A stretch of 64,000 bases of DNA, taken from positions 2,239-66,238 of the forward strand of contig NZ_PJJM01000101.1 of the NCBI RefSeq assembly GCF_002929805.1, given 5' to 3'. The first letter of the stretch is position 1. Each line of letters begins with the position of its first letter. Below the pieces are notes generated by a model. That model searched no databases and was not told where the DNA came from. It was given only the letters and a program-made list of their open reading frames with translations. Of the stretch, positions 1-64,000 are shown in pieces. The DNA is from Cryobacterium sp. Y50 (lineage in GTDB: Bacteria; Actinomycetota; Actinomycetes; Actinomycetales; Microbacteriaceae). Made by a program: the position numbers and the translations under genes.

Positions 1-2
1 GG

Positions 3-7
3 CTTAG
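3..7. repeat. Left copy of IS target-site duplication (CTTAG)
   Basis: CTTAG abuts the left inverted repeat and recurs at 1656-1660 directly after the right inverted repeat. The pair defines the element borders exactly and gives the empty site as GG-CTTAG-GGCCCG. Confidence 0.85.
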
Positions 8-1655
8 CCTCGATCCACCGGTCGAGTTGAGGTTTTAGCGGCGCGTTAAACCGAGAATGCCTGTCGGATCAGGAAAAATAGAACTTACTTAGGGTTCAAT
101 TCGACCGATCCGAGAGGCATCTCGTAGATGCAACTTTTCCATACTTCGAACCGCTTGTCCGCCACCTTCGATGACACGAATCTCGTGTCGGCCGCGGGGC
201 TCGTCACCGCGTTGGCGTTGGCGGTGAAAACGGGTCTCGGTGAGCTCGTCGACGCCCGGTTGAGTTTGCCCGGATACTTCGGCGCGAACGCCGGATTGAA
301 AGTCACAGCTTTGGTCGCAGGAATGCTCGCCGGGGCCGATTCGATTGATGACATGGCGTTGCTCAGGCACGGCGGCATGAAGAAACTCTTCGTCGGAACC
401 TATGCCCCGTCGACGTTGGGCTCGTTTCTTCGGGCGTTCACGTTTGGTCACGTCCGTCAGCTTGACGCCATCGCGTGGCGGTGGCTGGTCAACCTCGCCA
501 GCCACGCTCCGATCGTCGCGGGAATTGACGATTACGCGTTGGTTGATATCGACGACACCATTAAAGAAGTCCACGGATATCAGAAGCAAGGCTCTGGTTA
601 TGGCTACTCCGGAGTGCGCGGACTGAACGCTCTGATCGGCATCGTCTCCACACCGAAGGCGGCACCCATCATCATCGGGTCCCGGCTGTGGAAAGGATCG
701 ACGGGCTCTCCCCGCGGCGCGGGCAAGTTCGTCGGCGACGTTCTCGCCACCGTGAAACGCCTCCGCAGCACAACGACGACCGGCGTGATGCTGCTGCGCG
801 CCGATAGCGCGTTCTATGGCCACGCCGTCGTCGCCGCCGCGCACCGCGCTGGGGCGAAAGTATCCATCACCGCGCGGATGGACCCCGCTGTCAAGCGCGC
901 GATCGCCACGATCACAGCCGGCCAGTGGACCACGATCAACTACACCGACGCGATCCGAGACGAGGAAAGCGGCGCCTGGATTTCGTCCTCCGAGGTCGCC
1001 GAAGTCACCTTCACCGCGTTCAGTTCACGCAAGAAATCCGAACGCATCGAAGGCCGCCTGGTCGTGCGACGGATCCCCGAACTGAACCATAAAGCGCACG
1101 AAGGACAACCGACCCTCTTCGACACGCACCGCTTTCACGCGTTCTTCACGACCAGCGACCTGGACACCGTCACGGCCGATCAGACCCATCGCCAGCATGC
1201 GATCATCGAACAGATCAATGCCGATCTCAAGGACAGCGCGTTGGCCCATCTGCCCTCCGGTGTCTTCACGGCCAACGCGGCCTGGCTCGTGCTGGCCACG
1301 ATCGCGTTCAATCTCTCCCGAGCCGTTGGTTCACTCGCCGGCGCGGATCTGGGCAAAGCTCGCAGCGGCACCATCCGCCGCAAACTCATCAACATCCCCG
1401 CCCGAATCTCCACCTCAGCTAGGAAAATTATCCTGCATCTGCCGGCCAGCTGGCCGTGGGAAACCGGCTGGACAGCCGCATTCGCGGCGGCCTACGGCCC
1501 GCCGCACACCATCACCACCTGACCACCAGCCCTACGGCACCGAAGACCACGGAACACCATCGGCAGCAAGGCCGACAGCTTCGCCACGCCCACCACCACA
1601 ACACCGCTCAGAATTCAGCGACGCCGCTCACTCAAAGCGGACCGGTGGATCGAAG
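8..1655 (+). mobile_element. IS1380-family insertion sequence, complete
   Basis: The left end (8-23, CCTCGATCCACCGGTC) and the right end (1640-1655, reverse complement CTTCGATCCACCGGTC) are 16-bp terminal inverted repeats matching at 15 of 16 positions. The element is flanked by the direct repeat CTTAG at 3-7 and 1656-1660, read as the target duplication. Total length 1648 bp, one full-length transposase, CC-type ends and a short duplication all fit the IS1380 family. The clean target duplication and intact reading frame indicate a single insertion that has not decayed. It lies 63 bp before the ftsE start codon. Confidence 0.93.
128..1522 (+). CDS. IS1380-family transposase
   Basis: 464-residue DDE transposase occupying almost the whole insertion sequence. 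Candidate catalytic acidic residues are the aspartates of DIDDT (about 140-143), the aspartate of LRADSAFY (226) and the glutamate of AIIEQINADLK (361), the usual spacing in this family. The sequence RSGTIRRKLINIPARI near the C-terminus is a typical conserved tail. Length is normal and no internal stop is seen, so the element is probably transposition-competent. Its stop lies 133 bp before the right inverted repeat; the rest of the element has no further gene. Confidence 0.93.
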   Translation: MQLFHTSNRLSATFDDTNLVSAAGLVTALALAVKTGLGELVDARLSLPGYFGANAGLKVTALVAGMLAGADSIDDMALLRHGGMKKLFVGTYAPSTLGSFLRAFTFGHVRQLDAIAWRWLVNLASHAPIVAGIDDYALVDIDDTIKEVHGYQKQGSGYGYSGVRGLNALIGIVSTPKAAPIIIGSRLWKGSTGSPRGAGKFVGDVLATVKRLRSTTTTGVMLLRADSAFYGHAVVAAAHRAGAKVSITARMDPAVKRAIATITAGQWTTINYTDAIRDEESGAWISSSEVAEVTFTAFSSRKKSERIEGRLVVRRIPELNHKAHEGQPTLFDTHRFHAFFTTSDLDTVTADQTHRQHAIIEQINADLKDSALAHLPSGVFTANAAWLVLATIAFNLSRAVGSLAGADLGKARSGTIRRKLINIPARISTSARKIILHLPASWPWETGWTAAFAAAYGPPHTITT

Positions 1656-1718
1656 CTTAGGGCCCGCGGGTATGTCGCTGTAGGGAAAACGGCCGCGGAT
1701 GCCTAGGCTCTAAGAGCT

Positions 1719-2855
1719 ATGATCCGCTTTGATCACATAACCAAGAAATACCCCGGCACCTCTCGGCCGGCACTGAACTCGATCGACGTCGAGATTTTGC
1801 GAGGCGAATTCGTCTTTCTGGTCGGCGCCTCCGGATCGGGAAAATCGAGTTGCCTGCGGCTCGTGCTCAAGGAGGAGAAGCCCACCAGCGGCAGCATTCA
1901 CGTGCTGGGCCAGGACCTGCGGTCGATCTCGAACCGCAAGGTGCCGTACTTTCGCCGCAACATGGGCGTGGTCTTCCAGGACTTTCGGCTGCTGCCGAAC
2001 AAGACCGTGTTCGACAACGTCGCGTTCAGCCTGCAGGTCATCGGTAAAAGCCGCGGCTTCATTCAGGAAGCCGTACCCGACACCTTAAAGATGGTCGGCC
2101 TGGCCGAGAAAGCGCAGCGCCTGCCGCATGAACTCTCCGGTGGCGAACAGCAGCGCGTGGCCATTGCCCGCGCCATCGTGAACAAGCCCCAGATTCTGCT
2201 GGCTGATGAGCCCACCGGAAACCTCGACCCCACCACGAGCGCCGAGATCATGGCGCTGCTCGCGAGCATCAATGCGGGAGGCACCACCGTCATCATGGCC
2301 ACCCACGAGGCCGGCATCGTCGACAAGATGCAGCGCCGCGTGATCGAACTCGTCAACGGCGAGATCGTGCGTGACGAACGTCAAGGCGGCTACGCCACCG
2401 CGTCCATCCCGACCATCGTGCCCAGTTCTGAAGCGGATGCCGCAGCGGGCGGACCCGTACCGGTCGCGTCGGCCACCGTCGCGGCTCGGGCCGCGGCCCA
2501 ACCCTCGTTGACGCATCCGTCGGCGCCGGTTCCCGAAACCTCCGTATCGCTGCACCAGGCGGCGGCAGCCGCGGTTGCAGCAGCGGCCGCATCGGTTGAT
2601 CCGACATCGGTTGATCCGACACCGGTTGTTCCGACACCGGTTGTGCCGGCTCCCGCCGCCGAATCTCCTGCTGCGCAAGAGGCCGGTCTTGCAGGGGCCA
2701 CGCCGCCGATGGCGCGCCCGGTTCTTCCGGTCGCCCCTGACGACGCCCCTGACGACGCCCCCGAACAGCTCACCCTCGCCGAGAAACTCGGCCTGCGAGC
2801 ACCAGGAGAGAAACCAGACCAAACCGGCGAACAGAACGTGGGGCCGAACCGATGA
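1719..2855 (+). CDS. ftsE: Cell-division ATP-binding protein FtsE with long C-terminal extension
   Basis: ATPase partner of FtsX; at the division site the FtsEX complex drives peptidoglycan hydrolase activation. Residues 1-225 form a complete ABC domain: Walker A GASGSGKS (36-43), signature LSGGEQQ (139-145), Walker B ILLADEP (159-165) and the switch histidine in ATHEAG. FtsE is normally about 230 residues; here a 150-residue Ala/Pro/Val tail follows, with DNA-level repeats coding VDPT/VVPT units and a 12-bp tandem duplication at 2733-2756. The tail is low-complexity and probably disordered. The gene overlaps ftsX by 4 bp (ATGA). The Shine-Dalgarno is weak (AAGAG). In related actinobacteria prfB precedes ftsE; here the insertion sequence sits in between. 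Confidence 0.93.
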
Positions 2856-3766
2856 GGCTCGGACTGGTGCTCTCCGAGGCCGCGAACGGCCTGCGACGCA
2901 ACGCATCCATGGTCGTCTCTGTGGTGCTCGTCACCTTCATCTCGCTGACCTTCGTTGGTGCGGCCGTGCTGATGCAGATGCAGATCGGCCAGATGAAGAA
3001 CTTCTGGTACGACAAGGCGCAGGTCGGCATCTACATGTGTTCTGACATCTCGCCGGGCGAAACCTGCACCGGCGGCGACGCCTCGAAGGAGCAGATTGCA
3101 GCCGTCGAGGCCCTGCTCGAATCGCCGACCCTGGCGCCGTTCATCGACACTTATTACTTTGAGACGCACGAGCAGGCCTTCGAGAATTTCAAGAAGCAGT
3201 TCGCCGGCAACCCGGTCGCCGATTATGTCACCGCGGACCAGTTGAACCAGACCTTCTGGGTCAACCTCAACGATCCCTCTCAGTCCGCCGTGCTCGTGGA
3301 GAGCCTATCCGGGGTAGTCGGCGTAGAAAATGTCGCTGACCAGCGTAAATATCTTGATCAGATCTTTTCGGTGCTCAACGTAGCGAGCTACACGGCCATT
3401 GGTATTGCCGGGTTGATGCTGATCGCGGCAGCGCTGCTGATTGCAACGACCATCCGTTTGTCGGCGTTCTCCAGACGTCGCGAACTCGGCATTATGCGAC
3501 TGGTCGGCGCGAGCAACCGGTTCATTCAAACGCCGTTCATTCTCGAGGGCGTCTTCGCGGCGCTGCTCGGCTCGTTGCTGGCTGGCGGCGCGATCCTGGC
3601 CCTCGTTTACTTCTTCGTGCAGGGGTATCTCGGGGCCAGACTCACCGGCTTCGCCCTGGTCGGTATGGACGACGCGCTCGTCGTGGTACCCATCTTGCTC
3701 GTGGTCGGCGCGGTGCTCGCCGCGTTCTCGGCCAACTTCGCCATCACCCGCTACCTCAAGGTTTGA
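2852..3766 (+). CDS. ftsX: Cell-division membrane protein FtsX
   Basis: 304-residue permease-like partner of FtsE with the standard FtsX plan: a cytoplasmic N-terminus, a first membrane segment (about 19-42), an extracellular domain (43-175) that would contact a cell-wall hydrolase or adaptor, and three further membrane segments (about 178-200, 225-255, 272-298). The motif [15 protein letters not shown] before the third segment is the conserved FtsX/MacB coupling region. Two cysteines in the extracellular domain (YMCSD and ETCTGG) may form a disulphide. Starts within the ftsE stop codon, so the two are translationally coupled. Confidence 0.94.
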
Positions 3767-3891
3767 ACCTCAAGTGCAGGCCCGCGCACAGCGATCGGGC
3801 GCGGGGCCGGTAGACTAGTAGGCTGTCTGCCGGTTCGGCCGACGGCATCCGCTTACAGTATCTGAACTGACTACGAATTGAGGTGAGGTAC

Positions 3892-4368
3892 ATGCCCAGG
3901 GAACGTGGCGAAAAGGTCGTGGCGACCAACCGTAAGGCCCGACATGATTACCTCATCAGTGACACCTACGAGGCTGGAATGGTTTTGAGCGGCACCGAGG
4001 TCAAATCGCTGCGCGCAGGCCGGGCCACCCTGGTCGATGGTTACGCCTTCATCGAGGGCGGCGAGGCCTGGCTGGATGCGGTGCACATCCCGGAGTATTC
4101 CGGCGGCTCGTGGACCAACCACCCGCCGCGCCGCAAGCGCAAACTCCTGCTTCACAAGAAGGAGATCATCAAGATCAGCCACAAGACCAAGGAGGGCGGT
4201 TATACGCTCATTCCGCTGCGGATTTACTTCGCGGATGGTCGGGCCAAGGTTGAGATCGCCGTCGCCAAGGGTAAGAAAGAGTACGACAAGCGCCAGACGC
4301 TGCGGGAACGCACCGACAAGCGCGAATCGGACCGCGCGATATCGGCACAACGGCACCTCGGCGACTAG
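3892..4368 (+). CDS. smpB: SsrA-binding protein SmpB
   Basis: 158-residue tmRNA partner required for trans-translation. It shows the OB-fold signatures [19 protein letters not shown] and LLLHKKEI, and a basic C-terminal tail. The start chosen is ATG 3892, preceded by GAGGTGAGG at 3880-3888; an in-frame GTG at 3883 lies inside that Shine-Dalgarno and is unlikely. The stop codon lies in the first copy of a three-copy 8-bp tandem repeat (GCGACTAG, 4361-4384). ssrA follows 132 bp downstream, the usual functional pairing. Confidence 0.95.
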
Positions 4369-4384
4369 GCGACTAGGCGACTAG
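4361..4384. repeat. 8-bp tandem repeat x3 at the smpB stop codon
   Basis: Three perfect copies of GCGACTAG at 4361-4368, 4369-4376 and 4377-4384. The first copy encodes the last residue and the TAG stop of smpB; the others add TAG triplets downstream. It looks like a slippage duplication. Confidence 0.9.
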
Positions 4385-4439
4385 GGACTTCTGTAGTAGT
4401 ATGGAGGGCTGCCCCGCAACTGGTGCAGATTGGTAATTC

Positions 4440-4459
4440 AACAGCGTGTGACACGAACC
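4440..4459. repeat. Left arm of inverted repeat bracketing ssrA
   Basis: AACAGCGTGTGACACGAACC is the reverse complement of 4878-4896 (GGTTCTGTCACACGCTGTT) with one unpaired base; 14 consecutive bases match (4440-4453 with 4883-4896). The arms lie about 40 nt before and just after the mature tmRNA, so both would be in the primary transcript if it starts upstream of 4440. Confidence 0.75.
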
Positions 4460-4500
4460 CATCGCATGAGCTTTCAATTTGTAAAGCGTGTGATGTGTAG

Positions 4501-4875
4501 GGGGATGATCGGTTTCGACATTGTTTGCGCAATTGTGAGAAGCGGGTCGAGGATGCAGGGTTATCTCGTAAACGATCTCTGCAAAACAATAAGTGCCAAT
4601 TCAAAGCGCACTGACTTCGCTCTCGCTGCCTAAGCGAAAGCACTAAAGAAGTCCGCCAGACCGGGAATGCTCTCTACCCGGATCCTGACGCCATTTAGAG
4701 AGATTGCTTCTACATTGAGCCACGGGATGTAGAGGGACTTAAACGAAGGCTGGGCCTGTCGGAGTAGATGCCAGTGGCAAATTCCGGGGCCGAGAAAGCG
4801 ATTTCACTGGATACACCCGTAGAAGGCATATGACCACAGCAGTGGACCGGGGTTCAATTCCCCGCATCTCCACCA
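4501..4875 (+). ncRNA. ssrA: Transfer-messenger RNA (tmRNA)
   Basis: The 5' GGGGATG (4501-4507) pairs with CATCTCC (4865-4871) to form the tRNA-like acceptor stem, including the G-U pair at the third position used for alanylation; an encoded CCA ends at 4875. The sequence GGGGTTCAATTCCCC forms the T-arm. The resume codon is GCC at 4595, giving the degradation tag ANSKRTDFALAA and stop TAA at 4631-4633. Length (375 nt), tag and neighbouring smpB make the assignment secure. A 13-bp GC-rich hairpin (4905-4932) ends the transcript, and an inverted repeat brackets the gene (4440-4459 with 4878-4896). Confidence 0.97.
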
Positions 4876-4877
4876 TC

Positions 4878-4896
4878 GGTTCTGTCACACGCTGTT
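4878..4896. repeat. Right arm of inverted repeat bracketing ssrA
   Basis: Complement of 4440-4459, starting 2 nt after the encoded CCA of ssrA and lying before the terminator hairpin. Confidence 0.75.
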
Positions 4897-4904
4897 TTGT
4901 CTTG

Positions 4905-4940
4905 GATGAGGCCACCCCTGGGTGGCCTCATCTGGTTTAA
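4905..4940 (+). terminator. Hairpin terminator after ssrA (bidirectional)
   Basis: GATGAGGCCACCC (4905-4917) pairs perfectly with GGGTGGCCTCATC (4920-4932), followed by TGGTTT. An upstream TTTTGTC tract lets it also serve the converging PIG-L gene on the minus strand. Confidence 0.85.
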
Positions 4941-4953
4941 GCGGATGCTATGG

Positions 4954-5685
4954 TCAGCGCAGGCGGAGACCGATCGATGGGCGGATGGGTTGCCGCTGGC
5001 CGCCGGAGTGCACGATGTCGTCGCCGTCGACACTGAGCTGGCTGGCGTGGCAGCGCAGGGCAGCCACGACGGTGGCGCGCTGGGTCTCGAAATCGAACCA
5101 CTCCGCATCCGCTGTGGGCGTGTCGAGAATTTCGGCGTACGAAATGGCGAGTGCTCGGCTGGCGGCGAGCGCGGCGTCGTGCACGCGCACGTGGTCTGGG
5201 TGGCCGTAGCCGCCGGTGGCGTCGTAGCTGATGACGAGGCTCGGTTGCACGTGCTGGAGAACGGCGACGAGGTCGGTGGTGACCTCGTCGAGCGGAGCGC
5301 GGGCAAGGGCATCCTCTTCGGAATCGGCGGCCGGGCCGGCCAAGCCGGAGCGAATCCACTCCATGCCGGAGTCGCGGTAACGGCGTTCGGGCAGCCCAGG
5401 CGCGCGAACCGGTACCTCGCCGAGCCAAAAGCAATCGTGGACGCCGAGCGTGCGGGCGGCGCGCTCGAGTTCACGCTCGCGCTCTTCGGCTAGGGCCGCG
5501 GTGCCAGCGAGATTCGAGAGCGGTCCGACGATGACTTCACCGCGCTCACCGCGCGTGGCCGTGACCAGGGTGATGCGAATACCGCGGCTCGCGAGATGCG
5601 CGATGAGGCCGCCGGTGCCAATGGTCTCGTCGTCGGGGTGGGCATGCACGAACAGCACTGACCTGACGGCGTCCAGAATGCTCAT
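4954..5685 (-). CDS. PIG-L family deacetylase, MshB-like
   Basis: 243-residue zinc-dependent N-acetylglucosamine-type deacetylase. The metal-binding motif HAHPDDE (14-20) and the second motif GYGHPDH (160-165) are intact, and RYRDSGM (103-108) is a signature shared with MshB, which deacetylates GlcNAc-inositol in mycothiol synthesis. It is shorter than typical MshB (about 290-300 residues), with the C-terminal region reduced, so it may be a relative with another sugar substrate. It faces ssrA and shares its terminator. The family is certain; the mycothiol role is inference. Confidence 0.75.
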   Translation of the reverse strand: MSILDAVRSVLFVHAHPDDETIGTGGLIAHLASRGIRITLVTATRGERGEVIVGPLSNLAGTAALAEERERELERAARTLGVHDCFWLGEVPVRAPGLPERRYRDSGMEWIRSGLAGPAADSEEDALARAPLDEVTTDLVAVLQHVQPSLVISYDATGGYGHPDHVRVHDAALAASRALAISYAEILDTPTADAEWFDFETQRATVVAALRCHASQLSVDGDDIVHSGGQRQPIRPSIGLRLR

Positions 5686-5952
5686 CGGGCTCCGGGTCGG
5701 TCAGTGCTTTGTGCAAACTGCACGGGGACAGTGGATGCGAGAGCCATCCGTCGAGCTTATCGCCGCCAGCCTGTGGCGCCCAGGGCATGCCATCGGGTCA
5801 AGGTGGCATCTTGTGACTGGCGCTTGTTCATGGGGCGGAAAGCGAGCATCTCGCAGGTCTGATGCTTGCCCAAGGGACCAGAGTTGGCTTCTTGCGAAAA
5901 ACCCGGGAAGGGGCCGGGCAGTTTCGGGTCGAATTGGGGGCGCTGCCGATGG
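5686..5952. other. Intergenic region, no feature recognised
   Basis: 267 bp between the PIG-L gene (upstream side of its start) and the last gene of the cox cluster. I see no convincing ORF, tRNA or hairpin terminator. It should hold the promoter for the PIG-L gene, but no clear -35/-10 pair was found. Confidence 0.4.
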
Positions 5953-7179
5953 CTAGCTGCGCAGGCCGGTTCGTTGATTGGACGCGCTATCCACAGCCTG
6001 ATTCGATGACGATGACGATGACGGCAGGGATGGCGCCAGCGGCGGGTTCGGGTCGACCAGATCGTCGTGGTGAATCGAGTCAACGCGCGTGTGCAGGGGA
6101 GCGTTGCTTCCGCTCCACTGCAGCGAGATGATCTCGGCCGCAATCGAGACCGCCGTCTCCTCGGGCGTGCGCGAGCCGAGGTCGAGGCCGATCGGGCTGC
6201 GCAGCCGGGCCAGCTGCGTGTCGGTCACTCCGACTGCGCGCAGCCGTTCCAGCCGGTCGAGGTGGGTGCGGCGGGATCCCATGGCGCCGATGTACGCCAC
6301 CGGTGGGCCGTGCAGGGCGGCGGCGAGCAGGGGAACGTCGAATTTCGGGTCGTGGGTGAGCACACAGATGACCGTGCGGGGATCGATGAGGCCGCCCGCG
6401 ATCTGTTCGCGCAGGTAACGGTCGGGCCAGCTCACCACGATCTCGTCGACCCCGGGAAAGCGAGCGGCGGTGGCGAACACGCCACGGGCATCGCAGACCG
6501 TGACTCGGTAGCCGAGAAAGGTTCCGAGCCGGGCCAGAGCGGTGGCAAAATCGATCGCTCCGAAGACGAGCAGGCGGGGCCGGGGCGCGTAGCTCGCAAA
6601 GAACACCCGCATGCCCGCGCCACGACGCTCGCCGTCTGGACCGTAGGTGAGCGTTGTGTTGCGGCCGGCGGCGAGCAACCCCTGGGTGTCGTCGCCGATG
6701 GCGTGGTTGGCGCGGTCCGAACCGAGATCGCCCTCGAATCCATGCGGGCGCACCACGAGATGGCGGCCGATCCAGCCGGCATCCGGATGCTCGATCACCG
6801 TGGCGACCCCCACCGGGCGCCCGGCATCCACGTCGTCGTGCACCCCCTCGAGCAGTGCGAAGGTGCCGCGGGAAACGGGTTCAATGAAGACGTCGAGGAT
6901 GCCGCCGCAGGTCAGCCCCACCGCGAAGGCGTCGTCGTCGCTGATACCGTAGCGCACGAGCACCGGTACGCCATCCGCGGCGACCTGGGTGGCCAGTTCG
7001 TAGACGGCGCCCTCGACGCAGCCGCCCGAGACCGATCCGGCCACCGTGCCGTCAGCGTTGACCAGCATCGATGCGCCGGCCGGCCGAGGTGCTGACTGGA
7101 AGGTGCGCACGACGGTAGCGAGGCCCGCCGTCGCGCCGCCCTGCCAGCCAGCGAAGAGGGTATTGAGAACTTCACGCAT
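5953..7179 (-). CDS. XdhC/CoxI-family molybdenum-hydroxylase maturation protein
   Basis: 408 residues. The N-terminal XdhC_CoxI domain carries SGGCVEG (51-57), and the C-terminal Rossmann-type domain carries YIGAMGSRRT and IGLDLGSRTPEETAVSI. XdhC proteins bind molybdenum cofactor and help its sulphuration or insertion into hydroxylases such as CO dehydrogenase. It is the last gene of the cox cluster, 29 bp after coxG. The final 40 residues are a Pro/Ser tail including six serines encoded by a GATGAC-type repeat around 6006. It is the second XdhC-like gene of the locus (the other is fused to YHS); full N+C architecture makes this one the canonical copy. Confidence 0.85.
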   Translation of the reverse strand: MREVLNTLFAGWQGGATAGLATVVRTFQSAPRPAGASMLVNADGTVAGSVSGGCVEGAVYELATQVAADGVPVLVRYGISDDDAFAVGLTCGGILDVFIEPVSRGTFALLEGVHDDVDAGRPVGVATVIEHPDAGWIGRHLVVRPHGFEGDLGSDRANHAIGDDTQGLLAAGRNTTLTYGPDGERRGAGMRVFFASYAPRPRLLVFGAIDFATALARLGTFLGYRVTVCDARGVFATAARFPGVDEIVVSWPDRYLREQIAGGLIDPRTVICVLTHDPKFDVPLLAAALHGPPVAYIGAMGSRRTHLDRLERLRAVGVTDTQLARLRSPIGLDLGSRTPEETAVSIAAEIISLQWSGSNAPLHTRVDSIHHDDLVDPNPPLAPSLPSSSSSSNQAVDSASNQRTGLRS

Positions 7180-7208
7180 GCCGGGCTCCCTTCTGTCGTC
7201 GGTAGACT

Positions 7209-8078
7209 CTAGCGGCCGGATGCCCGCCGACCGATTCGGTATGCGATGAACGCTACCGTGGCCAGCAGACCTACAAGTTTCACCGGGTCGCTCAGCTGGT
7301 CGGCGATGACGCCCTTGACCAGGCTCAGAGCGTCGAGGCTCGGAGCCGGCGCTGCCCCGTACGGGGCCCCGCGGTGCCCACCAGCGGGAGTCGTGCGCGG
7401 CGGAAGGGGGCCCGGCGGCGTGGCGGGCCGGGCGGGGACATCCGGCGTGACGTCGGGGTGGGTGTCGGTGGCCGGGGCATCACCGGGTGGAATCTCACTC
7501 ATATCGGCGACGGCACGGGGGGAGCCCTGGGCGAGGGCGCCCGGGTCGTCGACGTGCTCGCCTACGCGGGTGGCAGCACTGTCGGCGGCCGTGGCTGCGG
7601 CATCCGCTTCACCGTCTGAATCAGCACGGGTACTGCCCTCGATCAGGTCCTGCAGATTGCCGGCGAACAGACCTATCATCTGCTCGGTGACGCTGCTGAT
7701 GACTCCCTTGCCCATCGCCGCCGCCTTGCCGGAAAGCGACAGGTCGGCGCTGACCGTGCCCTGGGTCACGCCGTCGGTTTCGACCAGTTCGAGCGTGACG
7801 GTGGCCTGCGCGGTGCCCTGACCGCGGGTTTCCTGGGCCTTGCCGGAGAAGACTGCGCGGTGCCCCTCGACGTCGCGTTCGTCGACGTTCATCTGCCCGC
7901 GGTATTGCATGGTGATCGGGCCGAGCTTGACCTTCATGCCGACCTGGTAGTTGTCGTCGCTGAGTTTGTTCAGAATCTGTGCGCCCGGCACGCAACCAGC
8001 GACGCGTTCGAAGTCCATCAGGGTGTTCCACACCGTGTCGACGGGGGCGATTACGGTGAAAGTGGTGTCGATTTGCAT
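7209..8078 (-). CDS. coxG: CoxG-like SRPBCC protein with C-terminal membrane anchor
   Basis: 289 residues from the ATG at 8078, which has GAGGA 7-8 nt upstream; an upstream in-frame start at 8147 would overlap coxE and is rejected. Residues 1-150 form the CoxG/SRPBCC fold (MQIDTTFTVIAPVDTVW, FERVAGCVPGAQIL). A Pro/Ala-rich linker follows, and one hydrophobic segment near the C-terminus (LVGLLATVAFIAY) ends in an Arg-rich tail. In Oligotropha CoxG anchors CO dehydrogenase to the membrane; the visible anchor here fits that role. Part of the cox operon, 19 bp after coxE. Confidence 0.85.
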   Translation of the reverse strand: MQIDTTFTVIAPVDTVWNTLMDFERVAGCVPGAQILNKLSDDNYQVGMKVKLGPITMQYRGQMNVDERDVEGHRAVFSGKAQETRGQGTAQATVTLELVETDGVTQGTVSADLSLSGKAAAMGKGVISSVTEQMIGLFAGNLQDLIEGSTRADSDGEADAAATAADSAATRVGEHVDDPGALAQGSPRAVADMSEIPPGDAPATDTHPDVTPDVPARPATPPGPLPPRTTPAGGHRGAPYGAAPAPSLDALSLVKGVIADQLSDPVKLVGLLATVAFIAYRIGRRASGR

Positions 8079-8097
8079 CAGGGTGTCCTCTGCTGGG

Positions 8098-9432
8098 TCA
8101 GGTCGGTTGGTGGGAGATTGCACGTTGATCGGATGCTGGCGGGTCACCGCGAATCGCGGCCGCCACCTCGATCAGGGCCGCGTAGCTGTGGCCGCTGACG
8201 AAGGCATCGCAGTAGGGGAGCGCGGCTGCCATACCGCCCACGAGCGGCCGGTAATCGACGGCGACCTTGCGTGGATTCACCCAGACAATGCGGTGCGCGA
8301 GTCGGCGCAGGCGTGCCATCTGGGCGTCGACGTCGGCCGGGTCGTCCTGCGCCCAACCGTCGGAGAACACCACGATCACCGCTCCCCGGGCCAGGCCGCG
8401 CCGCCCGAAATCATCGATGAATCGACGGATGCTCGCGGCCAGCCGAGTACCGCCGGCCCAGTCCGTCGCGGTGGCGGCCGCCTGCGCGAGCGCCTGGTCC
8501 GGGTCACGGAGCGCGAGCTGGCGGGTCAGCCGGGTGAGCTGGGTGGAGAACACGAAGGCTTCGGCCCGCGCACCGGACGCCGCGCCTTGGAGCAGCGACA
8601 GGAAGACCCTCGTGTACGGCTCCATCGAGCCCGACACATCGCAGAGCAGCACGAGTCGGCGCGGTTTCGACCGGCGGCGGGCGTGGTGCAGGGCGATAGG
8701 ATCGCCGCCGCTGCGCTGCGCTGCTCGCACGGTGCGGGCCAGATCGAGCCGGTCACGGTTGTGCGGCGACGGATGCCGGCGGCGGCTGCGCCGGGTTGGC
8801 GTCGACAGCACGATGCGAGCGACGAGCTGGCGCAGTCGGGCAAGTTCGTCGGGGGCGAGGTCAGCGAACGCCATGTCGTGCAGGTGTTCGTCGTTTGAGG
8901 CCAGGGCGAGGATGGCGTCGCGTTCCGGGCCCGTGGTATCGGTGTCGCTCGAGTCGGTGCCCGGCAACGGGGCCGGCGGGCGTTCGTCCCCAGACTCGGG
9001 AGTAGCGGCCGGACGATTGGTCGGTGGGGCGGCCTTGGAACGGGTTTCCGAGCCGATCGCCGGGGGAGCGTTGGGATCGCCGCGGCTTTCGACCGGGTCG
9101 AGTCGGCCGTCGAAGACGGCGCTAAACACCGCGTCGAACCGGGCGAGGTGCTGCTGCTGGGAGATGAACACGATCCGGCAGGCCCAGTACAGGGCGGCTC
9201 GGTCGGTGGGAGGGACGAGGCGGAGCGCCTCGGCCAGCCGGGCTGCCCGGTCGGGCGACACCGGGAGTCCGGCGCGGTGCAAAGCGGTACTGAAACCGGC
9301 GGCGAGGGACGCCGCCTCGATCAGCGGATTCCCGCCTGTGGTCATCAGGTTCGGCGTCGACCCGCTTGAGGCGGTCCAGAGTGCCGGTGCGCTGCCGCCA
9401 GGCTCGCTGCCACGTTCTTCGCGCTCAGGCAT
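8098..9432 (-). CDS. coxE: CoxE-like von Willebrand factor A protein
   Basis: 444 residues with a C-terminal vWA domain carrying an intact metal-ion-dependent adhesion site (DVSGSM, 265-270; later TDWAGGTRL and FSDGWAQDD). The N-terminal half is the CoxE/VWA_CoxE helical region, followed by a Pro/Ser/Thr-rich linker (115-170). CoxE works with the MoxR-type ATPase CoxD to mature the copper/sulphur-containing active site of CO dehydrogenase. It overlaps coxD by 8 bp, indicating translational coupling. Confidence 0.88.
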   Translation of the reverse strand: MPEREERGSEPGGSAPALWTASSGSTPNLMTTGGNPLIEAASLAAGFSTALHRAGLPVSPDRAARLAEALRLVPPTDRAALYWACRIVFISQQQHLARFDAVFSAVFDGRLDPVESRGDPNAPPAIGSETRSKAAPPTNRPAATPESGDERPPAPLPGTDSSDTDTTGPERDAILALASNDEHLHDMAFADLAPDELARLRQLVARIVLSTPTRRSRRRHPSPHNRDRLDLARTVRAAQRSGGDPIALHHARRRSKPRRLVLLCDVSGSMEPYTRVFLSLLQGAASGARAEAFVFSTQLTRLTRQLALRDPDQALAQAAATATDWAGGTRLAASIRRFIDDFGRRGLARGAVIVVFSDGWAQDDPADVDAQMARLRRLAHRIVWVNPRKVAVDYRPLVGGMAAALPYCDAFVSGHSYAALIEVAAAIRGDPPASDQRAISHQPT

Positions 9433-10336
9433 CGGCAGCCTGCGCGACCCAGGCGCCGCCGCGAGCGGCAGCGAGATTTAGATCGTCACGATTCTTCAGC
9501 ACGAAACCCCAGGTCTGCTCGACCGCCCGGCGGCTGAGCTGCTCGATACCGAGCGCCCCGAGCGCTCCCACCCAATCGATGGCCTCGGCGATTCCGGGCG
9601 GCTTGATTAGGTCAAGCGAACGCAGACGGGTAATGGCCTGTGCGGCCTCGGTCGCAATCGCCTGTGAACTGCTCGGCACCCGCCGGCGCACGATCTGCGC
9701 GATCCGCTCCGGCCCCGGGTAATCGATCCAGTGATAGAGACAGCGCCGGGTCAGCGCGTCGTGCAGGTCGCGGGTGCGATTGCTGGTGAGAATCACGATC
9801 GGCGGATGCGTGGCCCGCACGGTTCCGAGCTCGGGGATGGTGACCGCCGCCTCGGCGAGCAGCTCGAAGGTGAAGGCTTCGAACTCGGCGTCGGCCCGGT
9901 CGATCTCGTCGAGCAGCAGCACGGCCGGCCGCGGTCCCGCGTACTCGATCGCCTGCAACAGCGGGCGACGCAGCAAGTAGTCGCGGCCGAACAGCTCGGT
10001 CTCGGCTAGTTCGACCCCGTGCGCCTCGGCCAAACGGATGCCGAGCAGCTGACGGGGGTAATTCCACTCGTACAGTGCTTCACCGGCAGAGATGCCCTCG
10101 TAGCACTGCAGCCGAAACAGTTCGGTGTCGAGCAATCGGGCGAGAGCTTTGGCGATCTCGGTTTTGCCGACCCCCGGTTCGCCCTCGAGCAGCAGCGGCT
10201 GCCGCATGCGCACGGCCAAGAACACCGCCGTTGCGAGCCCTTCGTCGGCCAGATAATTTTCGGCGTCGAGGGCACGTTGCAGCGCGGCCACGTCGGGCAC
10301 GATCTCGGGCAAAGTCACCAACGCACCCACCCCCAT
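9425..10336 (-). CDS. coxD: CoxD-like MoxR-family AAA+ ATPase
   Basis: 303-residue AAA+ chaperone. Walker A is GEPGVGKT (52-59), Walker B is VLLLDEID, and sensor-1 is ILTSNRTRDLHDAL. MoxR ATPases act with vWA proteins; in CO oxidisers CoxD helps insert sulphur and copper into the molybdenum site of CoxL. It lies between the XdhC-YHS gene and coxE. The start is uncertain: ATG 10336, GTG 10330 and GTG 10318 are in frame and none has a strong Shine-Dalgarno. Confidence 0.88.
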   Translation of the reverse strand: MGVGALVTLPEIVPDVAALQRALDAENYLADEGLATAVFLAVRMRQPLLLEGEPGVGKTEIAKALARLLDTELFRLQCYEGISAGEALYEWNYPRQLLGIRLAEAHGVELAETELFGRDYLLRRPLLQAIEYAGPRPAVLLLDEIDRADAEFEAFTFELLAEAAVTIPELGTVRATHPPIVILTSNRTRDLHDALTRRCLYHWIDYPGPERIAQIVRRRVPSSSQAIATEAAQAITRLRSLDLIKPPGIAEAIDWVGALGALGIEQLSRRAVEQTWGFVLKNRDDLNLAAARGGAWVAQAADA

Positions 10337-10351
10337 CGGTCAGTCGGGCGT

Positions 10352-10396
10352 CTACCGCGCGGGTGCCTACCGCGCGGGTGCCTACCGCGCGGGTGC
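10352..10396. repeat. 15-bp tandem repeat x3 at the end of the xdhC-YHS gene
   Basis: Three perfect copies of CTACCGCGCGGGTGC (10352-10366, 10367-10381, 10382-10396). On the coding strand each copy ends in TAG; the first one read encodes the final PAR residues and the stop, and the other two fill the spacer before coxD. Confidence 0.92.
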
Positions 10397-11371
10397 ATAC
10401 TGCTTTGGATTCGCCAGAAACGCCTTGCGGCAGCTAGCCGCACAGAAATAGACGGTCTCACCGTTGAACTCGACCTGCAGAGTCGACGACATCACGGCCA
10501 CAGACATGCCGCAGACTGGGTCGAGGACGACGCCGGTGTTCTTCGGCTCCGCGGCAGGCGCCTCGGCAGCACGCGCCTCGGCGACGCTCGCCAAATCCGA
10601 CGCTCCCACCGACGCTCCCACCGCCGCGCCAGCACCAGCCGCGCCAAGCGGATGCCCCCGTCCGGCCCGCTCCTGTACCAGCTGCGCCAGAATCGACACC
10701 GCAATCTCCCCGGGCGTTCGCGCCCCGAGGTCAAGGCCCGCCGGACTGAAAACCCGCGCGCGCTGCTCCGGCGATACGTCGAGCGATGCGAGCACCGCGG
10801 CACCGCGCCTGGGACTTGCCACGAGCGCCACGTACGGCACTCCCACAGCCAGCGCCGCCAGCAGCGCGGACTCCTCGTCTCGGCCATGGGACGCGACGAT
10901 CAGCGCAGCGTCGCCGGACTGCGGGGCGGCAGAGGTGCCATCCGCTTGCACGAGGTCGAAGCCGACCAGCGGTGCGAGGGCGGCCAGGGCTTGGGCGTCG
11001 GGCGTCGACCCAACCACGATCAGGCGTGGCAGCGGAAGGCGCGGTTCGAGAAAGATTTCGATCGCCCCGCCGCTGACGCACGGGTTGGAGACCTCGACCG
11101 CGCCGTCCTCCACAGTGCTCGACGGCACACCGGCGACGACCTTGAGCAGCAGCGGCTGGCGGCTTGCGAGTACCTGCAGGCTGTACAGGCGAACGGATGC
11201 CTCCACGCAGGTTCCGCCGACAAAACCCTCGATCTCGCCGGTCGAGCGCACGAGCGCCGTATCGCCCGCGTGCGCGCTCGTCGGACGCACCGCGCGCACC
11301 ACGGTCGCGTGCACGAACGGTTCGCGGCGCGCCTCGAGCTCCCGCTCCAGCACAGACTGTATCTCGGGCAT
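10382..11371 (-). CDS. XdhC-family maturation protein fused to a YHS domain
   Basis: 329 residues from ATG 11371. Residues 1-250 are XdhC/CoxF-like (FVGGTCVEASVRLYS, LDLGARTPGEIAVSIL). A low-complexity Ala linker containing a 12-bp DNA duplication (10599-10622) leads to a C-terminal YHS domain (DPVCGMSV, YFCAASC, F..P..Y), a small cysteine-containing metal-binding module. The fusion suggests a protein that delivers or senses metal during CoxL maturation. It directly follows coxL (1-bp gap). A longer reading from 11524 would overlap coxL and is not supported. Its stop lies in a tandem repeat. Confidence 0.85.
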   Translation of the reverse strand: MPEIQSVLERELEARREPFVHATVVRAVRPTSAHAGDTALVRSTGEIEGFVGGTCVEASVRLYSLQVLASRQPLLLKVVAGVPSSTVEDGAVEVSNPCVSGGAIEIFLEPRLPLPRLIVVGSTPDAQALAALAPLVGFDLVQADGTSAAPQSGDAALIVASHGRDEESALLAALAVGVPYVALVASPRRGAAVLASLDVSPEQRARVFSPAGLDLGARTPGEIAVSILAQLVQERAGRGHPLGAAGAGAAVGASVGASDLASVAEARAAEAPAAEPKNTGVVLDPVCGMSVAVMSSTLQVEFNGETVYFCAASCRKAFLANPKQYAPAR

Positions 11372-11372
11372 G

Positions 11373-13766
11373 CTACACCGGCGGTCTCGTGCGGCCCTGC
11401 ATGGCCTCCCACACCCGGGCGGGCGTGCAGGGCATATCCATGTGCACGACCCCGAACGGGGCGAGGGCATCGACGACGGCGTTGACGACGGCCGGCGGCG
11501 AGCCGACCGTGGCAGACTCGCCAACGCCCTTCGCCCCGATCGGGTGGTGCGGCGACGGGGTCACGGTGAAGCCGGTCTCCCAGTCGGGCACCTCCATGGC
11601 GGTGGGAAGGAGGTAGTCCATAAACGAGCCGCCGAGGCAGTTGCCCTCGTCATCGAACTCGATAATCTCCATCAGCGCCATGCCAACACCGTCGGTGAGG
11701 CCACCATGAATCTGGCCCTCGATGATCATCGGGTTGATGCGGGTGCCGCAGTCGTCGACGGCGATGAAGCGGCGCACCTTGACATGGCCGGTGCCCGGGT
11801 CGACGTCGACGACGCAGATGTAGGCGCCGAACGGAAACGTGAGGTTGGGCGGATCGTAGGTGACCTCGGCGTCGAGGTTGCCGTCGATACCCTCGGGCAG
11901 CGCGATCGTACCGTGGGCGCCCATTGCGATCTCGGCGATGGTCTTGCCCACGCTCGGATCGCCCTTCACGAACCAGCGGCCCTTCTCCCACTCGAGGTCT
12001 TCCGGCCGGGTCTCGAGCATGGCCGCGGCGATGAACCGGGCCTTCTCCCGCACCTTCCGGGCGACGAGCGCCACGGCTGCGCCGCTGACCGGAGTGGACC
12101 GGCTGCCATAGGTGCCGAGGCCGAACGGCGTCTGGTCGGTGTCTCCGTGCACCACATCGATGTCTTCCGGCGGGATGCCGATCTCCTCCGCTACGATCTG
12201 CGCGAACGTCGTTTCGTGGCCCTGGCCCTGGCTTTGCACCGAGATGCGCACGACGGCCTTGCCGGTGGGGTGGATGCGCAGTTCGGCGCCGTCCGCCATT
12301 CCGAGGCCGAGAATGTCCATGTCTTTGCGCGGGCCGGCGCCGACCGTTTCGGTGAAGAACGAGATGCCGATGCCCATGAGCTCACCACGTTCGCGTTTCT
12401 CCTTCTGTTCGCGGCGCAGTTCGTCATAGCCGGCCATCTTCATCGATAGCCGCATGGTGGGTTCGTAATCGCCCGAGTCGTACTCCCAGCCGGTCTTGTT
12501 GGCGTAGGGAAACTGCTCCTTCTTGATGAAATTCTTCAGGCGCAACTCGGCTGGGTCCATGTCGAGCTTGCGGGCCAGGATATCGACCATCCGCTCCACC
12601 AGATAGACCGCCTCGGTGACGCGGAAGGAACAGGCATAGGCCACCCCGCCCGGGGCTTTGTTGGTGTAAACGCCGGTGACGGTGCAATGCGCTGCGGCGA
12701 GGTCATAGCTGCCGGTGAAGATGTGGAAGAACCCGGCCGGATACTTGGTGGGCTGGGCGGTGGCGTTGAACGCGCCATGGTCGGCGAGCACGTTGGTGCG
12801 CAGGGCCAGGATTTTGCCGTCCTTGGTCGCCGCGATCTCGCCCTGCATGATGTAGTCGCGGGCGAACGATGTACTCATGAGGTTTTCGGAGCGGTCCTCG
12901 ACCCATTTCACCGGTTTTCCGGTGACGATGGAGCCGACGACGGCGAGGATATAGCCCGGGTAGATTCCGACCTTGTTACCGAACCCGCCGCCGATGTCGG
13001 GGGAGACCACCCGAATCTTGTGCTCGGGAATGCCGGAGACCATCGCGAACAGGGTGCGGTGGGCATGTGGCGCTTGCGTCGTCTCGTACAGGGTGAGGCG
13101 GCCGTCGATGGGGTCGAAGTCGGCGACGGCGCCGCAGGTTTCCATCGGCGCCGGATGCACGCGCGGATAGACGATCTCCTGCTTCACCACGACGTCGGCG
13201 CTCGCGAAGACGGCATCCGTTTCGGCTTTGTCGCCGGCTTCCCAGTCGAAGATGTGGTTGTCGGTGCGGCCCGCAAGGTCGTCGCGAATGATGGGAGCAC
13301 TCGGATCCATCGCCTTGCGGGCGTCGACGACGGGCGGTAGCACGTCGTACTCGACCTGGATCAGTTCAAGGGCGTCTCGGGCGGCGTAGCGGTCTTCGGC
13401 GACGACGAAAGCGACCTCCTGGCCCTGGAAGCGCACCTTGTCGGTGACCAGCACGGCCTGCACATCCATCGAGAGGGTCGGAGCCCAGGCGAGGCCGAGG
13501 GCCTGCAGGTCGGTGCCGGTGATCACAGCGAGCACCTTGGGGTGCGCAAGCGCCTCGGTCGTATCGATCGAGACCAGCCGGGCGTGGGCAACGGGAGCGC
13601 GCAGAATGGCGCCGTGCAGCATGCCGGGCAATACGATGTCGTCGACATAGTGGCCCTTGCCGCGCACGAAACGCGGGTCCTCCTTGCGCTGCATGCGGCC
13701 GTGGCCGATGGGCCGATCGTGGTCGCCGGCGGCCGGGTTCGACGGGCGGTCCTCGAGGATGGTCAT
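11373..13766 (-). CDS. coxL: Aerobic carbon-monoxide dehydrogenase large subunit, form I
   Basis: 797 residues; molybdenum-copper catalytic subunit oxidising CO to CO2. The active-site loop reads AYACSFR (376-382), matching the AYXCSFR signature of authentic form-I CoxL, whose cysteine (here C379) holds the Mo-S-Cu centre. Other Mo-cofactor motifs are intact: GGGFGNK (259-265), SQGQGHETTFAQ and GAKGVGESATVGSPPAV near the end. The start is ATG 13766, overlapping the coxS stop by 4 bp; the open frame upstream to 13988 is antisense-type readthrough inside coxS. Length is normal. Confidence 0.96.
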   Translation of the reverse strand: MTILEDRPSNPAAGDHDRPIGHGRMQRKEDPRFVRGKGHYVDDIVLPGMLHGAILRAPVAHARLVSIDTTEALAHPKVLAVITGTDLQALGLAWAPTLSMDVQAVLVTDKVRFQGQEVAFVVAEDRYAARDALELIQVEYDVLPPVVDARKAMDPSAPIIRDDLAGRTDNHIFDWEAGDKAETDAVFASADVVVKQEIVYPRVHPAPMETCGAVADFDPIDGRLTLYETTQAPHAHRTLFAMVSGIPEHKIRVVSPDIGGGFGNKVGIYPGYILAVVGSIVTGKPVKWVEDRSENLMSTSFARDYIMQGEIAATKDGKILALRTNVLADHGAFNATAQPTKYPAGFFHIFTGSYDLAAAHCTVTGVYTNKAPGGVAYACSFRVTEAVYLVERMVDILARKLDMDPAELRLKNFIKKEQFPYANKTGWEYDSGDYEPTMRLSMKMAGYDELRREQKEKRERGELMGIGISFFTETVGAGPRKDMDILGLGMADGAELRIHPTGKAVVRISVQSQGQGHETTFAQIVAEEIGIPPEDIDVVHGDTDQTPFGLGTYGSRSTPVSGAAVALVARKVREKARFIAAAMLETRPEDLEWEKGRWFVKGDPSVGKTIAEIAMGAHGTIALPEGIDGNLDAEVTYDPPNLTFPFGAYICVVDVDPGTGHVKVRRFIAVDDCGTRINPMIIEGQIHGGLTDGVGMALMEIIEFDDEGNCLGGSFMDYLLPTAMEVPDWETGFTVTPSPHHPIGAKGVGESATVGSPPAVVNAVVDALAPFGVVHMDMPCTPARVWEAMQGRTRPPV

Positions 13767-14278
13767 GCGTGCACCTCTTGCTCGGTTGATTCGGACGTGG
13801 TCGTTTCCGGGGCTGCACCGGCGGGATGCTCGGCGGCCCACTGGATCGACCGCACAATGGTGGCGTAGCCGGTGCAGCGGCAGATCTGCCCGGAGATGGC
13901 CTCGCGAATCTGCAGCGGTTCGGGGTGCGGGTTGTGGTCGAGCAGGGCGCGGGCGGTGAGCATCATGCCGGGGGTGCAGAAACCGCACTGCAGGCCGTGC
14001 TCCTCCATGAAGCCCTGCTGCACGGGGTCGAGGGTGGCGCCGTTGGCGAGTCCCTCCACGGTTGTGATCGTGTGTCCGTCAACCATGGCAGCGAGCACGG
14101 TGCACGATTTCACCGGTTGGCCGTCCATCAGTACGACACAGGTGCCACAGTTGGTGGTGTCGCAGCCCCAGTGCGTTCCGGTGAGCCGCAGGTCGTCGCG
14201 AATGAAGTGTACGAGCAGCACGCGCGGTTCGACCTCGTGGGTGACGAAAGTGCCGTTTATGGTCATGCTGATCTGCAT
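13763..14278 (-). CDS. coxS: CO dehydrogenase small (2Fe-2S) subunit
   Basis: 171 residues from ATG 14278, preceded by AGGAG at a 9-nt gap; the TTG three codons upstream abuts the Shine-Dalgarno and is rejected. Eight cysteines bind two [2Fe-2S] clusters: C39, C44, C47, C59 in the plant-ferredoxin-like N-terminal domain and C98, C101, C133, C135 in the helical C-terminal domain (QCGFCTPG, CRCTGY). It passes electrons from CoxL to the FAD of CoxM. Twelve bp separate it from coxM. Confidence 0.95.
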   Translation of the reverse strand: MQISMTINGTFVTHEVEPRVLLVHFIRDDLRLTGTHWGCDTTNCGTCVVLMDGQPVKSCTVLAAMVDGHTITTVEGLANGATLDPVQQGFMEEHGLQCGFCTPGMMLTARALLDHNPHPEPLQIREAISGQICRCTGYATIVRSIQWAAEHPAGAAPETTTSESTEQEVHA

Positions 14279-14290
14279 CGGGCTCAACTC

Positions 14291-15193
14291 CTAAATCGTG
14301 ATGTCTGAAATGGATGCCGCAGCGCGGCGGCAGGCCGCCCGCAGCACCCGACGAGTCAGTTCGTCGGCGAGGTGCCGCTTGTAGTCGACCGGTCCGCGTT
14401 GGTCGGCGAGGGGATCGCAGGCTAGTGACGTCAGGCGGCCGGCCTCAACGAAGAGCTGCTCGGTGGGGGCCTGGCCGACGAGCACGGCCTCAACCTCGGT
14501 GACGTTGCGGTCCAGTCCGACCGCCGTGAGGCCGACAGCCACGTGGCTGATCGTGCCATCGGCCGCAAGCGTCACGCTCGCACCGGCCGCAGCAACGGCC
14601 CAGTCTCCGATCCGGCGTTCGACCTTTTCATAGGCGCTGCCGGAGTCGTCCCGAATCGGCACGCGCACCTCGATTAGTAGTTCGTTCTGGGCGACCGCAG
14701 TCTCGTACGGGCCGCGATGAAATTCGGCCATCGACAGCATCCGCTCACCGGCCGGCCCGCGAACGACGGCGACCCCTTCGAGCACATGGCACACCGTGGA
14801 GAGATCTTCGGCCGGGTCGGCTTGGCAGAGCGAGCCGCCGATGGTGCCGCGATTGCGCACGATCGGGTCGGCGATGACCCGTTCGGCATCGATGACGATG
14901 GGAAAGAGCCGCTTGATATCGTCGGATTCGAGTAGTGTCGTGTGCCGGGTCATGGCGCCGATACGCAACACACGGCCGTTGTTAGGCACTGTGTCAACCA
15001 GTAGGTAATCGAGCTCGAACAGGTCATTGATGTCGATGAGCCAGTCCGGCCGGGCCAGGCGTAGCTTCATCATGGGCAGCAGGCTGTGACCGCCGGCGAC
15101 CACCCGGGACTCGGGCCCGTGACGATCGAGCAGGGCGAGGGCGTTGTCCACCGAACTGGCACGGACATATTCGAACGGAGCCGGAATCTGCAC
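14291..15193 (-). CDS. coxM: CO dehydrogenase medium (FAD) subunit
   Basis: 300 residues starting at GTG 15193 with GAGGAG 7 nt upstream. FAD-binding motifs are AGGHSLLP (33-40) and RGTIGGSLCQADPAEDL (114-130), both typical of molybdenum-hydroxylase flavin subunits, followed by the CO_deh_flav_C domain. It is the first gene of the cox operon (order M-S-L, as in Oligotropha). The Shine-Dalgarno lies partly in a 6-bp inverted repeat (CTTCTC / GAGAAG, 15197-15214). Confidence 0.94.
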   Translation of the reverse strand: MQIPAPFEYVRASSVDNALALLDRHGPESRVVAGGHSLLPMMKLRLARPDWLIDINDLFELDYLLVDTVPNNGRVLRIGAMTRHTTLLESDDIKRLFPIVIDAERVIADPIVRNRGTIGGSLCQADPAEDLSTVCHVLEGVAVVRGPAGERMLSMAEFHRGPYETAVAQNELLIEVRVPIRDDSGSAYEKVERRIGDWAVAAAGASVTLAADGTISHVAVGLTAVGLDRNVTEVEAVLVGQAPTEQLFVEAGRLTSLACDPLADQRGPVDYKRHLADELTRRVLRAACRRAAASISDITI

Positions 15194-15196
15194 GGG

Positions 15197-15325
15197 CTTC
15201 TCCTCACTGAGAAGTTTCCATGGCGCCGCGCATCATCGCGCGACACCGTTGTGTGCCACAGCTTGCTCCCCGCGCCCACTTGCTGTCAACAGCGAGCTCG
15301 GCGAAGTTAGGCGCTCCGGCGCGCT
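15197..15325 (-). promoter_or_regulatory. Probable cox operon promoter region with small palindrome
   Basis: The only sizeable non-coding stretch upstream of coxM. On the minus strand TTGACA (15284-15289) could serve as a -35, and it lies in the perfect palindrome GCTGTCAACAGC (15282-15293), a candidate regulator site. No good -10 sits 17 bp away (CAAGCT at 18 bp is weak), so the promoter call is tentative. Confidence 0.35.
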
Positions 15326-16513
15326 CTACCGGGCCAGATAGTCATCGTGCTGCCGGTGCGCCTCCGCTACCTGCTCTCGGATGCGGTCGATGTCCTTGGC
15401 CTTGTTGCGGTATTTCAGGTCCATGGCCAGAACCTGTTCTTCTTCCTCGGTCAGCATTCGGTAGATCCGCTCGCGTTCGGCCAGATCGGCGGTGTAATCC
15501 AGATCGAGGTAGCTGACCGCGTGGCGACGCGCGTTGTTGATGGAGGCTTGGGCTTTACCCGCCTTGCTCAGCAGCGAGGCCACGACGGTGATCGTGAGTG
15601 CTCCGATGATGACGCTCAGGGACAGCCCCGTGCTGATTTCCACGACCGGGACCGGTTCACCGCCGTTGATGAACGGCAGATTGTTCTCGTGGAGCGCGTG
15701 GAGCACCAGCTTGACGCCGATGAACGCCAGGACGAACGCGAGGCCGTACGAGAGGTAGATCAGCCGGTCCAGGAGCCCGTCGATCAGAAAGTACAGCTGG
15801 CGCAGTCCCATCAGCGAGAACGCGGTCGCGGTAAAGACGATGTAGACGTTCTGGGTCAGCCCGAAGATCGCGGGAATGGAGTCCAATGCGAACAGGATGT
15901 CCGTACCGCCGATCGCCACCATGACCAACAGCATGGGCGTCAGTGCCCTCTTGCCTTCGTGCATGGTGAACAGCTTGTCGCCGTCGTAGTGCTCGGTGGT
16001 GTGAAAGCTCCGTTTGGCCAGGCGGATCATGAAATTATCCGCTTGGTTATCGCCGTGTGCTTCGGGCTTGAGCAGATTACCCGCCGTAATCAGCAGAATC
16101 AGACCGAAAATGTAGAATACCCAGGCGAAGGAATTGATCAGCGCCGCGCCCAGAAAGATGAACCCGGTGCGAGCGATCAGGGAGAAGACGATGCCGAACA
16201 GCAGCACCTTTTGCTGGTCCTCGCGGGGGACTCGGAAGCTCGCCATGATGATCAGGAAGACAAACAGGTTGTCCACGGACAGCGCCTTCTCTGTGATGTA
16301 GCCGGCGAAGTATTCCGATCCCATCGTGCTGCCGCCAAAGAACAAGACCAGGATGCCGAAGAGGATGGCCAGGCCGACGTAGATGGAGGACCACAGGGCG
16401 GCTTCCTTCAGCGCGGGAACGTGCGCCTTGCGAATATGAAAGAAGTAGTCGAAGGCGAGCAAAGCCAGGATGACAACGATGGTGATGACCCAGATGAGGG
16501 GTGAAACAGTCAT
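15326..16513 (-). CDS. TerC/Alx-family integral membrane protein
   Basis: 395 residues with about nine hydrophobic segments and the TerC signatures YITEKALSVDNLFVFLII (about 73-90) and GGTDILFALDSIPAIFG (about 203-219), whose acidic residues lie in the membrane. TerC/Alx proteins export manganese and protect metalloproteins secreted across the membrane. The cytoplasmic C-terminus is charged and predicted coiled (EEEEQVLAMDLKYRNKAKDIDRIREQ region). AGGAAAG precedes the ATG. I looked for a manganese riboswitch upstream and did not see one. Confidence 0.85.
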   Translation of the reverse strand: MTVSPLIWVITIVVILALLAFDYFFHIRKAHVPALKEAALWSSIYVGLAILFGILVLFFGGSTMGSEYFAGYITEKALSVDNLFVFLIIMASFRVPREDQQKVLLFGIVFSLIARTGFIFLGAALINSFAWVFYIFGLILLITAGNLLKPEAHGDNQADNFMIRLAKRSFHTTEHYDGDKLFTMHEGKRALTPMLLVMVAIGGTDILFALDSIPAIFGLTQNVYIVFTATAFSLMGLRQLYFLIDGLLDRLIYLSYGLAFVLAFIGVKLVLHALHENNLPFINGGEPVPVVEISTGLSLSVIIGALTITVVASLLSKAGKAQASINNARRHAVSYLDLDYTADLAERERIYRMLTEEEEQVLAMDLKYRNKAKDIDRIREQVAEAHRQHDDYLAR

Positions 16514-16526
16514 GAACTCTGCTTTC

Positions 16527-18176
16527 CTAAGGTGGCGGCAGCGAGCCTAGCCCAGTTGCGGTGTGTTGCGTGACTCTTGGCGGCAAAATGGCGGCTTGCG
16601 TTTTCCCTACGTTAACCGTTTCGTCCGTGCCCGGGCAATCACGGGCGATTCTTCCACGACTTCCAAAACTTCGACTCCACTTCGACTCCACTTCGGCTGC
16701 CTTCTGCTGCTCCAGGGCGTGCAGGCGACCGTAGCTGAAGGTGTTTTCGCCGCGTAAGTAGGCGTCGACCGCGCCGCGCTTGAGCAGACGCTCGCGGGCG
16801 ATGACGCTGTCGTGCTGGTCGCCGAGAATAGTCTGGAGTTTCTGGGCGAACGCACTGACCGCAAAGGCGCGCTTGCGGCTGAGCGGATGCGTCGTCTCGG
16901 CCGCATAGCGCAGCCGCTTGGCTCGTTTGCGCACCTTGTGCAGGGCGAGGTCGCGTTCGGCTCCCGGCACTGTCTTGGTGGCGGCTCGCACCGCACGGCG
17001 CAGTTTCTTCCATTCCCTATTTATCAGTGCCGGCACGACTGTGCGTGCTTCCTGCCTGGCCACGCCCGTGAATGGTGGTGAGGTCACGAGCGCCGCGAGG
17101 GCATCGAACAGCCGAAAGTAACGGTGGCTGTTGAGGGCAGTCAGGAGCGCGTGATACACCGTGTCGGTGTCCGTATTGGCGCGACTGCCGAGGCGCTGGC
17201 GAATCGGGCCGAGCAGCAGCCCCTCAGGTTCGCGGTCGAGGTGGCCGGTGAAGCGGCGCTGCAGCACCTCTTCGTCGCGCGAGCCGCCCAGAACGGTCGC
17301 GAGCCAGGCGAGTTCGCTGCGCAGGTGTGGCACCACGGTCGCATCGAGCAGGGAGTGATAGGTGGCGAGAACCGAGCGCAGCCGACGAGTGGCGACGCGC
17401 ATGGCGTGCACGCTTTTGGCCGTTGTCTGCCGCACGTGTGGATCTTGGGTGCGCAGCACCTCGTACTGTTCGTGCAGGCTCAGTACCAATACGTCGCCGG
17501 CCCACCCGGAAGACCGGGGCCGACGGGGCACCGCACCTAGCTGGCCGGCTTGATCGGGAAATCGGTCGCCGAGCGCGCGCGCCAGCGTGGAGGCATGCAG
17601 CGATAAGTGGACGCCGCTCGACGCGAGCATGGATTCCCCGGCGTAGAGCAGGTCGTTCGGACCATCCACGAGTTCGAGCTCCCATTCACGCCAACCCGCC
17701 AGGGCCGGATCGGGGGTGAGGCGCTCGGCCTGAACGTGGTCGTCGCAGAACACCGCGAGGGTATCGCCGCCCACGCCGATCAGGGCATGCACCACCCGCT
17801 TGGTGTTCAGTCGGGCCACGGGAACGAGTGGAGCGTCCCGCACGTGAAACCGCACGAGCTGGGCGAGCGACTCGGGGACGGTATCCGCTTCATCGAGTGT
17901 GTGCTTGCCCAGCGGTGCGTGGATTTCGCGTCGGCGCCCGGCCGTAAGCGGCAGTTTCAGGTGCCACCCGGCGTCATCGCCGCCGGTGCGGCGACGCAGG
18001 GTGACGTGTTGGGCGGCCAGCACGAGGTCGGCCGTGTCGAAGTAGATGGCCTCGAGATCATGGGTGACCGGCGCGGCAATCATCTGCACCCCGGGAAGAT
18101 CGTATAAGCGGGGCAGCAGCGTCGTTTCGTCGACGTCAAACTTGAGCTCGGTCTCGATGCCGCCGTTAGTATCCAC
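16527..18176 (-). CDS. CYTH and CHAD domain protein, C-terminus frameshifted by duplication
   Basis: 549 residues: an N-terminal CYTH triphosphate-tunnel domain (ETELKF, residues 8-13; alternating acidic/basic strands) and a C-terminal CHAD helical domain rich in conserved His/Arg (HAMRVATRRLRSVLATY, LHKVRKRAKRLRYAAE). Such proteins bind or hydrolyse polyphosphate-like polyanions. An 11-bp tandem duplication at 16669-16690 changes the frame near the end: with one copy the protein would end ...VESKFWKSWKNRP at a TGA (16639-16641), a normal CHAD ending. With two copies translation runs about 38 residues further through what was the terC upstream region. Confidence 0.85.
   Translation of the reverse strand: MDTNGGIETELKFDVDETTLLPRLYDLPGVQMIAAPVTHDLEAIYFDTADLVLAAQHVTLRRRTGGDDAGWHLKLPLTAGRRREIHAPLGKHTLDEADTVPESLAQLVRFHVRDAPLVPVARLNTKRVVHALIGVGGDTLAVFCDDHVQAERLTPDPALAGWREWELELVDGPNDLLYAGESMLASSGVHLSLHASTLARALGDRFPDQAGQLGAVPRRPRSSGWAGDVLVLSLHEQYEVLRTQDPHVRQTTAKSVHAMRVATRRLRSVLATYHSLLDATVVPHLRSELAWLATVLGGSRDEEVLQRRFTGHLDREPEGLLLGPIRQRLGSRANTDTDTVYHALLTALNSHRYFRLFDALAALVTSPPFTGVARQEARTVVPALINREWKKLRRAVRAATKTVPGAERDLALHKVRKRAKRLRYAAETTHPLSRKRAFAVSAFAQKLQTILGDQHDSVIARERLLKRGAVDAYLRGENTFSYGRLHALEQQKAAEVESKWSRSFGSRGRIARDCPGTDETVNVGKTQAAILPPRVTQHTATGLGSLPPP
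16669..16695. repeat. 11-bp tandem duplication inside the CYTH-CHAD gene
   Basis: CTTCGACTCCA occurs at 16669-16679 and 16680-16690, followed by a partial CTTCG. The unit is not a multiple of three, so the second copy shifts the downstream reading frame. Confidence 0.93.
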
Positions 18177-18215
18177 GACTCAGCCTAGCGCGGGACCCGC
18201 GCCAGGCTGCCGAGG

Positions 18216-19379
18216 TCAGGCGTTGGCGAGCCAGAGGTCGGGGCCGAAGATCTCGTAGTGGATGCGGTCGGCCGGTATGCCGGACTGCAGCGCCTGGGAG
18301 CGCAGGCTGCGCATGAACGGGAGCGGACCGCAAAGGTATACCGAGGCATCCTCCGGGATGGTCACGTTCTCCAGCGACATGAAGCCCTCGTGGTAGCCCT
18401 CGCTCGGGATCTCCAGCCAGAGCTCGAGTTCGGCCGCCTCCAGCAAGGCGACGTCCTCGTTCATCTGGTCGCGCAGCGCCCAGCGCTCGAGGTTGCTCTC
18501 GGCGTGCAGCACACGCACCGCACGCTTCGAGCCAGAGTCGACCAGGGAACGCAAAATGGAGGCGCTGGGCGTGCAGCCGATTCCGGCCGAGGCCAGGATC
18601 AACGGGCCGGTGCCCGCATCGAGGGTGATGTCGCCGCACGGCACGGAGAGGATGAGCGTGTCGCCGACCTGCACATCGCGGTGCAGCACGGGGGAGACCT
18701 CCCCGTCGGCGTCGAGTTTGGTGGTGAAGACTCGGGTCGTGGCCGTGCCGGCCGAGAGCGAGTACTGACGCACCTGGCGGATACCGTCGGGCATGACGGC
18801 GGTTACGCTGACGTACTGGCCCGGCAGGGCGGGCGTCACGGGGGTGTCATCGGCCGGTTCGAGCGTGAACGTGACAGCGTCGGTTCCGGCCGCTTCTTTC
18901 TTCACGACGATCCAGGGGGCGAGCGGCTTGTCGCTGGCGAGTCCGGCGTAGAGGCCGTTCTCCATCTTGACCAAGGCGTGGGCCATCAGCCAGTAGACCT
19001 CGGTCCAGGCGGCGGCGATCTCGGCGGTGATGACGTCGCTGAGTTCGTCGGCGATAGCCTCGAATAGGTACTTGTAGACGATGTCGTACTGCTCGGGCTG
19101 AATATTGAGCGAGACGTGCTTGTGGGCGATGCGGGAGAGCATGGCCTCCGGCGTGATATCGGGGTTCGCCACCATATGGGTCGCGAAGACGGCGATGCTG
19201 CCGGCGAGGGCCTGCTGCTGCGTGCCGTTCTTCTGGTTGGAGCGGCTGAACAGCCCGTCGAATAGTTCGGGGTGAGCGGTGAGCATGCGGTTGTAGAAGT
19301 TCTTCGCGATCTGGGGCATCCGCTCGCCGACCAGCGGCAGGGTGGCTTCGATGAGGGGGAGAGACTGGGGCGAAAGCAT
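18216..19379 (-). CDS. hmp: Flavohaemoprotein (nitric oxide dioxygenase)
   Basis: 387 residues: a globin domain (1-140) with distal Tyr29 and Gln54 and proximal His88 (HKHVSL), then FAD-binding (RQYSLS; GQYVSVT) and NAD-binding (GIGCTPSASILRSL; YLCGPLPFMRSL) reductase domains. It converts NO plus O2 to nitrate using NAD(P)H. AAGGAG stands 5 nt before the ATG. nsrR lies immediately upstream on the same strand, and a palindrome in the 114-bp gap is the likely control site. Length is normal for Hmp. Confidence 0.93.
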   Translation of the reverse strand: MLSPQSLPLIEATLPLVGERMPQIAKNFYNRMLTAHPELFDGLFSRSNQKNGTQQQALAGSIAVFATHMVANPDITPEAMLSRIAHKHVSLNIQPEQYDIVYKYLFEAIADELSDVITAEIAAAWTEVYWLMAHALVKMENGLYAGLASDKPLAPWIVVKKEAAGTDAVTFTLEPADDTPVTPALPGQYVSVTAVMPDGIRQVRQYSLSAGTATTRVFTTKLDADGEVSPVLHRDVQVGDTLILSVPCGDITLDAGTGPLILASAGIGCTPSASILRSLVDSGSKRAVRVLHAESNLERWALRDQMNEDVALLEAAELELWLEIPSEGYHEGFMSLENVTIPEDASVYLCGPLPFMRSLRSQALQSGIPADRIHYEIFGPDLWLANA

Positions 19380-19459
19380 AAATACTCCTTCTGCGTGGCG
19401 ACGCCCGTTTGTGGGGTCTCTAGCAAAAGTAGCATTTCATATACCAGTTAAACGGATGT

Positions 19460-19478
19460 TTTCTACAAGTCGTAGAAA
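19460..19478 (-). promoter_or_regulatory. Candidate NsrR operator upstream of hmp
   Basis: TTTCTAC-AAGTC-GTAGAAA is a perfect 7-bp inverted repeat with a 5-bp spacer. On the minus strand it covers a possible -35 (TTGTAG), with GGTATA 17 bp downstream as -10. Its position between nsrR and hmp makes it the best candidate operator; the family assignment of the site is inference. Confidence 0.55.
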
Positions 19479-19493
19479 TTAGGGACTTTAGTC

Positions 19494-19937
19494 CTACCGC
19501 ACCAGACCGAGTTCGACCAGAACCGGTCCTCCCGGTTTTCCGTGTGGAAGAGCCGCGATGACGATGCCGTCGAGCTCGCGGTAGAAGGCTTCCCGCGCCC
19601 GACGCAGGGCGCCGCGGAGGCCGCATCCACTCAATAATGGGCAGGGGCCATTGGGCGAGTCGCACGCTGCCAGATCGGTGCGGGTATCGAGCTGGCGCAG
19701 GAGCGCCCCGACGGTGGCCTCGCGCCCGAGCATGCTGATGCGGACACCGCCGGTGCGCCCCCGGATGACCTCGACCAGACCGAGCTCGCCGAGCCGCCTG
19801 ATGGCCTTGGTGACATGGTTGTACGGCGTGCCGACCTCGGCGGCGACGACCCGTGAGGTGTAGGTGGCGCTCTCCGGCGCCGCTGCCAGCAGCATGACGA
19901 CCCGCAGACACACGTCGGAAAAAGCGTTGATCCTCAT
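19494..19937 (-). CDS. nsrR: Rrf2-family nitric-oxide-sensing repressor NsrR
   Basis: 147 residues with an N-terminal winged helix (TSRVVAAEVGTPYNHVTKAI as recognition region) and three cysteines, C92, C99 and C105 (ACDSPNGPCPLLSGC), spaced as in Streptomyces NsrR, where they ligate a [4Fe-4S] cluster that reacts with NO. It would repress hmp, the next gene on the same strand. No other cysteine-rich Rrf2 subtype (IscR, RirA) fits both the spacing and the neighbour. Confidence 0.9.
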   Translation of the reverse strand: MRINAFSDVCLRVVMLLAAAPESATYTSRVVAAEVGTPYNHVTKAIRRLGELGLVEVIRGRTGGVRISMLGREATVGALLRQLDTRTDLAACDSPNGPCPLLSGCGLRGALRRAREAFYRELDGIVIAALPHGKPGGPVLVELGLVR

Positions 19938-19980
19938 TCCCTAACTGTAGGTGCGCGGCTCACACCCCGAGAGTAGGAGA

Positions 19981-20733
19981 ATGGAGCAAGTGAACACTGA
20001 GTCGGAGACGCTGTTTGAGGTAATCCGCTTCGTGGACCTGGCAGGCGTGCTCGCCAACGCCATTCTCGGCGGCGTCGCCGCGCGCACCGCACGCCTCGAC
20101 ATTGTCGGCTTCGTGGTGCTCGCGATCATGAGTGGGCTTGGCGGCGGCATGATTCGCGACACGCTGCTGCAGCAGGGTACGCCGGCCGCTCTGCTCGACC
20201 CGGCCTACCTGATCTGCGCCATCCTCGGCGGGGTCATCGCCTACTTCGTGACTTTCAATGGTCGCTGGACCCGCCGCGTACTGCTGCTGCTCGACGCGCT
20301 CGCCGTGGGCTGTTGGTCGGCGGTCGGCGCGCAGAAGGCGCTCGAGGCTAATCTTGGCTGGCTCCCGGCGATTCTGCTCGGCATCATCACCGCAGTCGGC
20401 GGCGGTATGGTGCGGGACATCTCCTTGCTCAAGGTGCCGACGATCTTCGGCGGCAACACGCTCTATGCCACGAGCGCGTTGCTGGCGAGCACCGAAATGG
20501 TCATTCTGAGCAAGCTCGGTTTCGTCGCGATCGGCAGCGGGGTCGCAATTCTCAGCGGAGCTGCGCTGTCGCTGCTGGCCAAACGCTACGGCTGGATTCT
20601 GCCGACCGGGTACGCGCTGCGCATCCCGAAGCCGATTCTGCTGTTGAACCCTCGGGCCTGGCGGCAGCGCCGGCTCGATGCGCGCAACGCCCGCAACGGT
20701 TTATATCCCGACGATCCGGGTGCCGGTGTCTAG
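19981..20733 (+). CDS. TRIC/UPF0126 family cation-channel protein
   Basis: About 250 residues with seven hydrophobic segments arranged as two repeats, each with the glycine-rich signature GGGMIRD (about 60) or GGGMVRD (about 140), typical of bacterial TRIC channels, which form trimeric K+/Na+ pores. Divergent from nsrR. AGGAG (19975-19979) lies only 1 nt before ATG 19981, so GTG 19990 (10-nt gap) may be the real start; the difference is three residues. A 27-residue C-terminal tail is basic. Confidence 0.85.
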   Translation: MEQVNTESETLFEVIRFVDLAGVLANAILGGVAARTARLDIVGFVVLAIMSGLGGGMIRDTLLQQGTPAALLDPAYLICAILGGVIAYFVTFNGRWTRRVLLLLDALAVGCWSAVGAQKALEANLGWLPAILLGIITAVGGGMVRDISLLKVPTIFGGNTLYATSALLASTEMVILSKLGFVAIGSGVAILSGAALSLLAKRYGWILPTGYALRIPKPILLLNPRAWRQRRLDARNARNGLYPDDPGAGV

Positions 20734-20864
20734 TTTTAGTGCTACCGGCAGCCGGTCGGGGTGGTTCGGCGGGCACCGGATGAGGTGTCTCGCTGTGAGG
20801 AGAGGACGCAAACCGCTCTTTCGGGCGCACTCTTCGGACGGTCCGGTCCGGTGAGTGGATGCCG

Positions 20865-21689
20865 TTAGGCCGGGTTGAGCACAGCGAGGGTTGCCGCGTG
20901 CAGCAGCCCGTTGGTGGCCAGGGCGCTGCCGTGCCATGGCCCCGACCGGCCGTCGACCGAGGTGAACGTGCCGCCGGCTTCTTGCACGATCGGGGACAAG
21001 GCAGCCATATCGTAGGGCTGTAGGTCGAATTCGCCGGCGACGTCGAGGTGCCCTTCGGCGAGCAGCATGTACGACCACATGTCGCCATAGGCGCGGGTGC
21101 GCCAGACCTGGCGCGACAGCGTGATGAGTTCATCGAGGTGACCGGCCGCGTCCCACTGCTGCAGGCTGCCATAACTGATGGATGCCTCGGCGAGCGTCTC
21201 GATGCCGGAGACGTGCAGGCGGGTGGGAGCGGCATCCGTTTCTCTGCTGTCGGCGGCGCTCGTATCGCTCGACCAGGCGCCGCTGCCGGTTGCGGCCCAC
21301 CAGCGTTTGCCGAGCGCGGGGGCGCTGACCACGCCGAGCACGGGGACGCCGTCGATGGCGAGGGCGATGAGGGTGGCCCAGATCGGGATGCCGCGGAGGA
21401 ACCCGGCGGTGCCGTCGATCGGGTCGATGATCCATTGGTGCGTGGTCGATCCGGCCGTGCCGAATTCCTCGCCGAGAATGCCGTCATCGGGGCGCCGTTC
21501 AGCCAGCAGGTCGCGGATGGCGCGCTCGACCGCCCGGTCGGCATCCGTCACCGGGGTGCGGTCGGGTTTGGTGGTGACGACGAGATCAAGGGCTGAGAAG
21601 CGGGCACGGGAGATCAAATCGGCAGCATCGGCGAGGACAAGAGCCAGCTGCAGGTCGTCTGAAAGGGCGTAGTTTCGCGGTTCGGTCAC
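20865..21689 (-). CDS. hisN: Inositol-monophosphatase-fold phosphatase, probable histidinol-phosphatase
   Basis: 274 residues. Mg2+-binding motifs are intact: GEEFG (73-77), IDPIDGTAGF (about 88-97) and WDAAG / DLQPYDMAALSPIVQEAGG downstream. The GEEFG and DGTAGF variants are those of actinobacterial HisN, which removes phosphate from histidinol phosphate; a general inositol phosphatase is the alternative. Monocistronic; converges with the TRIC gene across a 131-bp gap without a clear U-tract terminator. Confidence 0.75.
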   Translation of the reverse strand: MTEPRNYALSDDLQLALVLADAADLISRARFSALDLVVTTKPDRTPVTDADRAVERAIRDLLAERRPDDGILGEEFGTAGSTTHQWIIDPIDGTAGFLRGIPIWATLIALAIDGVPVLGVVSAPALGKRWWAATGSGAWSSDTSAADSRETDAAPTRLHVSGIETLAEASISYGSLQQWDAAGHLDELITLSRQVWRTRAYGDMWSYMLLAEGHLDVAGEFDLQPYDMAALSPIVQEAGGTFTSVDGRSGPWHGSALATNGLLHAATLAVLNPA

Positions 21690-21814
21690 GGGTTCAAGGA
21701 TAGTAATTTCAGGAGCGGATGCTGGTCACCGCCGCTTTTTCGCCTCGATTGGCATCCTGCCCTCCTAGGGTGTTAGGGTTACACGTTGCCGCGGGTTGTT
21801 CCGCTGTTTTATAT

Positions 21815-21890
<76 letters not shown>

Positions 21891-21896
21891 CCGTTA

Positions 21897-21934
21897 CCCG
21901 TCGTCACTGTTTCTCAGTGCGGCGGGGTTTTTTT
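21897..21934 (+). terminator. Intrinsic terminator after tRNA-Lys
   Basis: CCCGTCGTCACTG pairs with CAGTGCGGCGGG (one bulged T, one G-U) around a TTTCT loop and is followed by seven T residues. Confidence 0.88.
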
Positions 21935-22089
21935 GCCCGTTCGGGGTATCGCGCGCCAGAGGAAGCGGTGAGCATTACCGCGAGTTGCTGCCGGCGCACG
22001 ACTGGGGTGCTTCGGCGCACCTCGTTAGACTGTGGCCAAGAGTAGGGTTCGTGCGGGAGTACGGCCGCATCATCGCGGAGAGGTCAGGT

Positions 22090-23301
22090 TTGTCCCACAC
22101 CAAGTCATCCAGAGCTGAGTCCAGCTCCTCGTCAAATACCGACTCCAGCACCGAATCGGGCAGCGAGGTGCTGCTGCAACGGGACGGATCGCTGGCCCGC
22201 ATCATCTTAAACCGGCCGAGGGCGCTTAACGCGCTCACCCACGGCATGATTCGCAGTATCGCTGCGGCGCTCACCGAGTGGGCCAACGAGCCCTCGGTGC
22301 GGACCGTACTGCTCACCGGCAGCGGCGACCGTGCCCTTTGCGCCGGCGGCGACATCGTCTCGGTTTACCGCGACGCCCGCACCGATCCCGATGAAAACGC
22401 CCGGTTCTGGGCCGACGAGTACATACTCAACGCCCAGATCAAGCGCTACCCCAAACCGTTCGTCGCCCTGATGGACCGCATCGTGCTCGGCGGGGGAGTC
22501 GGCATCTCCGGCCACGCTTCACACCGCGTCGTGACCGAACGCACCCGACTCGGCATGCCCGAAACCACCATCGGTTTCGTGCCCGATGTCGGCGGCACCT
22601 ACCTGTACTCGCGCATCCCTGGCGAAATCGGCACCCATCTTGCCCTCACCGCAGGCACTATCACCGGGGCCGACGCCATCGTGCTCGGCCTCGCCGACAG
22701 CTTCGTTCACTCCTCACGGCTTGATTCCCTGATCGATGCCCTCAAACGGATGCCCGCTGCCGCGGCCATCGCCGAGTTCGCCGAGTCGAGGGTGCCCGGG
22801 GCGCCGCTGCTGGCCGAGCGCGCCTGGATCGACGAGTGCTACGCCGGCAATGACCTGTCCTCGATCATCGAACGGCTACAGAATTCATCCGCTGCTGCGG
22901 CCCGCGTCGCCGCCACCGCCATTCTGGCCAAGTCGCCGACCGCCGTCACGGTCACCCTCGAATCCCTCCGCCGCGCCCGTGACCTGGCCGACCTCGAAGA
23001 CGTACTCGAGCAGGAGTATCGGGTGTCGCTGCGCATGGTGGCCGGCCACGATGTGGTCGAGGGTATTCGCGCCCAGGTCATCGATAAGGACCGCAACCCG
23101 CACTGGCAGCCGAGCAGCCTCAATGCCGTGTCCAAAACCGACGTGCAGGCGTACTTCGCGCCCCTGCGGGAGCGGGAGCTGCGCTTATCGCGAACGCTTG
23201 CTCCCGCCGAATCTGGAACGAGCGTCGATCCACGCCTGACCGGCGAAATCCAGACGACCGGCGAACTTCGCCAGAACACCGAACGAGAGGCAACAGCGTG
23301 A
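22090..23301 (+). CDS. 3-hydroxyisobutyryl-CoA hydrolase / enoyl-CoA hydratase family protein
   Basis: 403 residues with the crotonase fold and the longer C-terminus of 3-hydroxyisobutyryl-CoA hydrolases. Oxyanion and active-site motifs: [28 protein letters not shown] and [15 protein letters not shown] (catalytic Glu and Asp). In valine breakdown it releases free 3-hydroxyisobutyrate. The open frame runs back into the tRNA, so a later start is required; TTG 22090, with GGAGAGG 6 nt upstream, fits best, and GTG 22051 is the alternative. A Ser-rich segment follows the start. It overlaps the next gene by 4 bp. Confidence 0.82.
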
Positions 23302-24095
23302 GCGACACGATGCACACCACCGACACCTATGAGAACATCCTGCTCGCGCGCCACGGCCGGGTTGGCGTGATCACGCTCAATCGTCCGAAGGCGCTGAACG
23401 CGCTCAACTTCGCCACCATGCAGGACGTCGTCGGTGCCGCCACAGGGCTCGACGTCGACCCCGAAATCGGTGCGATCGTCATCACCGGTTCGGAGCGGGC
23501 CTTCGCGGCCGGCGCCGATATCAAGGAGATGGCGTCGATGAGCTACATGGACATGTACCTCCAGGACTGGTTCGCCGGCTGGGACAAGCTCGCCGCCGTG
23601 CGCACCCCGGTCGTCGCCGCTGTTTCCGGCCACGCCCTTGGCGGCGGCTGCGAACTGGCCCTGATCTGCGATTTCATAATCGCTTCCGACACGGCGTCGT
23701 TCGGCCAGCCCGAGATCAAGCTCGGTGTCATTCCTGGCATGGGCGGATCCCAGCGCCTCACCCGTGCCATCGGCAAGGCCAAGGCGATGGAGATGATCCT
23801 CACCGGCCGCACCATCGACGCCGTCGAAGCCGAACGTGCCGGTCTCGTCGCCCGCATCGTGCCTGCCGCCGAGCTGCTTGCCGATGCCCTCGCGACCGCG
23901 ACGGAGATCGCGGCCAAATCGGCACCGATCGCGATGCTCGCCAAGGAGGTCGTGAATGCGGCGTACGAATCGATGCTGAGCAGCGGCATCCACTTGGAAC
24001 GTCGCCTGTTTCACTCGGTATTCGCCACTGAAGATCAAAGCGAGGGTATGGCCGCCTTCATCGAGAAGCGCCCGTCGGTCTTCACGAATCGCTAA
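23298..24095 (+). CDS. Enoyl-CoA hydratase
   Basis: 265-residue crotonase hydrating trans-2-enoyl-CoA thioesters. Motifs: [11 protein letters not shown] (oxyanion hole), [13 protein letters not shown] (first catalytic Glu) and [19 protein letters not shown] (second Glu); both glutamates are present, as in true hydratases. GTG start within the stop of the upstream hydrolase (GTGA). Together the pair suggests branched-chain acyl-CoA degradation. The stop (TAA 24093-24095) overlaps the stop of the converging response-regulator gene. Confidence 0.9.
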
Positions 24096-24802
24096 AGACC
24101 GCGCTTCCAGCTGTACTCATTCTCGGGCCGCCCTGGCGTGCCGTAGCGCGGCGCGCGCAGTACGAGACCGCTGTTGGCGAGATATTCCAGGTAGCGGCGC
24201 GCGGTCACCCGGGAGAGCCCCAGCGGCTCCATCAGTTCGCTCGCCGAGACCGGTGCGGTCTGGGCCTGCAAATAGGTGACCAACGGATTCAGCGTCGAAT
24301 CGGCCAGGCCCTTCGGTAGCGGAATGTCGGTCGGCGCGCGCAGGCTCGCGAACGCGTGATCGACTCCCGACTGCGTCACAACGGATGCCTGCGCGTTCAG
24401 TTTCGCACGAAAGTCCCGGTAACTGGATAATTTCGTGGCGAAGGTCGAGTAGGTAAACGGCTTGATCAGGTATTGCACGACGCCGGCCGCAATCGCGCCG
24501 CGCACATTGTCAAGGTCGCGCACCGCGGTAATGGCGATGATATCCGTGGACAGACCGGCCGAACGGATGCGCCGGCTCACGTCGAGCCCGTGGGCGTCTG
24601 GCAGGTTCATGTCCATCAGCACGAGGTCGATCGGGGTGCCAGCCGAGGCGGCCGCCGCGACCCGGCGAAAGGCCTCCTGCCCGGTGCTGACCGTGGCGAC
24701 GAGCTCAAACCCGGCCAGGCGACCGACGTAGACGGCGTGCGCCTCGGCGGCGAGTGGTTCGTCCTCGACGACGAGCACGCGAATCGGCGCAGACTCAGTC
24801 AT
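24092..24802 (-). CDS. Response regulator, CitB/DcuR family
   Basis: 236 residues: receiver domain with phospho-acceptor Asp64 (VLMDMNLPD), acidic pair in VVEDEP and Lys in [10 protein letters not shown], then a C-terminal helix-turn-helix ([23 protein letters not shown]) of the CitB type. It overlaps its kinase gene by 8 bp. By family and by the adjacent dctA gene it should control uptake of C4-dicarboxylates or citrate. Confidence 0.9.
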
Positions 24803-26507
24803 GACCGACCGCCGCTGGATTCTTCACTGGCACTGGATGCACCGCCGGAATCGTCACAGTGAACACCGCCCCCGAGCGGCGTCCGATGTCGAGCGTGCCG
24901 CCAAGGCGGGTGACGGCCTGTCGAACCAAAGCCAAACCAAGACCGCGTCCGCCGATCGAGCGGCCCGGCTCGGCAACGCCCGCGCCGGTGCTGCCGGTGC
25001 CGGTCAGGTTCGTCCCGGTCGCGCCAATACCCTTGGTGCTGAAACCGAGCCGTAACACGTTGTCGATGACATCGGGCGCCACACCGGCACCGCTGTCGGC
25101 TACCTCGATTACGACAGCCTGCTCGGTCGACGACACCGTGACCGATACCCGGCGGGGGTCCTCGCCGGCCACCGCCGCATCGAGCGCGTTGTCGACCAGA
25201 TTGCCGAGCACCGTCACGAGGTCCTGGATCGACAGTCCGGACTGCGCGAGCGTGCCGGACGCCGTGACGGTCAAGGCGATACCCAGTTCATTGGCCTGCG
25301 CCGATTTGCCCATGATCAGGGCGCTGATCACCGGTTCGTCAACCGAACCGACCATCTCGTCGGCGAGTTGCTGGCTCAATTCGAGGTCTTTCGTGGCAAA
25401 TTCGAGCGCCTGATCGGTGCGGCCGAGTTCCATCAGCGACACGATCGTGTGTAGCCGGTTGGAATGCTCGTGGGTCTGCGCTCGCAATGCATCGGACAGG
25501 GTCTGCATCGACTGCAGCTCACTGCCGAGGTTCTGCAGATCGGTGTGGTCACGAATCGTCGCCACGAACCCCATCGGTTCCGCCCTGGCACCCGCGTTCC
25601 CCGAGGCGGTCGCCGGCTCTTGATCCACCACGAGTACCCGCGTGCCTGTCACATGAATCTCGTCGTGCGCGCTGCGGCCGCTCCGCAGTAATTCGCCGAG
25701 ACTCGGCGGCAGGCTCAGGGCCGTCAGAGCTTGCGGTCGCCCAAAACTCCCCGCGGTCGGGCGTGGTGGAATACCCAACAAGGTGGCCGCCTGATCGTTG
25801 TAGAGCACGAGGTCACCGTGCAGATCGACCAGCACCAGACCCTCCCGCACCGAGTGCAGCACGGAGTCGTAGTAGACGAACAGTTGCGCCAGATGCTCCG
25901 GTCCCCAGCCCAGGGTGACCCGACGCAGATAACGCCCGAGCAGCCAGGTGCCGACCGACCCGGACGCCAGGAGCGCCAGCGCCAGGCCCAGCACGGAGGG
26001 CAGCCGAGCGTTCAGGGCGATCGAGATGTTCGTCGTTGTGGTGCCGACCGCGACGAGCGCGCGTATGGTGCCGCCAGCATCCGTTACCGGCACGACGGCA
26101 CGAACGGATGGCCCGAGCGTCCCAGTGCTGATTTCGGTGAAGGCCGTTCCGGATACAGCCGGCTCGATCGCGCCGATGTAGTCCTGACCGATTTCGGCCG
26201 CGTTCGGATGGGTCCAGCGAGTGCGGTCCGGGGCCATGATCGTGATGAAGTCGAGCTCGGCGTCCTTAGTCAGCTCGAGGGCGTAGGGCTGCAGCGTCGT
26301 GCTCGGGTTGGTGGCTTCGCTGGCCGCGAGCACAAGGGGACTGTCAGCGATGGCGGTGGCGACGGCGAGCATCCGGTTGCTGGTCTCGTTGTAGCCACGA
26401 TCGCGTGCATCGACGAACAGAATGGTCGCGACCAAGCCCGACACCACGACGACGAACAGCGCGTGCGCGACAAAAAGCCGCCTGGCTATGCTCCATTCCC
26501 TGCGCAT
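24795..26507 (-). CDS. Sensor histidine kinase, CitA/DcuS family
   Basis: 570 residues from ATG 26507 (AAAGG 9 nt upstream; a GTG seven codons earlier is less likely). Two membrane segments (about 16-38 and 170-195) flank an extracellular sensing domain; then a PAS domain (220-330), the H-box QTHEHSNRLHTIVSLMELG and the ATPase boxes NLVDNALDA, DSGAGV and GGRGLGLALV. The ATP lid holds a Gly/Thr-rich insertion (GATGTNLTGTGSTGAG), longer than usual. Partner of the downstream response regulator; divergent from dctA, its probable target. Confidence 0.88.
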   Translation of the reverse strand: MRREWSIARRLFVAHALFVVVVSGLVATILFVDARDRGYNETSNRMLAVATAIADSPLVLAASEATNPSTTLQPYALELTKDAELDFITIMAPDRTRWTHPNAAEIGQDYIGAIEPAVSGTAFTEISTGTLGPSVRAVVPVTDAGGTIRALVAVGTTTTNISIALNARLPSVLGLALALLASGSVGTWLLGRYLRRVTLGWGPEHLAQLFVYYDSVLHSVREGLVLVDLHGDLVLYNDQAATLLGIPPRPTAGSFGRPQALTALSLPPSLGELLRSGRSAHDEIHVTGTRVLVVDQEPATASGNAGARAEPMGFVATIRDHTDLQNLGSELQSMQTLSDALRAQTHEHSNRLHTIVSLMELGRTDQALEFATKDLELSQQLADEMVGSVDEPVISALIMGKSAQANELGIALTVTASGTLAQSGLSIQDLVTVLGNLVDNALDAAVAGEDPRRVSVTVSSTEQAVVIEVADSGAGVAPDVIDNVLRLGFSTKGIGATGTNLTGTGSTGAGVAEPGRSIGGRGLGLALVRQAVTRLGGTLDIGRRSGAVFTVTIPAVHPVPVKNPAAVGHD

Positions 26508-26540
26508 GCGTAGGTACCTTTCTGTCACTCATGAACAATA

Positions 26541-26559
26541 TGACCGCAACAGTGACCGC
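26541..26559. promoter_or_regulatory. Direct repeat between kinase gene and dctA
   Basis: TGACCGC occurs twice with 12-bp periodicity (26541-26547, 26553-26559) in the 136-bp divergent region. It could bind the CitB-type regulator; only the repeat itself is seen. Confidence 0.25.
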
Positions 26560-26643
26560 GTGAGCCGTGTCGACCAGTGTGGAACACATTGCAGCAGCCG
26601 GAGCCCGCCGTGGTCCCGATAAGCCTAGACAAAGGAGTCTGCC

Positions 26644-28041
26644 ATGGCATCGACGCCATCACCCCGTACCAAGTCGAAGAAACCCGCCAAGTCCAGGAAG
26701 AAGCTCGACTCATCGCACTACCTCTATATGGCCGTTATTATCGCGGTCATTCTCGGTATCGTCGTTGGCCTGGTCTGGGGCGGCGAGAAGGGTTTTGCTG
26801 TCTCGCTTGAGCCGCTCGGTGACCTGTTCATCGCCCTGATTAAGATGATGATCGCGCCGATCATCTTCTGCACGATCATTCTCGGCATCGGCTCGATCGC
26901 CAAGGCTGCGACCGTCGGCAAGATCGGTGGCCTGGCCCTCGGCTACTTCACGATCATGTCGACCTTCGCGCTCGGCATCGGCTTGGTCGTCGGTAACCTG
27001 ATCCACCCGGGCGACGGCATGGACTTGTCGAGTGGCAACTTCACGGTCACCGAATCAGCCGACACCCACTCCTTTCTGCTCGGCATTGTGCCCGAAACCC
27101 TGGTGTCGTCGCTGACCAGCGGCAATATTCTGCAGACACTGCTCGTCGCACTCATCGCCGGTTTTGCGCTGCAGCGAATGGGCCCGGCTGGCAAGCCGAT
27201 TCTCGAAGGTATCGCGCACGTGCAAGCCCTGGTCTTTCGCATTCTCATCATGGTTATGTGGCTCGCCCCGATCGGTGCATTCGGCGCGATCGCGGCGGTC
27301 GTCGGCGCCACCGGCATTCAGGCCGTGATCAGCCTGTTCACCCTCATGGCGGCGTTCTACATCACCTGTATTATCTTCATCGTGGTCATTCTCGGGAGCC
27401 TGCTCAAGCTCGTCACCGGCGTGAACATCTTTAAGCTCATGCGCTATCTCGGCCGGGAATACCTGCTGATCGTCTCCACCTCCTCCTCCGAAGCGGCCCT
27501 GCCGCGCCTGATCGCCAAGATGGAACACCTCGGCGTCTCCAAGCCCGTCGTCGGTGTCACGGTACCGACCGGTTACTCCTTCAACCTGGACGGCACCGCG
27601 ATCTACCTGACGATGGCGTCGCTGTTCATCGCCAATGCGCTCGGCCAGCCGCTCGCGTTCGGTGAGCAGCTCGGCCTGCTCGTGTTCATGATCATCGCGA
27701 GCAAGGGTGCCGCCGGAGTCTCCGGCGCGGGCCTTGCCACCCTCGCCGCCGGACTGCAGGCTCACGCCCCGCAGCTGGTCGGCGGCGTCGGTTTCATCGT
27801 CGGCATTGACCGGTTCATGTCCGAGGCCCGCGCCCTGACCAACTTCACCGGCAATGCGGTCGCGACCGTCATGATCGGTTCTTGGACCAAGGAAATAGAC
27901 CGGGTGCAGGTTGACCGCGTGCTCGACAAGCTTGAACCGTTTGACGAACGCACCATGCTCACCCACAGCCACGTGAGCGTCGCAGACACCCGGCGCACCG
28001 AAGAGAAGGCCGCACAGTCCCGGGTATTGGAACGCGTTTGA
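26644..28041 (+). CDS. dctA: C4-dicarboxylate/cation symporter DctA
   Basis: 465 residues, multi-spanning membrane protein of the DAACS family importing succinate, fumarate or malate. Diagnostic segments are STSSSEAALPRL (HP1 serine-rich loop), GYSFNLDGTAIYLTMASLF (TM7) and GIDRFMSEARALTNFTGNAVATV region (TM8), including the substrate-binding Arg and Asn. AAAGGAG precedes the ATG. The N-terminus has a 20-residue basic stretch. Divergent from the CitA/CitB-type two-component genes and followed by a strong terminator. Confidence 0.92.
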   Translation: MASTPSPRTKSKKPAKSRKKLDSSHYLYMAVIIAVILGIVVGLVWGGEKGFAVSLEPLGDLFIALIKMMIAPIIFCTIILGIGSIAKAATVGKIGGLALGYFTIMSTFALGIGLVVGNLIHPGDGMDLSSGNFTVTESADTHSFLLGIVPETLVSSLTSGNILQTLLVALIAGFALQRMGPAGKPILEGIAHVQALVFRILIMVMWLAPIGAFGAIAAVVGATGIQAVISLFTLMAAFYITCIIFIVVILGSLLKLVTGVNIFKLMRYLGREYLLIVSTSSSEAALPRLIAKMEHLGVSKPVVGVTVPTGYSFNLDGTAIYLTMASLFIANALGQPLAFGEQLGLLVFMIIASKGAAGVSGAGLATLAAGLQAHAPQLVGGVGFIVGIDRFMSEARALTNFTGNAVATVMIGSWTKEIDRVQVDRVLDKLEPFDERTMLTHSHVSVADTRRTEEKAAQSRVLERV

Positions 28042-28072
28042 GCCGAAAAGTCGAGCATTAGACTCGCGCTAA

Positions 28073-28115
28073 GGGTGTCGTCCGGAGGAATCCTACCGGA
28101 CGGCACCCCTTTTTT
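28073..28115 (+). terminator. Intrinsic terminator after dctA
   Basis: GGGTGTCGTCCGG (28073-28085) pairs with CCGGACGGCACCC (28096-28108) with one G-U, followed by T6. Confidence 0.93.
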
Positions 28116-28397
28116 GCCTACGTCTTTCGGGTAGCCGAAATCGGGGTGTGTTATGATTATTGACGGTCTTATAACCCTTCACCAGGACGCGCAGACGTAG
28201 CCACCATTTGAGATGGAACGGCCGCCTTCGTATGGTGTGGTACCAATGGCTGCGATCCCATGATTGCTCCAGCCCGCACGGATTCATTTCACACCGATTA
28301 CCGTGTTCGGGCCGCTTGGCGCCAACCCGTCCGACAAGAGAGCACGCCCCGGTGTCAGCTGTGAAATCGGCTGTCTTCGACGTGCACCGGAGAACGC
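28116..28397 (+). other. Leader/promoter region of the betaine transporter operon with inverted repeats
   Basis: About 280 bp without a credible gene. CTACGTCT (28118-28125) is complementary to AGACGTAG (28193-28200); inside lie hairpins TTCGG-GTAG-CCGAA (28126-28139) and GTTAT/ATAAC (28150-28175). This could fold as a three-way junction. An AT-rich patch with TATGAT (about 28152) could instead be a -10 box, in which case the first strand would not be transcribed. I recognise no known riboswitch. Confidence 0.3.
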
Positions 28398-29693
28398 GTG
28401 ATCGAGAGTCCAGAAACCATCGCCGTCAAGGCGGATCACCTCTACAAAGCATTCGGACGTCGTCCGCATGAAATCGTCAAGAAGCTCAAGGCCGGCAAGA
28501 GCCGCGCCGAAATCTCCTCCCTCGGAGTGGCCGCCGTCATCGATGCTTCCTTCGATGTCAAGAGGGGCGAGATCTTCGTCGTCATGGGCCTGTCCGGCTC
28601 GGGCAAGTCGACTCTCATCCGCATGCTCAACGGCCTGTGGGAGACCACCTCCGGCACAGTGACCGTCGGCGGCACCGACATCACCGGCGTGTCAGCCAAG
28701 GAATTGCGCGACGTTCGCCGCAAAAGCATCTCCATGGTATTCCAGCACTTCGCTTTGCTGCCGCACCGCAGCGTGATCGACAACGTGGCCTATGGCCTGG
28801 AGATTCAGGGCATGGGGCGAGAGGAACGCCTCGCCAAGGCTCAGACAATCATCGACCTCGTCGGCCTCGCTGGCTGGGCCGACAGCCTGCCGTCCGAGTT
28901 GTCGGGCGGAATGCAGCAGCGAGTGGGCCTCGGCCGTGCCCTCGCCGCCGACACCGACGTGCTGCTCATGGACGAAGCCTTCTCGGCCCTCGACCCGCTC
29001 ATTCGCCGCGAGATGCAGGAGCAGCTCATCGAGCTGCAGGCCGCGCTCGGCAAAACCATCATCTTCATCACCCACGACCTCAACGAGGCCATGTTCCTGG
29101 GCGACCGCATCGCCGTCATGCGTGACGGCCGCATCGTTCAGATCGGCACCCCGGAAGAGATCCTCACCGACCCGGCCAACGACTACGTCGCCCAGTTCGT
29201 GCAGGACGTCGACCGGGCCCGCGTGCTCACCGCCACGAGCGTGATGGAACCTGTGCGTGCCGTCGTCACCAAAACGGCCGGCCCCCGGGCAGCGCTGCGT
29301 ACGATGCGTGATTTGCAGACATCCGTCACCTTCGTACTCAACCGGGACCGCACCTTCGCCGGAATCGTGCGCGACCGTGACGTTCTCAAAATGGTCAAGA
29401 CCGGGGACGCTGACCTGCGAACAATCATTCGAGACGATGCCACCACCGTCGCGCCCGACACTGCCCTGGTCGATCTGGTCGAGCCTTCCGTCGGCAGCGA
29501 CCTGCCCATCGCAGTCGTCGACTCGAAGAATCGCTTGCTCGGCGTCATTCCGCGCGTCACCCTGCTCGCTGCAATTGGCAACGTCACCACGAGCACGGGT
29601 GAATTGCCGCTGATTCACCCGCCAGCGACGATTCCGGTCAACGTTATTACCGATATTCTGCGCGATACAGCGCTGGACGGAGCCGAAGCGTGA
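28398..29693 (+). CDS. Glycine betaine/proline ABC transporter ATP-binding protein with CBS domains
   Basis: 431 residues of the ProV/OpuAA type. Walker A GLSGSGKST (64-72), signature LSGGMQQRVGLGRAL, Walker B VLLMDEAFSALDPL and the switch histidine ITHDLNEA. Residues about 285-400 form two CBS modules, which in OpuA sense ionic strength. GTG start with GGAG 6 nt upstream. First gene of a three-gene operon importing compatible solutes under osmotic stress. Confidence 0.92.
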   Translation: MIESPETIAVKADHLYKAFGRRPHEIVKKLKAGKSRAEISSLGVAAVIDASFDVKRGEIFVVMGLSGSGKSTLIRMLNGLWETTSGTVTVGGTDITGVSAKELRDVRRKSISMVFQHFALLPHRSVIDNVAYGLEIQGMGREERLAKAQTIIDLVGLAGWADSLPSELSGGMQQRVGLGRALAADTDVLLMDEAFSALDPLIRREMQEQLIELQAALGKTIIFITHDLNEAMFLGDRIAVMRDGRIVQIGTPEEILTDPANDYVAQFVQDVDRARVLTATSVMEPVRAVVTKTAGPRAALRTMRDLQTSVTFVLNRDRTFAGIVRDRDVLKMVKTGDADLRTIIRDDATTVAPDTALVDLVEPSVGSDLPIAVVDSKNRLLGVIPRVTLLAAIGNVTTSTGELPLIHPPATIPVNVITDILRDTALDGAEA

Positions 29694-30613
29694 ACGACTT
29701 CCGTATTCCCCTGGGCACCTTGATCGAGTCTTTTATCGGATGGATCACGGTTACCTTCGGGTTTGTTTTTGATTTCATTCGCCTGATTGTTGACGGTGCC
29801 TTCGAAGGCGTAGCCTTCGCGCTCGTAACGCCGCCGTTTTACGCCATCATCGCGATCGCGGCGGCCATCGGCTTCGCCGTCCGCGGCTGGAAGTTCGCCG
29901 TGGGAACCGTGATCGGCCTCGGGCTCATTCTCGGCGTCAATCAGTGGGAAAACGCGATGTTGACCCTCGCCCTGGTTCTCGTGGCGAGCGTCATCGCCAT
30001 CGGGCTGAGTGTTCCGCTCGGTATTCTCGCGGCCAAATCTTCGGTCGCCTCGAGTGCCATTCGGCCGATGCTGGACTTTTTGCAGACTATGCCGGCCTTC
30101 GTCTACCTGGTTCCGGCCCTCATTTTGTTTCGGGTCGGCGAGGTTCCCGGCATCGTGGCGACCATCATCTTTGCCTTGGCACCCGGTGTGCGGCTCACCG
30201 AACTCGGCATCCGCGGAGTCGACAAAGAGGTAGTCGAGGCCGGACAGGCCTTCGGCGCGAGCCCATGGCGTATCCTGAGGCAAATTCAGCTGCCGCTGGC
30301 AACGCCGACGATTATGGCCGGCATTAACCAGGTCATCATGCTGTCACTCTCGATGGTCGTCATCGCCGGCATGGTCGGCGCCGGTGCTCTCGGCGGTGAG
30401 ATTGTGGCGGCCCTGTCGCGCCTCGACGTCGCCCTCGGTTTCGAGGCCGGTTTCGCCGTGGTCATCCTGGCGATCTTCCTCGACCGTGTCACCGCCGGGC
30501 TCGGCAATGGAAGCACCCCGCTTGGACGTAGGCTCGCTGCCCGTAAGGCTGTTCGTCACACCGCGGATTCGAAAGCCCCGCCGACAGCTGTGCCAGCACC
30601 GGCTCTCGTCTGA
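29690..30613 (+). CDS. Glycine betaine/proline ABC transporter permease
   Basis: 307 residues of the ProW/OpuAB type with about six membrane segments and the coupling EAA loop (VVEAGQAFGASPWRILRQIQLPLA). LDFLQTMPAFVYLVPALILF is a signature of this permease family. It begins inside the stop of the ATPase gene (GTGA overlap). The cytoplasmic C-terminal tail is basic then Ala/Pro-rich. Confidence 0.92.
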   Translation: MNDFRIPLGTLIESFIGWITVTFGFVFDFIRLIVDGAFEGVAFALVTPPFYAIIAIAAAIGFAVRGWKFAVGTVIGLGLILGVNQWENAMLTLALVLVASVIAIGLSVPLGILAAKSSVASSAIRPMLDFLQTMPAFVYLVPALILFRVGEVPGIVATIIFALAPGVRLTELGIRGVDKEVVEAGQAFGASPWRILRQIQLPLATPTIMAGINQVIMLSLSMVVIAGMVGAGALGGEIVAALSRLDVALGFEAGFAVVILAIFLDRVTAGLGNGSTPLGRRLAARKAVRHTADSKAPPTAVPAPALV

Positions 30614-30749
30614 TCTGCTCATTCTGATCCCCTCCTCCCAACGGATGCCCCCCGCATCCGTTCCATGTGCGCAGGCTCCGCTGGAGCCGGCGCACGCACC
30701 ACGAGTCAATCCCCAGTCACCCGCAGCGGGTGGCACGAAAGGAAGACGC

Positions 30750-31646
30750 ATGAAGATTCGTTCAACACCCCTTATTGCCCTTGGAGCAGTTTCGCTCCTC
30801 GCCCTAGCGGGCTGTGCTGCCGAAACCGAGGTCGCGACGGTCGGAAACGGCAACGACGACCAGAAAAACGTCACCCTCGCCGTGTTCAACGGCTGGGATG
30901 AAGGCGTCGCTGTCTCCGAGCTTTGGAAAGCCATTCTCGACGAGAAGGGTTACAACGTCGAACTCGAGTACGCCGACGTCGCTCCCGTTTACGAGGGCCT
31001 CTCCACTGGCGACTACGACCTCACCATGGACATCTGGCTGCCCGACACCCACGGCGAGTACCTCGAGACCTACGGCGACGAGATCACCGACCTCGGCGCC
31101 TGGAACAACGAGTCCAAGCTCACCATCGCGGTGAACGCGAACGCCCCGATTGATTCGCTCGCCGAGCTGGCCGAGAACGCTGACCTGTTCGGTAACCAGA
31201 TCGTGGGTATCGAAGCCGGTGCCGGTCTGACCGCCGCGACCGAAGATCGCGTCATTCCCACCTACGGCCTCGAGGGCATGGAATTCACCACATCGTCGAC
31301 GGCAGCCATGCTGACCGAGCTCAAAGCAGCCACGGATGCCGGCGAGAACGTCGTCGTGACCCTCTGGGAGCCGCACTGGGCTTACGGCTCGTTCCCGATC
31401 AAGAACCTCGAAGACCCCGAAGGCACCCTTGAGTCCGTCGAGAGCCTGCACGCCTTCGGCAGCGCCGACTTCTCGGAAAAGTTCCCTGAAGCCAGCGGCT
31501 GGATCGAAAGCTTCGAGATGGACCTCGAGACTCTTTACACCCTCGAAGAGGTCATGTTCGTCGACTACGAGGGCTCGGACTATGCCCCGATCGTCGCCCA
31601 GTGGATCGAAGACAACCAGGAGTACGTGGACGGCCTCACCAGCTAG
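30750..31646 (+). CDS. Glycine betaine-type substrate-binding lipoprotein
   Basis: 298 residues from ATG 30750 (GAAAGGAAG upstream); the longer open frame from 30384 overlaps the permease and is not used. A lipoprotein signal ends in LALAGC with Cys22 as lipidation site. The mature part is an OpuAC-family domain (FNGWDEGVAVSELWK; TMDIWLPDTHGEYLE; aromatic residues in LWEPHWAYG) expected to bind quaternary ammonium solutes through a cage of Trp/Tyr. It is 136 bp after the permease and ends at a strong terminator. Confidence 0.9.
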   Translation: MKIRSTPLIALGAVSLLALAGCAAETEVATVGNGNDDQKNVTLAVFNGWDEGVAVSELWKAILDEKGYNVELEYADVAPVYEGLSTGDYDLTMDIWLPDTHGEYLETYGDEITDLGAWNNESKLTIAVNANAPIDSLAELAENADLFGNQIVGIEAGAGLTAATEDRVIPTYGLEGMEFTTSSTAAMLTELKAATDAGENVVVTLWEPHWAYGSFPIKNLEDPEGTLESVESLHAFGSADFSEKFPEASGWIESFEMDLETLYTLEEVMFVDYEGSDYAPIVAQWIEDNQEYVDGLTS

Positions 31647-31663
31647 TCACGGATTCTGCACGA

Positions 31664-31701
31664 AGAACGGCTCGCGTCCTCGGACGCGGGCCGTTCTGTT
31701 T
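31664..31701 (+). terminator. Intrinsic terminator after the betaine transporter operon
   Basis: AGAACGGCTCGCGTCC (31664-31679) pairs with GGACGCGGGCCGTTCT (31682-31697) through 16 bp with one G-U, then GTTT. Confidence 0.88.
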
Positions 31702-31862
31702 ACGGTCGCGGCGGAATAGAAGAGAAGTTGGCGACAGATGCATGATTGTGTTTTATCGTCGCCGTGTTCAGCCCCCAGGTTTTCATCGAGTTCATTGGCG
31801 ACTATCGGTACACCAGAGGTGGTGTATGCCATGCCGGGTGCGGAATCCCTGGAGTTCTTCGC

Positions 31863-32885
31863 TCAAGCGGAGTCGCGCCAGATGATAGGTGTCTCGAGAA
31901 GGATGCCGTCGGCGGGTTGCTCCTCGCCGCGCAGCTGGCCGAGCACGCACTCGGCTGCGCGCTCACCCAGGCCAAAGGCGGGCTGGTGCACGGTCGACAG
32001 GTGTGGCTGGGTGCGTAGCGCCCAGGAACTGTCGTCAAATCCGACGATGCCGACGTCACCGGGCACGCTGCGCCCGGCATGGCGGAGTGCTTCAAGGGCT
32101 CCGGCCGCCACAGCGTCAGATGCTGCGAACACGCCGTCAATCAGTGGATCGTGTTCAAGCAGCGCGCACATACCTCTGACCCCGTCGGTGAAGGTGTAGA
32201 GCGGTACTCGAGCGACGAGAGCCGGGTCGAAGCGGTCGCCAAGGGCATCCGTGAAGCCAGCGAGTCGGTCGGCACCGGAATCGCGATCGAGTGCAGCGGC
32301 GACCATGCCGATGCGCTTGCGTCCGGTCTGCATCAGGCGTTTCGTGATCGCGCGCGCTGAAGCCCGGTTATCGATTCCTACGAATGGCAGAGGGCTCTGC
32401 TCTGGCGGATGTCCAACGAAAGCGGCCGGAAGGCGCAGCTTCTCGATGACTTGGGTTATTGGGTCCTCCCGGCGGGCGGAAACGATGATGACGCCGTCGA
32501 CGAAACCGCCGCTGAGGTAGCGGGCGACGCGGTCGGTGTCGCGCTGGGAGTCGATGACGAGGCTGACCATCTGGTAGTCCGAGTGGGAGAGCACGGTATT
32601 GGCCCCGAGCAGGATGCCGCCGATGTTCGGGTCATCCAGAAATAGCGAGTGTGGCTCGTGCACGATGAAGCCGACTGCTTCTGAGCGCTGCATGACCAAG
32701 CTGCGTGCTGCGTTGTTCGGTACATAACCAACCTTCTCGATGGCTGCTTCGATGGCGGTCCTGGCTGACGCCGAGACGTAGGGTTCGTCGTTCACGACCC
32801 GACTGACCGTGCCGCGGGACACGCCGGCCTCCACGGCGACATCGTGAATCGTCGCGCGTTTGTGTCGAGACGGGATTGTCACCAT
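31863..32885 (-). CDS. LacI-family transcriptional repressor of the galactoside operon
   Basis: 340 residues from ATG 32885. The N-terminal helix-turn-helix and hinge are canonical (ATIHDVAVEAGVSRGTVSRV; YVPNNAARSL), followed by a periplasmic-binding-protein-like sugar domain. The start lacks a strong Shine-Dalgarno, and an upstream start at 32939 would run into the divergent promoter. It is transcribed away from the beta-galactosidase operon, whose promoter carries two near-identical LacI-type palindromes, so it most likely represses that operon and is induced by a galactoside. Confidence 0.9.
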   Translation of the reverse strand: MVTIPSRHKRATIHDVAVEAGVSRGTVSRVVNDEPYVSASARTAIEAAIEKVGYVPNNAARSLVMQRSEAVGFIVHEPHSLFLDDPNIGGILLGANTVLSHSDYQMVSLVIDSQRDTDRVARYLSGGFVDGVIIVSARREDPITQVIEKLRLPAAFVGHPPEQSPLPFVGIDNRASARAITKRLMQTGRKRIGMVAAALDRDSGADRLAGFTDALGDRFDPALVARVPLYTFTDGVRGMCALLEHDPLIDGVFAASDAVAAGALEALRHAGRSVPGDVGIVGFDDSSWALRTQPHLSTVHQPAFGLGERAAECVLGQLRGEEQPADGILLETPIIWRDSA

Positions 32886-32920
32886 TTGATAACCATAACG
32901 TTCCCGAGCGAACTCCGCGC

Positions 32921-32950
32921 TTGACAGCATCGCCGGCATCTACCTAGTCT
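32921..32950 (+). promoter_or_regulatory. Promoter of the galactoside operon
   Basis: TTGACA (32921-32926) and TAGTCT (32945-32950) with an 18-bp spacer. The -10 overlaps the first operator, so repressor binding would block polymerase. Confidence 0.65.
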
Positions 32951-32965
32951 GTGTACGTTCACAGA
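32948..32965. promoter_or_regulatory. LacI-type operator O1
   Basis: TCTGTG-TACGTT-CACAGA: perfect 6-bp arms with a central CG, the LacI-family hallmark. Overlaps the -10 of the operon promoter. Confidence 0.8.
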
Positions 32966-32994
32966 AAACCCAACGGTGAGGTCTCACGTCCAAT

Positions 32995-33012
32995 TCTGTG
33001 CACGTTCACAGA
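32995..33012. promoter_or_regulatory. LacI-type operator O2
   Basis: TCTGTG-CACGTT-CACAGA, with the same arms as O1, centred 47 bp downstream in the 5' untranslated region. Two sites suggest cooperative or looping repression. Confidence 0.8.
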
Positions 33013-33064
33013 GTTGTCAACAGTGTGTCGTCAACACGGCGTGCACACCACAGTCAGGGAGCGC

Positions 33065-35095
33065 ATGAACTCGCGAGCAGCTACTTCGAACGAGACGGCC
33101 ACCCCGTTCGTGCACGAGGGCATCGCCTACGGCTGCGACTACAACCCCGAGCAATGGGGTCCAGAGACCTGGACCGACGACGTTCGCCTGATGCGCGAGG
33201 CCGGCGTCGACCTCGTTGCCATTAATATCTTCGGCTGGTCCCACCTCGAACCGCGGGCGGGCGAATACGACTTCGCTACCCTCGACACAATCATCGAGCT
33301 CCTGCACGCTAACGGCATTCGGGTCAACCTCGGCACTGGTACATCGTCCCCGCCGCCGTGGTTGACCACGCTGCACCCTGAGATCCTCCCTGTGAGTGAT
33401 GACGGCACGACACGATTCCCTGGTGGGCGGCAGGCCTGGTGCCCGAGTTCGGCCGTGTTCCGTCAGCACGCGCTCGCCCTGGTGGAAAAGGTCGCGGAGC
33501 GGTATGGCCACCACCCGGCCATCGCCCTCTGGCACGTGTCCAACGAACTAGGCTGCCATAACGCGCTTTGCTACTGCGATGACACCGCGGCTGCGTTTCG
33601 CCTCTGGCTGCAGGCGCGCTACGGCACGATTGACGCCCTCAACGTTGCCTGGGGTACTTCGTTCTGGAGCCAGCGCTACGGCCAGTGGGCCGAGATCCTC
33701 ACTCCGCGGCTCACGCTGTCCAGCCGGAACCCCGGCCAGGTGCTTGACTTTCACCGGTTCAGCTCGGCCGAACTGCTCGACTACTACCGCCGCGAAGCCG
33801 CGGTGCTGCGCCGCCACTCGAACGTGGCCGTGACCACTAATTTCATGGTCACCGCGCACATCCGCAACCTCGACTACTGGTCTTGGGCCGGCGACATGGA
33901 CATCGTCGCCAACGACCACTACCTCGATCATCGCCTTGCCGACCCAGCCATCGAACTCGCCTTCGCCGCCGACCTCACCCGTGGGCTCGCCCAGGGGGAG
34001 CCTTGGCTGCTAATGGAACAGTCCACCGGTGCCGTTAACTGGCAGACGCATAACCTGGCCAAGGTGCCCGGTGAGATGACTCGCAATTCCCTCGCCCACG
34101 TCGCCCGCGGTGCCGATGGCATCTGCTTTTTTCAGTGGCGCGCATCCCTGCAGGGGTCAGAGAAGTTCCACTCCGCCCTGGTACCACACGCTGGCACCGA
34201 CACGGTGCTCTGGCGCGAGGTCGTGGCCCTGGGCGCGACCCTTGATCGCCTCGCCGAGGTCGCCGGCAGCCGGGTCGTCGCGGATGCCGCGATCATCTTC
34301 AGCTGGGAGGCCTGGTGGGCCGGCGACGGAGAGTCCCGTCCCTCCCATGCGGTGCGCTATCTCGACCAGGTGCACGCCGCTTACACAGCCCTGCACCAAC
34401 TAGGCGTCACGGTGGACATCGTCTCGCCCGACGCTGACCTCTCCGCCTACCGCCTCGTCGTCGCACCGTGCCTCTATCTGGTCTCTGACGAGCAGGCCCG
34501 GAACCTGGATTCCTATGTCAAGGCCGGTGGCCACGCCCTGATCACTTTTTTCAGCGGCATCGTCGACGAAGACGACCGGGTGCGCACCGGTGGCTACCCC
34601 GGCGCGTTCCGTGAGATCCTCGGCATCACTGTGGAAGAATTTTTCCCGCTGCTGCCCGGACACGTTCTCACCCTCGACTCTGGCGACGCCGCGAGCCTAT
34701 GGAGCGAACGCCTGCGGGTGGACACCGCCGAGGTGGTGGCGAACTACCTTGACGGGCCACTACCCGGAATCCCCGCCATCACTCGCAACGGTCACGGAAG
34801 CGGCACCGCCTGGTACGTTGCGACCGTACTGGAGGCCGGAGCATTGAGGAACCTCATGCGCACGATTGCTGAGGAAGCACGCGTTACCGCGGTTGGCCCG
34901 GAGAGCGCGGGAACCATCGAGGTCGTTCGCCGAGTGAACTCCACCCGCAGCTACCTGTTCATCATCAACCACGGCCACGACGACGTTGAGCTTCCGGTTT
35001 CTGGCCATGAACTTGTCGTCGGAGAGCCGATCGCTCGAATCGTGCGCGTTCCGGCCGGCGCCGTCCGCGTGATTAGAGAGGACCCCGCATCATGA
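33065..35095 (+). CDS. GH42 beta-galactosidase
   Basis: 676 residues from ATG 33065 (AGGGAG upstream; the frame open from 32951 would include both operators). Domain A is a TIM barrel opening with YGCDYNPEQW; acid/base Glu161 lies in HVSNELGCH and nucleophile Glu318 in LLMEQSTGAVNW. Domain B (trimerisation, ADAAIIFSWEAWWA) and a beta-rich C-terminal domain follow. No signal peptide: it is cytoplasmic and splits imported beta-galactosides. The zinc-type cysteines CHNALCYC after the acid/base residue are typical of many GH42 members. It overlaps the first permease gene (ATGA). Confidence 0.95.
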   Translation: MNSRAATSNETATPFVHEGIAYGCDYNPEQWGPETWTDDVRLMREAGVDLVAINIFGWSHLEPRAGEYDFATLDTIIELLHANGIRVNLGTGTSSPPPWLTTLHPEILPVSDDGTTRFPGGRQAWCPSSAVFRQHALALVEKVAERYGHHPAIALWHVSNELGCHNALCYCDDTAAAFRLWLQARYGTIDALNVAWGTSFWSQRYGQWAEILTPRLTLSSRNPGQVLDFHRFSSAELLDYYRREAAVLRRHSNVAVTTNFMVTAHIRNLDYWSWAGDMDIVANDHYLDHRLADPAIELAFAADLTRGLAQGEPWLLMEQSTGAVNWQTHNLAKVPGEMTRNSLAHVARGADGICFFQWRASLQGSEKFHSALVPHAGTDTVLWREVVALGATLDRLAEVAGSRVVADAAIIFSWEAWWAGDGESRPSHAVRYLDQVHAAYTALHQLGVTVDIVSPDADLSAYRLVVAPCLYLVSDEQARNLDSYVKAGGHALITFFSGIVDEDDRVRTGGYPGAFREILGITVEEFFPLLPGHVLTLDSGDAASLWSERLRVDTAEVVANYLDGPLPGIPAITRNGHGSGTAWYVATVLEAGALRNLMRTIAEEARVTAVGPESAGTIEVVRRVNSTRSYLFIINHGHDDVELPVSGHELVVGEPIARIVRVPAGAVRVIREDPAS

Positions 35096-36045
35096 GCGCA
35101 CCTACCGTTCCTATAGCGGATGCCCCGGGCACCGCCGCCCGGAAGAGGCCCAGCGCCGCTAAGCCGTCCGGAGCAAAGTCCCGCGTGCAGCATAAGGGAG
35201 CGATCCTCGCGTTCGTGCTCCCGTTCGGTGCGCTGTTCGCCCTGTTCTATCTCGTGCCGATCGGCTATGCGATCTACCAATCGCTGCTCGTGATCGAGCG
35301 CGAGGGCACTTTCGGTCAAGCGACTCAGGTCTTCGGCGGACTCACCCAGTACATCCTGGTCTTCCAGAACGGGCCCTTTTGGCAATCGATCGGCCGGGTG
35401 CTCGCCTTCGGCCTCGTGCAAGTGCCGATCATGCTCGGCCTCGCGCTGCTATTCGCCCTGCTGCTGGACTCGCCGCTTGTGCGCGGAAAGAAGTTCTTTC
35501 GGCTGGCGTTCTTTGTTCCCTACGCGGTGCCCGGCGTCATCGCCGCGATCATGTGGGGCTACCTCTACTCACCCAACCTGTCACCATTCAGTGCCGTCAC
35601 CGAGAATATCAACTTCCTCTCGGCGGACCTCGTGCTCTGGGCGATCGCCAACGTCGTCACCTGGGTGTTCGTGGGGTACAACATGCTCATCATCTACTCG
35701 GCGCTGTTGGCGATCCCGGCCGAGCTCTACGAGGCCGCCCGCCTCGACGGGGCCGGGCAGCTGCGCATCGCGTGGTCGGTCAAGATCCCGCTGATCATGC
35801 CGGCGATCGTCCTGACCGCGATCTTCTCGATCATCGGCACCCTGCAGCTGCTGGCCGAACCGCAGGTGTTCCGCAGTTTCAGCTCGGCCGTGACCAGCAC
35901 GTTCACCCCCAACCTGACGGTGTACTCCACCTCATCGATCCCGAACTTCAACCTGGCCGCCGCGTTCTCCGTGGTGCTGGCCCTGGCCACGTTCATCCTC
36001 TCCTTCACATTCCTGAAGTTCACGCAGCGGAAGGAAGGAAAATGA
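35092..36045 (+). CDS. Sugar ABC transporter permease (MalF-type)
   Basis: 317 residues, six membrane segments. The EAA coupling loop is YEAARLDGAGQLRIAWSVKI. A Pro/Lys-rich cytoplasmic N-terminus precedes the first segment. It overlaps beta-galactosidase upstream and the second permease downstream by 4 bp each, so all are translationally coupled. Family: carbohydrate uptake subfamily 1. Substrate is inferred from the flanking alpha- and beta-galactosidases. Confidence 0.92.
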   Translation: MSAPTVPIADAPGTAARKRPSAAKPSGAKSRVQHKGAILAFVLPFGALFALFYLVPIGYAIYQSLLVIEREGTFGQATQVFGGLTQYILVFQNGPFWQSIGRVLAFGLVQVPIMLGLALLFALLLDSPLVRGKKFFRLAFFVPYAVPGVIAAIMWGYLYSPNLSPFSAVTENINFLSADLVLWAIANVVTWVFVGYNMLIIYSALLAIPAELYEAARLDGAGQLRIAWSVKIPLIMPAIVLTAIFSIIGTLQLLAEPQVFRSFSSAVTSTFTPNLTVYSTSSIPNFNLAAAFSVVLALATFILSFTFLKFTQRKEGK

Positions 36046-36950
36046 GCACACTGACCCCTACCAAGCTGGCTCGCGGCATCCGTTTCGCTGAGGCGAAGGC
36101 ACCTCGCGCTCAGCGAGAGAGCCCGTTCGCCCGCGTCAGCGCCATGATTGTCATGGGCGTGTTCACGCTCTACTTCCTGGTGCCGATCTGGTGGCTGTTG
36201 GTCGCGGCCTCGAAGAACCGCTCCCAATTCAATAGCACGAACCCGCTCTGGTTCGCTGATTTTTCCCTGTTCGAGAACATGGCAAACCTGGTGGCCTACC
36301 GCGACGGGGTCTACCTCAAGTGGATGCTCAACAGCGCGCTTTACGCCGGTGGCGGTGCCCTCGTGGGCACGCTCATCGCTGGGATGTGCGGCTATGCGCT
36401 GGCCAAATACAACTTTCCGGGCCGCGAACTGATCTTCAACGTCGTGCTCGGCGGGGTGCTCGTACCCGCGACTGCCCTGGCGCTGCCCCTGTTCCTGATC
36501 TTCAGCCAGATCAGCCTGACGAACACGTTCTGGTCGGTGTTCCTACCGAGCCTGGTCAGCCCGTTCGGGGTCTACCTCGCCCGCATCTACGCCTCGGCCA
36601 GCGTGCCCGACGAACTGATCGAGGCTGCCCGCCTCGACGGCGCCGGCGAATTACGCACCTTCTTCACTGTCTCGGTGCGGATGATGGTGCCCGCCCTGGT
36701 CACGGTCTTCCTTTTCCAGTTCGTCGCCATTTGGAACAATTTCTTCCTGCCGCTGATCATGCTGCGCGACGAAACCCTGTTCCCGGTTACGCTCGGCCTC
36801 TACGCCTGGAACTCGCAGGTCAACCAGATCCCTATGCTGCGCGACTACGTGCTGATCGGCGCGCTGCTGTCGATCATCCCGCTGATCATCATCTTCCTGC
36901 TGCTCCAGCGCTTCTGGCGCAACGGCCTCAGCGCCGGTTCAGTGAAATAA
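36042..36950 (+). CDS. Sugar ABC transporter permease (MalG-type)
   Basis: 302 residues from ATG 36042 (AAGGAAGGAAA upstream; ATGA overlap with the first permease). Six membrane segments; EAA loop LIEAARLDGAGELRTFFTVSV; the characteristic WNNFFLPLIML near the end. Forms the membrane pore with the upstream permease. No ATPase gene is present in the operon, so a shared MsmK/UgpC-type ATPase encoded elsewhere must energise it. Confidence 0.92.
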   Translation: MSTLTPTKLARGIRFAEAKAPRAQRESPFARVSAMIVMGVFTLYFLVPIWWLLVAASKNRSQFNSTNPLWFADFSLFENMANLVAYRDGVYLKWMLNSALYAGGGALVGTLIAGMCGYALAKYNFPGRELIFNVVLGGVLVPATALALPLFLIFSQISLTNTFWSVFLPSLVSPFGVYLARIYASASVPDELIEAARLDGAGELRTFFTVSVRMMVPALVTVFLFQFVAIWNNFFLPLIMLRDETLFPVTLGLYAWNSQVNQIPMLRDYVLIGALLSIIPLIIIFLLLQRFWRNGLSAGSVK

Positions 36951-37025
36951 CCGCCCCCAAATCGCACCACCTCGGCTGGATATCCCAGTCGGCCCGTTTC
37001 CCCCCTCCCAAAGAAAAGAAGGACA

Positions 37026-38357
37026 ATGCGTATCAAGAAGAGAGCAACCACCGTCGCTTTGCTCACCGCAGCCACGGTCGCCCTGGCCGGCTGCGCGTCC
37101 GGCTCGACCACGCAAAACGGTGGCGACGCCGCAGCCTGCGTACCCTCGGACGGCAAGGTTGATCTAACCTTTACGACCTGGATTCCTGGGATCGAGGAAG
37201 TCGTCAAGATCTGGAACGAGGACAACCCCGACGTTCAGGTGAAGGTGCAGACTGGCCCGAACGGAAATGGTGGCACCTATCAGAACTTCTTCAACCAGCT
37301 CAAGGCCGGCAACGCGCCCGATCTTGGCCAGATCGAATATGACGCCCTTCCCAACTTTCGTGTGCAGGACGGCCTGACCAACCTCGCTTCCTGCGACGGT
37401 ATACTCGACGCTCAGGACGACTTCGTGGATTGGACCTGGGGTCAGGTCAACTTCGGTGAAGAAGACGCCGTCTACGCGGTGCCGCAGGATGCCGGCCCCA
37501 TGGCCATGTTCTACCGCGCCGACCTCTTCGCGGCCAACAACATCGAGATCCCCACCACTTGGGAAGAGTTCGCGGTTGCAGCGGAAGCTGTGCGCGCTAC
37601 CGGCGGGTACATCACCAACTTCTCGCAGAGCGACATCAACCAGTTTGCCGGATTCGTCTGGCAGGCCGGCGGTACCTGGTTCGAGAATGATGGCGATAAC
37701 TGGACCATCGACCTGACCAGCCCGGAGTCCATCAAGGTTGCCGACTACTGGCAAGACCTGATCGACCGCGATCTCGTTTCAACTAACCCGCCGTGGACCG
37801 ATGAGTGGAATAACGCCTACAATACCGGATCCAACTGGACCTGGAACTCCGCGGCCTGGGGTGCGAACTCCATCGCCAGCGGTGCTCCAGACACCGCCGG
37901 CAATTGGTCCGTCGCACTCTCCCCGCAGTGGGCTGATGGCGACAATGCCGCCGGCAACTGGGGTGGCTCGTCCACCGCGGTATTCAAGGGCTCCGAACAC
38001 CCTTTCGAGGCCGCCCAGTTCGCGCTGTGGCTGAACACCTCTGACGAGGCTCTGACGATGCTGAACGAGTCGGCCAACCTCTACCCGGCCGCCAAAAGCG
38101 GCCTGGAACTGTCGGCGCTGAAGGACGGCGTCGAATTCTACGGTGGCCAAGCCATCTATGATGTGTTCGCCGAGGCGTCTGCTCAGGTATCGCCCGATTT
38201 CATCTGGGGTCCGACCATGACGCAGGTATACAACGATACCTCCGACGGCTTCAAGGGTGCTGTAACCGGCAACGGCACGCTGGCGGATGCTCTCACGAGT
38301 GCCCAGCAGAGCACGATCGACGCTCTCCAAGCACAGTCGATCCCGGTCAACAAGTAG
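37026..38357 (+). CDS. Sugar-binding lipoprotein of the galactoside ABC transporter
   Basis: 443 residues. The signal ends VALAGC, with Cys23 as lipidation site. The mature protein is a type-1 extracellular solute-binding protein (DLTFTTWIPGIEEVVKIWN; YAVPQDAGPMAMFYRADLF; GNWGGSSTAVFKGSEHP). It presents oligosaccharides to the two permeases. AGAAGGA precedes the ATG; 75 bp separate it from the second permease and 13 bp from the alpha-galactosidase. Confidence 0.92.
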   Translation: MRIKKRATTVALLTAATVALAGCASGSTTQNGGDAAACVPSDGKVDLTFTTWIPGIEEVVKIWNEDNPDVQVKVQTGPNGNGGTYQNFFNQLKAGNAPDLGQIEYDALPNFRVQDGLTNLASCDGILDAQDDFVDWTWGQVNFGEEDAVYAVPQDAGPMAMFYRADLFAANNIEIPTTWEEFAVAAEAVRATGGYITNFSQSDINQFAGFVWQAGGTWFENDGDNWTIDLTSPESIKVADYWQDLIDRDLVSTNPPWTDEWNNAYNTGSNWTWNSAAWGANSIASGAPDTAGNWSVALSPQWADGDNAAGNWGGSSTAVFKGSEHPFEAAQFALWLNTSDEALTMLNESANLYPAAKSGLELSALKDGVEFYGGQAIYDVFAEASAQVSPDFIWGPTMTQVYNDTSDGFKGAVTGNGTLADALTSAQQSTIDALQAQSIPVNK

Positions 38358-38370
38358 CGTCAGTTCTTTT

Positions 38371-40593
38371 ATGTCGATTCCCTACCTCCGTGCCGCGGGC
38401 ACCAGCCTGGTGCTGGACGCCCGCGGCACGGGAGTTCCTGTCATCGTGCATTGGGGTGCCGACCTGGGCGATTTGAACGGCGCCATGCTGACCACGTTGG
38501 CCGACACATCCGTGCCGGCGATCGCGCCAAGCTCGATTGACGTGCCCCTGCGGCTCACCCTGTTGCCTACCCTCACGCAGGGGTGGAGTGGACGCCCGGG
38601 AATTAGCGGTTTCCGGCCCGGCCGGGGCAGCTTGGCCATTGATTTGCGCCTGGTAAACGTTCGGTCGGGCGAGCGCCCCATGGGGCGCTTTGCATTGCCA
38701 GGAACCCAGACCCTTACGCTCCTGCTGGAGGATGCCGCCGCCCAGCTATCCGTGCGCACAGAGCTTGAACTGTCTGTTCAAGGGGTGCTTCGGCTACGTC
38801 ACACAGTGCGCAATAGGAATACCACCGCCGCCGGCGCCGCAGCATTCGAACTCGGTTCGCTTGACGTCATCCTGCCAGTCCCCGGTCGGGCACGAGAACT
38901 ACTTGACTTCACTGGGCTGTGGACTCACGAGCGCCGGCCACAGCGCAGCACGCTCGGCCACGGCGTGTGGAGCCGTGAGTCCCGACACGGCCGCCCCGGG
39001 CACGACGACTCCTATCTCATGGTGGCCGGAACACCCGGATTCGGTTTTCGTTCCGGTGAAGTGTGGTGCACGCACCTCGCCTGGAGCGGTGACAAGCGCG
39101 CCTGGGCTGAGAACAGCGCCCTGGGTTTTTCGGTGCTCGGAAGCGGTGAACTGCTGGCTCCCGGCGAGCTGGGTGTGGCCGCCGGTGAGAGCTACAGCAC
39201 CCCGTGGACAGTAGCCGTGTACTCTGATGCCGGGCTCGACGGTCTGTCGTCGCGGCTGCATCCGTGGATCCGGTCGTGGTCGACTATTAGGACGCCGCGC
39301 CCGGTCGTGCTGAACACGTGGGAGGCCGTCTACTTCGAGCATGACCTGCCTACCTTGGCTCGACTTGCGGATGCCGGGGCGCACGCCGGCGTGGAACGCT
39401 TCGTCCTCGATGACGGCTGGTTCACCGGCCGTCGGGATGATCGCCGTGCCCTCGGCGACTGGTTCGTCGATCCCGTGACCTGGCCCAGTGGCCTGCATCC
39501 TCTGATCGAACACGTGCACGCTGCAGGCCTGGACTTCGGTCTCTGGGTCGAACCAGAGATGGTGAGTCTTGACTCGGAGATGGCCCGTGCGCACCCGGAT
39601 TGGGTGCTTGGCGGCGTCCTGGAACCCTCGGCCACCGAAACACCGGCACTGACCTGGCGGTTCCAGCGCGTGCTTGACCTCGGCCATCCGGATGCCTTCG
39701 CGTGGGTCTTTGCCCGGCTGACCGCCTTGCTCACGGAGTACCCGATCGCCTATCTGAAGTGGGACCACAATCGCGACCTGCTGGCTGGCTCCACGCACCG
39801 GCAGACGGCAGCGCTGTACCGGCTGATCGATGCGGTACGCGCGGCGCACCCGGGCGTCGAGATCGAGTCCTGCGCGTCGGGGGGAGCCCGGATCGACTTG
39901 GGCATTCTTGAACGCGTCGACCGGGTCTGGACCAGCGATACCAACGACCCGCTCGAGCGACAGGAGATCCAGCGATACACGGGCGTGCTCATACCGCCGG
40001 AATACCTCGGCGGGCATCTCGGTGCGGCCACGGCGCACACCACCGGACGCACCTCTGAGCTCAGTTTTCGGCTGGCGACCGCCCTGTTCGGTGCGGCCGG
40101 CATTGAGTGGAATCTCATCAGTGCGAGTGCCGAGGAGCTCGGGCAGATTACCGAGTGGATCACGCACTACAAACGGCTGCGCCCTCTGCTGCACTTCGGT
40201 GTTGTCGTGCGGGCCGACCCGAGCGACCCCGCCCTTGTGCTGCACGGCGTCGTCTCTCGTGACCAGAATTCGGCCCTCTTCGCCCAGGTGGCCCTCGCAG
40301 CCCCGCGTGATGCCGTTCCGGAGCGGATGCGATTTCCCGGGCTCGCGCCCGAGCGGCGTTATCGAGTGGCGCCCCTGCTACTCGGCGGCTCTCCGCGCAC
40401 AATCCAGGACACACCGCCAGCGTGGTACGCCACGTTGTCGGGCTCGGCCGAAACTCCGACCACCCCCGCCGATGCTGCGAGTGGTCGTGGTTCCGTGACG
40501 CAAGCCGGAGCGGTGCTCACTCTCGTCGGGCTGCCCGCGCCGCTTCTTGCCCCGGAGCAGGCCGCACTCTTCGCCGTCGACGCGGTTGACTGA
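38371..40593 (+). CDS. GH36 alpha-galactosidase
   Basis: 740 residues from ATG 38371, just after the binding-protein stop; the Shine-Dalgarno is poor, suggesting coupling. An N-terminal beta-supersandwich (1-300) precedes the TIM barrel: FVLDDGWF, GLWVEPEMVSLDSE, nucleophile Asp465 in YLKWDHNRD, CASGGARIDLG and acid/base Asp523 in WTSDTND. Cytoplasmic. It removes alpha-1,6-linked galactose from raffinose or melibiose-type sugars. Last gene of the operon; with GH42 it lets the cell clear both anomers of galactose from an imported oligosaccharide. Confidence 0.94.
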   Translation: MSIPYLRAAGTSLVLDARGTGVPVIVHWGADLGDLNGAMLTTLADTSVPAIAPSSIDVPLRLTLLPTLTQGWSGRPGISGFRPGRGSLAIDLRLVNVRSGERPMGRFALPGTQTLTLLLEDAAAQLSVRTELELSVQGVLRLRHTVRNRNTTAAGAAAFELGSLDVILPVPGRARELLDFTGLWTHERRPQRSTLGHGVWSRESRHGRPGHDDSYLMVAGTPGFGFRSGEVWCTHLAWSGDKRAWAENSALGFSVLGSGELLAPGELGVAAGESYSTPWTVAVYSDAGLDGLSSRLHPWIRSWSTIRTPRPVVLNTWEAVYFEHDLPTLARLADAGAHAGVERFVLDDGWFTGRRDDRRALGDWFVDPVTWPSGLHPLIEHVHAAGLDFGLWVEPEMVSLDSEMARAHPDWVLGGVLEPSATETPALTWRFQRVLDLGHPDAFAWVFARLTALLTEYPIAYLKWDHNRDLLAGSTHRQTAALYRLIDAVRAAHPGVEIESCASGGARIDLGILERVDRVWTSDTNDPLERQEIQRYTGVLIPPEYLGGHLGAATAHTTGRTSELSFRLATALFGAAGIEWNLISASAEELGQITEWITHYKRLRPLLHFGVVVRADPSDPALVLHGVVSRDQNSALFAQVALAAPRDAVPERMRFPGLAPERRYRVAPLLLGGSPRTIQDTPPAWYATLSGSAETPTTPADAASGRGSVTQAGAVLTLVGLPAPLLAPEQAALFAVDAVD

Positions 40594-40615
40594 GCAAGTC
40601 TCACCTCTCTGGGTG

Positions 40616-40942
40616 CTACGCGGCTTCGAGCTCGCGCACCTGCTGCAGCCAGCCGTCGAACAGATCGCTGTCGAAATCGTCGACGCTCTTCAGCTTGTAC
40701 TCACTCATCTCGGCCGACCCGCTCGCGTTGAGCTTGCCTGAGTCATCGGTGATGGCCTGTCCGCGCCAGAACAACACGGTGACGAAGGCGGGGTACACCT
40801 TGAATCCGGCGACCGGAATGCCATCGTCGAGCCAGACCGGATGTCCGTGCCACAGTTCCGTCGAGGTCTCCGGCAGGGCCAGGTCGAACTTGTTGCGAAG
40901 TAAACCGACGACGGTCGCGAGCGGCTCGGCCGGCACGGCCAC
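40616..40942 (-). CDS. DUF1801 domain protein, real start probably upstream and non-canonical
   Basis: 108 residues from GTG 40942, matching the C-terminal two thirds of DUF1801/YdhG-type proteins (LWHGHPVW, KVYPAFVTVLFWRGQ). The conserved N-terminal part (KPTTIAEYVAVPAEPLATVV) begins before this GTG in the same open frame, which runs back to a TAG with no ATG, GTG or TTG. A CTG at 41042-41044, with GAGG 8 nt upstream, would give 142 residues. Function unknown. It converges with the alpha-galactosidase gene. Confidence 0.7.
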   Translation of the reverse strand: MAVPAEPLATVVGLLRNKFDLALPETSTELWHGHPVWLDDGIPVAGFKVYPAFVTVLFWRGQAITDDSGKLNASGSAEMSEYKLKSVDDFDSDLFDGWLQQVRELEAA

Positions 40943-41177
40943 GTACTCGGCGATGGTCGTCGGCTTGGCAGCCGTTGCAACGAGGGCAACAGCCGGAGCG
41001 TCGACGTGAAATTCGGTGGTGGCGGAAGTGAGCGTGGATGTCAGGTGAATAGCCTCTTTCGATGCTGGAGTCTAGGTCCGGCGGGGTGCCGGACAGGTGT
41101 TTTACTACTTCCACACTCTCACGAAGTTTACGTTTGAGGCTGGGCAGACACTCAGGAACAGCGCTTTCGGGCACCGG

Positions 41178-41218
41178 AAAAAGCGCCGCCCGCCGACCGG
41201 ACGGTCGACGGGCGGCGC
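41178..41218 (-). terminator. Intrinsic terminator after the FKBP gene
   Basis: On the minus strand GCGCCGCCCGTCGACC pairs with GGTCGGCGGGCGGCGC (16 bp, one G-U) around GTCC and is followed by T5. Confidence 0.93.
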
Positions 41219-41236
41219 CCGGTGAAACGTGCGGGT

Positions 41237-42232
41237 TTAGGCCTCCGGTCCACCAGCGACCGCGAGGATATCAATGACGAACACCAGGGTATCGGTGCCG
41301 GAAATTCCCTGGGTGCCCTCCTCGCCATAACCAAATTCCGGCGGAATGACGGCCAGGACCTGGGAACCGACGGTCTGACCGACTAGGGCTTCGGTGAAGC
41401 CCGCGATCACGCCGTTGGTCGGGAAGAGACTGTAGTCGGCCCGGCCCCAGGATGAATCGAAGGTTTCGCCGGTGGCCCAGAGGGCACCGGTGTAGGCGAC
41501 GGCCACGCTCGCGCCATCGGTCACCACGCCTCCGTTACCCTTCTTCAGGGTCGAGATCTTCAGGTCGGTGAGAGCGTCGGTGGCGGGGATGGTGATGGTC
41601 GGTGCGCCATCATCGGCGAGGGCCACGGTGGGGAAGCCGCCTTCAGCGGGCTGGTCGGCGCCGGAGGCCTGCGTCGGTACATTCTCGATCACGGTGATGA
41701 CGTCCATCACGAAGATGACCGGCTCGCCGGCAGCGACGCCAGTGGTGCCCTGGTCGGTGAAGGCATCCGCTGCCGGACTCACGGTGACGATACGGTCGCC
41801 CTCGACGGCGCAATTCGCCGCGCGCACGATGCCCGGTAGCAAAGTGCTCGTGTCGTTTATTCCAATCACGAGGCTGGCGCCGTCGGTGGAATACGTCGTC
41901 GGCTGCACCAACTCATCGGTCTTGGCGTTGTAAACGGTGATCGCCATCTCCACGATCGAACCCTCTTTCGCGGTGTCGGTGCCTTCGCCCTCGATCGCGA
42001 CGGTGCGCTGGCTCGTCGTCGGTTCGAGCGGTGCGTCGATCGAGATCTCGAGCGGAGCGCCGAAGTCACCCGTCACCTTGACGCTGTCCGACAGCGAACC
42101 CGACGCGGTGCACTCGGCAGCGGGTGAACTGGCGGCGGCGGCATCCGTTGCATCGGGGGAATCGCTGCTTCCGCAGGCGGTGAGCGCGAGCGTCAGGCCC
42201 ACAATAGTGAGCAGGGTGGGGATTTTCGACAC
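41237..42232 (-). CDS. FKBP-type peptidyl-prolyl isomerase lipoprotein
   Basis: 331 residues. A lipoprotein signal ends LALTAC (Cys20), followed by an Ala/Ser/Asp linker. The C-terminal part (about 215-325) is an FKBP domain: VAVAYTGALWATGETFDSSW, GFTEALVGQTVGSQVLAVIPPEFGYG, TLVFVIDILAV. The middle region resembles a second, degenerate FKBP-like repeat (LPGIVRAANCAVEGDRIVTV; VIFVMDVITV). Expected to assist folding of exported proteins at the outer face of the membrane. Confidence 0.9.
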   Translation of the reverse strand: MSKIPTLLTIVGLTLALTACGSSDSPDATDAAAASSPAAECTASGSLSDSVKVTGDFGAPLEISIDAPLEPTTSQRTVAIEGEGTDTAKEGSIVEMAITVYNAKTDELVQPTTYSTDGASLVIGINDTSTLLPGIVRAANCAVEGDRIVTVSPAADAFTDQGTTGVAAGEPVIFVMDVITVIENVPTQASGADQPAEGGFPTVALADDGAPTITIPATDALTDLKISTLKKGNGGVVTDGASVAVAYTGALWATGETFDSSWGRADYSLFPTNGVIAGFTEALVGQTVGSQVLAVIPPEFGYGEEGTQGISGTDTLVFVIDILAVAGGPEA

Positions 42233-42352
42233 GGGGCCTCTTTCGAGAACGTTGCAAGCTGGCAGGCAACTGATCGGGTGGCACGAACGGCCAAGTGCCT
42301 ACTCTGCCACGGTTCGCCTTTGAGAGGGCTGAATGGCACGCGCCCGGATGGA

Positions 42353-42946
42353 TCAGTCGTCGAGACCGCGCGCGATCAGAGCCTCACCGAGGGCATCTGC
42401 TGCGTAGAGGGAACGCACGACCACCGGAACCGCGATGGATTGCAGCGAACCGCGCGTGCCACGTGCCGTGCGGGCTTCGAACACCTCTCGCACGATGTCG
42501 GAGACCAACGGGATGCAGCGGATGGTCAGGGCGACGAGCAGCCCCACCCGGTCGGCGTCGATGAATCGGTGAAACGGTCGCAGCAGGATCTGGAACGCTT
42601 CGAGCACCGCGGTGACCGTCGTGGTCATTGTGAACAGGGCGGCGAGGGCCACGGCCACGAGCAGCCGGCTTGCCGTGAGGGCGGCGACGGTCCAGCCGGA
42701 GAGCAGCCCCTGGATCGGAACGGCGACCAGCAAAACCAGCAAAATCGGGGCGATCTGGGCGACGGCCGCCTGCACTGGGACCCGCGCAACCACGAACAGC
42801 ACGACGACGGCGAGGAAAGCGCCGCCGATCAGTCGGGGGTCGGGCGAGATGCCGATCACGAGCACGCAGAGCGAGAGCAGAAACAGCTTGAGCAGCGTCG
42901 GCGCCCGGTGCACGAAGGAGGTGCCAGGGCTATAGAGGCCGATCAT
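42353..42946 (-). CDS. bioN: Energy-coupling factor transmembrane protein (biotin ECF transporter)
   Basis: 197-residue EcfT protein with about five membrane segments and two Ala-Arg-Gly coupling motifs (ARTARGTRG, ALIARGLDD) that contact the ATPase. Third gene of a bioY-bioM-bioN operon, 10 bp after bioM. Confidence 0.88.
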   Translation of the reverse strand: MIGLYSPGTSFVHRAPTLLKLFLLSLCVLVIGISPDPRLIGGAFLAVVVLFVVARVPVQAAVAQIAPILLVLLVAVPIQGLLSGWTVAALTASRLLVAVALAALFTMTTTVTAVLEAFQILLRPFHRFIDADRVGLLVALTIRCIPLVSDIVREVFEARTARGTRGSLQSIAVPVVVRSLYAADALGEALIARGLDD

Positions 42947-42956
42947 GCGTGGCCGA

Positions 42957-43637
42957 TCACGCCAGCAGCGCGCGGTACGCCGCCAGAGAATGCGCCGGCA
43001 TGCCGTCGGCGACGACCTCGCCCTCCTCGATCACGATGACTCGGTCGAACTCTTCGACCAGGTGCAGGTGGTGGGTGACCACGATGAGTTGTTGGGGGAG
43101 CGCCTGCCACTGTTCGCTGATGCGCCGGGCGTTGCGGGCGTCGAGCAGAGTGGTCGGTTCGTCGGCGACGATCGTCGCCGGTTGAGCCACGAACACCGCC
43201 GCGAGGGCGAGCAGCTGTTTCTGCCCGCCGGAAAGCCGGTGCGCCGCCTGTTCGGCGTGCTCGCTCAGCCCGAACTGTTTTAGGGCGGCCGCGGTGCGCT
43301 CGGCGATCTGCTCGGCGTTCAGGCCGCGTCGGCGCAGGGTGAACGCGACGTCTTCCTGCACGGTGGGCATCACGATCTGGCTGTCGGGGTTGGTGAAGAT
43401 GAAGCCGACTTTGCGGCGCACCTCGCGGGCATGCCGCGCCACGTTCTGCCCGTCGACCGTGACCGTGCCGCTGGTCGGCGTCACGAGTCCGTTGATCATG
43501 CGCACGAGGGTGGATTTGCCCGAGCCGTTTGCGCCGACGATACCGATCCGATGTCCGTCCAGGGTCAGGTTCACGTCGCGCAGCACTGAGCGGTCACCGA
43601 AAGACTGCGAGACCTGCTCGAAGCGGATGCTGCTCAC
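42957..43637 (-). CDS. bioM: ECF transporter ATPase (biotin)
   Basis: 226 residues starting at GTG 43637, inside the bioY stop (GTGA). Walker A GANGSGKST (about 33-41), signature LSGGQKQLLALA, Walker B TIVADEPTTLLD, switch His in VVTHHLHL. The longer open frame to 43775 lies in bioY and is not coding. Powers biotin uptake with bioN and bioY. Confidence 0.9.
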   Translation of the reverse strand: MSSIRFEQVSQSFGDRSVLRDVNLTLDGHRIGIVGANGSGKSTLVRMINGLVTPTSGTVTVDGQNVARHAREVRRKVGFIFTNPDSQIVMPTVQEDVAFTLRRRGLNAEQIAERTAAALKQFGLSEHAEQAAHRLSGGQKQLLALAAVFVAQPATIVADEPTTLLDARNARRISEQWQALPQQLIVVTHHLHLVEEFDRVIVIEEGEVVADGMPAHSLAAYRALLA

Positions 43638-44242
43638 AGGTGTGCGCGCCGGCCCTTCGGAAGCGCGATCAAGGCGGGATAGGCGCGGTGTACCTGGCTG
43701 GCGACGAGCACAGTTACGATGACTTTGATCAGGTCGCCGGGGATAAACGCGACGTTGAGGCCGATCGTAGTCCACAGCGGCAGGCCGAGGTTGAGCGCCA
43801 TGACCGGAATGCCCAGGAGATAAACGGCGACGATGCCGCCGAGAATGGTGGCGCCGAGAGCCGGCCAGAACGGGTACTTCGGCAGCAAGCGGGCGGTGAG
43901 ATAGCCGGTCACGAATGCACCGAGCAGCCAGCCGTACAGGTAGCCGGCCGCCGGGCTCACGGTGAACACGCCGATTCCGCCGCGGGCACCGGCCAACAGG
44001 GGGAGGCCGACCGCGGTCAGCACCAGGAACAAGAGCACGGCGAGGGTTCCCTTGCGCGGGCCGAGAACGGCCCCGGCCAGCATCACGCCCAGGGTCTGCA
44101 GGGTGATCGGTACCGGACCGATATTGAGCGGCCCCGGAAGGCCGAGCGCAGCGATGAGGGCGGCGAAAATAGCGATCTGGGCGAGATCACGGGCGGGCAA
44201 AGTGCGCCGGGTCGGTGCGCTTGAGTGAATGGTATCGGTCAT
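43634..44242 (-). CDS. bioY: Biotin-specific substrate-capture protein BioY
   Basis: 202 residues, six membrane segments, S-component of an ECF transporter. Diagnostic stretches: GPVPITLQTLGVMLAGAVLG, VLTAVGLPLLAGARGG and SPAAGYLYGW. First gene of the operon; the 89 bp upstream are AT-rich relative to the window and should carry the promoter, but I could not identify a BioQ or BirA site. Confidence 0.92.
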   Translation of the reverse strand: MTDTIHSSAPTRRTLPARDLAQIAIFAALIAALGLPGPLNIGPVPITLQTLGVMLAGAVLGPRKGTLAVLLFLVLTAVGLPLLAGARGGIGVFTVSPAAGYLYGWLLGAFVTGYLTARLLPKYPFWPALGATILGGIVAVYLLGIPVMALNLGLPLWTTIGLNVAFIPGDLIKVIVTVLVASQVHRAYPALIALPKGRRAHL

Positions 44243-44331
44243 GTTTTCAATTTAGATTTCGGTAGGCACCCTCCGCTGAAGAATACCTACAACAAAATGA
44301 CGCGAACTGTAGAGGTCGTATTTTTCTAGGG

Positions 44332-46131
44332 CTAGCTCGCCAATACGCGGGTGGGAGAGGCCAGGCTGGCGACGATCGCATCTGCTGCTCGCACCAGGGC
44401 CAGGTGGGAGAGTGCCTGCGGGGTATTGCCGGCTTGGTGCCCGTTGGCCACGTCGTACTCCTCAGAGAGCAGGCCGACATCGTTGACGAAGCCGAGCAGG
44501 CGGTTCATCAGTGTGTTGGCGTCATCGATGCGACCAGAGCTGGCGTACTGCTCGACCAGCCAGAACGAGCAGGCCAGAAATGGATGCTCACCCGGCGGCA
44601 ACCCGTCCACCCTGGCAGCCGTGCGGTAGCGCAGGAGCAGGCCATCGTGCATGAGGTTCGCCTCGATCGCGGCCACGGTGCCGAGCATGCGTGGATCGGT
44701 GGATGCGCAGAAGCCGACCTGCGGGAGGACGAGGAGGGAGGCATCCACTTCGGTGCTGCCGTAGTACTGCACGTAGCTGCCGAGGTTTTCGTTGAAACCG
44801 TGGGTTTCGATGTCGGCGCGCACCTCGGCGCGCAGGGCCTTCCAGCGTTCGAGGGGGCCGTCGAGGCCGCACTCCTCGATGCCGCGCACGGCGCGGTCGA
44901 AGGCGGCCCAGACCATGACGCGGGAGTGGGTGAATTCGCGAGCCGCACCGCGCACCTCCCAGATGCCCTGATCGGCCCGGTGCCAGTTCTTCTCGAGAAA
45001 GCTCATGAGAGCGCGTTGCAGGGGCCAGGAGAACTCGGTTTCGTGCACCCCGGCGGCGCGGGCGGCGTGCAGCGCCACCATGACTTCGCCGATCACGTCG
45101 GACTGAAACTGATCGACCGCGCCATTGCCGACCCGAACCGGTGCGGCGCCGTTGTAGCCGGGCAAGCTGGTCAGCTCACGTTCGGGCAGATAGCGCTCGC
45201 CGGAGAGCCCGTACATGATTTGCACGTCGCCCGGGTCGCCGGCGATGGCGCGCAGCAGCCAGGCCCGCCAAGCGTCGGCCTCCATCTCGTAGCCGTGGCT
45301 GAGCAGCACCTCGAGGGTGAGCGAGGCATCGCGCAGCCAGACGTAGCGGTAGTCCCAGTTGCGGGTACCGCCGAACTGCTCCGGCAGCGACGTGGTCGCT
45401 GCAGCCACTATGCCGCCGGTTCGTTCGTGCGTCAGGGCGCGCAGCACGAGCATCGAACGCACCACCTGGGCGTGCAGAGGCCCGTCGTGGCTGCAACGAG
45501 ATGCCCAGCTCTGCCACCAGGAGAGGGTCGAGCGGTAGGCCTCATCGATATCAATGGCTGGTGGAATCTCCCGGTGCGAGCGATACCAGGTCATTTGGGC
45601 ATCGACGATTTCGCCGGCGGGGACATCGAAGTGCGACTCGTGCCGGTGGTCGGAGGCGCGCAGGGCCGGGCCGCGCACGACGATGGCGTCGGGTCCGGCG
45701 ATCGCGACCAGCCCGTGCACCGATTCTCCCTTCAGCTGGCGCACCCACGGAATCGTCGTCGCATAGCCGAAACGGATACGCAGATCTTGCGTCATCGTCA
45801 CCGTGCCGGTAATGCCGCGCACCCGGCGCACCAGGTCGGCCCGACCGTCACCGTGCGGCATGAAGTCGAGCACCTCGACCTGGCCGGTGCTGGTGGTCCA
45901 GAGAGTGGACAGCACGAAGGTATCGCCGTCGTAGCGGCGGGTGGCGATGGCATCGGGATCGGCGGGCGCGAGCAGCCAACGGCCATGGTTTTCATCACCG
46001 AGCAGCGCGCCGAACATCGAGGCGGAGTCGTAGCGGGGCAGGCAGAGCCAGTCGATGCTGCCGTTGAGTCCGACCAGTGCCGCCGAGTGGCAGTCGCTGA
46101 TCAGTGCGTAGTCCTCGATTGGGAGTGCCAT
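44332..46131 (-). CDS. GH15 glycoside hydrolase (glucoamylase or trehalase type)
   Basis: 599 residues. The N-terminal beta-sandwich begins IEDYALISDCHSAALVGLNG, and the catalytic (alpha/alpha)6 barrel shows GGTRNWDYRYVWLRDASLTL, GDPGDVQIMYGLSGE and LACSFWLVEQYA. No signal peptide, so it is cytoplasmic. Actinobacterial members of this subgroup include trehalases as well as glucoamylases; a trehalase role would match the OtsA-OtsB gene 7 kb away, but sequence alone does not decide. Monocistronic. Confidence 0.85.
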   Translation of the reverse strand: MALPIEDYALISDCHSAALVGLNGSIDWLCLPRYDSASMFGALLGDENHGRWLLAPADPDAIATRRYDGDTFVLSTLWTTSTGQVEVLDFMPHGDGRADLVRRVRGITGTVTMTQDLRIRFGYATTIPWVRQLKGESVHGLVAIAGPDAIVVRGPALRASDHRHESHFDVPAGEIVDAQMTWYRSHREIPPAIDIDEAYRSTLSWWQSWASRCSHDGPLHAQVVRSMLVLRALTHERTGGIVAAATTSLPEQFGGTRNWDYRYVWLRDASLTLEVLLSHGYEMEADAWRAWLLRAIAGDPGDVQIMYGLSGERYLPERELTSLPGYNGAAPVRVGNGAVDQFQSDVIGEVMVALHAARAAGVHETEFSWPLQRALMSFLEKNWHRADQGIWEVRGAAREFTHSRVMVWAAFDRAVRGIEECGLDGPLERWKALRAEVRADIETHGFNENLGSYVQYYGSTEVDASLLVLPQVGFCASTDPRMLGTVAAIEANLMHDGLLLRYRTAARVDGLPPGEHPFLACSFWLVEQYASSGRIDDANTLMNRLLGFVNDVGLLSEEYDVANGHQAGNTPQALSHLALVRAADAIVASLASPTRVLAS

Positions 46132-46177
46132 CAGGCCATCCTGTCAGCAGGAGGGTGAGAGTGCGCTGACGATCTGC

Positions 46178-46666
46178 TCAGGCTACGAAGCGGGCAGAGG
46201 CGAGGGTTGCCGAGGCCTTATCGATCCAGGCAGCGGATGCCGCGGCGAGGTCGTCGTCCGCGCTGGCCACGTTCGCGATCGGAGCCGTGTTGATCAGCTT
46301 GGTGTGGATCGGGGCAGCGTCGACTGGCTGCGTGGGGTTCGGGACGGGGTCGTTCCAGACGACAATCGCGGCCGGAGTCCAGGACAACGCCGTCGGTTCG
46401 CCGCTGCTTTCGCCTCGCAGCGTCGCCTGCTCGGTGAGGATGGTCTCGGTCAGTTCGACCGCGACCTGCCGGGCCTTGAGCCCGTGAAAAATGACGTCGG
46501 TGTCGCCGGGGCTCCGGGGCGAGAGCGTCCAGGCGCCGTTTTCACCGATGAGGTCAGCAAGTTTGTCGTGCAGCAACTCAAAAATCTGCTCGTCGCGCAG
46601 GACCGGGGCTTCGGCTACACTCATCGCCGCGCTCGCGGCCAAACGTCGGCGTCGACGACCAAACAT
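46178..46666 (-). CDS. Hypothetical protein
   Basis: 162 residues, not recognised. A basic N-terminus (FGRRRRRLAASAAM) leads to a predicted globular, acidic protein without membrane segment; the middle region (ENGAWTLSPRSPGDTDVIFH, ARQVAVELTETIL) looks like an alternating beta structure. AAAGGGG stands 6 nt before the ATG. Codon usage and position make it a real gene. No function proposed. Confidence 0.65.
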   Translation of the reverse strand: MFGRRRRRLAASAAMSVAEAPVLRDEQIFELLHDKLADLIGENGAWTLSPRSPGDTDVIFHGLKARQVAVELTETILTEQATLRGESSGEPTALSWTPAAIVVWNDPVPNPTQPVDAAPIHTKLINTAPIANVASADDDLAAASAAWIDKASATLASARFVA

Positions 46667-46765
46667 GACGAGCCCCTTTCAGATGCAGCCGACAATCAAC
46701 TACTGCTTCCAGTTTCGGTCACCAAACCGCGACTCGCCGGACGGCGCGCCGACCAGCAATCGAAC

Positions 46766-46954
46766 TCAGCTGTCGATTTCGCGTTTATTGGCGTCTTCGA
46801 TGACCGTGCCGATGGCCACGGCGGCGCTCAGCGCCCACCCAAGCCACAACATCACCAGACGCCAGTCGCGCGGTCCGTGCCTGGTGGCCTGCACGGTGTT
46901 CCACCCGCCGGCGATGACGCCGATCATGGCACTGCTGAATATGAACTTTCGCAT
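46766..46954 (-). CDS. Small membrane protein, 62 residues
   Basis: From ATG 46954 with GGAGG 6 nt upstream. Two hydrophobic segments (about 4-18 and 34-50: MLWLGWALSAAVAIGTV) and a charged tail. It is divergent from the TetR gene and shares its regulatory region with the two TetR palindromes, so it may belong to the same regulon. No family recognised. Confidence 0.6.
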   Translation of the reverse strand: MRKFIFSSAMIGVIAGGWNTVQATRHGPRDWRLVMLWLGWALSAAVAIGTVIEDANKREIDS

Positions 46955-47031
46955 GTGAACCTCCGGCATAAGGTTACCCGGAGCCTCCCCGGTCGGGGCG
47001 AATCCGGATAGGCTGAGAAAAACCCTTGAAC

Positions 47032-47064
47032 TGACCGATCGGACAGGATCTGACCGATCGGTCA
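47032..47064. promoter_or_regulatory. Tandem TetR-type operators
   Basis: TGACCGATCGGTCA (47051-47064) is a perfect 14-bp palindrome; TGACCGATCGGACA (47032-47045) is the same with one mismatch, 19 bp away centre to centre. Located between a small membrane protein gene and the TetR gene. Confidence 0.8.
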
Positions 47065-47067
47065 ACT

Positions 47068-47079
47068 AGCCTGTGGTCG
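47068..47079 (+). promoter_or_regulatory. -10 box for a probably leaderless tetR transcript
   Basis: TAGCCT (47068-47073) lies 5 nt before GTG 47079, the spacing of leaderless actinobacterial genes, directly after the second operator. If used, translation would start at 47079 and not at GTG 47073. Confidence 0.4.
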
Positions 47080-47705
47080 TGCCCATTTTTCCCGCGTCCC
47101 CTGTTACACCGCCGGCCGGCGGCATCCGCTCACAAACCGGCGCCGACCTGCGCGCGATCGCGCTGACCCAGTTCGCCTCGGTGGGATTCGCGGCGACTTC
47201 GCTGCAGAATATTGCCGACATCGCGGGCTTCTCCAAGTCCAGCGTGCTCTACCACTTCGCCTCCAAAGAGGCGCTGCTCGAGCAGGTGCTCACGCCGGCC
47301 ATCGATCAGCTCGAGGTCGTTCTCGATCGTTTCGTCACCGAGCCCGAGACCATTGCCACCCGTGAGCGGTTCGTCGACGACTTCATCGACTTTCTGCTCG
47401 AGTTTCGGCTGGAACTGCACACCTTCATCAACCAGGCTCAGTCGCTGCGCGGCATCGCCATCATCGACCGGGCCGGACTGCTCATCGTTCGTCTGGCCGC
47501 GAGCATCTGCCACGACGATGCGAGCAATGAAGACCGCTTGCGGTTCGGCTTCGCCCTCGGCGGTGCCGCCTACTCGCTCGTGGCTGGCATGACCTTTCTG
47601 GGTGAGGCTACTCTGCCCGACGACGACCTGCGTCCGGCGCTGCGCACCGTGATGACCGAACTGCTCGCCCCCGTCTCCGTACACCCGCGCCCCGCTCACT
47701 CCTGA
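47073..47705 (+). CDS. TetR-family transcriptional regulator
   Basis: About 210 residues. Helix-turn-helix in TSLQNIADIAGFSKSSVLYHFASKEALLEQVL (about 42-73); the C-terminal ligand domain is helical and unassigned. First gene of an operon with the MMPL transporter (28 bp downstream) and YhgE/Pip protein, preceded by two palindromes it probably binds. The start is GTG 47073 or 47079. Likely autorepressor and regulator of the transporters. Confidence 0.9.
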   Translation: MVVPIFPASPVTPPAGGIRSQTGADLRAIALTQFASVGFAATSLQNIADIAGFSKSSVLYHFASKEALLEQVLTPAIDQLEVVLDRFVTEPETIATRERFVDDFIDFLLEFRLELHTFINQAQSLRGIAIIDRAGLLIVRLAASICHDDASNEDRLRFGFALGGAAYSLVAGMTFLGEATLPDDDLRPALRTVMTELLAPVSVHPRPAHS

Positions 47706-47733
47706 ATTTCTGCGCCGTCCGAAAGTAGTTTTC

Positions 47734-50646
47734 ATGGCAACCGTCCTTTATCGCCTCGGACACTTCGCCTACCGGCGGGCCTGGCTCGTCATCGGCATCT
47801 GGGTGCTGCTGCTCGCCGGGATCTTCGGCGGCGGCGTGGCCCTCAACGGCCAGACGCAGGAGTCCTACGCGATCCCCGGCACCGAGTCGCAGGATGCCAT
47901 CGATTCGCTCGCCGCGGTGTTCCCCGCGGCGGCCGGCGCGCAGGTGCAGGTGGTCTATCACGTGCCGAGCGGGGCATCCGTTGATGATGCGCCGTACCGG
48001 GCCGCCATCGAAAGCATGGCCACAGAGATCGGCGCCATCGACGGCATCGACACCGTGATCACTCCGTTCAGCGAATTCGCGGCGGATGCCGTTTCGAGCG
48101 ACTCCGAGACCGCCTTCAGCCAGGTGGCGCTCCGGGGACAATCCACCGACGTGTCCACCGACACCCTCGATGCCCTTGTGGCCACTCGGTCGATCGGGGA
48201 GGACGCCGGCCTGCAGGTCGCGTTCGGCGGCCAGGTCTTTCAGGACAACACTTTCGGCATCACCGTGACCGAGGTGCTTGGTGTGCTCTTTGCCGGCGTC
48301 GTGCTGCTCATCACCTTCGGTTCTCTGCTCGCCGCCGGGATGCCGCTACTCATGGCCATGATCGGCGTCGGCGTCGCGATCGGCGGCATCACGGCGGTGA
48401 GCGCTTTCGTCTCGGTCTCAAGCACAGCTCCCATGCTCGCGCTCATGCTCGGGCTCGCGGTCGGCATCGACTACTCCCTGTTCATTTTGTCGCGGCATCG
48501 ATCTCAGCTGGCCACCGGCATGAAACCGCACGAATCGGCCGCGACGGCCGTCGCCACCGCCGGCGGTGCAGTGGTCTTCGCCGGCATAACCGTGATCATC
48601 GCCCTGCTCGGACTGCTCGTGGTCGGCATCCCCTTCTTGAGCGTGATGGGACTCGGCGCGGCGTTTGCCGTGCTGGTGTCGATCGGCGTGGCCGTTACAC
48701 TGCTGCCCGCCGTGCTCGGCCTGGTCAAGGACAAGCTCATTCCCAAGGTCGGCGGGCGGGCACACCGCCGGGCGACCACCCCCGACGATGGAAGACCCAC
48801 GCTGGGCCGGCGCTGGGTCGCACTGGTACTCAAAGCCCCGATCGTCGCCGTTATCGTTGTGGTCGGCGTGCTGGGAACACTCGCCATTCCCGCGCTCAGC
48901 CTCGACCTCAACCTGCCGGACGGCGCCTCCGAACCGGTCGGTTCCACCCAGCGTGAGGCCTACCAGCTCATCAACGACGGCTTCGGCCCCGGCTACAACG
49001 GCCCGCTCATCGTCGTCGTCGACATCACCCAGACCACCGACATCTTCGGCGACCTCGACACCATCGCCGCCCAGATTCGAGACCTGCCCGACGTCGCCTA
49101 CGTGGGCACGGGCACCCCGAACCCCACCGTCGACACCGCCATCATTCAGGTGATGCCCGACAGTGCACCGGATGCAGCGGCCACGAAAGACCTCGTGCAA
49201 ATGATTCGAGACCTCGGCCCCGGCATCACCGCGAGCCTCGGCACCCCGATCGCCGTCACCGGCGCGACCGCCGTCGGCATCGACATCTCCAATCGGCTGA
49301 CCGACGCGCTCATTCCATTCGCGCTCATCGTGGTGGGGCTCTCGATCATTCTGCTCATGATGGTGTTTCGCTCCGTCTTCGTGCCGATCAAGGCCGCACT
49401 CGGCTTTTTGCTGTCGGTGTTCGCCGCCCTCGGCGCTACCGTGGCGATCTTTCAGTGGGGCTGGTTTCCCGACCTGTTCGGCGTGGACAACCCCGGCCCG
49501 ATCCTCAGCTTTTTGCCGATTCTGCTCATGGCGGTCTTGTTCGGGCTCGCGATGGACTACGAGGTGTTCCTCGTCTCGGGGATGCGCGAGGAATTCGTGC
49601 GCACCGGCAACGCCCGGCAATCGATCATCCACGGCTTCGCCCATGCCGGCCGGGTCGTCACCGCCGCGGCCCTGATCATGTTCTTCGTCTTCTTCGCGTT
49701 CGTCCCCGACGGCACCGGCGCCATCAAGGGCATCGCCTTCGCGCTCGCCATCGGCGTCTTGCTGGATGCTTTCCTGGTGCGTATGACGCTCGTTCCGGCC
49801 GCGATGGCGCTCGCCGGCAACGCCGCCTGGTGGCTGCCACGCTGGCTCGGGCGGCTGCTGCCGAACGTCGATATTGAGGGGGAGGGACTGCGCCAGCACC
49901 TGCACGACAGCGCATGGGCGGCGGAGCAGACCGATGCGATCACGGCCGACGACGTCGTATTCGGCCTCGAGACCGCGCCGATCGGTCCGCTCAGCCTCAG
50001 TATTCCGGCCGGTTCGCTCGTACGGCTCACCGGAACGGCCGGCCACCGCCGAGTCGTCGCGGCCAGCATCGCCGGACGACTCGATCCGGTCAGTGGACGT
50101 CTGCAGGTGCTCGGCTACCCGCTGCCATCCGACCGGCAGCAGGCCCTGCGCCGGGTTGCTCTTGCCGATATCGGTGAGCATCGAGACACCGAGATCACCG
50201 TCGGAGAACTGCTCGCCGAACGGCTGAGGCTCACCCTGCCCTGGTACCGGACTGCCTCGGTCGCCAGCCGTCGAGCCGACTGGATCAGCAGCATCAACCG
50301 GGCCCTGGGCGCCGGACTGCCAGTGACGGCCGCCACTACGATTTCGGCGCTGCCGGCCCACGGTCGGGCGACCGTGCTGGTCGCGGCGGCGCTCACTGAA
50401 CGCCCAGGCGTGGTCTTCGTCGACCTCGGTGAAGGCCTCCCAGAGCCCCTCCTGGGCCGGGACCTGGCGACGGTACTGGCCGTGCTGGCACCGGCGACAA
50501 CCACCCTGGTGCTCGGCGCTGCACGCTTCGACATCGAGGGCCCGGAATCGGCGCACGATCGACCGTGGCAGCAGATCGATCTCGACGCGCCGTTTGACGA
50601 CGACCGGATGATGGATTCTCTCGATGGAAAGGCCCTGCAACGATGA
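47734..50646 (+). CDS. MMPL/RND-family transporter fused to a degenerate ABC-ATPase-like domain
   Basis: 970 residues. Residues 1-705 form a complete MMPL permease: twelve membrane segments in two halves, each with an extracellular loop, and the GIDYSLFILSRHR and MDYEVFLVSGMREEF motifs. MMPL proteins of this size class usually end near 720. Here about 230 further residues resemble an ABC ATPase (VVFGLETAPIGPLSLSIPAG; GRLDPVSGRLQVLGYPLP), but the P-loop reads GTAGHRRV (about 768), lacking the catalytic lysine. The signature is SALPAHGR (about 871) and the Walker B region FVDLGEGL (about 894) lacks the DE pair. The domain cannot plausibly hydrolyse ATP. It overlaps the YhgE/Pip gene (ATGA). Confidence 0.9.
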   Translation: MATVLYRLGHFAYRRAWLVIGIWVLLLAGIFGGGVALNGQTQESYAIPGTESQDAIDSLAAVFPAAAGAQVQVVYHVPSGASVDDAPYRAAIESMATEIGAIDGIDTVITPFSEFAADAVSSDSETAFSQVALRGQSTDVSTDTLDALVATRSIGEDAGLQVAFGGQVFQDNTFGITVTEVLGVLFAGVVLLITFGSLLAAGMPLLMAMIGVGVAIGGITAVSAFVSVSSTAPMLALMLGLAVGIDYSLFILSRHRSQLATGMKPHESAATAVATAGGAVVFAGITVIIALLGLLVVGIPFLSVMGLGAAFAVLVSIGVAVTLLPAVLGLVKDKLIPKVGGRAHRRATTPDDGRPTLGRRWVALVLKAPIVAVIVVVGVLGTLAIPALSLDLNLPDGASEPVGSTQREAYQLINDGFGPGYNGPLIVVVDITQTTDIFGDLDTIAAQIRDLPDVAYVGTGTPNPTVDTAIIQVMPDSAPDAAATKDLVQMIRDLGPGITASLGTPIAVTGATAVGIDISNRLTDALIPFALIVVGLSIILLMMVFRSVFVPIKAALGFLLSVFAALGATVAIFQWGWFPDLFGVDNPGPILSFLPILLMAVLFGLAMDYEVFLVSGMREEFVRTGNARQSIIHGFAHAGRVVTAAALIMFFVFFAFVPDGTGAIKGIAFALAIGVLLDAFLVRMTLVPAAMALAGNAAWWLPRWLGRLLPNVDIEGEGLRQHLHDSAWAAEQTDAITADDVVFGLETAPIGPLSLSIPAGSLVRLTGTAGHRRVVAASIAGRLDPVSGRLQVLGYPLPSDRQQALRRVALADIGEHRDTEITVGELLAERLRLTLPWYRTASVASRRADWISSINRALGAGLPVTAATTISALPAHGRATVLVAAALTERPGVVFVDLGEGLPEPLLGRDLATVLAVLAPATTTLVLGAARFDIEGPESAHDRPWQQIDLDAPFDDDRMMDSLDGKALQR

Positions 50647-52571
50647 GCACCGCACTCGACAAACTGTTCAGCCGCGGCCCGCGGCGGCGGCGGCTGACCG
50701 TCGCCGCTCTCGTGACCGTCGTGGTCGCCGTGCCGCTTGCCGTGGCCGGCCTGTTCACCGCGGCTCTTGCCTCGGCCGATGACCGGGTCGACACCATCCC
50801 CGCGATCGTGGTGAACAACGACGAATCCGTCACGACCATACTGCCGGACGGCACAGAACAGCAGGTGCTGGCCGGCCGGTTGCTCGTGACCGAGCTGACC
50901 GCGCCCAGCCCCAGCGAAGCCGGCGCTGACAGCACGGCCGGATTCGACTGGACCATCTCGAACACGGCCGACGCGCAAGCGGCGCTCGCCGCCGGAGACG
51001 CCTACGCGATTCTGACTATCCCCAGGGATTTCTCCGCCTCGATCACCTCGCTCTCGGGCAGCAGTCCGGTGCAGGCAGACCTCGATATTCGCACCGATGA
51101 TGCCCATTCCTACCTCGCTGGGTCGCTGGCCCAATCGGTCGGCTCCGCCATGACGGGTGCCTTCGGTCAGGCGATCACCGCGCAGTATCTCGAAGGCCTG
51201 TACACCAATCTCGCCCTGCTGGGCTCATCACTCACGGATGCCGCCGACGGCGCGGCCGCGCTCTCCACCGGAGTGAGCGGGCTCGCGACCGGCCTCGATT
51301 CCCTTGCGGCGGGCACCGCGACGGCTGCTACCGGCGCGGCATCCGCTGCCAGCGGAGCGACGAGTTACGCCTCGGGCGTCGCCTCCTATAGCGATGGCGT
51401 CACCGGGTTGAGCGCGGGGCTGACCCAGCTGAACTCCGGCGCCATAGCGCTGGCTCCACTCGAAACCGGGCTCCCAGCCTACGCCTCCGGAGTGCAGGGA
51501 ACGGCGGCAGCGTTCACGGCCCTCAACGCGCAGATGCAGGCCGACCCGAACGTCGCAGCCTACGCCGGCGCGCTCGCACAAATTCAGGGTGGTCTGACCG
51601 CGCTCGGCGCCCAGAGCTCGGGCATCGGCGCGGCCGGTACGGGAATCGGGTCGGTGCTTGAGGGCATCTCGTCGAGTGCGACCGGTGCGGGCACGCTCGC
51701 TGCCGGCGGCCCGGCCCTGTCGAGCGGCGCCAGCGATCTCGCGACCGGTGTGCAGGGAATTTCCGCCGGGCTCGGTACCCTAGCTTCTGGCACCCAGTCG
51801 GCCCAGACCGGGGTGCACGCACTGGAAGCCGGGGCCGGCGAACTCGCGACCGGGCTGGCGGACGGCGCGGCGGGGGCATCCGTTTTCACCGATACCGATG
51901 CCGTCACCACCGCCGCGGTCGTCTCCGAACCGGTCAGTGTCACGACCGCGCGCGACCATGCGATCGACTCGGTCGGCCCGATCATCGGCATGATTTTCGT
52001 GCCGGTCGGCCTGTGGATCGGCGCCCTCGTTGTCTTTCTGCTGTTCAGACCGCTCACAGCAGCCGCCCTGGCTTCGACCACAAGCACCGGCCGGTTGCTG
52101 CGTCGCGGCCTCGGCCGTTCCTTCGCCATCGTCGCCGGCCAAGCCGTGCTGGTCACCGTGCTGCTGCATACCGCTCTCGATGTGGCGTGGACGCTGCTGC
52201 CGGCCACCCTCGGCTTCACCCTGCTGCTGGCCTTCGTGTTTGTGGCCGTGCATCACTGGCTGAGCGTCGCGTTCGGGCGGGTCGGCATCATCATCTCGCT
52301 CGTGCTGCTCGCCCTACAACTCGCCTCGGCGAGCGGGCTGTACCCGATCGAACTCGTCGCCGCCCCGTTCCAAACTTTGAGCCCCTTGCTTCCGCTGACC
52401 TGGGCGGTGACCGGCCTGCAGGCGATCGTCAGTGAAAGTGGGGGAGCGGATGTTGCCGCCGCCGCCGCAGTACTGCTCCTGTTCGCGATCGGTAGCGTGC
52501 TGCTCTCGTTCTGGAGTGTGGCCCGAGCACGCGGAGCTCGCTCGTTCGGGCTGGGGCTAGCCCGGGCGTAG
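50643..52571 (+). CDS. YhgE/Pip family membrane protein
   Basis: 642 residues. One N-terminal membrane segment (about 18-42), a large extracellular region (43-430) and a C-terminal ABC-2-type bundle of five or six membrane segments (430-630). The extracellular region contains imperfect 7-11-residue Ala/Gly/Ser/Leu repeats (LSTGVSGLATGLDSLAAGT; LAAGGPALSSGASDLATGV), probably a long helical hairpin as in phage-infection proteins and EsaA. Starts inside the stop of the MMPL gene. Likely acts with the MMPL fusion in export or cell-envelope assembly; substrate unknown. Confidence 0.85.
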   Translation: MSTALDKLFSRGPRRRRLTVAALVTVVVAVPLAVAGLFTAALASADDRVDTIPAIVVNNDESVTTILPDGTEQQVLAGRLLVTELTAPSPSEAGADSTAGFDWTISNTADAQAALAAGDAYAILTIPRDFSASITSLSGSSPVQADLDIRTDDAHSYLAGSLAQSVGSAMTGAFGQAITAQYLEGLYTNLALLGSSLTDAADGAAALSTGVSGLATGLDSLAAGTATAATGAASAASGATSYASGVASYSDGVTGLSAGLTQLNSGAIALAPLETGLPAYASGVQGTAAAFTALNAQMQADPNVAAYAGALAQIQGGLTALGAQSSGIGAAGTGIGSVLEGISSSATGAGTLAAGGPALSSGASDLATGVQGISAGLGTLASGTQSAQTGVHALEAGAGELATGLADGAAGASVFTDTDAVTTAAVVSEPVSVTTARDHAIDSVGPIIGMIFVPVGLWIGALVVFLLFRPLTAAALASTTSTGRLLRRGLGRSFAIVAGQAVLVTVLLHTALDVAWTLLPATLGFTLLLAFVFVAVHHWLSVAFGRVGIIISLVLLALQLASASGLYPIELVAAPFQTLSPLLPLTWAVTGLQAIVSESGGADVAAAAAVLLLFAIGSVLLSFWSVARARGARSFGLGLARA

Positions 52572-52857
52572 CGGGCGAGTAGCCCCGTTACAGTAGCGCC
52601 CCGTTGAGACTGGGGGCTACTGGTACCCTTGGTATGGCGACACAGGCGTGCACCGCGGGTGTGCCCGGAACGGATGATCCATTACTTATTCAGCCGACTC
52701 CACGCGGTTCGACCGTGACCAGACCGCTCGCGACCAGACCGCTCGCGACGATTCACGGGGTGACGCAGCACTCGATGAAACTTCGCCCGGTACCTACACG
52801 CTCGTCGTCGTCTCCAACCGGCTGCCGGTCGACTACGAGGAAGGCGACGACGGTGCC
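52572..52857. other. Spacer and cryptic 5' end of the trehalose gene
   Basis: After the hairpin, an in-frame TGA at 52675 opens the otsA frame. From 52681 to 52857 that frame encodes conserved OtsA sequence without ATG, GTG or TTG. A 15-bp in-frame tandem duplication (GACCAGACCGCTCGC, about 52716-52745) encodes DQTAR twice. Canonical starts exist only in other frames (ATG 52634 and ATG 52775 in +2). Confidence 0.6.
52591..52622 (+). terminator. Hairpin after the TetR-MMPL-YhgE operon
   Basis: CAGTAGCGCCCC (52591-52602) pairs with GGGGCTACTG (52613-52622) with a bulge; no T-run follows, so it is a weak or U-less terminator. Confidence 0.45.
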
Positions 52858-54990
52858 GTGACCTGGCGCACGTCACCCGGCGGGCTGGTCACCGCACTCG
52901 AACCGCTCATGCGTGCGTCAAACGGTGCTTGGGTCGGCTGGCCCGGCGTCGCCGACCGCGATTTCGCGCCCTTTGAGAACGACGGGATCTCGCTCGTTCC
53001 GGTGCGGCTGAATGAAGTGGACGTCGAGGACTACTACGAGGGTTTTTCCAACGACACGCTCTGGCCGCTCTATCACGACGTCATCGCACCGCCGAGCTTT
53101 CACCGCGAGACCTGGGATGCCTACGTCACCGTCAACCGCCGATTCGCGGAGGCCGCCGCTGCCGTGGCCGCCCCGGGCGCCACAGTGTGGGTGCATGACT
53201 ACCAGCTACAGCTCGTGCCGCGCCTGCTGCGCGACGCCCGACCCGACCTCGTCATCGGCTTCTTCAACCACATTCCGTTTCCGTCCTACGGCATCTACGC
53301 GCAGCTGCCCTGGCGCAAGCAAATTCTGCACGGTCTGCTAGGCGCCGACGTCATCGGCTTTCAGCGACTGGAGGACGCCGGCAACTTTTCGCGCGCGGTG
53401 CGTCGCCTCTACGGCTATCCGACCCGCGGCGTCGTCATCGACGTGCCGACCGGCGAGAACGGTCAAAACAGCGCAGAGTCCCGTCGCGTCATCGCGAAAC
53501 ACTTTCCCATCTCGATCGACGCGGCTGCCTTCGAAGAGCTGGCCAGGAGCCCCGAGATTCAGGCCCGCGCTCGGCAGATTCGGGAGGACCTCGGCAACCC
53601 GAAAACGCTTATGCTAGGCGTCGACCGGCTCGACTACACCAAGGGCATCGGCCACCGTCTCAAGGCCTTCGGGGAGCTGCTCGCCGACGGACGCCTGAGT
53701 GTCGAAGACGTCACTCTGGTGCAGGTCGCGAGTCCGTCCCGCGAACGGGTGAGTACCTATATGGCCCTGCGCGACGAGATCGAACTCGCCGTCGGTCGAC
53801 TCAACGGCGACTTCTCCACGATCAGCCACACCGCCATCAGCTATCACCACCACAGCTACCCGCGTGAAGAAATGGTCGCGATGTATCTCGCCGCTGACGT
53901 CATGCTCGTCACCGCGCTGCGCGACGGCATGAACCTCGTGGCCAAGGAATACGTCGCCGTGCGCTTCGATGCCGACGGGGTGCTCGTGCTGAGCGAGTTC
54001 GCCGGCGCCGCCGATGAACTCAAACAGGCCATCCTGATCAATCCGCACGACATCGACGGCACCAAGGACGCCATCGTGCGCGCGGTCGAGATGCCCCGGC
54101 GGGAACGTGCCAGACGTATGCGGTCGCTGCGCCGCAAGGTCGCGGAGAACGATGTTGCTGCTTGGTCGGCCTCGTTCCTGCGAGCCCTCACCGGCGGCGC
54201 CGCCGTGGCGGCCGGCATCTCCGAGGATCTCGACCTGGCCCTGCAGAGCCTTGCCGGTGCCGAGAACGTGCTCATCGCCCTCGACTTCGACGGGACCCTA
54301 GCCCCGCACGTTGACCACCCCGAAGACGCCCGCGCAATCACCGGCACCCGGGAAGCCGTTCAAGCCCTGCTCGACCTACCCGGGGTGCGCGTAGCCCTTG
54401 TCTCTGGGCGCGCTCTGGTGAGCCTGCAACACGTCGCCCAGCCGCAGAGTTCGGTGTTGCTCACTGGCTCGCACGGTATCGAGGTTCAACTGGACACCCC
54501 CGAGATTGAGCTGAACCTGGTCTCCTCCGAGCTCGAACAGCTCGACACCCTCGCCCGGGTGCTCACGAGCATCTCCGGTTCGATCGCCGGGACCACCATC
54601 GAGCGCAAGCCCGCCGGTCTGGCCCTGCACACCCGACTCGCGACCCAAAAAGACGGGCAAACGGCCCAGCGCGAGGCGAGGGAACAACTCACTGACCAGC
54701 TGCCCGGACTCACCGTTCGCGAAGGTAAGAACGTGCTGGAATTTTCGGTGCGCTCCAGTACCAAGGGCGATGCCCTGGAGAAGCTGCGCGACTATACCGG
54801 GGCCGACCGGGTGTTTTACGCCGGCGACGATGTGACCGATGAAGACGCTTTCGCAGCATTGCGCGACGACGACCTCGGCCTCAAGATCGGCCAGGGCGCG
54901 ACCCTCGCCGGCTACCGCGTGCGCAGCCCCAAAGAAGTCACCCAGGTTCTGGTGCGCATCGCCGAACTCCGTGCGGGCCTTGCGCTCTGA
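52858..54990 (+). CDS. Bifunctional trehalose-6-phosphate synthase/phosphatase, 5' end anomalous
   Basis: At least 710 residues from GTG 52858. OtsA part (to about 455): GNPKTLMLGVDRLDYTKGI, RDGMNLVAKEYVAVR; OtsB part (about 470-705): ALDFDGTLAPHVDHP, LVSGRALVSL, YAGDDVTDEDAF. It makes trehalose from UDP-glucose and glucose-6-phosphate, then dephosphorylates it. The essential N-terminal motif TYTLVVVSNRLPV lies upstream (52792-52836) in the same frame but before any canonical start. Either a rare start (ATT 52681 region) is used or a 1-nt deletion separates it from ATG 52634/52775. Both catalytic domains are otherwise intact. Confidence 0.88.
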   Translation: MTWRTSPGGLVTALEPLMRASNGAWVGWPGVADRDFAPFENDGISLVPVRLNEVDVEDYYEGFSNDTLWPLYHDVIAPPSFHRETWDAYVTVNRRFAEAAAAVAAPGATVWVHDYQLQLVPRLLRDARPDLVIGFFNHIPFPSYGIYAQLPWRKQILHGLLGADVIGFQRLEDAGNFSRAVRRLYGYPTRGVVIDVPTGENGQNSAESRRVIAKHFPISIDAAAFEELARSPEIQARARQIREDLGNPKTLMLGVDRLDYTKGIGHRLKAFGELLADGRLSVEDVTLVQVASPSRERVSTYMALRDEIELAVGRLNGDFSTISHTAISYHHHSYPREEMVAMYLAADVMLVTALRDGMNLVAKEYVAVRFDADGVLVLSEFAGAADELKQAILINPHDIDGTKDAIVRAVEMPRRERARRMRSLRRKVAENDVAAWSASFLRALTGGAAVAAGISEDLDLALQSLAGAENVLIALDFDGTLAPHVDHPEDARAITGTREAVQALLDLPGVRVALVSGRALVSLQHVAQPQSSVLLTGSHGIEVQLDTPEIELNLVSSELEQLDTLARVLTSISGSIAGTTIERKPAGLALHTRLATQKDGQTAQREAREQLTDQLPGLTVREGKNVLEFSVRSSTKGDALEKLRDYTGADRVFYAGDDVTDEDAFAALRDDDLGLKIGQGATLAGYRVRSPKEVTQVLVRIAELRAGLAL

Positions 54991-55025
54991 CCGGCCCATT
55001 GAAAATAGAGGGCGCCCCGAGGTTC

Positions 55026-55038
55026 TAGACTCGGGGCA
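55026..55038 (+). promoter_or_regulatory. -10 box for leaderless ilvD transcript
   Basis: TAGACT (55026-55031) is separated from the ilvD ATG by six bases (CGGGGC), leaving no room for a Shine-Dalgarno. This is the standard layout of leaderless actinobacterial promoters. No clear -35 is visible. Confidence 0.6.
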
Positions 55039-56732
55039 TGTCTGAGATCGATGTAAAACCCCGTAGCCGCGACGTCACCGATGGGATCGAGGCGACCACA
55101 TCACGTGGCATGCTCCGTGCTGTCGGCATGGGCGACGCCGACTGGGACAAGCCCCAGATCGGTATTGCGAGCTCGTGGAATGAGATCACACCGTGCAATC
55201 TGTCGCTGGACCGCCTCGCCCAGGCCTCCAAGGAAGGCGTGCACTCCGGCGGCGGTTACCCGCTGCAGTTCGGCACCATCTCCGTCTCCGACGGCATTTC
55301 GATGGGCCACGAGGGCATGCATTTCTCCCTCGTTTCGCGTGAGGTCATCGCCGACTCGGTCGAGGTCGTCATGCAGGCTGAACGCCTCGACGGCTCGGTG
55401 CTGCTGGCGGGCTGCGACAAGTCGCTGCCCGGCATGCTCATGGCCGCCGCCCGCCTCGATCTCGCGAGCGTCTTTCTGTACGCCGGTTCCATTGCCCCTG
55501 GCTGGGTCAAGCTCAGTGACGGAACCGAAAAAGACATCACCATCATCGACTCGTTCGAAGCCGTCGGCGCGGTCAAAGCCGGCCGCATGAGCGAAGCGGA
55601 TGCCAAGCGCATCGAGTGCGCGTTCGCTCCCGGGGAGGGTGCCTGCGGTGGCATGTACACCGCGAACACCATGGCCAGCGTCGCGGAAGCCCTCGGAATG
55701 AGCCTGCCCGGCTCGGCGAGCCCGGCATCCGCTGACCGCCGTCGTGACTACTTTGCACACCGCTCAGGCGAGGCCGTGGTCAACCTGCTGCGTCTCGGTA
55801 TCACCGCGCGTGACATTCTCACCCGCAAAGCATTCGAGAACGCGATCGCCGTAGCGATGGCGTTCGGCGGCTCGACCAACGTTGTGCTGCACCTGCTCGC
55901 GATCGCCCGTGAGGCAGAGGTCGAGCTGACCCTCGACGACTTCAACCGCATCGGCGACAAGGTTCCGCACATCGGCGACCTCAAACCCTTCGGCAAGTAC
56001 GTCATGAACGACGTCGACCGCCAGGGCGGCGTTCCCACCGTCATGCGCGCCCTGCTCGAAGCCGGCCTGATCCACGGCGACGCCCTCACAGTGACCGGCA
56101 AGACCGTCGCTGAGAACCTCGCCGAGATCGACCCGCCCGACCTCGATGGTGAGGTGCTGCGCACCCTCGACAACCCCATTCACAAGAGCGGCGGCATCAC
56201 CATCCTCAAGGGCACCTTCGCCCCAGAGGGCGCCGTGGTGAAGACTGCCGGATTCGACGCAGCCGTCTTTGAAGGCCCCGCCCGGGTATTCGAGCGGGAA
56301 CGCGCGGCGATGGACGCCCTGACCGAAGGCAAGATTTACAAGGGTGACGTGGTCATCATCCGTTATGAAGGCCCGAAGGGCGGTCCTGGCATGCGCGAGA
56401 TGCTCTCGATCACGGCCGCCATCAAGGGCGCAGGGCTCGGCTCCGATGTACTACTATTAACAGACGGTCGATTCTCAGGCGGCACAACCGGACTGTGTAT
56501 CGGCCATATAGCACCCGAAGCGGTGGACGCAGGTCCAATCGCCTTCGTGCGCGATGGGGATCTGATACGGGTCGATATCGCAGCTCGCACGCTTGACCTA
56601 CTGGTCGCACCTGCTGAGCTGGCCGCCCGCCGAGATGGCTGGGCGCCCCTTCCCCCTCGTTACACCCGGGGCGTACTCGCAAAGTACTCGAAGCTCGTGC
56701 ATTCCGCCGCTGAAGGCGCTATCACGGGCTAG
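55038..56732 (+). CDS. ilvD: Dihydroxy-acid dehydratase
   Basis: 564 residues; fourth common step of valine, leucine and isoleucine synthesis. Cluster cysteines and active-site motifs: [42 protein letters not shown] and the catalytic serine in [10 protein letters not shown]. From about 56440 to the end, codon choice changes: runs such as GTA-CTA-CTA-TTA-ACA and CAT-ATA-GCA use codons rare elsewhere in the window. First of the ilvD-ilvB-ilvN-ilvC series, 67 bp before ilvB. Confidence 0.95.
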
Positions 56733-56799
56733 CCAGTGTGCTCACGTGGCACGCGAAGATGATCGAAATGACCGATTTCGAAGTAGGGATTCATTGACC

Positions 56800-58593
56800 A
56801 TGACCACGGAACCCACTCCCGTGCCCTCGGCTCCCGCCTCTGCGGAGCCTGAGATGCTCACCGGCTCTGGGGCGATCATTCGCACCCTCGAACTGCTCGG
56901 CGTCACCGACGTCTTCGGCATCCCCGGCGGCGCCGTCATTCCGCTCTACGACGAGCTCATGACGCAAACCAAGATTCGCCACATTCTGGTGCGCCACGAA
57001 CAGGGTGCCGGCCACGCAGCCGAGGGCTACGCTTCTGCGACCGGCCGCGTCGGCGTCGCGATCGCCACGAGCGGTCCGGGCGCGACCAACCTCGTCACCG
57101 CCATAGCGGATGCCTACATGGATTCGGTGCCGCTGCTCGCGATCACCGGCCAGGTGTTTTCCACCTCGATGGGAACGGACGCTTTTCAGGAAGCCGACAT
57201 CATCGGCATCACCATGCCGATCACGAAGCACTCCTTTCTCGCCCGCACCGCGGCAGAGATTCCGGCCGCGATCGCGTCGGCTTATCACATCGCCTCGACC
57301 GGCCGCCCTGGACCGGTACTCGTGGACATCACCAAGGACGCGCAGCAGAACCTCGCACCCTTTATCTGGCCGCCCAAGCTCGACCTGCCCGGTTATCGGC
57401 CGATCGTCAAGGCCCACGGCAAGCAGGTGCAGGCTGCAGCCCAGCTGCTGTTGGCGGCGAAGAAGCCGGTGCTTTATGTCGGTGGCGGCGTCATCCGCGC
57501 CCACGCCTCGCCCGAACTGCTCGAACTCGCCGAAGCGACCGGTGCACCAGTCGTCACGACGCTCATGGCTCGCGGTGCCTTCCCAGACTCGCACCCGCAG
57601 CATCTCGGCATGCCGGGTATGCACGGTACGGTTCCCGCCGTGCTCGCGTTGCAGGAGAGCGACCTCATCATCTCCCTTGGAGCGCGCTTCGACGACCGGG
57701 TGACCGGAAAGATCAGCGAATTCGCTCCCAACGCGAAGATCGTGCACGTTGACGTCGACCCGGCGGAGATCTCCAAGATCCGCCTGGCCGATGTACCGAT
57801 CGTCGGTGATGCCAGGGACGTCATTGCCGACTTGATCCTTGCCTGGGCCGATGTTGCCCAGGGCGCCGCAACAGACACGGCCGAGTGGTGGACCTACCTG
57901 CACGGCCTGAAGGAGGAGTTCCCCCTCGGCTTCACCGAGCCGACCGACGGCCTGCTCGCCCCGCAATACGTGATCCAGCGCATTGGCGAACTCACCGGCC
58001 CCGAAGCGGTCTATGCGGCCGGAGTCGGACAGCACCAGATGTGGGCGGCGCAGTACATCAAGTACGAACGCCCCAACTCCTGGCTCAACTCCGGCGGCGC
58101 CGGCACCATGGGCTACTCCGTTCCGGCTGCCATGGGCGCCAAGGTGGCCGAACCCGACCGCGTCGTCTGGTCGATCGACGGTGACGGCTGCTTCCAGATG
58201 ACCAACCAGGAACTCGCCACCTGCACGATCAACAATATCCCGATCAAGGTCGCGATCATCAACAACTCCTCGCTCGGCATGGTACGTCAGTGGCAGTCGT
58301 TGTTCTACGACGGACGGCACTCCTTCACCGACCTCAACACCGGTCACGGCACCGCGATGGTGCCGGACTTCGTCAAGATGGCGGATGCCTATGGGGCGCT
58401 GGGAATTCGGGTCACCAGCAAGGACCAGGTGGATGACGCCATCAAGCTTGCCCTCGCTACCAACGATCGCCCGGTCGTCATTGACTTCATCGTGAGCCCC
58501 GGCGCCATGGTCTGGCCGATGGTTCCGCAGGGAGTCAGCAATAGTTTTGTTCAGTACGCCAAGGACCACGCACCGACCTGGGGAGAAGAGTAA
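56800..58593 (+). CDS. ilvB: Acetolactate synthase large subunit
   Basis: 597 residues from ATG 56800 (AGGGA upstream); the open frame from 56593 overlaps ilvD. Thiamine-diphosphate enzyme: catalytic glutamate in [19 protein letters not shown]-region [16 protein letters not shown], and the ThDP/Mg motif [14 protein letters not shown]...NNSSLGMV. Condenses pyruvate to acetolactate or with 2-oxobutyrate. Spaced 2 bp from ilvN, its regulatory subunit. Confidence 0.96.
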
Positions 58594-58595
58594 CC

Positions 58596-60165
<1,570 letters not shown>

Positions 60166-60186
60166 GCATCCGCCAATTTTAATGGA

Positions 60187-60216
60187 GGGGTTCTCGTTCG
60201 CGAGGGCCCCTTCTTC
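60187..60216 (+). terminator. Terminator after ilvC with UUCG tetraloop
   Basis: GGGGTTCTCG pairs with CGAGGGCCCC (two G-U pairs) around a TTCG loop, followed by TTCTTC. Confidence 0.75.
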
Positions 60217-60249
60217 GTTCCTCGGCACGAGCGTCGAAAGGGCAGACGA

Positions 60250-60939
60250 ATGACAACGGATGCCACGAGTACCCGAAATAGCACCCGCTGGCGGAGCCGC
60301 ACGGCAGCGGTGGCCATGGCCGGGGTGCTTCTGTACGTTCTGGTCGACGTGGTGCTGCAGCTGTTGCCGCCGCACTACAGCCCGATCAGCGAGGCCGAGA
60401 GCAATCTAGCCGTCGGCCCGTACGGCTGGGTGATGAACCTCAATTTTCTGGGCCGCGCGGTGTTCTGCGTCGCCGCGGTCATCGCGATCGCCCTGACCGC
60501 GCAGGATTTGTCTGCACGGACGCATTCGCCCCGGCGCCGAGATCGCCTGCTCGGCACGGGCCTCGGGCTCTTTCTCGTTGGCGGAGCCAGCTCGGCGACT
60601 CTCGCGTTCTTTGCGACCGATGTCGATGCCGAACACGCGAGCACCCTGCAGACCTCCAGCACGGCCGGTGTCATCCACCTTGCGGTCGCAGCGACGGGAT
60701 TCGTTGCGGCGCTCGTCGCGATCATCCTGCTGACCGTCTGGCTGCGGGTTCGCCGCGTGCTACCGCGGGTGCTGCCATGGGCGGTCGTTTTCGCCGTGCT
60801 CACCCTGGCCGGGTTGCTCGTAGTCGTTGCAGCGAGTGAGTGGATGCCCGGCGTCGTCGGCCTCGCCGAACGCATGGCCCTGGTGGGAATACTGGGCTGG
60901 ACCTTTTCGGTGAGCGCGGGAATCCGTCGTCTGGAGTAG
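60250..60939 (+). CDS. DUF998 family membrane protein
   Basis: 229 residues with about six hydrophobic segments; motif SPISEAESNLAVGPYGWVMNLNF after the first segment marks the DUF998 family. GAAAGGG stands upstream of the ATG. No function is established for the family. Stands alone between ilvC and the Nramp gene. Confidence 0.8.
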   Translation: MTTDATSTRNSTRWRSRTAAVAMAGVLLYVLVDVVLQLLPPHYSPISEAESNLAVGPYGWVMNLNFLGRAVFCVAAVIAIALTAQDLSARTHSPRRRDRLLGTGLGLFLVGGASSATLAFFATDVDAEHASTLQTSSTAGVIHLAVAATGFVAALVAIILLTVWLRVRRVLPRVLPWAVVFAVLTLAGLLVVVAASEWMPGVVGLAERMALVGILGWTFSVSAGIRRLE

Positions 60940-61094
60940 ACCGCGAGTCTGCCCAGACCGATAGAGTCGAGCAATGCACCGGTTTCAGCCCGGCGTATCT
61001 GGTCCTGTGCACCGACGCACAGCTTGCCGCTGGACATTCGTAGAACGGATGCCCGTGGGGCCGCCCGTTGCACTCGCGTAAGGCCGACACCACC

Positions 61095-62390
61095 ATGACC
61101 TCAGGTAAGAACACTGACGACAACAGGCTGGTCGTGCCGGCCCCCATCGACGGGCCCCTGCCCAAGTGGAAGATCGTTGGCCCCGGCCTCGTCGTGGCGG
61201 CCACCGGGGTGGGAGCGGCCGATATGGTCGCTACCCTAGTGGCCGGATCGCGCTACGGCTACGCCCTGCTTTGGGCGGTCATTCTCGGCGTGATCCTCAA
61301 GATCGTGCTGGTCGAGGGCGCCGGCCGGTACACCCTCTCCACTGGCAAGACCATCTTCGAGGGCTGGCGGTCCCTCGGCAAGTGGACCACCTGGTACTTC
61401 GGGCCGTACATCATGCTCTGGGGTTTCGTCTACGGCGCAACAGCCATGTCATCGGCCGCCCTACCGCTGGCCGCGTTGTTTCCGGTCTTCCCGTTGCCGG
61501 TCTGGGCCGTCCTGATGGGACTCGCCGGGTTCACCATGGTCTGGTTCGGCCGATACGCCTTTTTCGAGAAGGTCACCGCCGTGCTCGTGGGCATCATGTT
61601 CATCACCGTCGTCGGTCTCGCCGTCATCGCCGTACCCGACTTTCCAGCCATGCTCGCCGGCCTCGTGCCGATCATCCCCGAGGGCGGAGTGCTCTACACG
61701 CTCGCTTTGGCCGGCGGCGTCGGCGGAACAATCACCCTCGCCGCCTACGGCTACTGGCTGCGCGAAAAGGGCTGGTCCACCCCGCAGTGGATGAAAGTCA
61801 TGCGCATCGACAACCGCATGGCTTACGTCATGACCGGAATTTTCGTCGTCGCGATGCTCATCGTCGGTGCCGAGGTGGTCGCCGCTGCCGGCGTCACCCT
61901 GAGCGCGGGCGACAAGGGCCTACTCGATCTCTCGACGGTGCTCAACGAGAAGTACGGCGTCGTCGTCGGTACCGGGTTTCTGGTGGGCTTCTGGGCAGCA
62001 TCCTTCTCGTCGATAATCGGCGTCTGGAACGGCGTGAGTCTCATGTTCGCCGATTTCTGGGGCAACATGCGCGGCAAGAAGTCTGGCCACCCCGACACGA
62101 TGGTCGGTGGCAAGTACTTCAAGTTCTACCTGTTGTGGCTCACATTCCCGCCGATGATCCTGTTCCTGCTCGGCTCGCCGATCGGGCTGATTCTGGCCTA
62201 CGGCGTGCTCGGTTCCCTGTTCATGCCGTTTCTCGCCGTCACCCTGCTTGGCTTGTTGAACGGCAAGGGCATCCCACGGGAATGGCGCAACAAATGGTTC
62301 ACCAACGGAGCCCTGGGGGTCTGCGCGCTGCTCTTCATCGTTTTGGGTGTGCAACAATTGGTCACCGCCGTGAAGCCGCTGTTCGGGTAG
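61095..62390 (+). CDS. Divergent Nramp-family metal transporter
   Basis: 431 residues, eleven membrane segments of the LeuT fold. In Mn/Fe Nramp proteins TM1 carries DPGN and TM6 carries MPH. Here TM1 reads ATGVGAADMVA and TM6 reads GGTITLAAYGYWLREK, so the metal-binding Asp, Asn and Met are replaced. It therefore belongs to the divergent, NRMT-like side of the family, some members of which move Mg2+; the substrate here is unknown. The start is ATG 61095; a TTG nine codons upstream is possible. AAGG lies 11-12 nt upstream. Confidence 0.82.
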   Translation: MTSGKNTDDNRLVVPAPIDGPLPKWKIVGPGLVVAATGVGAADMVATLVAGSRYGYALLWAVILGVILKIVLVEGAGRYTLSTGKTIFEGWRSLGKWTTWYFGPYIMLWGFVYGATAMSSAALPLAALFPVFPLPVWAVLMGLAGFTMVWFGRYAFFEKVTAVLVGIMFITVVGLAVIAVPDFPAMLAGLVPIIPEGGVLYTLALAGGVGGTITLAAYGYWLREKGWSTPQWMKVMRIDNRMAYVMTGIFVVAMLIVGAEVVAAAGVTLSAGDKGLLDLSTVLNEKYGVVVGTGFLVGFWAASFSSIIGVWNGVSLMFADFWGNMRGKKSGHPDTMVGGKYFKFYLLWLTFPPMILFLLGSPIGLILAYGVLGSLFMPFLAVTLLGLLNGKGIPREWRNKWFTNGALGVCALLFIVLGVQQLVTAVKPLFG

Positions 62391-62419
62391 CTTCGGTGGC
62401 AACCGGATACTCTGGAAAA

Positions 62420-62989
62420 ATGAATGCCACACGCGACGACGATGCTCTGAATTGGGCCGGTGACGACGACCCGACGTTGGCTCCCGGGGGAACCGGTCAG
62501 GCCGCGCCCGAGGCGGCCAGTTTGCCGGAGGGGTGGACCACCCCGATAGCGGATGCTACCCCCAGCGCCAGCGCCAGCGCCAGCGCCAGCGACAGCGACA
62601 GCGGCACCGACAGCGACACGGATATCGACACTGCAGCGGATGCCGACGCGACGGACGCCGCCAGTACCGAACCGGCCGGCGCGGTCGCGAGCTCGGCCGC
62701 CCTGGTCGGCTTGGGCATCCTCGCCGGAATGTACCTGCTCTACTCGATCGGCTGGTTCATTGGCGTGTCCCGCCTCGCACGTTCGACGGTTCTCACTTCG
62801 AGTGATCCCGTCGCTGATTTCATGACCTCCCTCGGCGGCTGGCTGGCCGTGGCGGCACCCGTGATCTGGTTTGGGGCGACCTTCTGGCTCACCCTGAGCC
62901 GGCCGCGCGCACGCTGGGTCTGGTTGCTGATCGGCGCGGTCGTGTTGATTCCCGTGCCCTTCCTGCTCGGATCGGGGGTCCCCTCATGA
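62420..62989 (+). CDS. Membrane protein with Ser/Ala/Asp repeat N-terminus
   Basis: 189 residues. An acidic N-terminal region contains a simple-sequence run (SASASASASDSDSGTDSDTD, about 49-68) encoded by AGCGCC/AGCGAC hexamers that may vary by slippage. Three hydrophobic segments follow (about 93-115, 138-155, 163-183). Not assigned to a function. Overlaps the next gene by 4 bp (ATGA), implying a two-gene unit. Confidence 0.7.
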   Translation: MNATRDDDALNWAGDDDPTLAPGGTGQAAPEAASLPEGWTTPIADATPSASASASASDSDSGTDSDTDIDTAADADATDAASTEPAGAVASSAALVGLGILAGMYLLYSIGWFIGVSRLARSTVLTSSDPVADFMTSLGGWLAVAAPVIWFGATFWLTLSRPRARWVWLLIGAVVLIPVPFLLGSGVPS

Positions 62990-63360
62990 GCGACATCGAA
63001 TTCACCGGCACCGATGGTACGAACACCGTGCACGGTCGCCGCTCGCCGCGCTGGACTCTGCTGACCATCGCGCTGTTCATCGGGCTGTTCTACGCCTACG
63101 ACGTCTGGGAAGCCATCGGCAACCTGGTCGGTCTGAACCTGCAGGCGCAGTCCCTCGACACCCAGCTGAGCGGCTTCGGCTGGGCCGTGCTGATCTTTGC
63201 GGTACTCCTGCCGGTGCTGGTTTATGCCCTGGCCTATTGGCTCGGCCGAAACCGAGCCTTCGGAGCGCAGGCGCTGACCCTGCTCGTCGGGCTTTGTACG
63301 GTTGCCGCCCTGTCGCTCGATATCGCCACGATGTTCGGCCTCGGCCGGCTAATCATCTGA
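62986..63360 (+). CDS. Small integral membrane protein
   Basis: 124 residues with three hydrophobic segments (about 24-42, 66-88, 96-118). Translationally coupled to the preceding membrane protein; the pair probably forms one complex. No recognised family. Its stop abuts the stop of the converging DoxX gene. Confidence 0.7.
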   Translation: MSDIEFTGTDGTNTVHGRRSPRWTLLTIALFIGLFYAYDVWEAIGNLVGLNLQAQSLDTQLSGFGWAVLIFAVLLPVLVYALAYWLGRNRAFGAQALTLLVGLCTVAALSLDIATMFGLGRLII

Positions 63361-63756
63361 CTAGATCACCGCGACCACGATCAGAGCCATCAGCACCAGT
63401 TGGGCGATGAGCCGGGGAACGAACGGAATCGCGATCCGCCCGAACCGGTTCTTGTGCCGCGCGGCATAGGCGTTAGCCGGAAACACCGCCGCCAGAAACA
63501 GCACGAGGGCCCCAGCGGCCAGCAGCATGGTCGGGGGATACAGCAACCCGAAGCCGCCAGCCAACTCGCACACCCCGGTAAGCAGCACGAGGTTGGTCGG
63601 GTTGGCCCAGCCCGCCGTGCGCAGTCGCGGTGGAATCATTGCCGCCATCGTGCGCTGGACCGTGGGCAGAAAATGGGTGATCCCGGCGCCGATGAAGACC
63701 ACCGCGAGAATCACCCGAAGGGCCAGCCGGAGTCCGTCTATTACGTCGCTGCTCAT
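63361..63756 (-). CDS. DoxX family membrane protein
   Basis: 131 residues, four hydrophobic segments, with the DoxX pattern VFIGAGITHFLP and ANPTNLVLLTGVCELAGGFGLLYP. Role unknown for most members. It converges exactly (no gap) on the upstream plus-strand gene. Confidence 0.82.
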   Translation of the reverse strand: MSSDVIDGLRLALRVILAVVFIGAGITHFLPTVQRTMAAMIPPRLRTAGWANPTNLVLLTGVCELAGGFGLLYPPTMLLAAGALVLFLAAVFPANAYAARHKNRFGRIAIPFVPRLIAQLVLMALIVVAVI

Positions 63757-63842
63757 GGCTCTATTGTGCAGCCGGTAGGGTGGAAAAAGAGTGGCGCCCC
63801 TTGTCGCGCCGCCAAGACCTGCAATCTAAGGATCCGATTTTA

Positions 63843-64000
63843 TTGTCGAAGCCCGTCGTCCTGATCGCCGAAGAACTCTCCCCCGCCACCGTCGAGGCTC
63901 TCGGGCCCGACTTTGACATTCGCCAGGTAGACGGCACGGATCGTTCCGCGCTGTTCGCCGAGCTTGCCACAGCACATGCCGTTCTGGTACGCTCTGCCAC
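63843..64000 (+). CDS. serA: D-3-phosphoglycerate dehydrogenase, N-terminal fragment at window edge
   Basis: First 52 codons, cut by the window end. TTG start with AAGGA 10 nt upstream: MSKPVVLIAEELSPATVEAL, then VDGTDRSALFAELATAHAVL matches the N-terminal substrate domain of SerA, which makes 3-phosphohydroxypyruvate for serine synthesis. ilvC followed by serA is a common actinobacterial arrangement, here interrupted by five membrane-protein genes. Confidence 0.8.
   Translation, partial: MSKPVVLIAEELSPATVEALGPDFDIRQVDGTDRSALFAELATAHAVLVRSA

Follow-up and report, generated by a model that had tools for sequence, protein, structure and literature searches.

An MMPL transporter of Cryobacterium sp. 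Y50 ends in a domain with the fold of an ABC nucleotide-binding domain (NBD) that lacks the catalytic motifs, and its gene overlaps a YhgE/Pip gene. This actinobacterial fusion beside YhgE suggests that the two form a hybrid machine, with a proton pump in the place of ATP. The identity and origin of the tail are well supported; docking, energy coupling, a conduit role and a substrate are inferred. If the proposal is true, an ABC transporter can trade its motor for a proton pump and still keep its docking domain, which would bring together two superfamilies of transporters that are commonly kept apart. It would also give YhgE/Pip, best known so far for its part in phage infection, a definite function, namely to supply membrane domain and stalk to a (pseudo-)ABC exporter, which can be tested in laboratory actinobacteria. 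Descriptions of an MMPL-NBD fusion, of YhgE-NBD pairs or of YhgE working with an MMPL pump were not found among the open-access papers listed.

The gene pair and its neighbors

The following genes were located in the window, which is the whole stretch of 64,000 nucleotides that was analyzed.

47073..47705, + strand: TetR-family regulator gene directly upstream of the fusion (PF00440, E 5e-12)
47734..50646, + strand: MMPL-pseudo-NBD fusion gene (ORF, 970 aa)
50643..50646, + strand: ATGA stop/start overlap of the fusion gene and the YhgE/Pip gene (4 bp)
50643..52571, + strand: YhgE/Pip gene (ORF, 642 aa)
52858..54990, + strand: downstream OtsA-OtsB (trehalose-phosphate synthase/phosphatase) gene (PF00982, 2.3e-138; PF02358, 6.2e-30)

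The coordinates and the 4-bp overlap given in an earlier note on this DNA were exact; the overlap reads ATGA. The genome of strain Y50 shows one YhgE, one copy of the tail domain and one other MMPL match (695-aa frame).

Fold and motifs of the tail

49942..50538, + strand: pseudo-NBD (residues ~737-935)
50032..50052, + strand: former Walker A, GTAGHRR (residues 767-773)
50338..50367, + strand: former signature region (residues 869-878)
50410..50427, + strand: Walker B strand (residues 893-898), with Asp897 retained and Leu898 at the catalytic Glu position

The earlier note had assigned the layout of an ABC NBD to the tail and proposed HMM and structure prediction as a check; the predicted structure has the complete ABC NBD fold. 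Residues 734-970 were modeled by AF2 with a pLDDT of 91.8 and a pTM of 0.86, and the model matched ABC NBDs over 203-209 residues in Foldseek and VIA. In VIA, FtsE (6z4w) aligned with the model over 203 residues at 3.1 A (Z 18.5), and all 998 of the 998 compared chains had Z>=8. When PDB was searched with a profile built from 30 relatives, of which 20 are fused and 10 standalone, 448 different sequences scored E<=0.01, the best being ABCA3 (1.5e-20). The Cryobacterium protein by itself matched Pfam ABC_tran below threshold (E 0.028, 15.5 bits, cut-off 25); fused homologs with an intact Walker A lie above the cut-off (L189, 55.4 bits; L191, 47.1 bits). Chance or an unrelated fold is ruled out for the tail by the profile, AF2, Foldseek and VIA.

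Motifs were compared in 82 aligned rows consisting of the Cryobacterium protein, 80 named loci of the fusion and L031, the tail of which is identical to that of L095. The earlier readings of a P-loop without its Lys (GTAGHRRV) and of a degraded signature (SALPAHGR) were both correct. In the Cryobacterium protein, Walker A (GxxxxGK[ST]) is replaced by G-x4-RR. Aligned with standalone relatives, the P-loop of this fusion is one residue shorter, with the result that its Arg pair takes the places of K and S/T. R772 is present in 80/82 rows and R773 in 79/82 (2 gapped, 1 Gln), and Walker A is lost in all 76 of the 76 named fused rows. The Walker B region (FVDLGEGL) had been described as lacking the usual DE pair: the letters are read correctly and the Glu is gone, but the Asp itself is retained, D897 being found in 72/82 rows. 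Position 898 is L in 44 rows, Q in 20, R in 6, F in 4, V in 2, I and T in 1 each and gapped in 4; it is never Glu. Since R772 and R773 are near-invariant and position 898 is never Glu, the loss of the motifs is a conserved state and not a sequencing slip. Among ten self-defined segments (mean conservation 0.58), the former P-loop (0.74) and the following segment (0.77) are the most conserved, residues 766-783 having been part of this comparison. In the clade of the Cryobacterium protein, the old P-loop has become a near-invariant Arg-Arg motif. A normal ABC ATPase site in the tail is ruled out by the missing Walker A, signature and catalytic Glu. Judged by its motifs, the tail should no longer hydrolyze ATP, yet its fold, the one by which NBDs engage ABC membrane domains, is kept.

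The MMPL part and the YhgE/Pip partner

47734..49890, + strand: MMPL (RND, HAE-2-like) transporter part (residues ~1-719)
48469..48474, + strand: Asp246-Tyr247, candidate proton-relay pair (aligned with MmpL3 IDY)
49555..49560, + strand: Asp608-Tyr609, second candidate proton-relay pair (aligned with MmpL3 TDYE)
51168..51881, + strand: YhgE coiled-coil stalk (residues 176-413; xxxLxxG repeats in four stretches)
51915..52529, + strand: ABC-2/ABCG-like membrane bundle (residues 425-629; TIGR03062, VIA)
52038..52124, + strand: loop joining membrane helices 2 and 3, candidate NBD docking site (residues 466-494; position inferred from an ABCG-like model)

Both MMPL halves were recovered as two stretches of PF03176 (E 7.9e-76, Pfam), and the MmpL3 structure 7nvh was matched by the MMPL part with E 3.9e-55. 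The proton drive proposed in the earlier note is in keeping with the alignment, in which the IDY and MDY pairs fall on the Asp-Tyr pairs of MmpL3, which we take to be its proton-relay positions. GIDY and MDY[EQ]VF are each present in 81/82 aligned rows, the remaining row being gapped.

The description of the next gene as an ABC-2-type bundle behind a repeat-rich stalk was borne out by family profiles. The YhgE/Pip protein exceeded the cut-offs of TIGR03061 (E 9.1e-31, 106.7 bits, cut-off 96.15), TIGR03062 (E 2.1e-44, 151.6 bits, cut-off 102.2) and the heptad-repeat stalk family TIGR03057 (22.6 bits, cut-off 18.6). In Pfam, it matched ABC2_membrane_3 (PF12698) above cut-off (E 4.2e-14). The first membrane helix lies within residues ~13-51, and the AF2 model (pTM 0.51) places stalk helices at 176-268, 271-299 and 302-413. 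In VIA, ABCG2 and the YhgE bundle aligned with Z 17.2 over 211 residues (4.1 A, 7% identity), and ABCG proteins ranked first in this second look at the model. In Foldseek with the whole model, unrelated coiled coils led, and ABCG25 appeared at ranks 10, 21, 33 and 43 (E 0.02 to 0.46). On these models, YhgE belongs with the type V (ABC-2, ABCG-like) membrane domains and carries an extracellular stalk made of a long coiled coil. The pattern of the candidate docking loop, judged by eye, is alike in fused and standalone partners.

Distribution of the fusion and YhgE

A one-strain oddity is ruled out because the fusion is found again across the named loci. A survey of such neighborhoods, suggested in the earlier note, found a YhgE homolog in 77/80 named loci and in 25/26 more distant fused loci (102/106 overall); in 76/80 named loci it lies directly behind the fusion according to both YhgE profiles. 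The named loci without YhgE are L058 and L106, where the contig ends inside the MMPL frame, and L099, where it ends ~300 bases after the frame. In the one more distant fused locus without YhgE (L122), the contig ends 88 bases after the frame. The MMPL frame is broken in L047 and L093, and L099 has a shortened tail in an 870-aa frame. Because similarity to the fusion was what selected the named loci, tail-less MMPL genes beside YhgE could have been missed. In the genome surveys, 8 to 17 candidates were scored per genome in most genomes, so that misses are possible there too. L129, an ordinary ABC protein with neither fusion nor YhgE, was left out, as was L144, which showed no YhgE and whose NBD stands right at the start of the contig.

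The 4-bp overlap occurs in 96/108 fused pairs and in 28/53 pairs of a standalone NBD with YhgE, the start codon nearest to the stop having been chosen, which biases the count towards overlap. A TetR homolog ends <=100 bases from the MMPL start in 79/80 named loci and 133 bases from it in L105; among the more distant loci, a TetR BLAST match was obtained in 8/27. OtsA was matched by BLAST in 67/80 named loci, the sequences of which extend no further than 5 kb past the match. The relation to OtsA-OtsB is one of linkage only, and the trehalose linkage was weighed as a substrate clue and not used. Entries in a report on Saccharopolyspora hirsuta list neighboring YhgE and MMPL locus tags as up 3.82- and 3.33-fold, respectively, with cholesterol (PMC9782250). 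The induced MMPL entry, F1721_04140, need not carry a pseudo-NBD tail.

Missing catalytic motifs among YhgE-partner NBDs

The motif table covers 160 aligned YhgE-partner NBDs, 108 fused and 52 standalone. An SGG signature or a catalytic Glu is found in 0/160 of these, and SGG is present in 4/5 outgroup rows. Degeneracy is thus not special to the fusion, for standalone partners too have SGG or the catalytic Glu in 0/52. His occupies the aligned H-loop column in 1/160 partner NBDs and in 3/5 outgroup rows, some domains being cut short. The earlier note had named homologs that keep intact Walker A/B residues and hydrolyze ATP as counter-evidence, and a part of this is seen: seven of the 108 fused homologs (L187-L192 and L119) do have an intact Walker A, although their signature and catalytic Glu are missing. 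Nucleotide binding may matter in relatives, since Walker A survives in these seven and GK[ST] or GR[ST] in 32/52 standalone partners. The YhgE tree calls for at least six changes in Walker A, gain and loss not being told apart; in our reading, Walker A was probably lost several times.

Retention of a P-loop in so many standalone partners, together with the strong conservation of the former P-loop and of R772, would also suit a tail that serves as a ligand sensor, its remodeled P-loop with the Arg pair binding a nucleotide, some other phosphorylated molecule or the head group of a lipid so as to gate the MMPL pump or YhgE. Ordinary Mg-ATP binding is unlikely, given an Arg at the S/T position of Walker A, a loop shortened by one residue and a missing signature. 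Many other fused domains, moreover, differ at the P-loop residues or have no helical subdomain, and a sensor is considered unlikely.

The linked NBD of YhgE has no Walker A, signature or catalytic Glu, and an ATPase encoded elsewhere could still serve YhgE. Heterodimeric ABC exporters are known in which a degenerate NBD works with an active one. Canonical ABC ATPases exist in the genome (e.g., at 42960-43775 of the window), and one of these might pair with the tail to give one working and one dead site, with YhgE still run by ATP. Against such pairing, no further NBD was detected on the operon strand in the 80 named loci with our own NBD profile (<=5 kb beyond the match), the standalone partner NBDs are degenerate too, and the Y50 genome has no second domain of the tail kind. 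We regard it as very improbable indeed.

Of the 32 fused domains that are not among the 76 named rows, 17 have lost the helical subdomain, and docking in these must take another form. Such deletions, the loss of the catalytic motifs and the shortened tail of L099 are what might be seen if the tail were a neutral leftover of an ancient fusion event, with MMPL and YhgE co-transcribed but acting separately. The tail nevertheless keeps its fold and near-invariant residues, and YhgE stays alongside in nearly all loci; a relic is quite improbable.

Origin of the tail

The surroundings of 42 YhgE ORFs were surveyed in 40 loci, hand-picked from a capped list of the best-scoring YhgE matches in the order. 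An NBD-like ORF lies directly upstream in 31/42 (30 standalone, 1 fused), against 0.5% for non-partner NBDs, or 3.4% with partners counted, in a random-position control; the other 11 have no NBD neighbor. The only MMPL neighbor among the 42 is of the fused kind. This share of 1/42 is not the true frequency, since loci were hand-picked by YhgE score and the MMPL-linked kind scores low. All 30 standalone NBD-like ORFs matched our own profile at E 3e-9 or better. When eight of the standalone domains were searched with Pfam, three passed the cut-off and three (L150, L151, L160) had no match at E<=0.1; the NBD label of Pfam-negative ORFs rests on our own profile, built partly from YhgE-neighbor NBDs, and on position.

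The 97 YhgE-partner NBDs in the tree, fused and standalone, stand apart from five canonical ABC rows with an SH-aLRT of 99, four of these outgroup rows being near-copies. The YhgE proteins with a fused MMPL form one side of a branch with a modest SH-aLRT of 81. The fused set needs three changes in the shorter NBD tree, which is weak as a test of a single fusion. The NBD and YhgE trees are quick trees with long branches and used 13 of the 76 named pairs; the fragment L203 (start 183) was left out of the trees and the motif table.

Because NBDs lie directly upstream of YhgE genes in 31/42 cases and the tail groups with them, the tail probably derives from the NBD that belonged to the YhgE partner itself and that a proton pump captured. 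The fused homologs with an intact Walker A are intermediates in favor of this origin. The grouping of the tail with NBDs found directly upstream of YhgE genes makes the link to YhgE stronger than the earlier note knew.

Proposed mechanism

It is more probable than otherwise, in our judgment, that the tail is a non-hydrolyzing module that docks the proton-driven MMPL pump onto the YhgE membrane and stalk unit. An NBD encoded directly upstream of YhgE would have served as its ABC partner, and an MMPL gene would then have become fused to it. The dead NBD would clamp the pump onto YhgE, perhaps via the candidate docking loop of YhgE (residues 466-494), and proton-driven movement of the MMPL part would replace the ATP stroke or make it needless. 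The stalk might guide what is exported clear of the membrane, a role also ascribed to the coiled-coil tube of MmpL5. The substrate may be a hydrophobic compound or a glycolipid because of the kinship to MmpL3. Tentatively, a wider reading is possible: an RND-ABC hybrid exporter in which MMPL is coupled mechanically through a dead NBD to an ABC-2 domain with a wall-spanning stalk, ATP being swapped for protons. This hybrid would be a single branch within a broader actinobacterial family whose YhgE/Pip partners have ABC NBDs that repeatedly gave up catalysis.

Comparison with known systems

Residues 11-711 of the fusion match MmpL3 structures, and the Asp-Tyr pairs are common to both, which places the MMPL part near MmpL3/HAE-2. 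To our knowledge, neither MmpL3 nor MmpL5 has an ABC NBD fold at its C-terminal end, and the Cryobacterium MMPL differs from both in ending in one. The long coiled coil is carried by MmpL5 itself, according to PMC12501195, whereas here it is on the separate YhgE partner.

The partner resembles the YhgE/Pip family (TCDB 9.B.74) in scoring above the TIGR03061 and TIGR03062 cut-offs, and ABC-2 superfamily proteins are counted among PIP family homologs (PMC3924187). YueB is described as the receptor of phage SPP1 (PMC3701619); EsaA relatives of YueB match the YhgE/Pip protein only below threshold.

Standalone NBD and YhgE pairs of Actinomycetes (e.g., L139, L157, L196) share the NBD group, the gene order and often the 4-bp overlap, but have no MMPL and often retain Walker A. 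Type V ABC exporters (ABCG2, ABCG25) are similar in the fold of the YhgE bundle, in the NBD fold of the tail and in an NBD encoded ahead of the membrane domain. Unlike in those exporters, the ATPase motifs here are not intact, and the NBD is joined to a proton pump and not to the membrane domain.

Operon layout and neighbourhood

The fusion gene stands between a regulator gene and the gene of its partner:

47073-47705, + strand, TetR gene, directly before the MMPL gene
47734-50646, + strand, MMPL-NBD fusion gene, 970 aa
50643-52571, + strand, YhgE/Pip gene, 642 aa, ATGA overlap with the MMPL gene

The closest named match to the MMPL protein is from Cryobacterium levicorallinum (residues 1-970 matched, its best segment 96% identical), on which grounds the window is assigned to Cryobacterium. 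The protein's MMPL part resembles MmpL3 (E 3.9e-55 against structure 7nvh), and D246-Y247 and D608-Y609, aligned with the MmpL3 Asp-Tyr pair and the second such pair, are each kept in 81 of 82 aligned rows, with one row gapped. The TetR gene ends <100 bases from the MMPL start in 79 of the 80 named loci (found by similarity to the fusion). The 4 bp overlap described in the earlier note is present at 50643-50646 as ATGA, and the stop and start overlap by the same length in 96/108 fused MMPL-YhgE pairs when the start codon closest to the stop is taken. The pairing of fusion and YhgE also recurs. A YhgE homologue is present in 77/80 named loci, in 76 of the 80 directly after the fusion by both YhgE profiles, and in 25/26 more distant fused loci. 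In two of the named loci without YhgE (L058 and L106) the contig stops inside the MMPL frame, in the third (L099) the MMPL frame ends early at 870 aa and the contig stops about 300 bases on, and in the distant exception (L122) the contig stops 88 bases past the frame. At L047 and L093 the fusion MMPL frame is in pieces, with the YhgE frame still open.

Downstream lies a trehalose-phosphate synthase/phosphatase fusion (52858-54990) and upstream a GH15 trehalase-like gene (44332-46131); within the flanks covered, OtsA matches were found in 67/80 and GH15 matches in 12/80 named loci. On the minus strand at 42957-44242, BioY and a conventional ABC ATPase (PF00005, 105.7 bits) likely form a biotin ECF transporter. 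Table 2 of PMC9782250 lists two adjacent locus tags of Saccharopolyspora hirsuta, F1721_04135 (YhgE) and F1721_04140 (MMPL), as up 3.82- and 3.33-fold with cholesterol.

A degenerate ABC domain

The C-terminal tail of the MMPL protein (about residues 737-935) is an ABC nucleotide-binding domain (NBD), the layout that the earlier note had recognized. The window tail is sub-threshold against Pfam ABC_tran (E 0.028); the fused homologues L189 and L191 score 55.4 and 47.1 bits, above the cut-off of 25 bits. A tail-family profile built from 30 relatives (20 fused, 10 standalone) matched 448 distinct sequences in the PDB (E<=0.01), with ABCA3 at the top (1.5e-20). An AF2 model of the tail (48 sequences; pLDDT 91.8, pTM 0.86) gave 1092 Foldseek matches at E<=0.001, and the best 50 of these were by title all ABC-protein chains or complexes containing one. 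VIA aligned FtsE over 203 residues (Z 18.5) and returned Z>=8 in all 998 chains compared.

Judged from the alignment, the tail lacks its catalytic residues in a conserved manner. Walker A in this family has one residue fewer than in standalone relatives and reads G-x4-R-R. The P-loop lysine is missing, as had been claimed, with R772 in 80/82 rows and R773 in 79/82 (2 gapped, 1 Gln). The further claim that Walker B has no DE pair holds for the Glu, which occupies position 898 (the catalytic Glu site) in 0/82 rows (4 gapped), but not for Asp897, retained in 72/82. Conservation in a 48-row alignment was 0.74 over the former P-loop (766-783) and 0.77 over the next segment (786-798), where the 203 columns averaged 0.58. 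Because these are the top-scoring of ten segments defined by us and the two arginines are near-constant, the former nucleotide site seems to have been rebuilt, not left to decay.

The loss extends across 160 YhgE-partner NBDs (76 named fused, 32 other fused and 52 standalone), compared with an outgroup of five. The SGG signature occurs in 0/160 versus 4/5 outgroup rows, in line with the degraded signature reported earlier, and the catalytic Glu in 0/160 versus 5/5. Walker A GK[ST] is kept in 0/76 named fused, 7/32 other fused and 10/52 standalone domains, and a further 22/52 standalone domains have GR[ST]. Homologues with intact motifs, part of what the earlier note set against its reading (it also asked for ATP hydrolysis), exist among these domains for Walker A but not for the Glu. 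The helical subdomain is deleted in 17/32 other fused domains. Mapped onto the YhgE tree, Walker A needs at least 6 changes of state and the helical deletion at least 2, counts that give no direction. In our reading, hydrolysis was weak or lost before fusion, and ATP binding was abandoned afterwards on more than one occasion. YhgE-partner NBD-like genes of a second class (L150, L151, L160, L166, L186 and relatives) are without recognizable Walker A and have, by eye, a [ST/LV]-P-D-R-H-like motif at the Walker B site.

Origin and distribution

The tail's nearest standalone relatives adjoin YhgE genes on the upstream side (L139-L143, L145, L146), and 40 loci were therefore chosen by YhgE match alone, hand-picked across families among the best matches listed. 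Directly upstream of their 42 YhgE ORFs were a standalone NBD-like ORF in 30 cases, an MMPL fusion in one and neither in 11; a tail-less MMPL gene beside YhgE was found at none of the 42. At random positions in the same loci, non-partner NBDs gave such a result in 0.5%, and 3.4% with partners included. Pfam placed three of eight of the 30 NBD-like ORFs above the ABC_tran cut-off and two below, with three giving no hit, so part of the 30 is very degenerate. Two YhgE/Pip systems stand head to head at L140 and L145, each with an NBD-like gene of a different class. NBD and YhgE units occur in tandem at L199 and L203 (one L203 NBD fragmented), and YhgE-YhgE tandem pairs at L148 and L149, whose branch in the YhgE tree is long, have no neighbour matching the NBD profile.

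A quick NBD tree (102 rows) split 97 YhgE-partner NBDs, fused and standalone, from five canonical ABC rows, four of them near-copies, with SH-aLRT 99; the fused set needs 3 changes on it. In the YhgE tree (108 rows), one branch (SH-aLRT 81) separates the MMPL-linked YhgE from all others, and of the seven fusions with intact Walker A, five (L187-L191) adjoin standalone partners. The simplest history is a single event, favoured but not proved, in which an MMPL gene captured the NBD that partnered YhgE.

At class level the fused-domain profile matches 76/296 genomes at E<=1e-10, and many weaker matches are standalone NBDs, judged by frame length. In a phylum sample 12/246 genomes match at E<=1e-14, and every one of them belongs to the same class as the window. 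Since part of the candidates per genome was scored, misses are possible. The genome itself showed one YhgE, one tail domain and one further MMPL match (695-aa frame). No description of the MMPL-NBD fusion or of YhgE-NBD pairs was found in searches of the open-access literature. The parts are known, and the combination and family-wide catalytic loss appear undescribed there.

Proposed mechanism and comparison with known systems

PMC3924187 puts members of the PIP family close to the ABC-2 superfamily. An AF2 model of YhgE (49 sequences; pLDDT 79.1, pTM 0.51) has stalk helices that are 93 and 112 residues long. In VIA its membrane bundle resembles ABCG2 (Z 17.2 and 4.1 A over 211 residues, at 7% identity), and further ABCG proteins match too; the best ABCG match in Foldseek has E 0.02. 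The modelled resemblance may be called good but not overwhelming, because unrelated helical bundles reach Z of about 13-14 by VIA's own note. In ABCG proteins the NBD makes contact at the loop joining membrane helices 2 and 3, and by eye this loop of YhgE has a pattern alike in fused and standalone partners. We propose that the dead NBD acts as a clamp, holding a proton-driven MMPL pump to the YhgE membrane and stalk unit; docking, coupling and a conduit are inferred. According to PMC12501195, MmpL5 probably uses its own periplasmic coiled-coil tube, whereas here the coiled coil is on the partner, YhgE.
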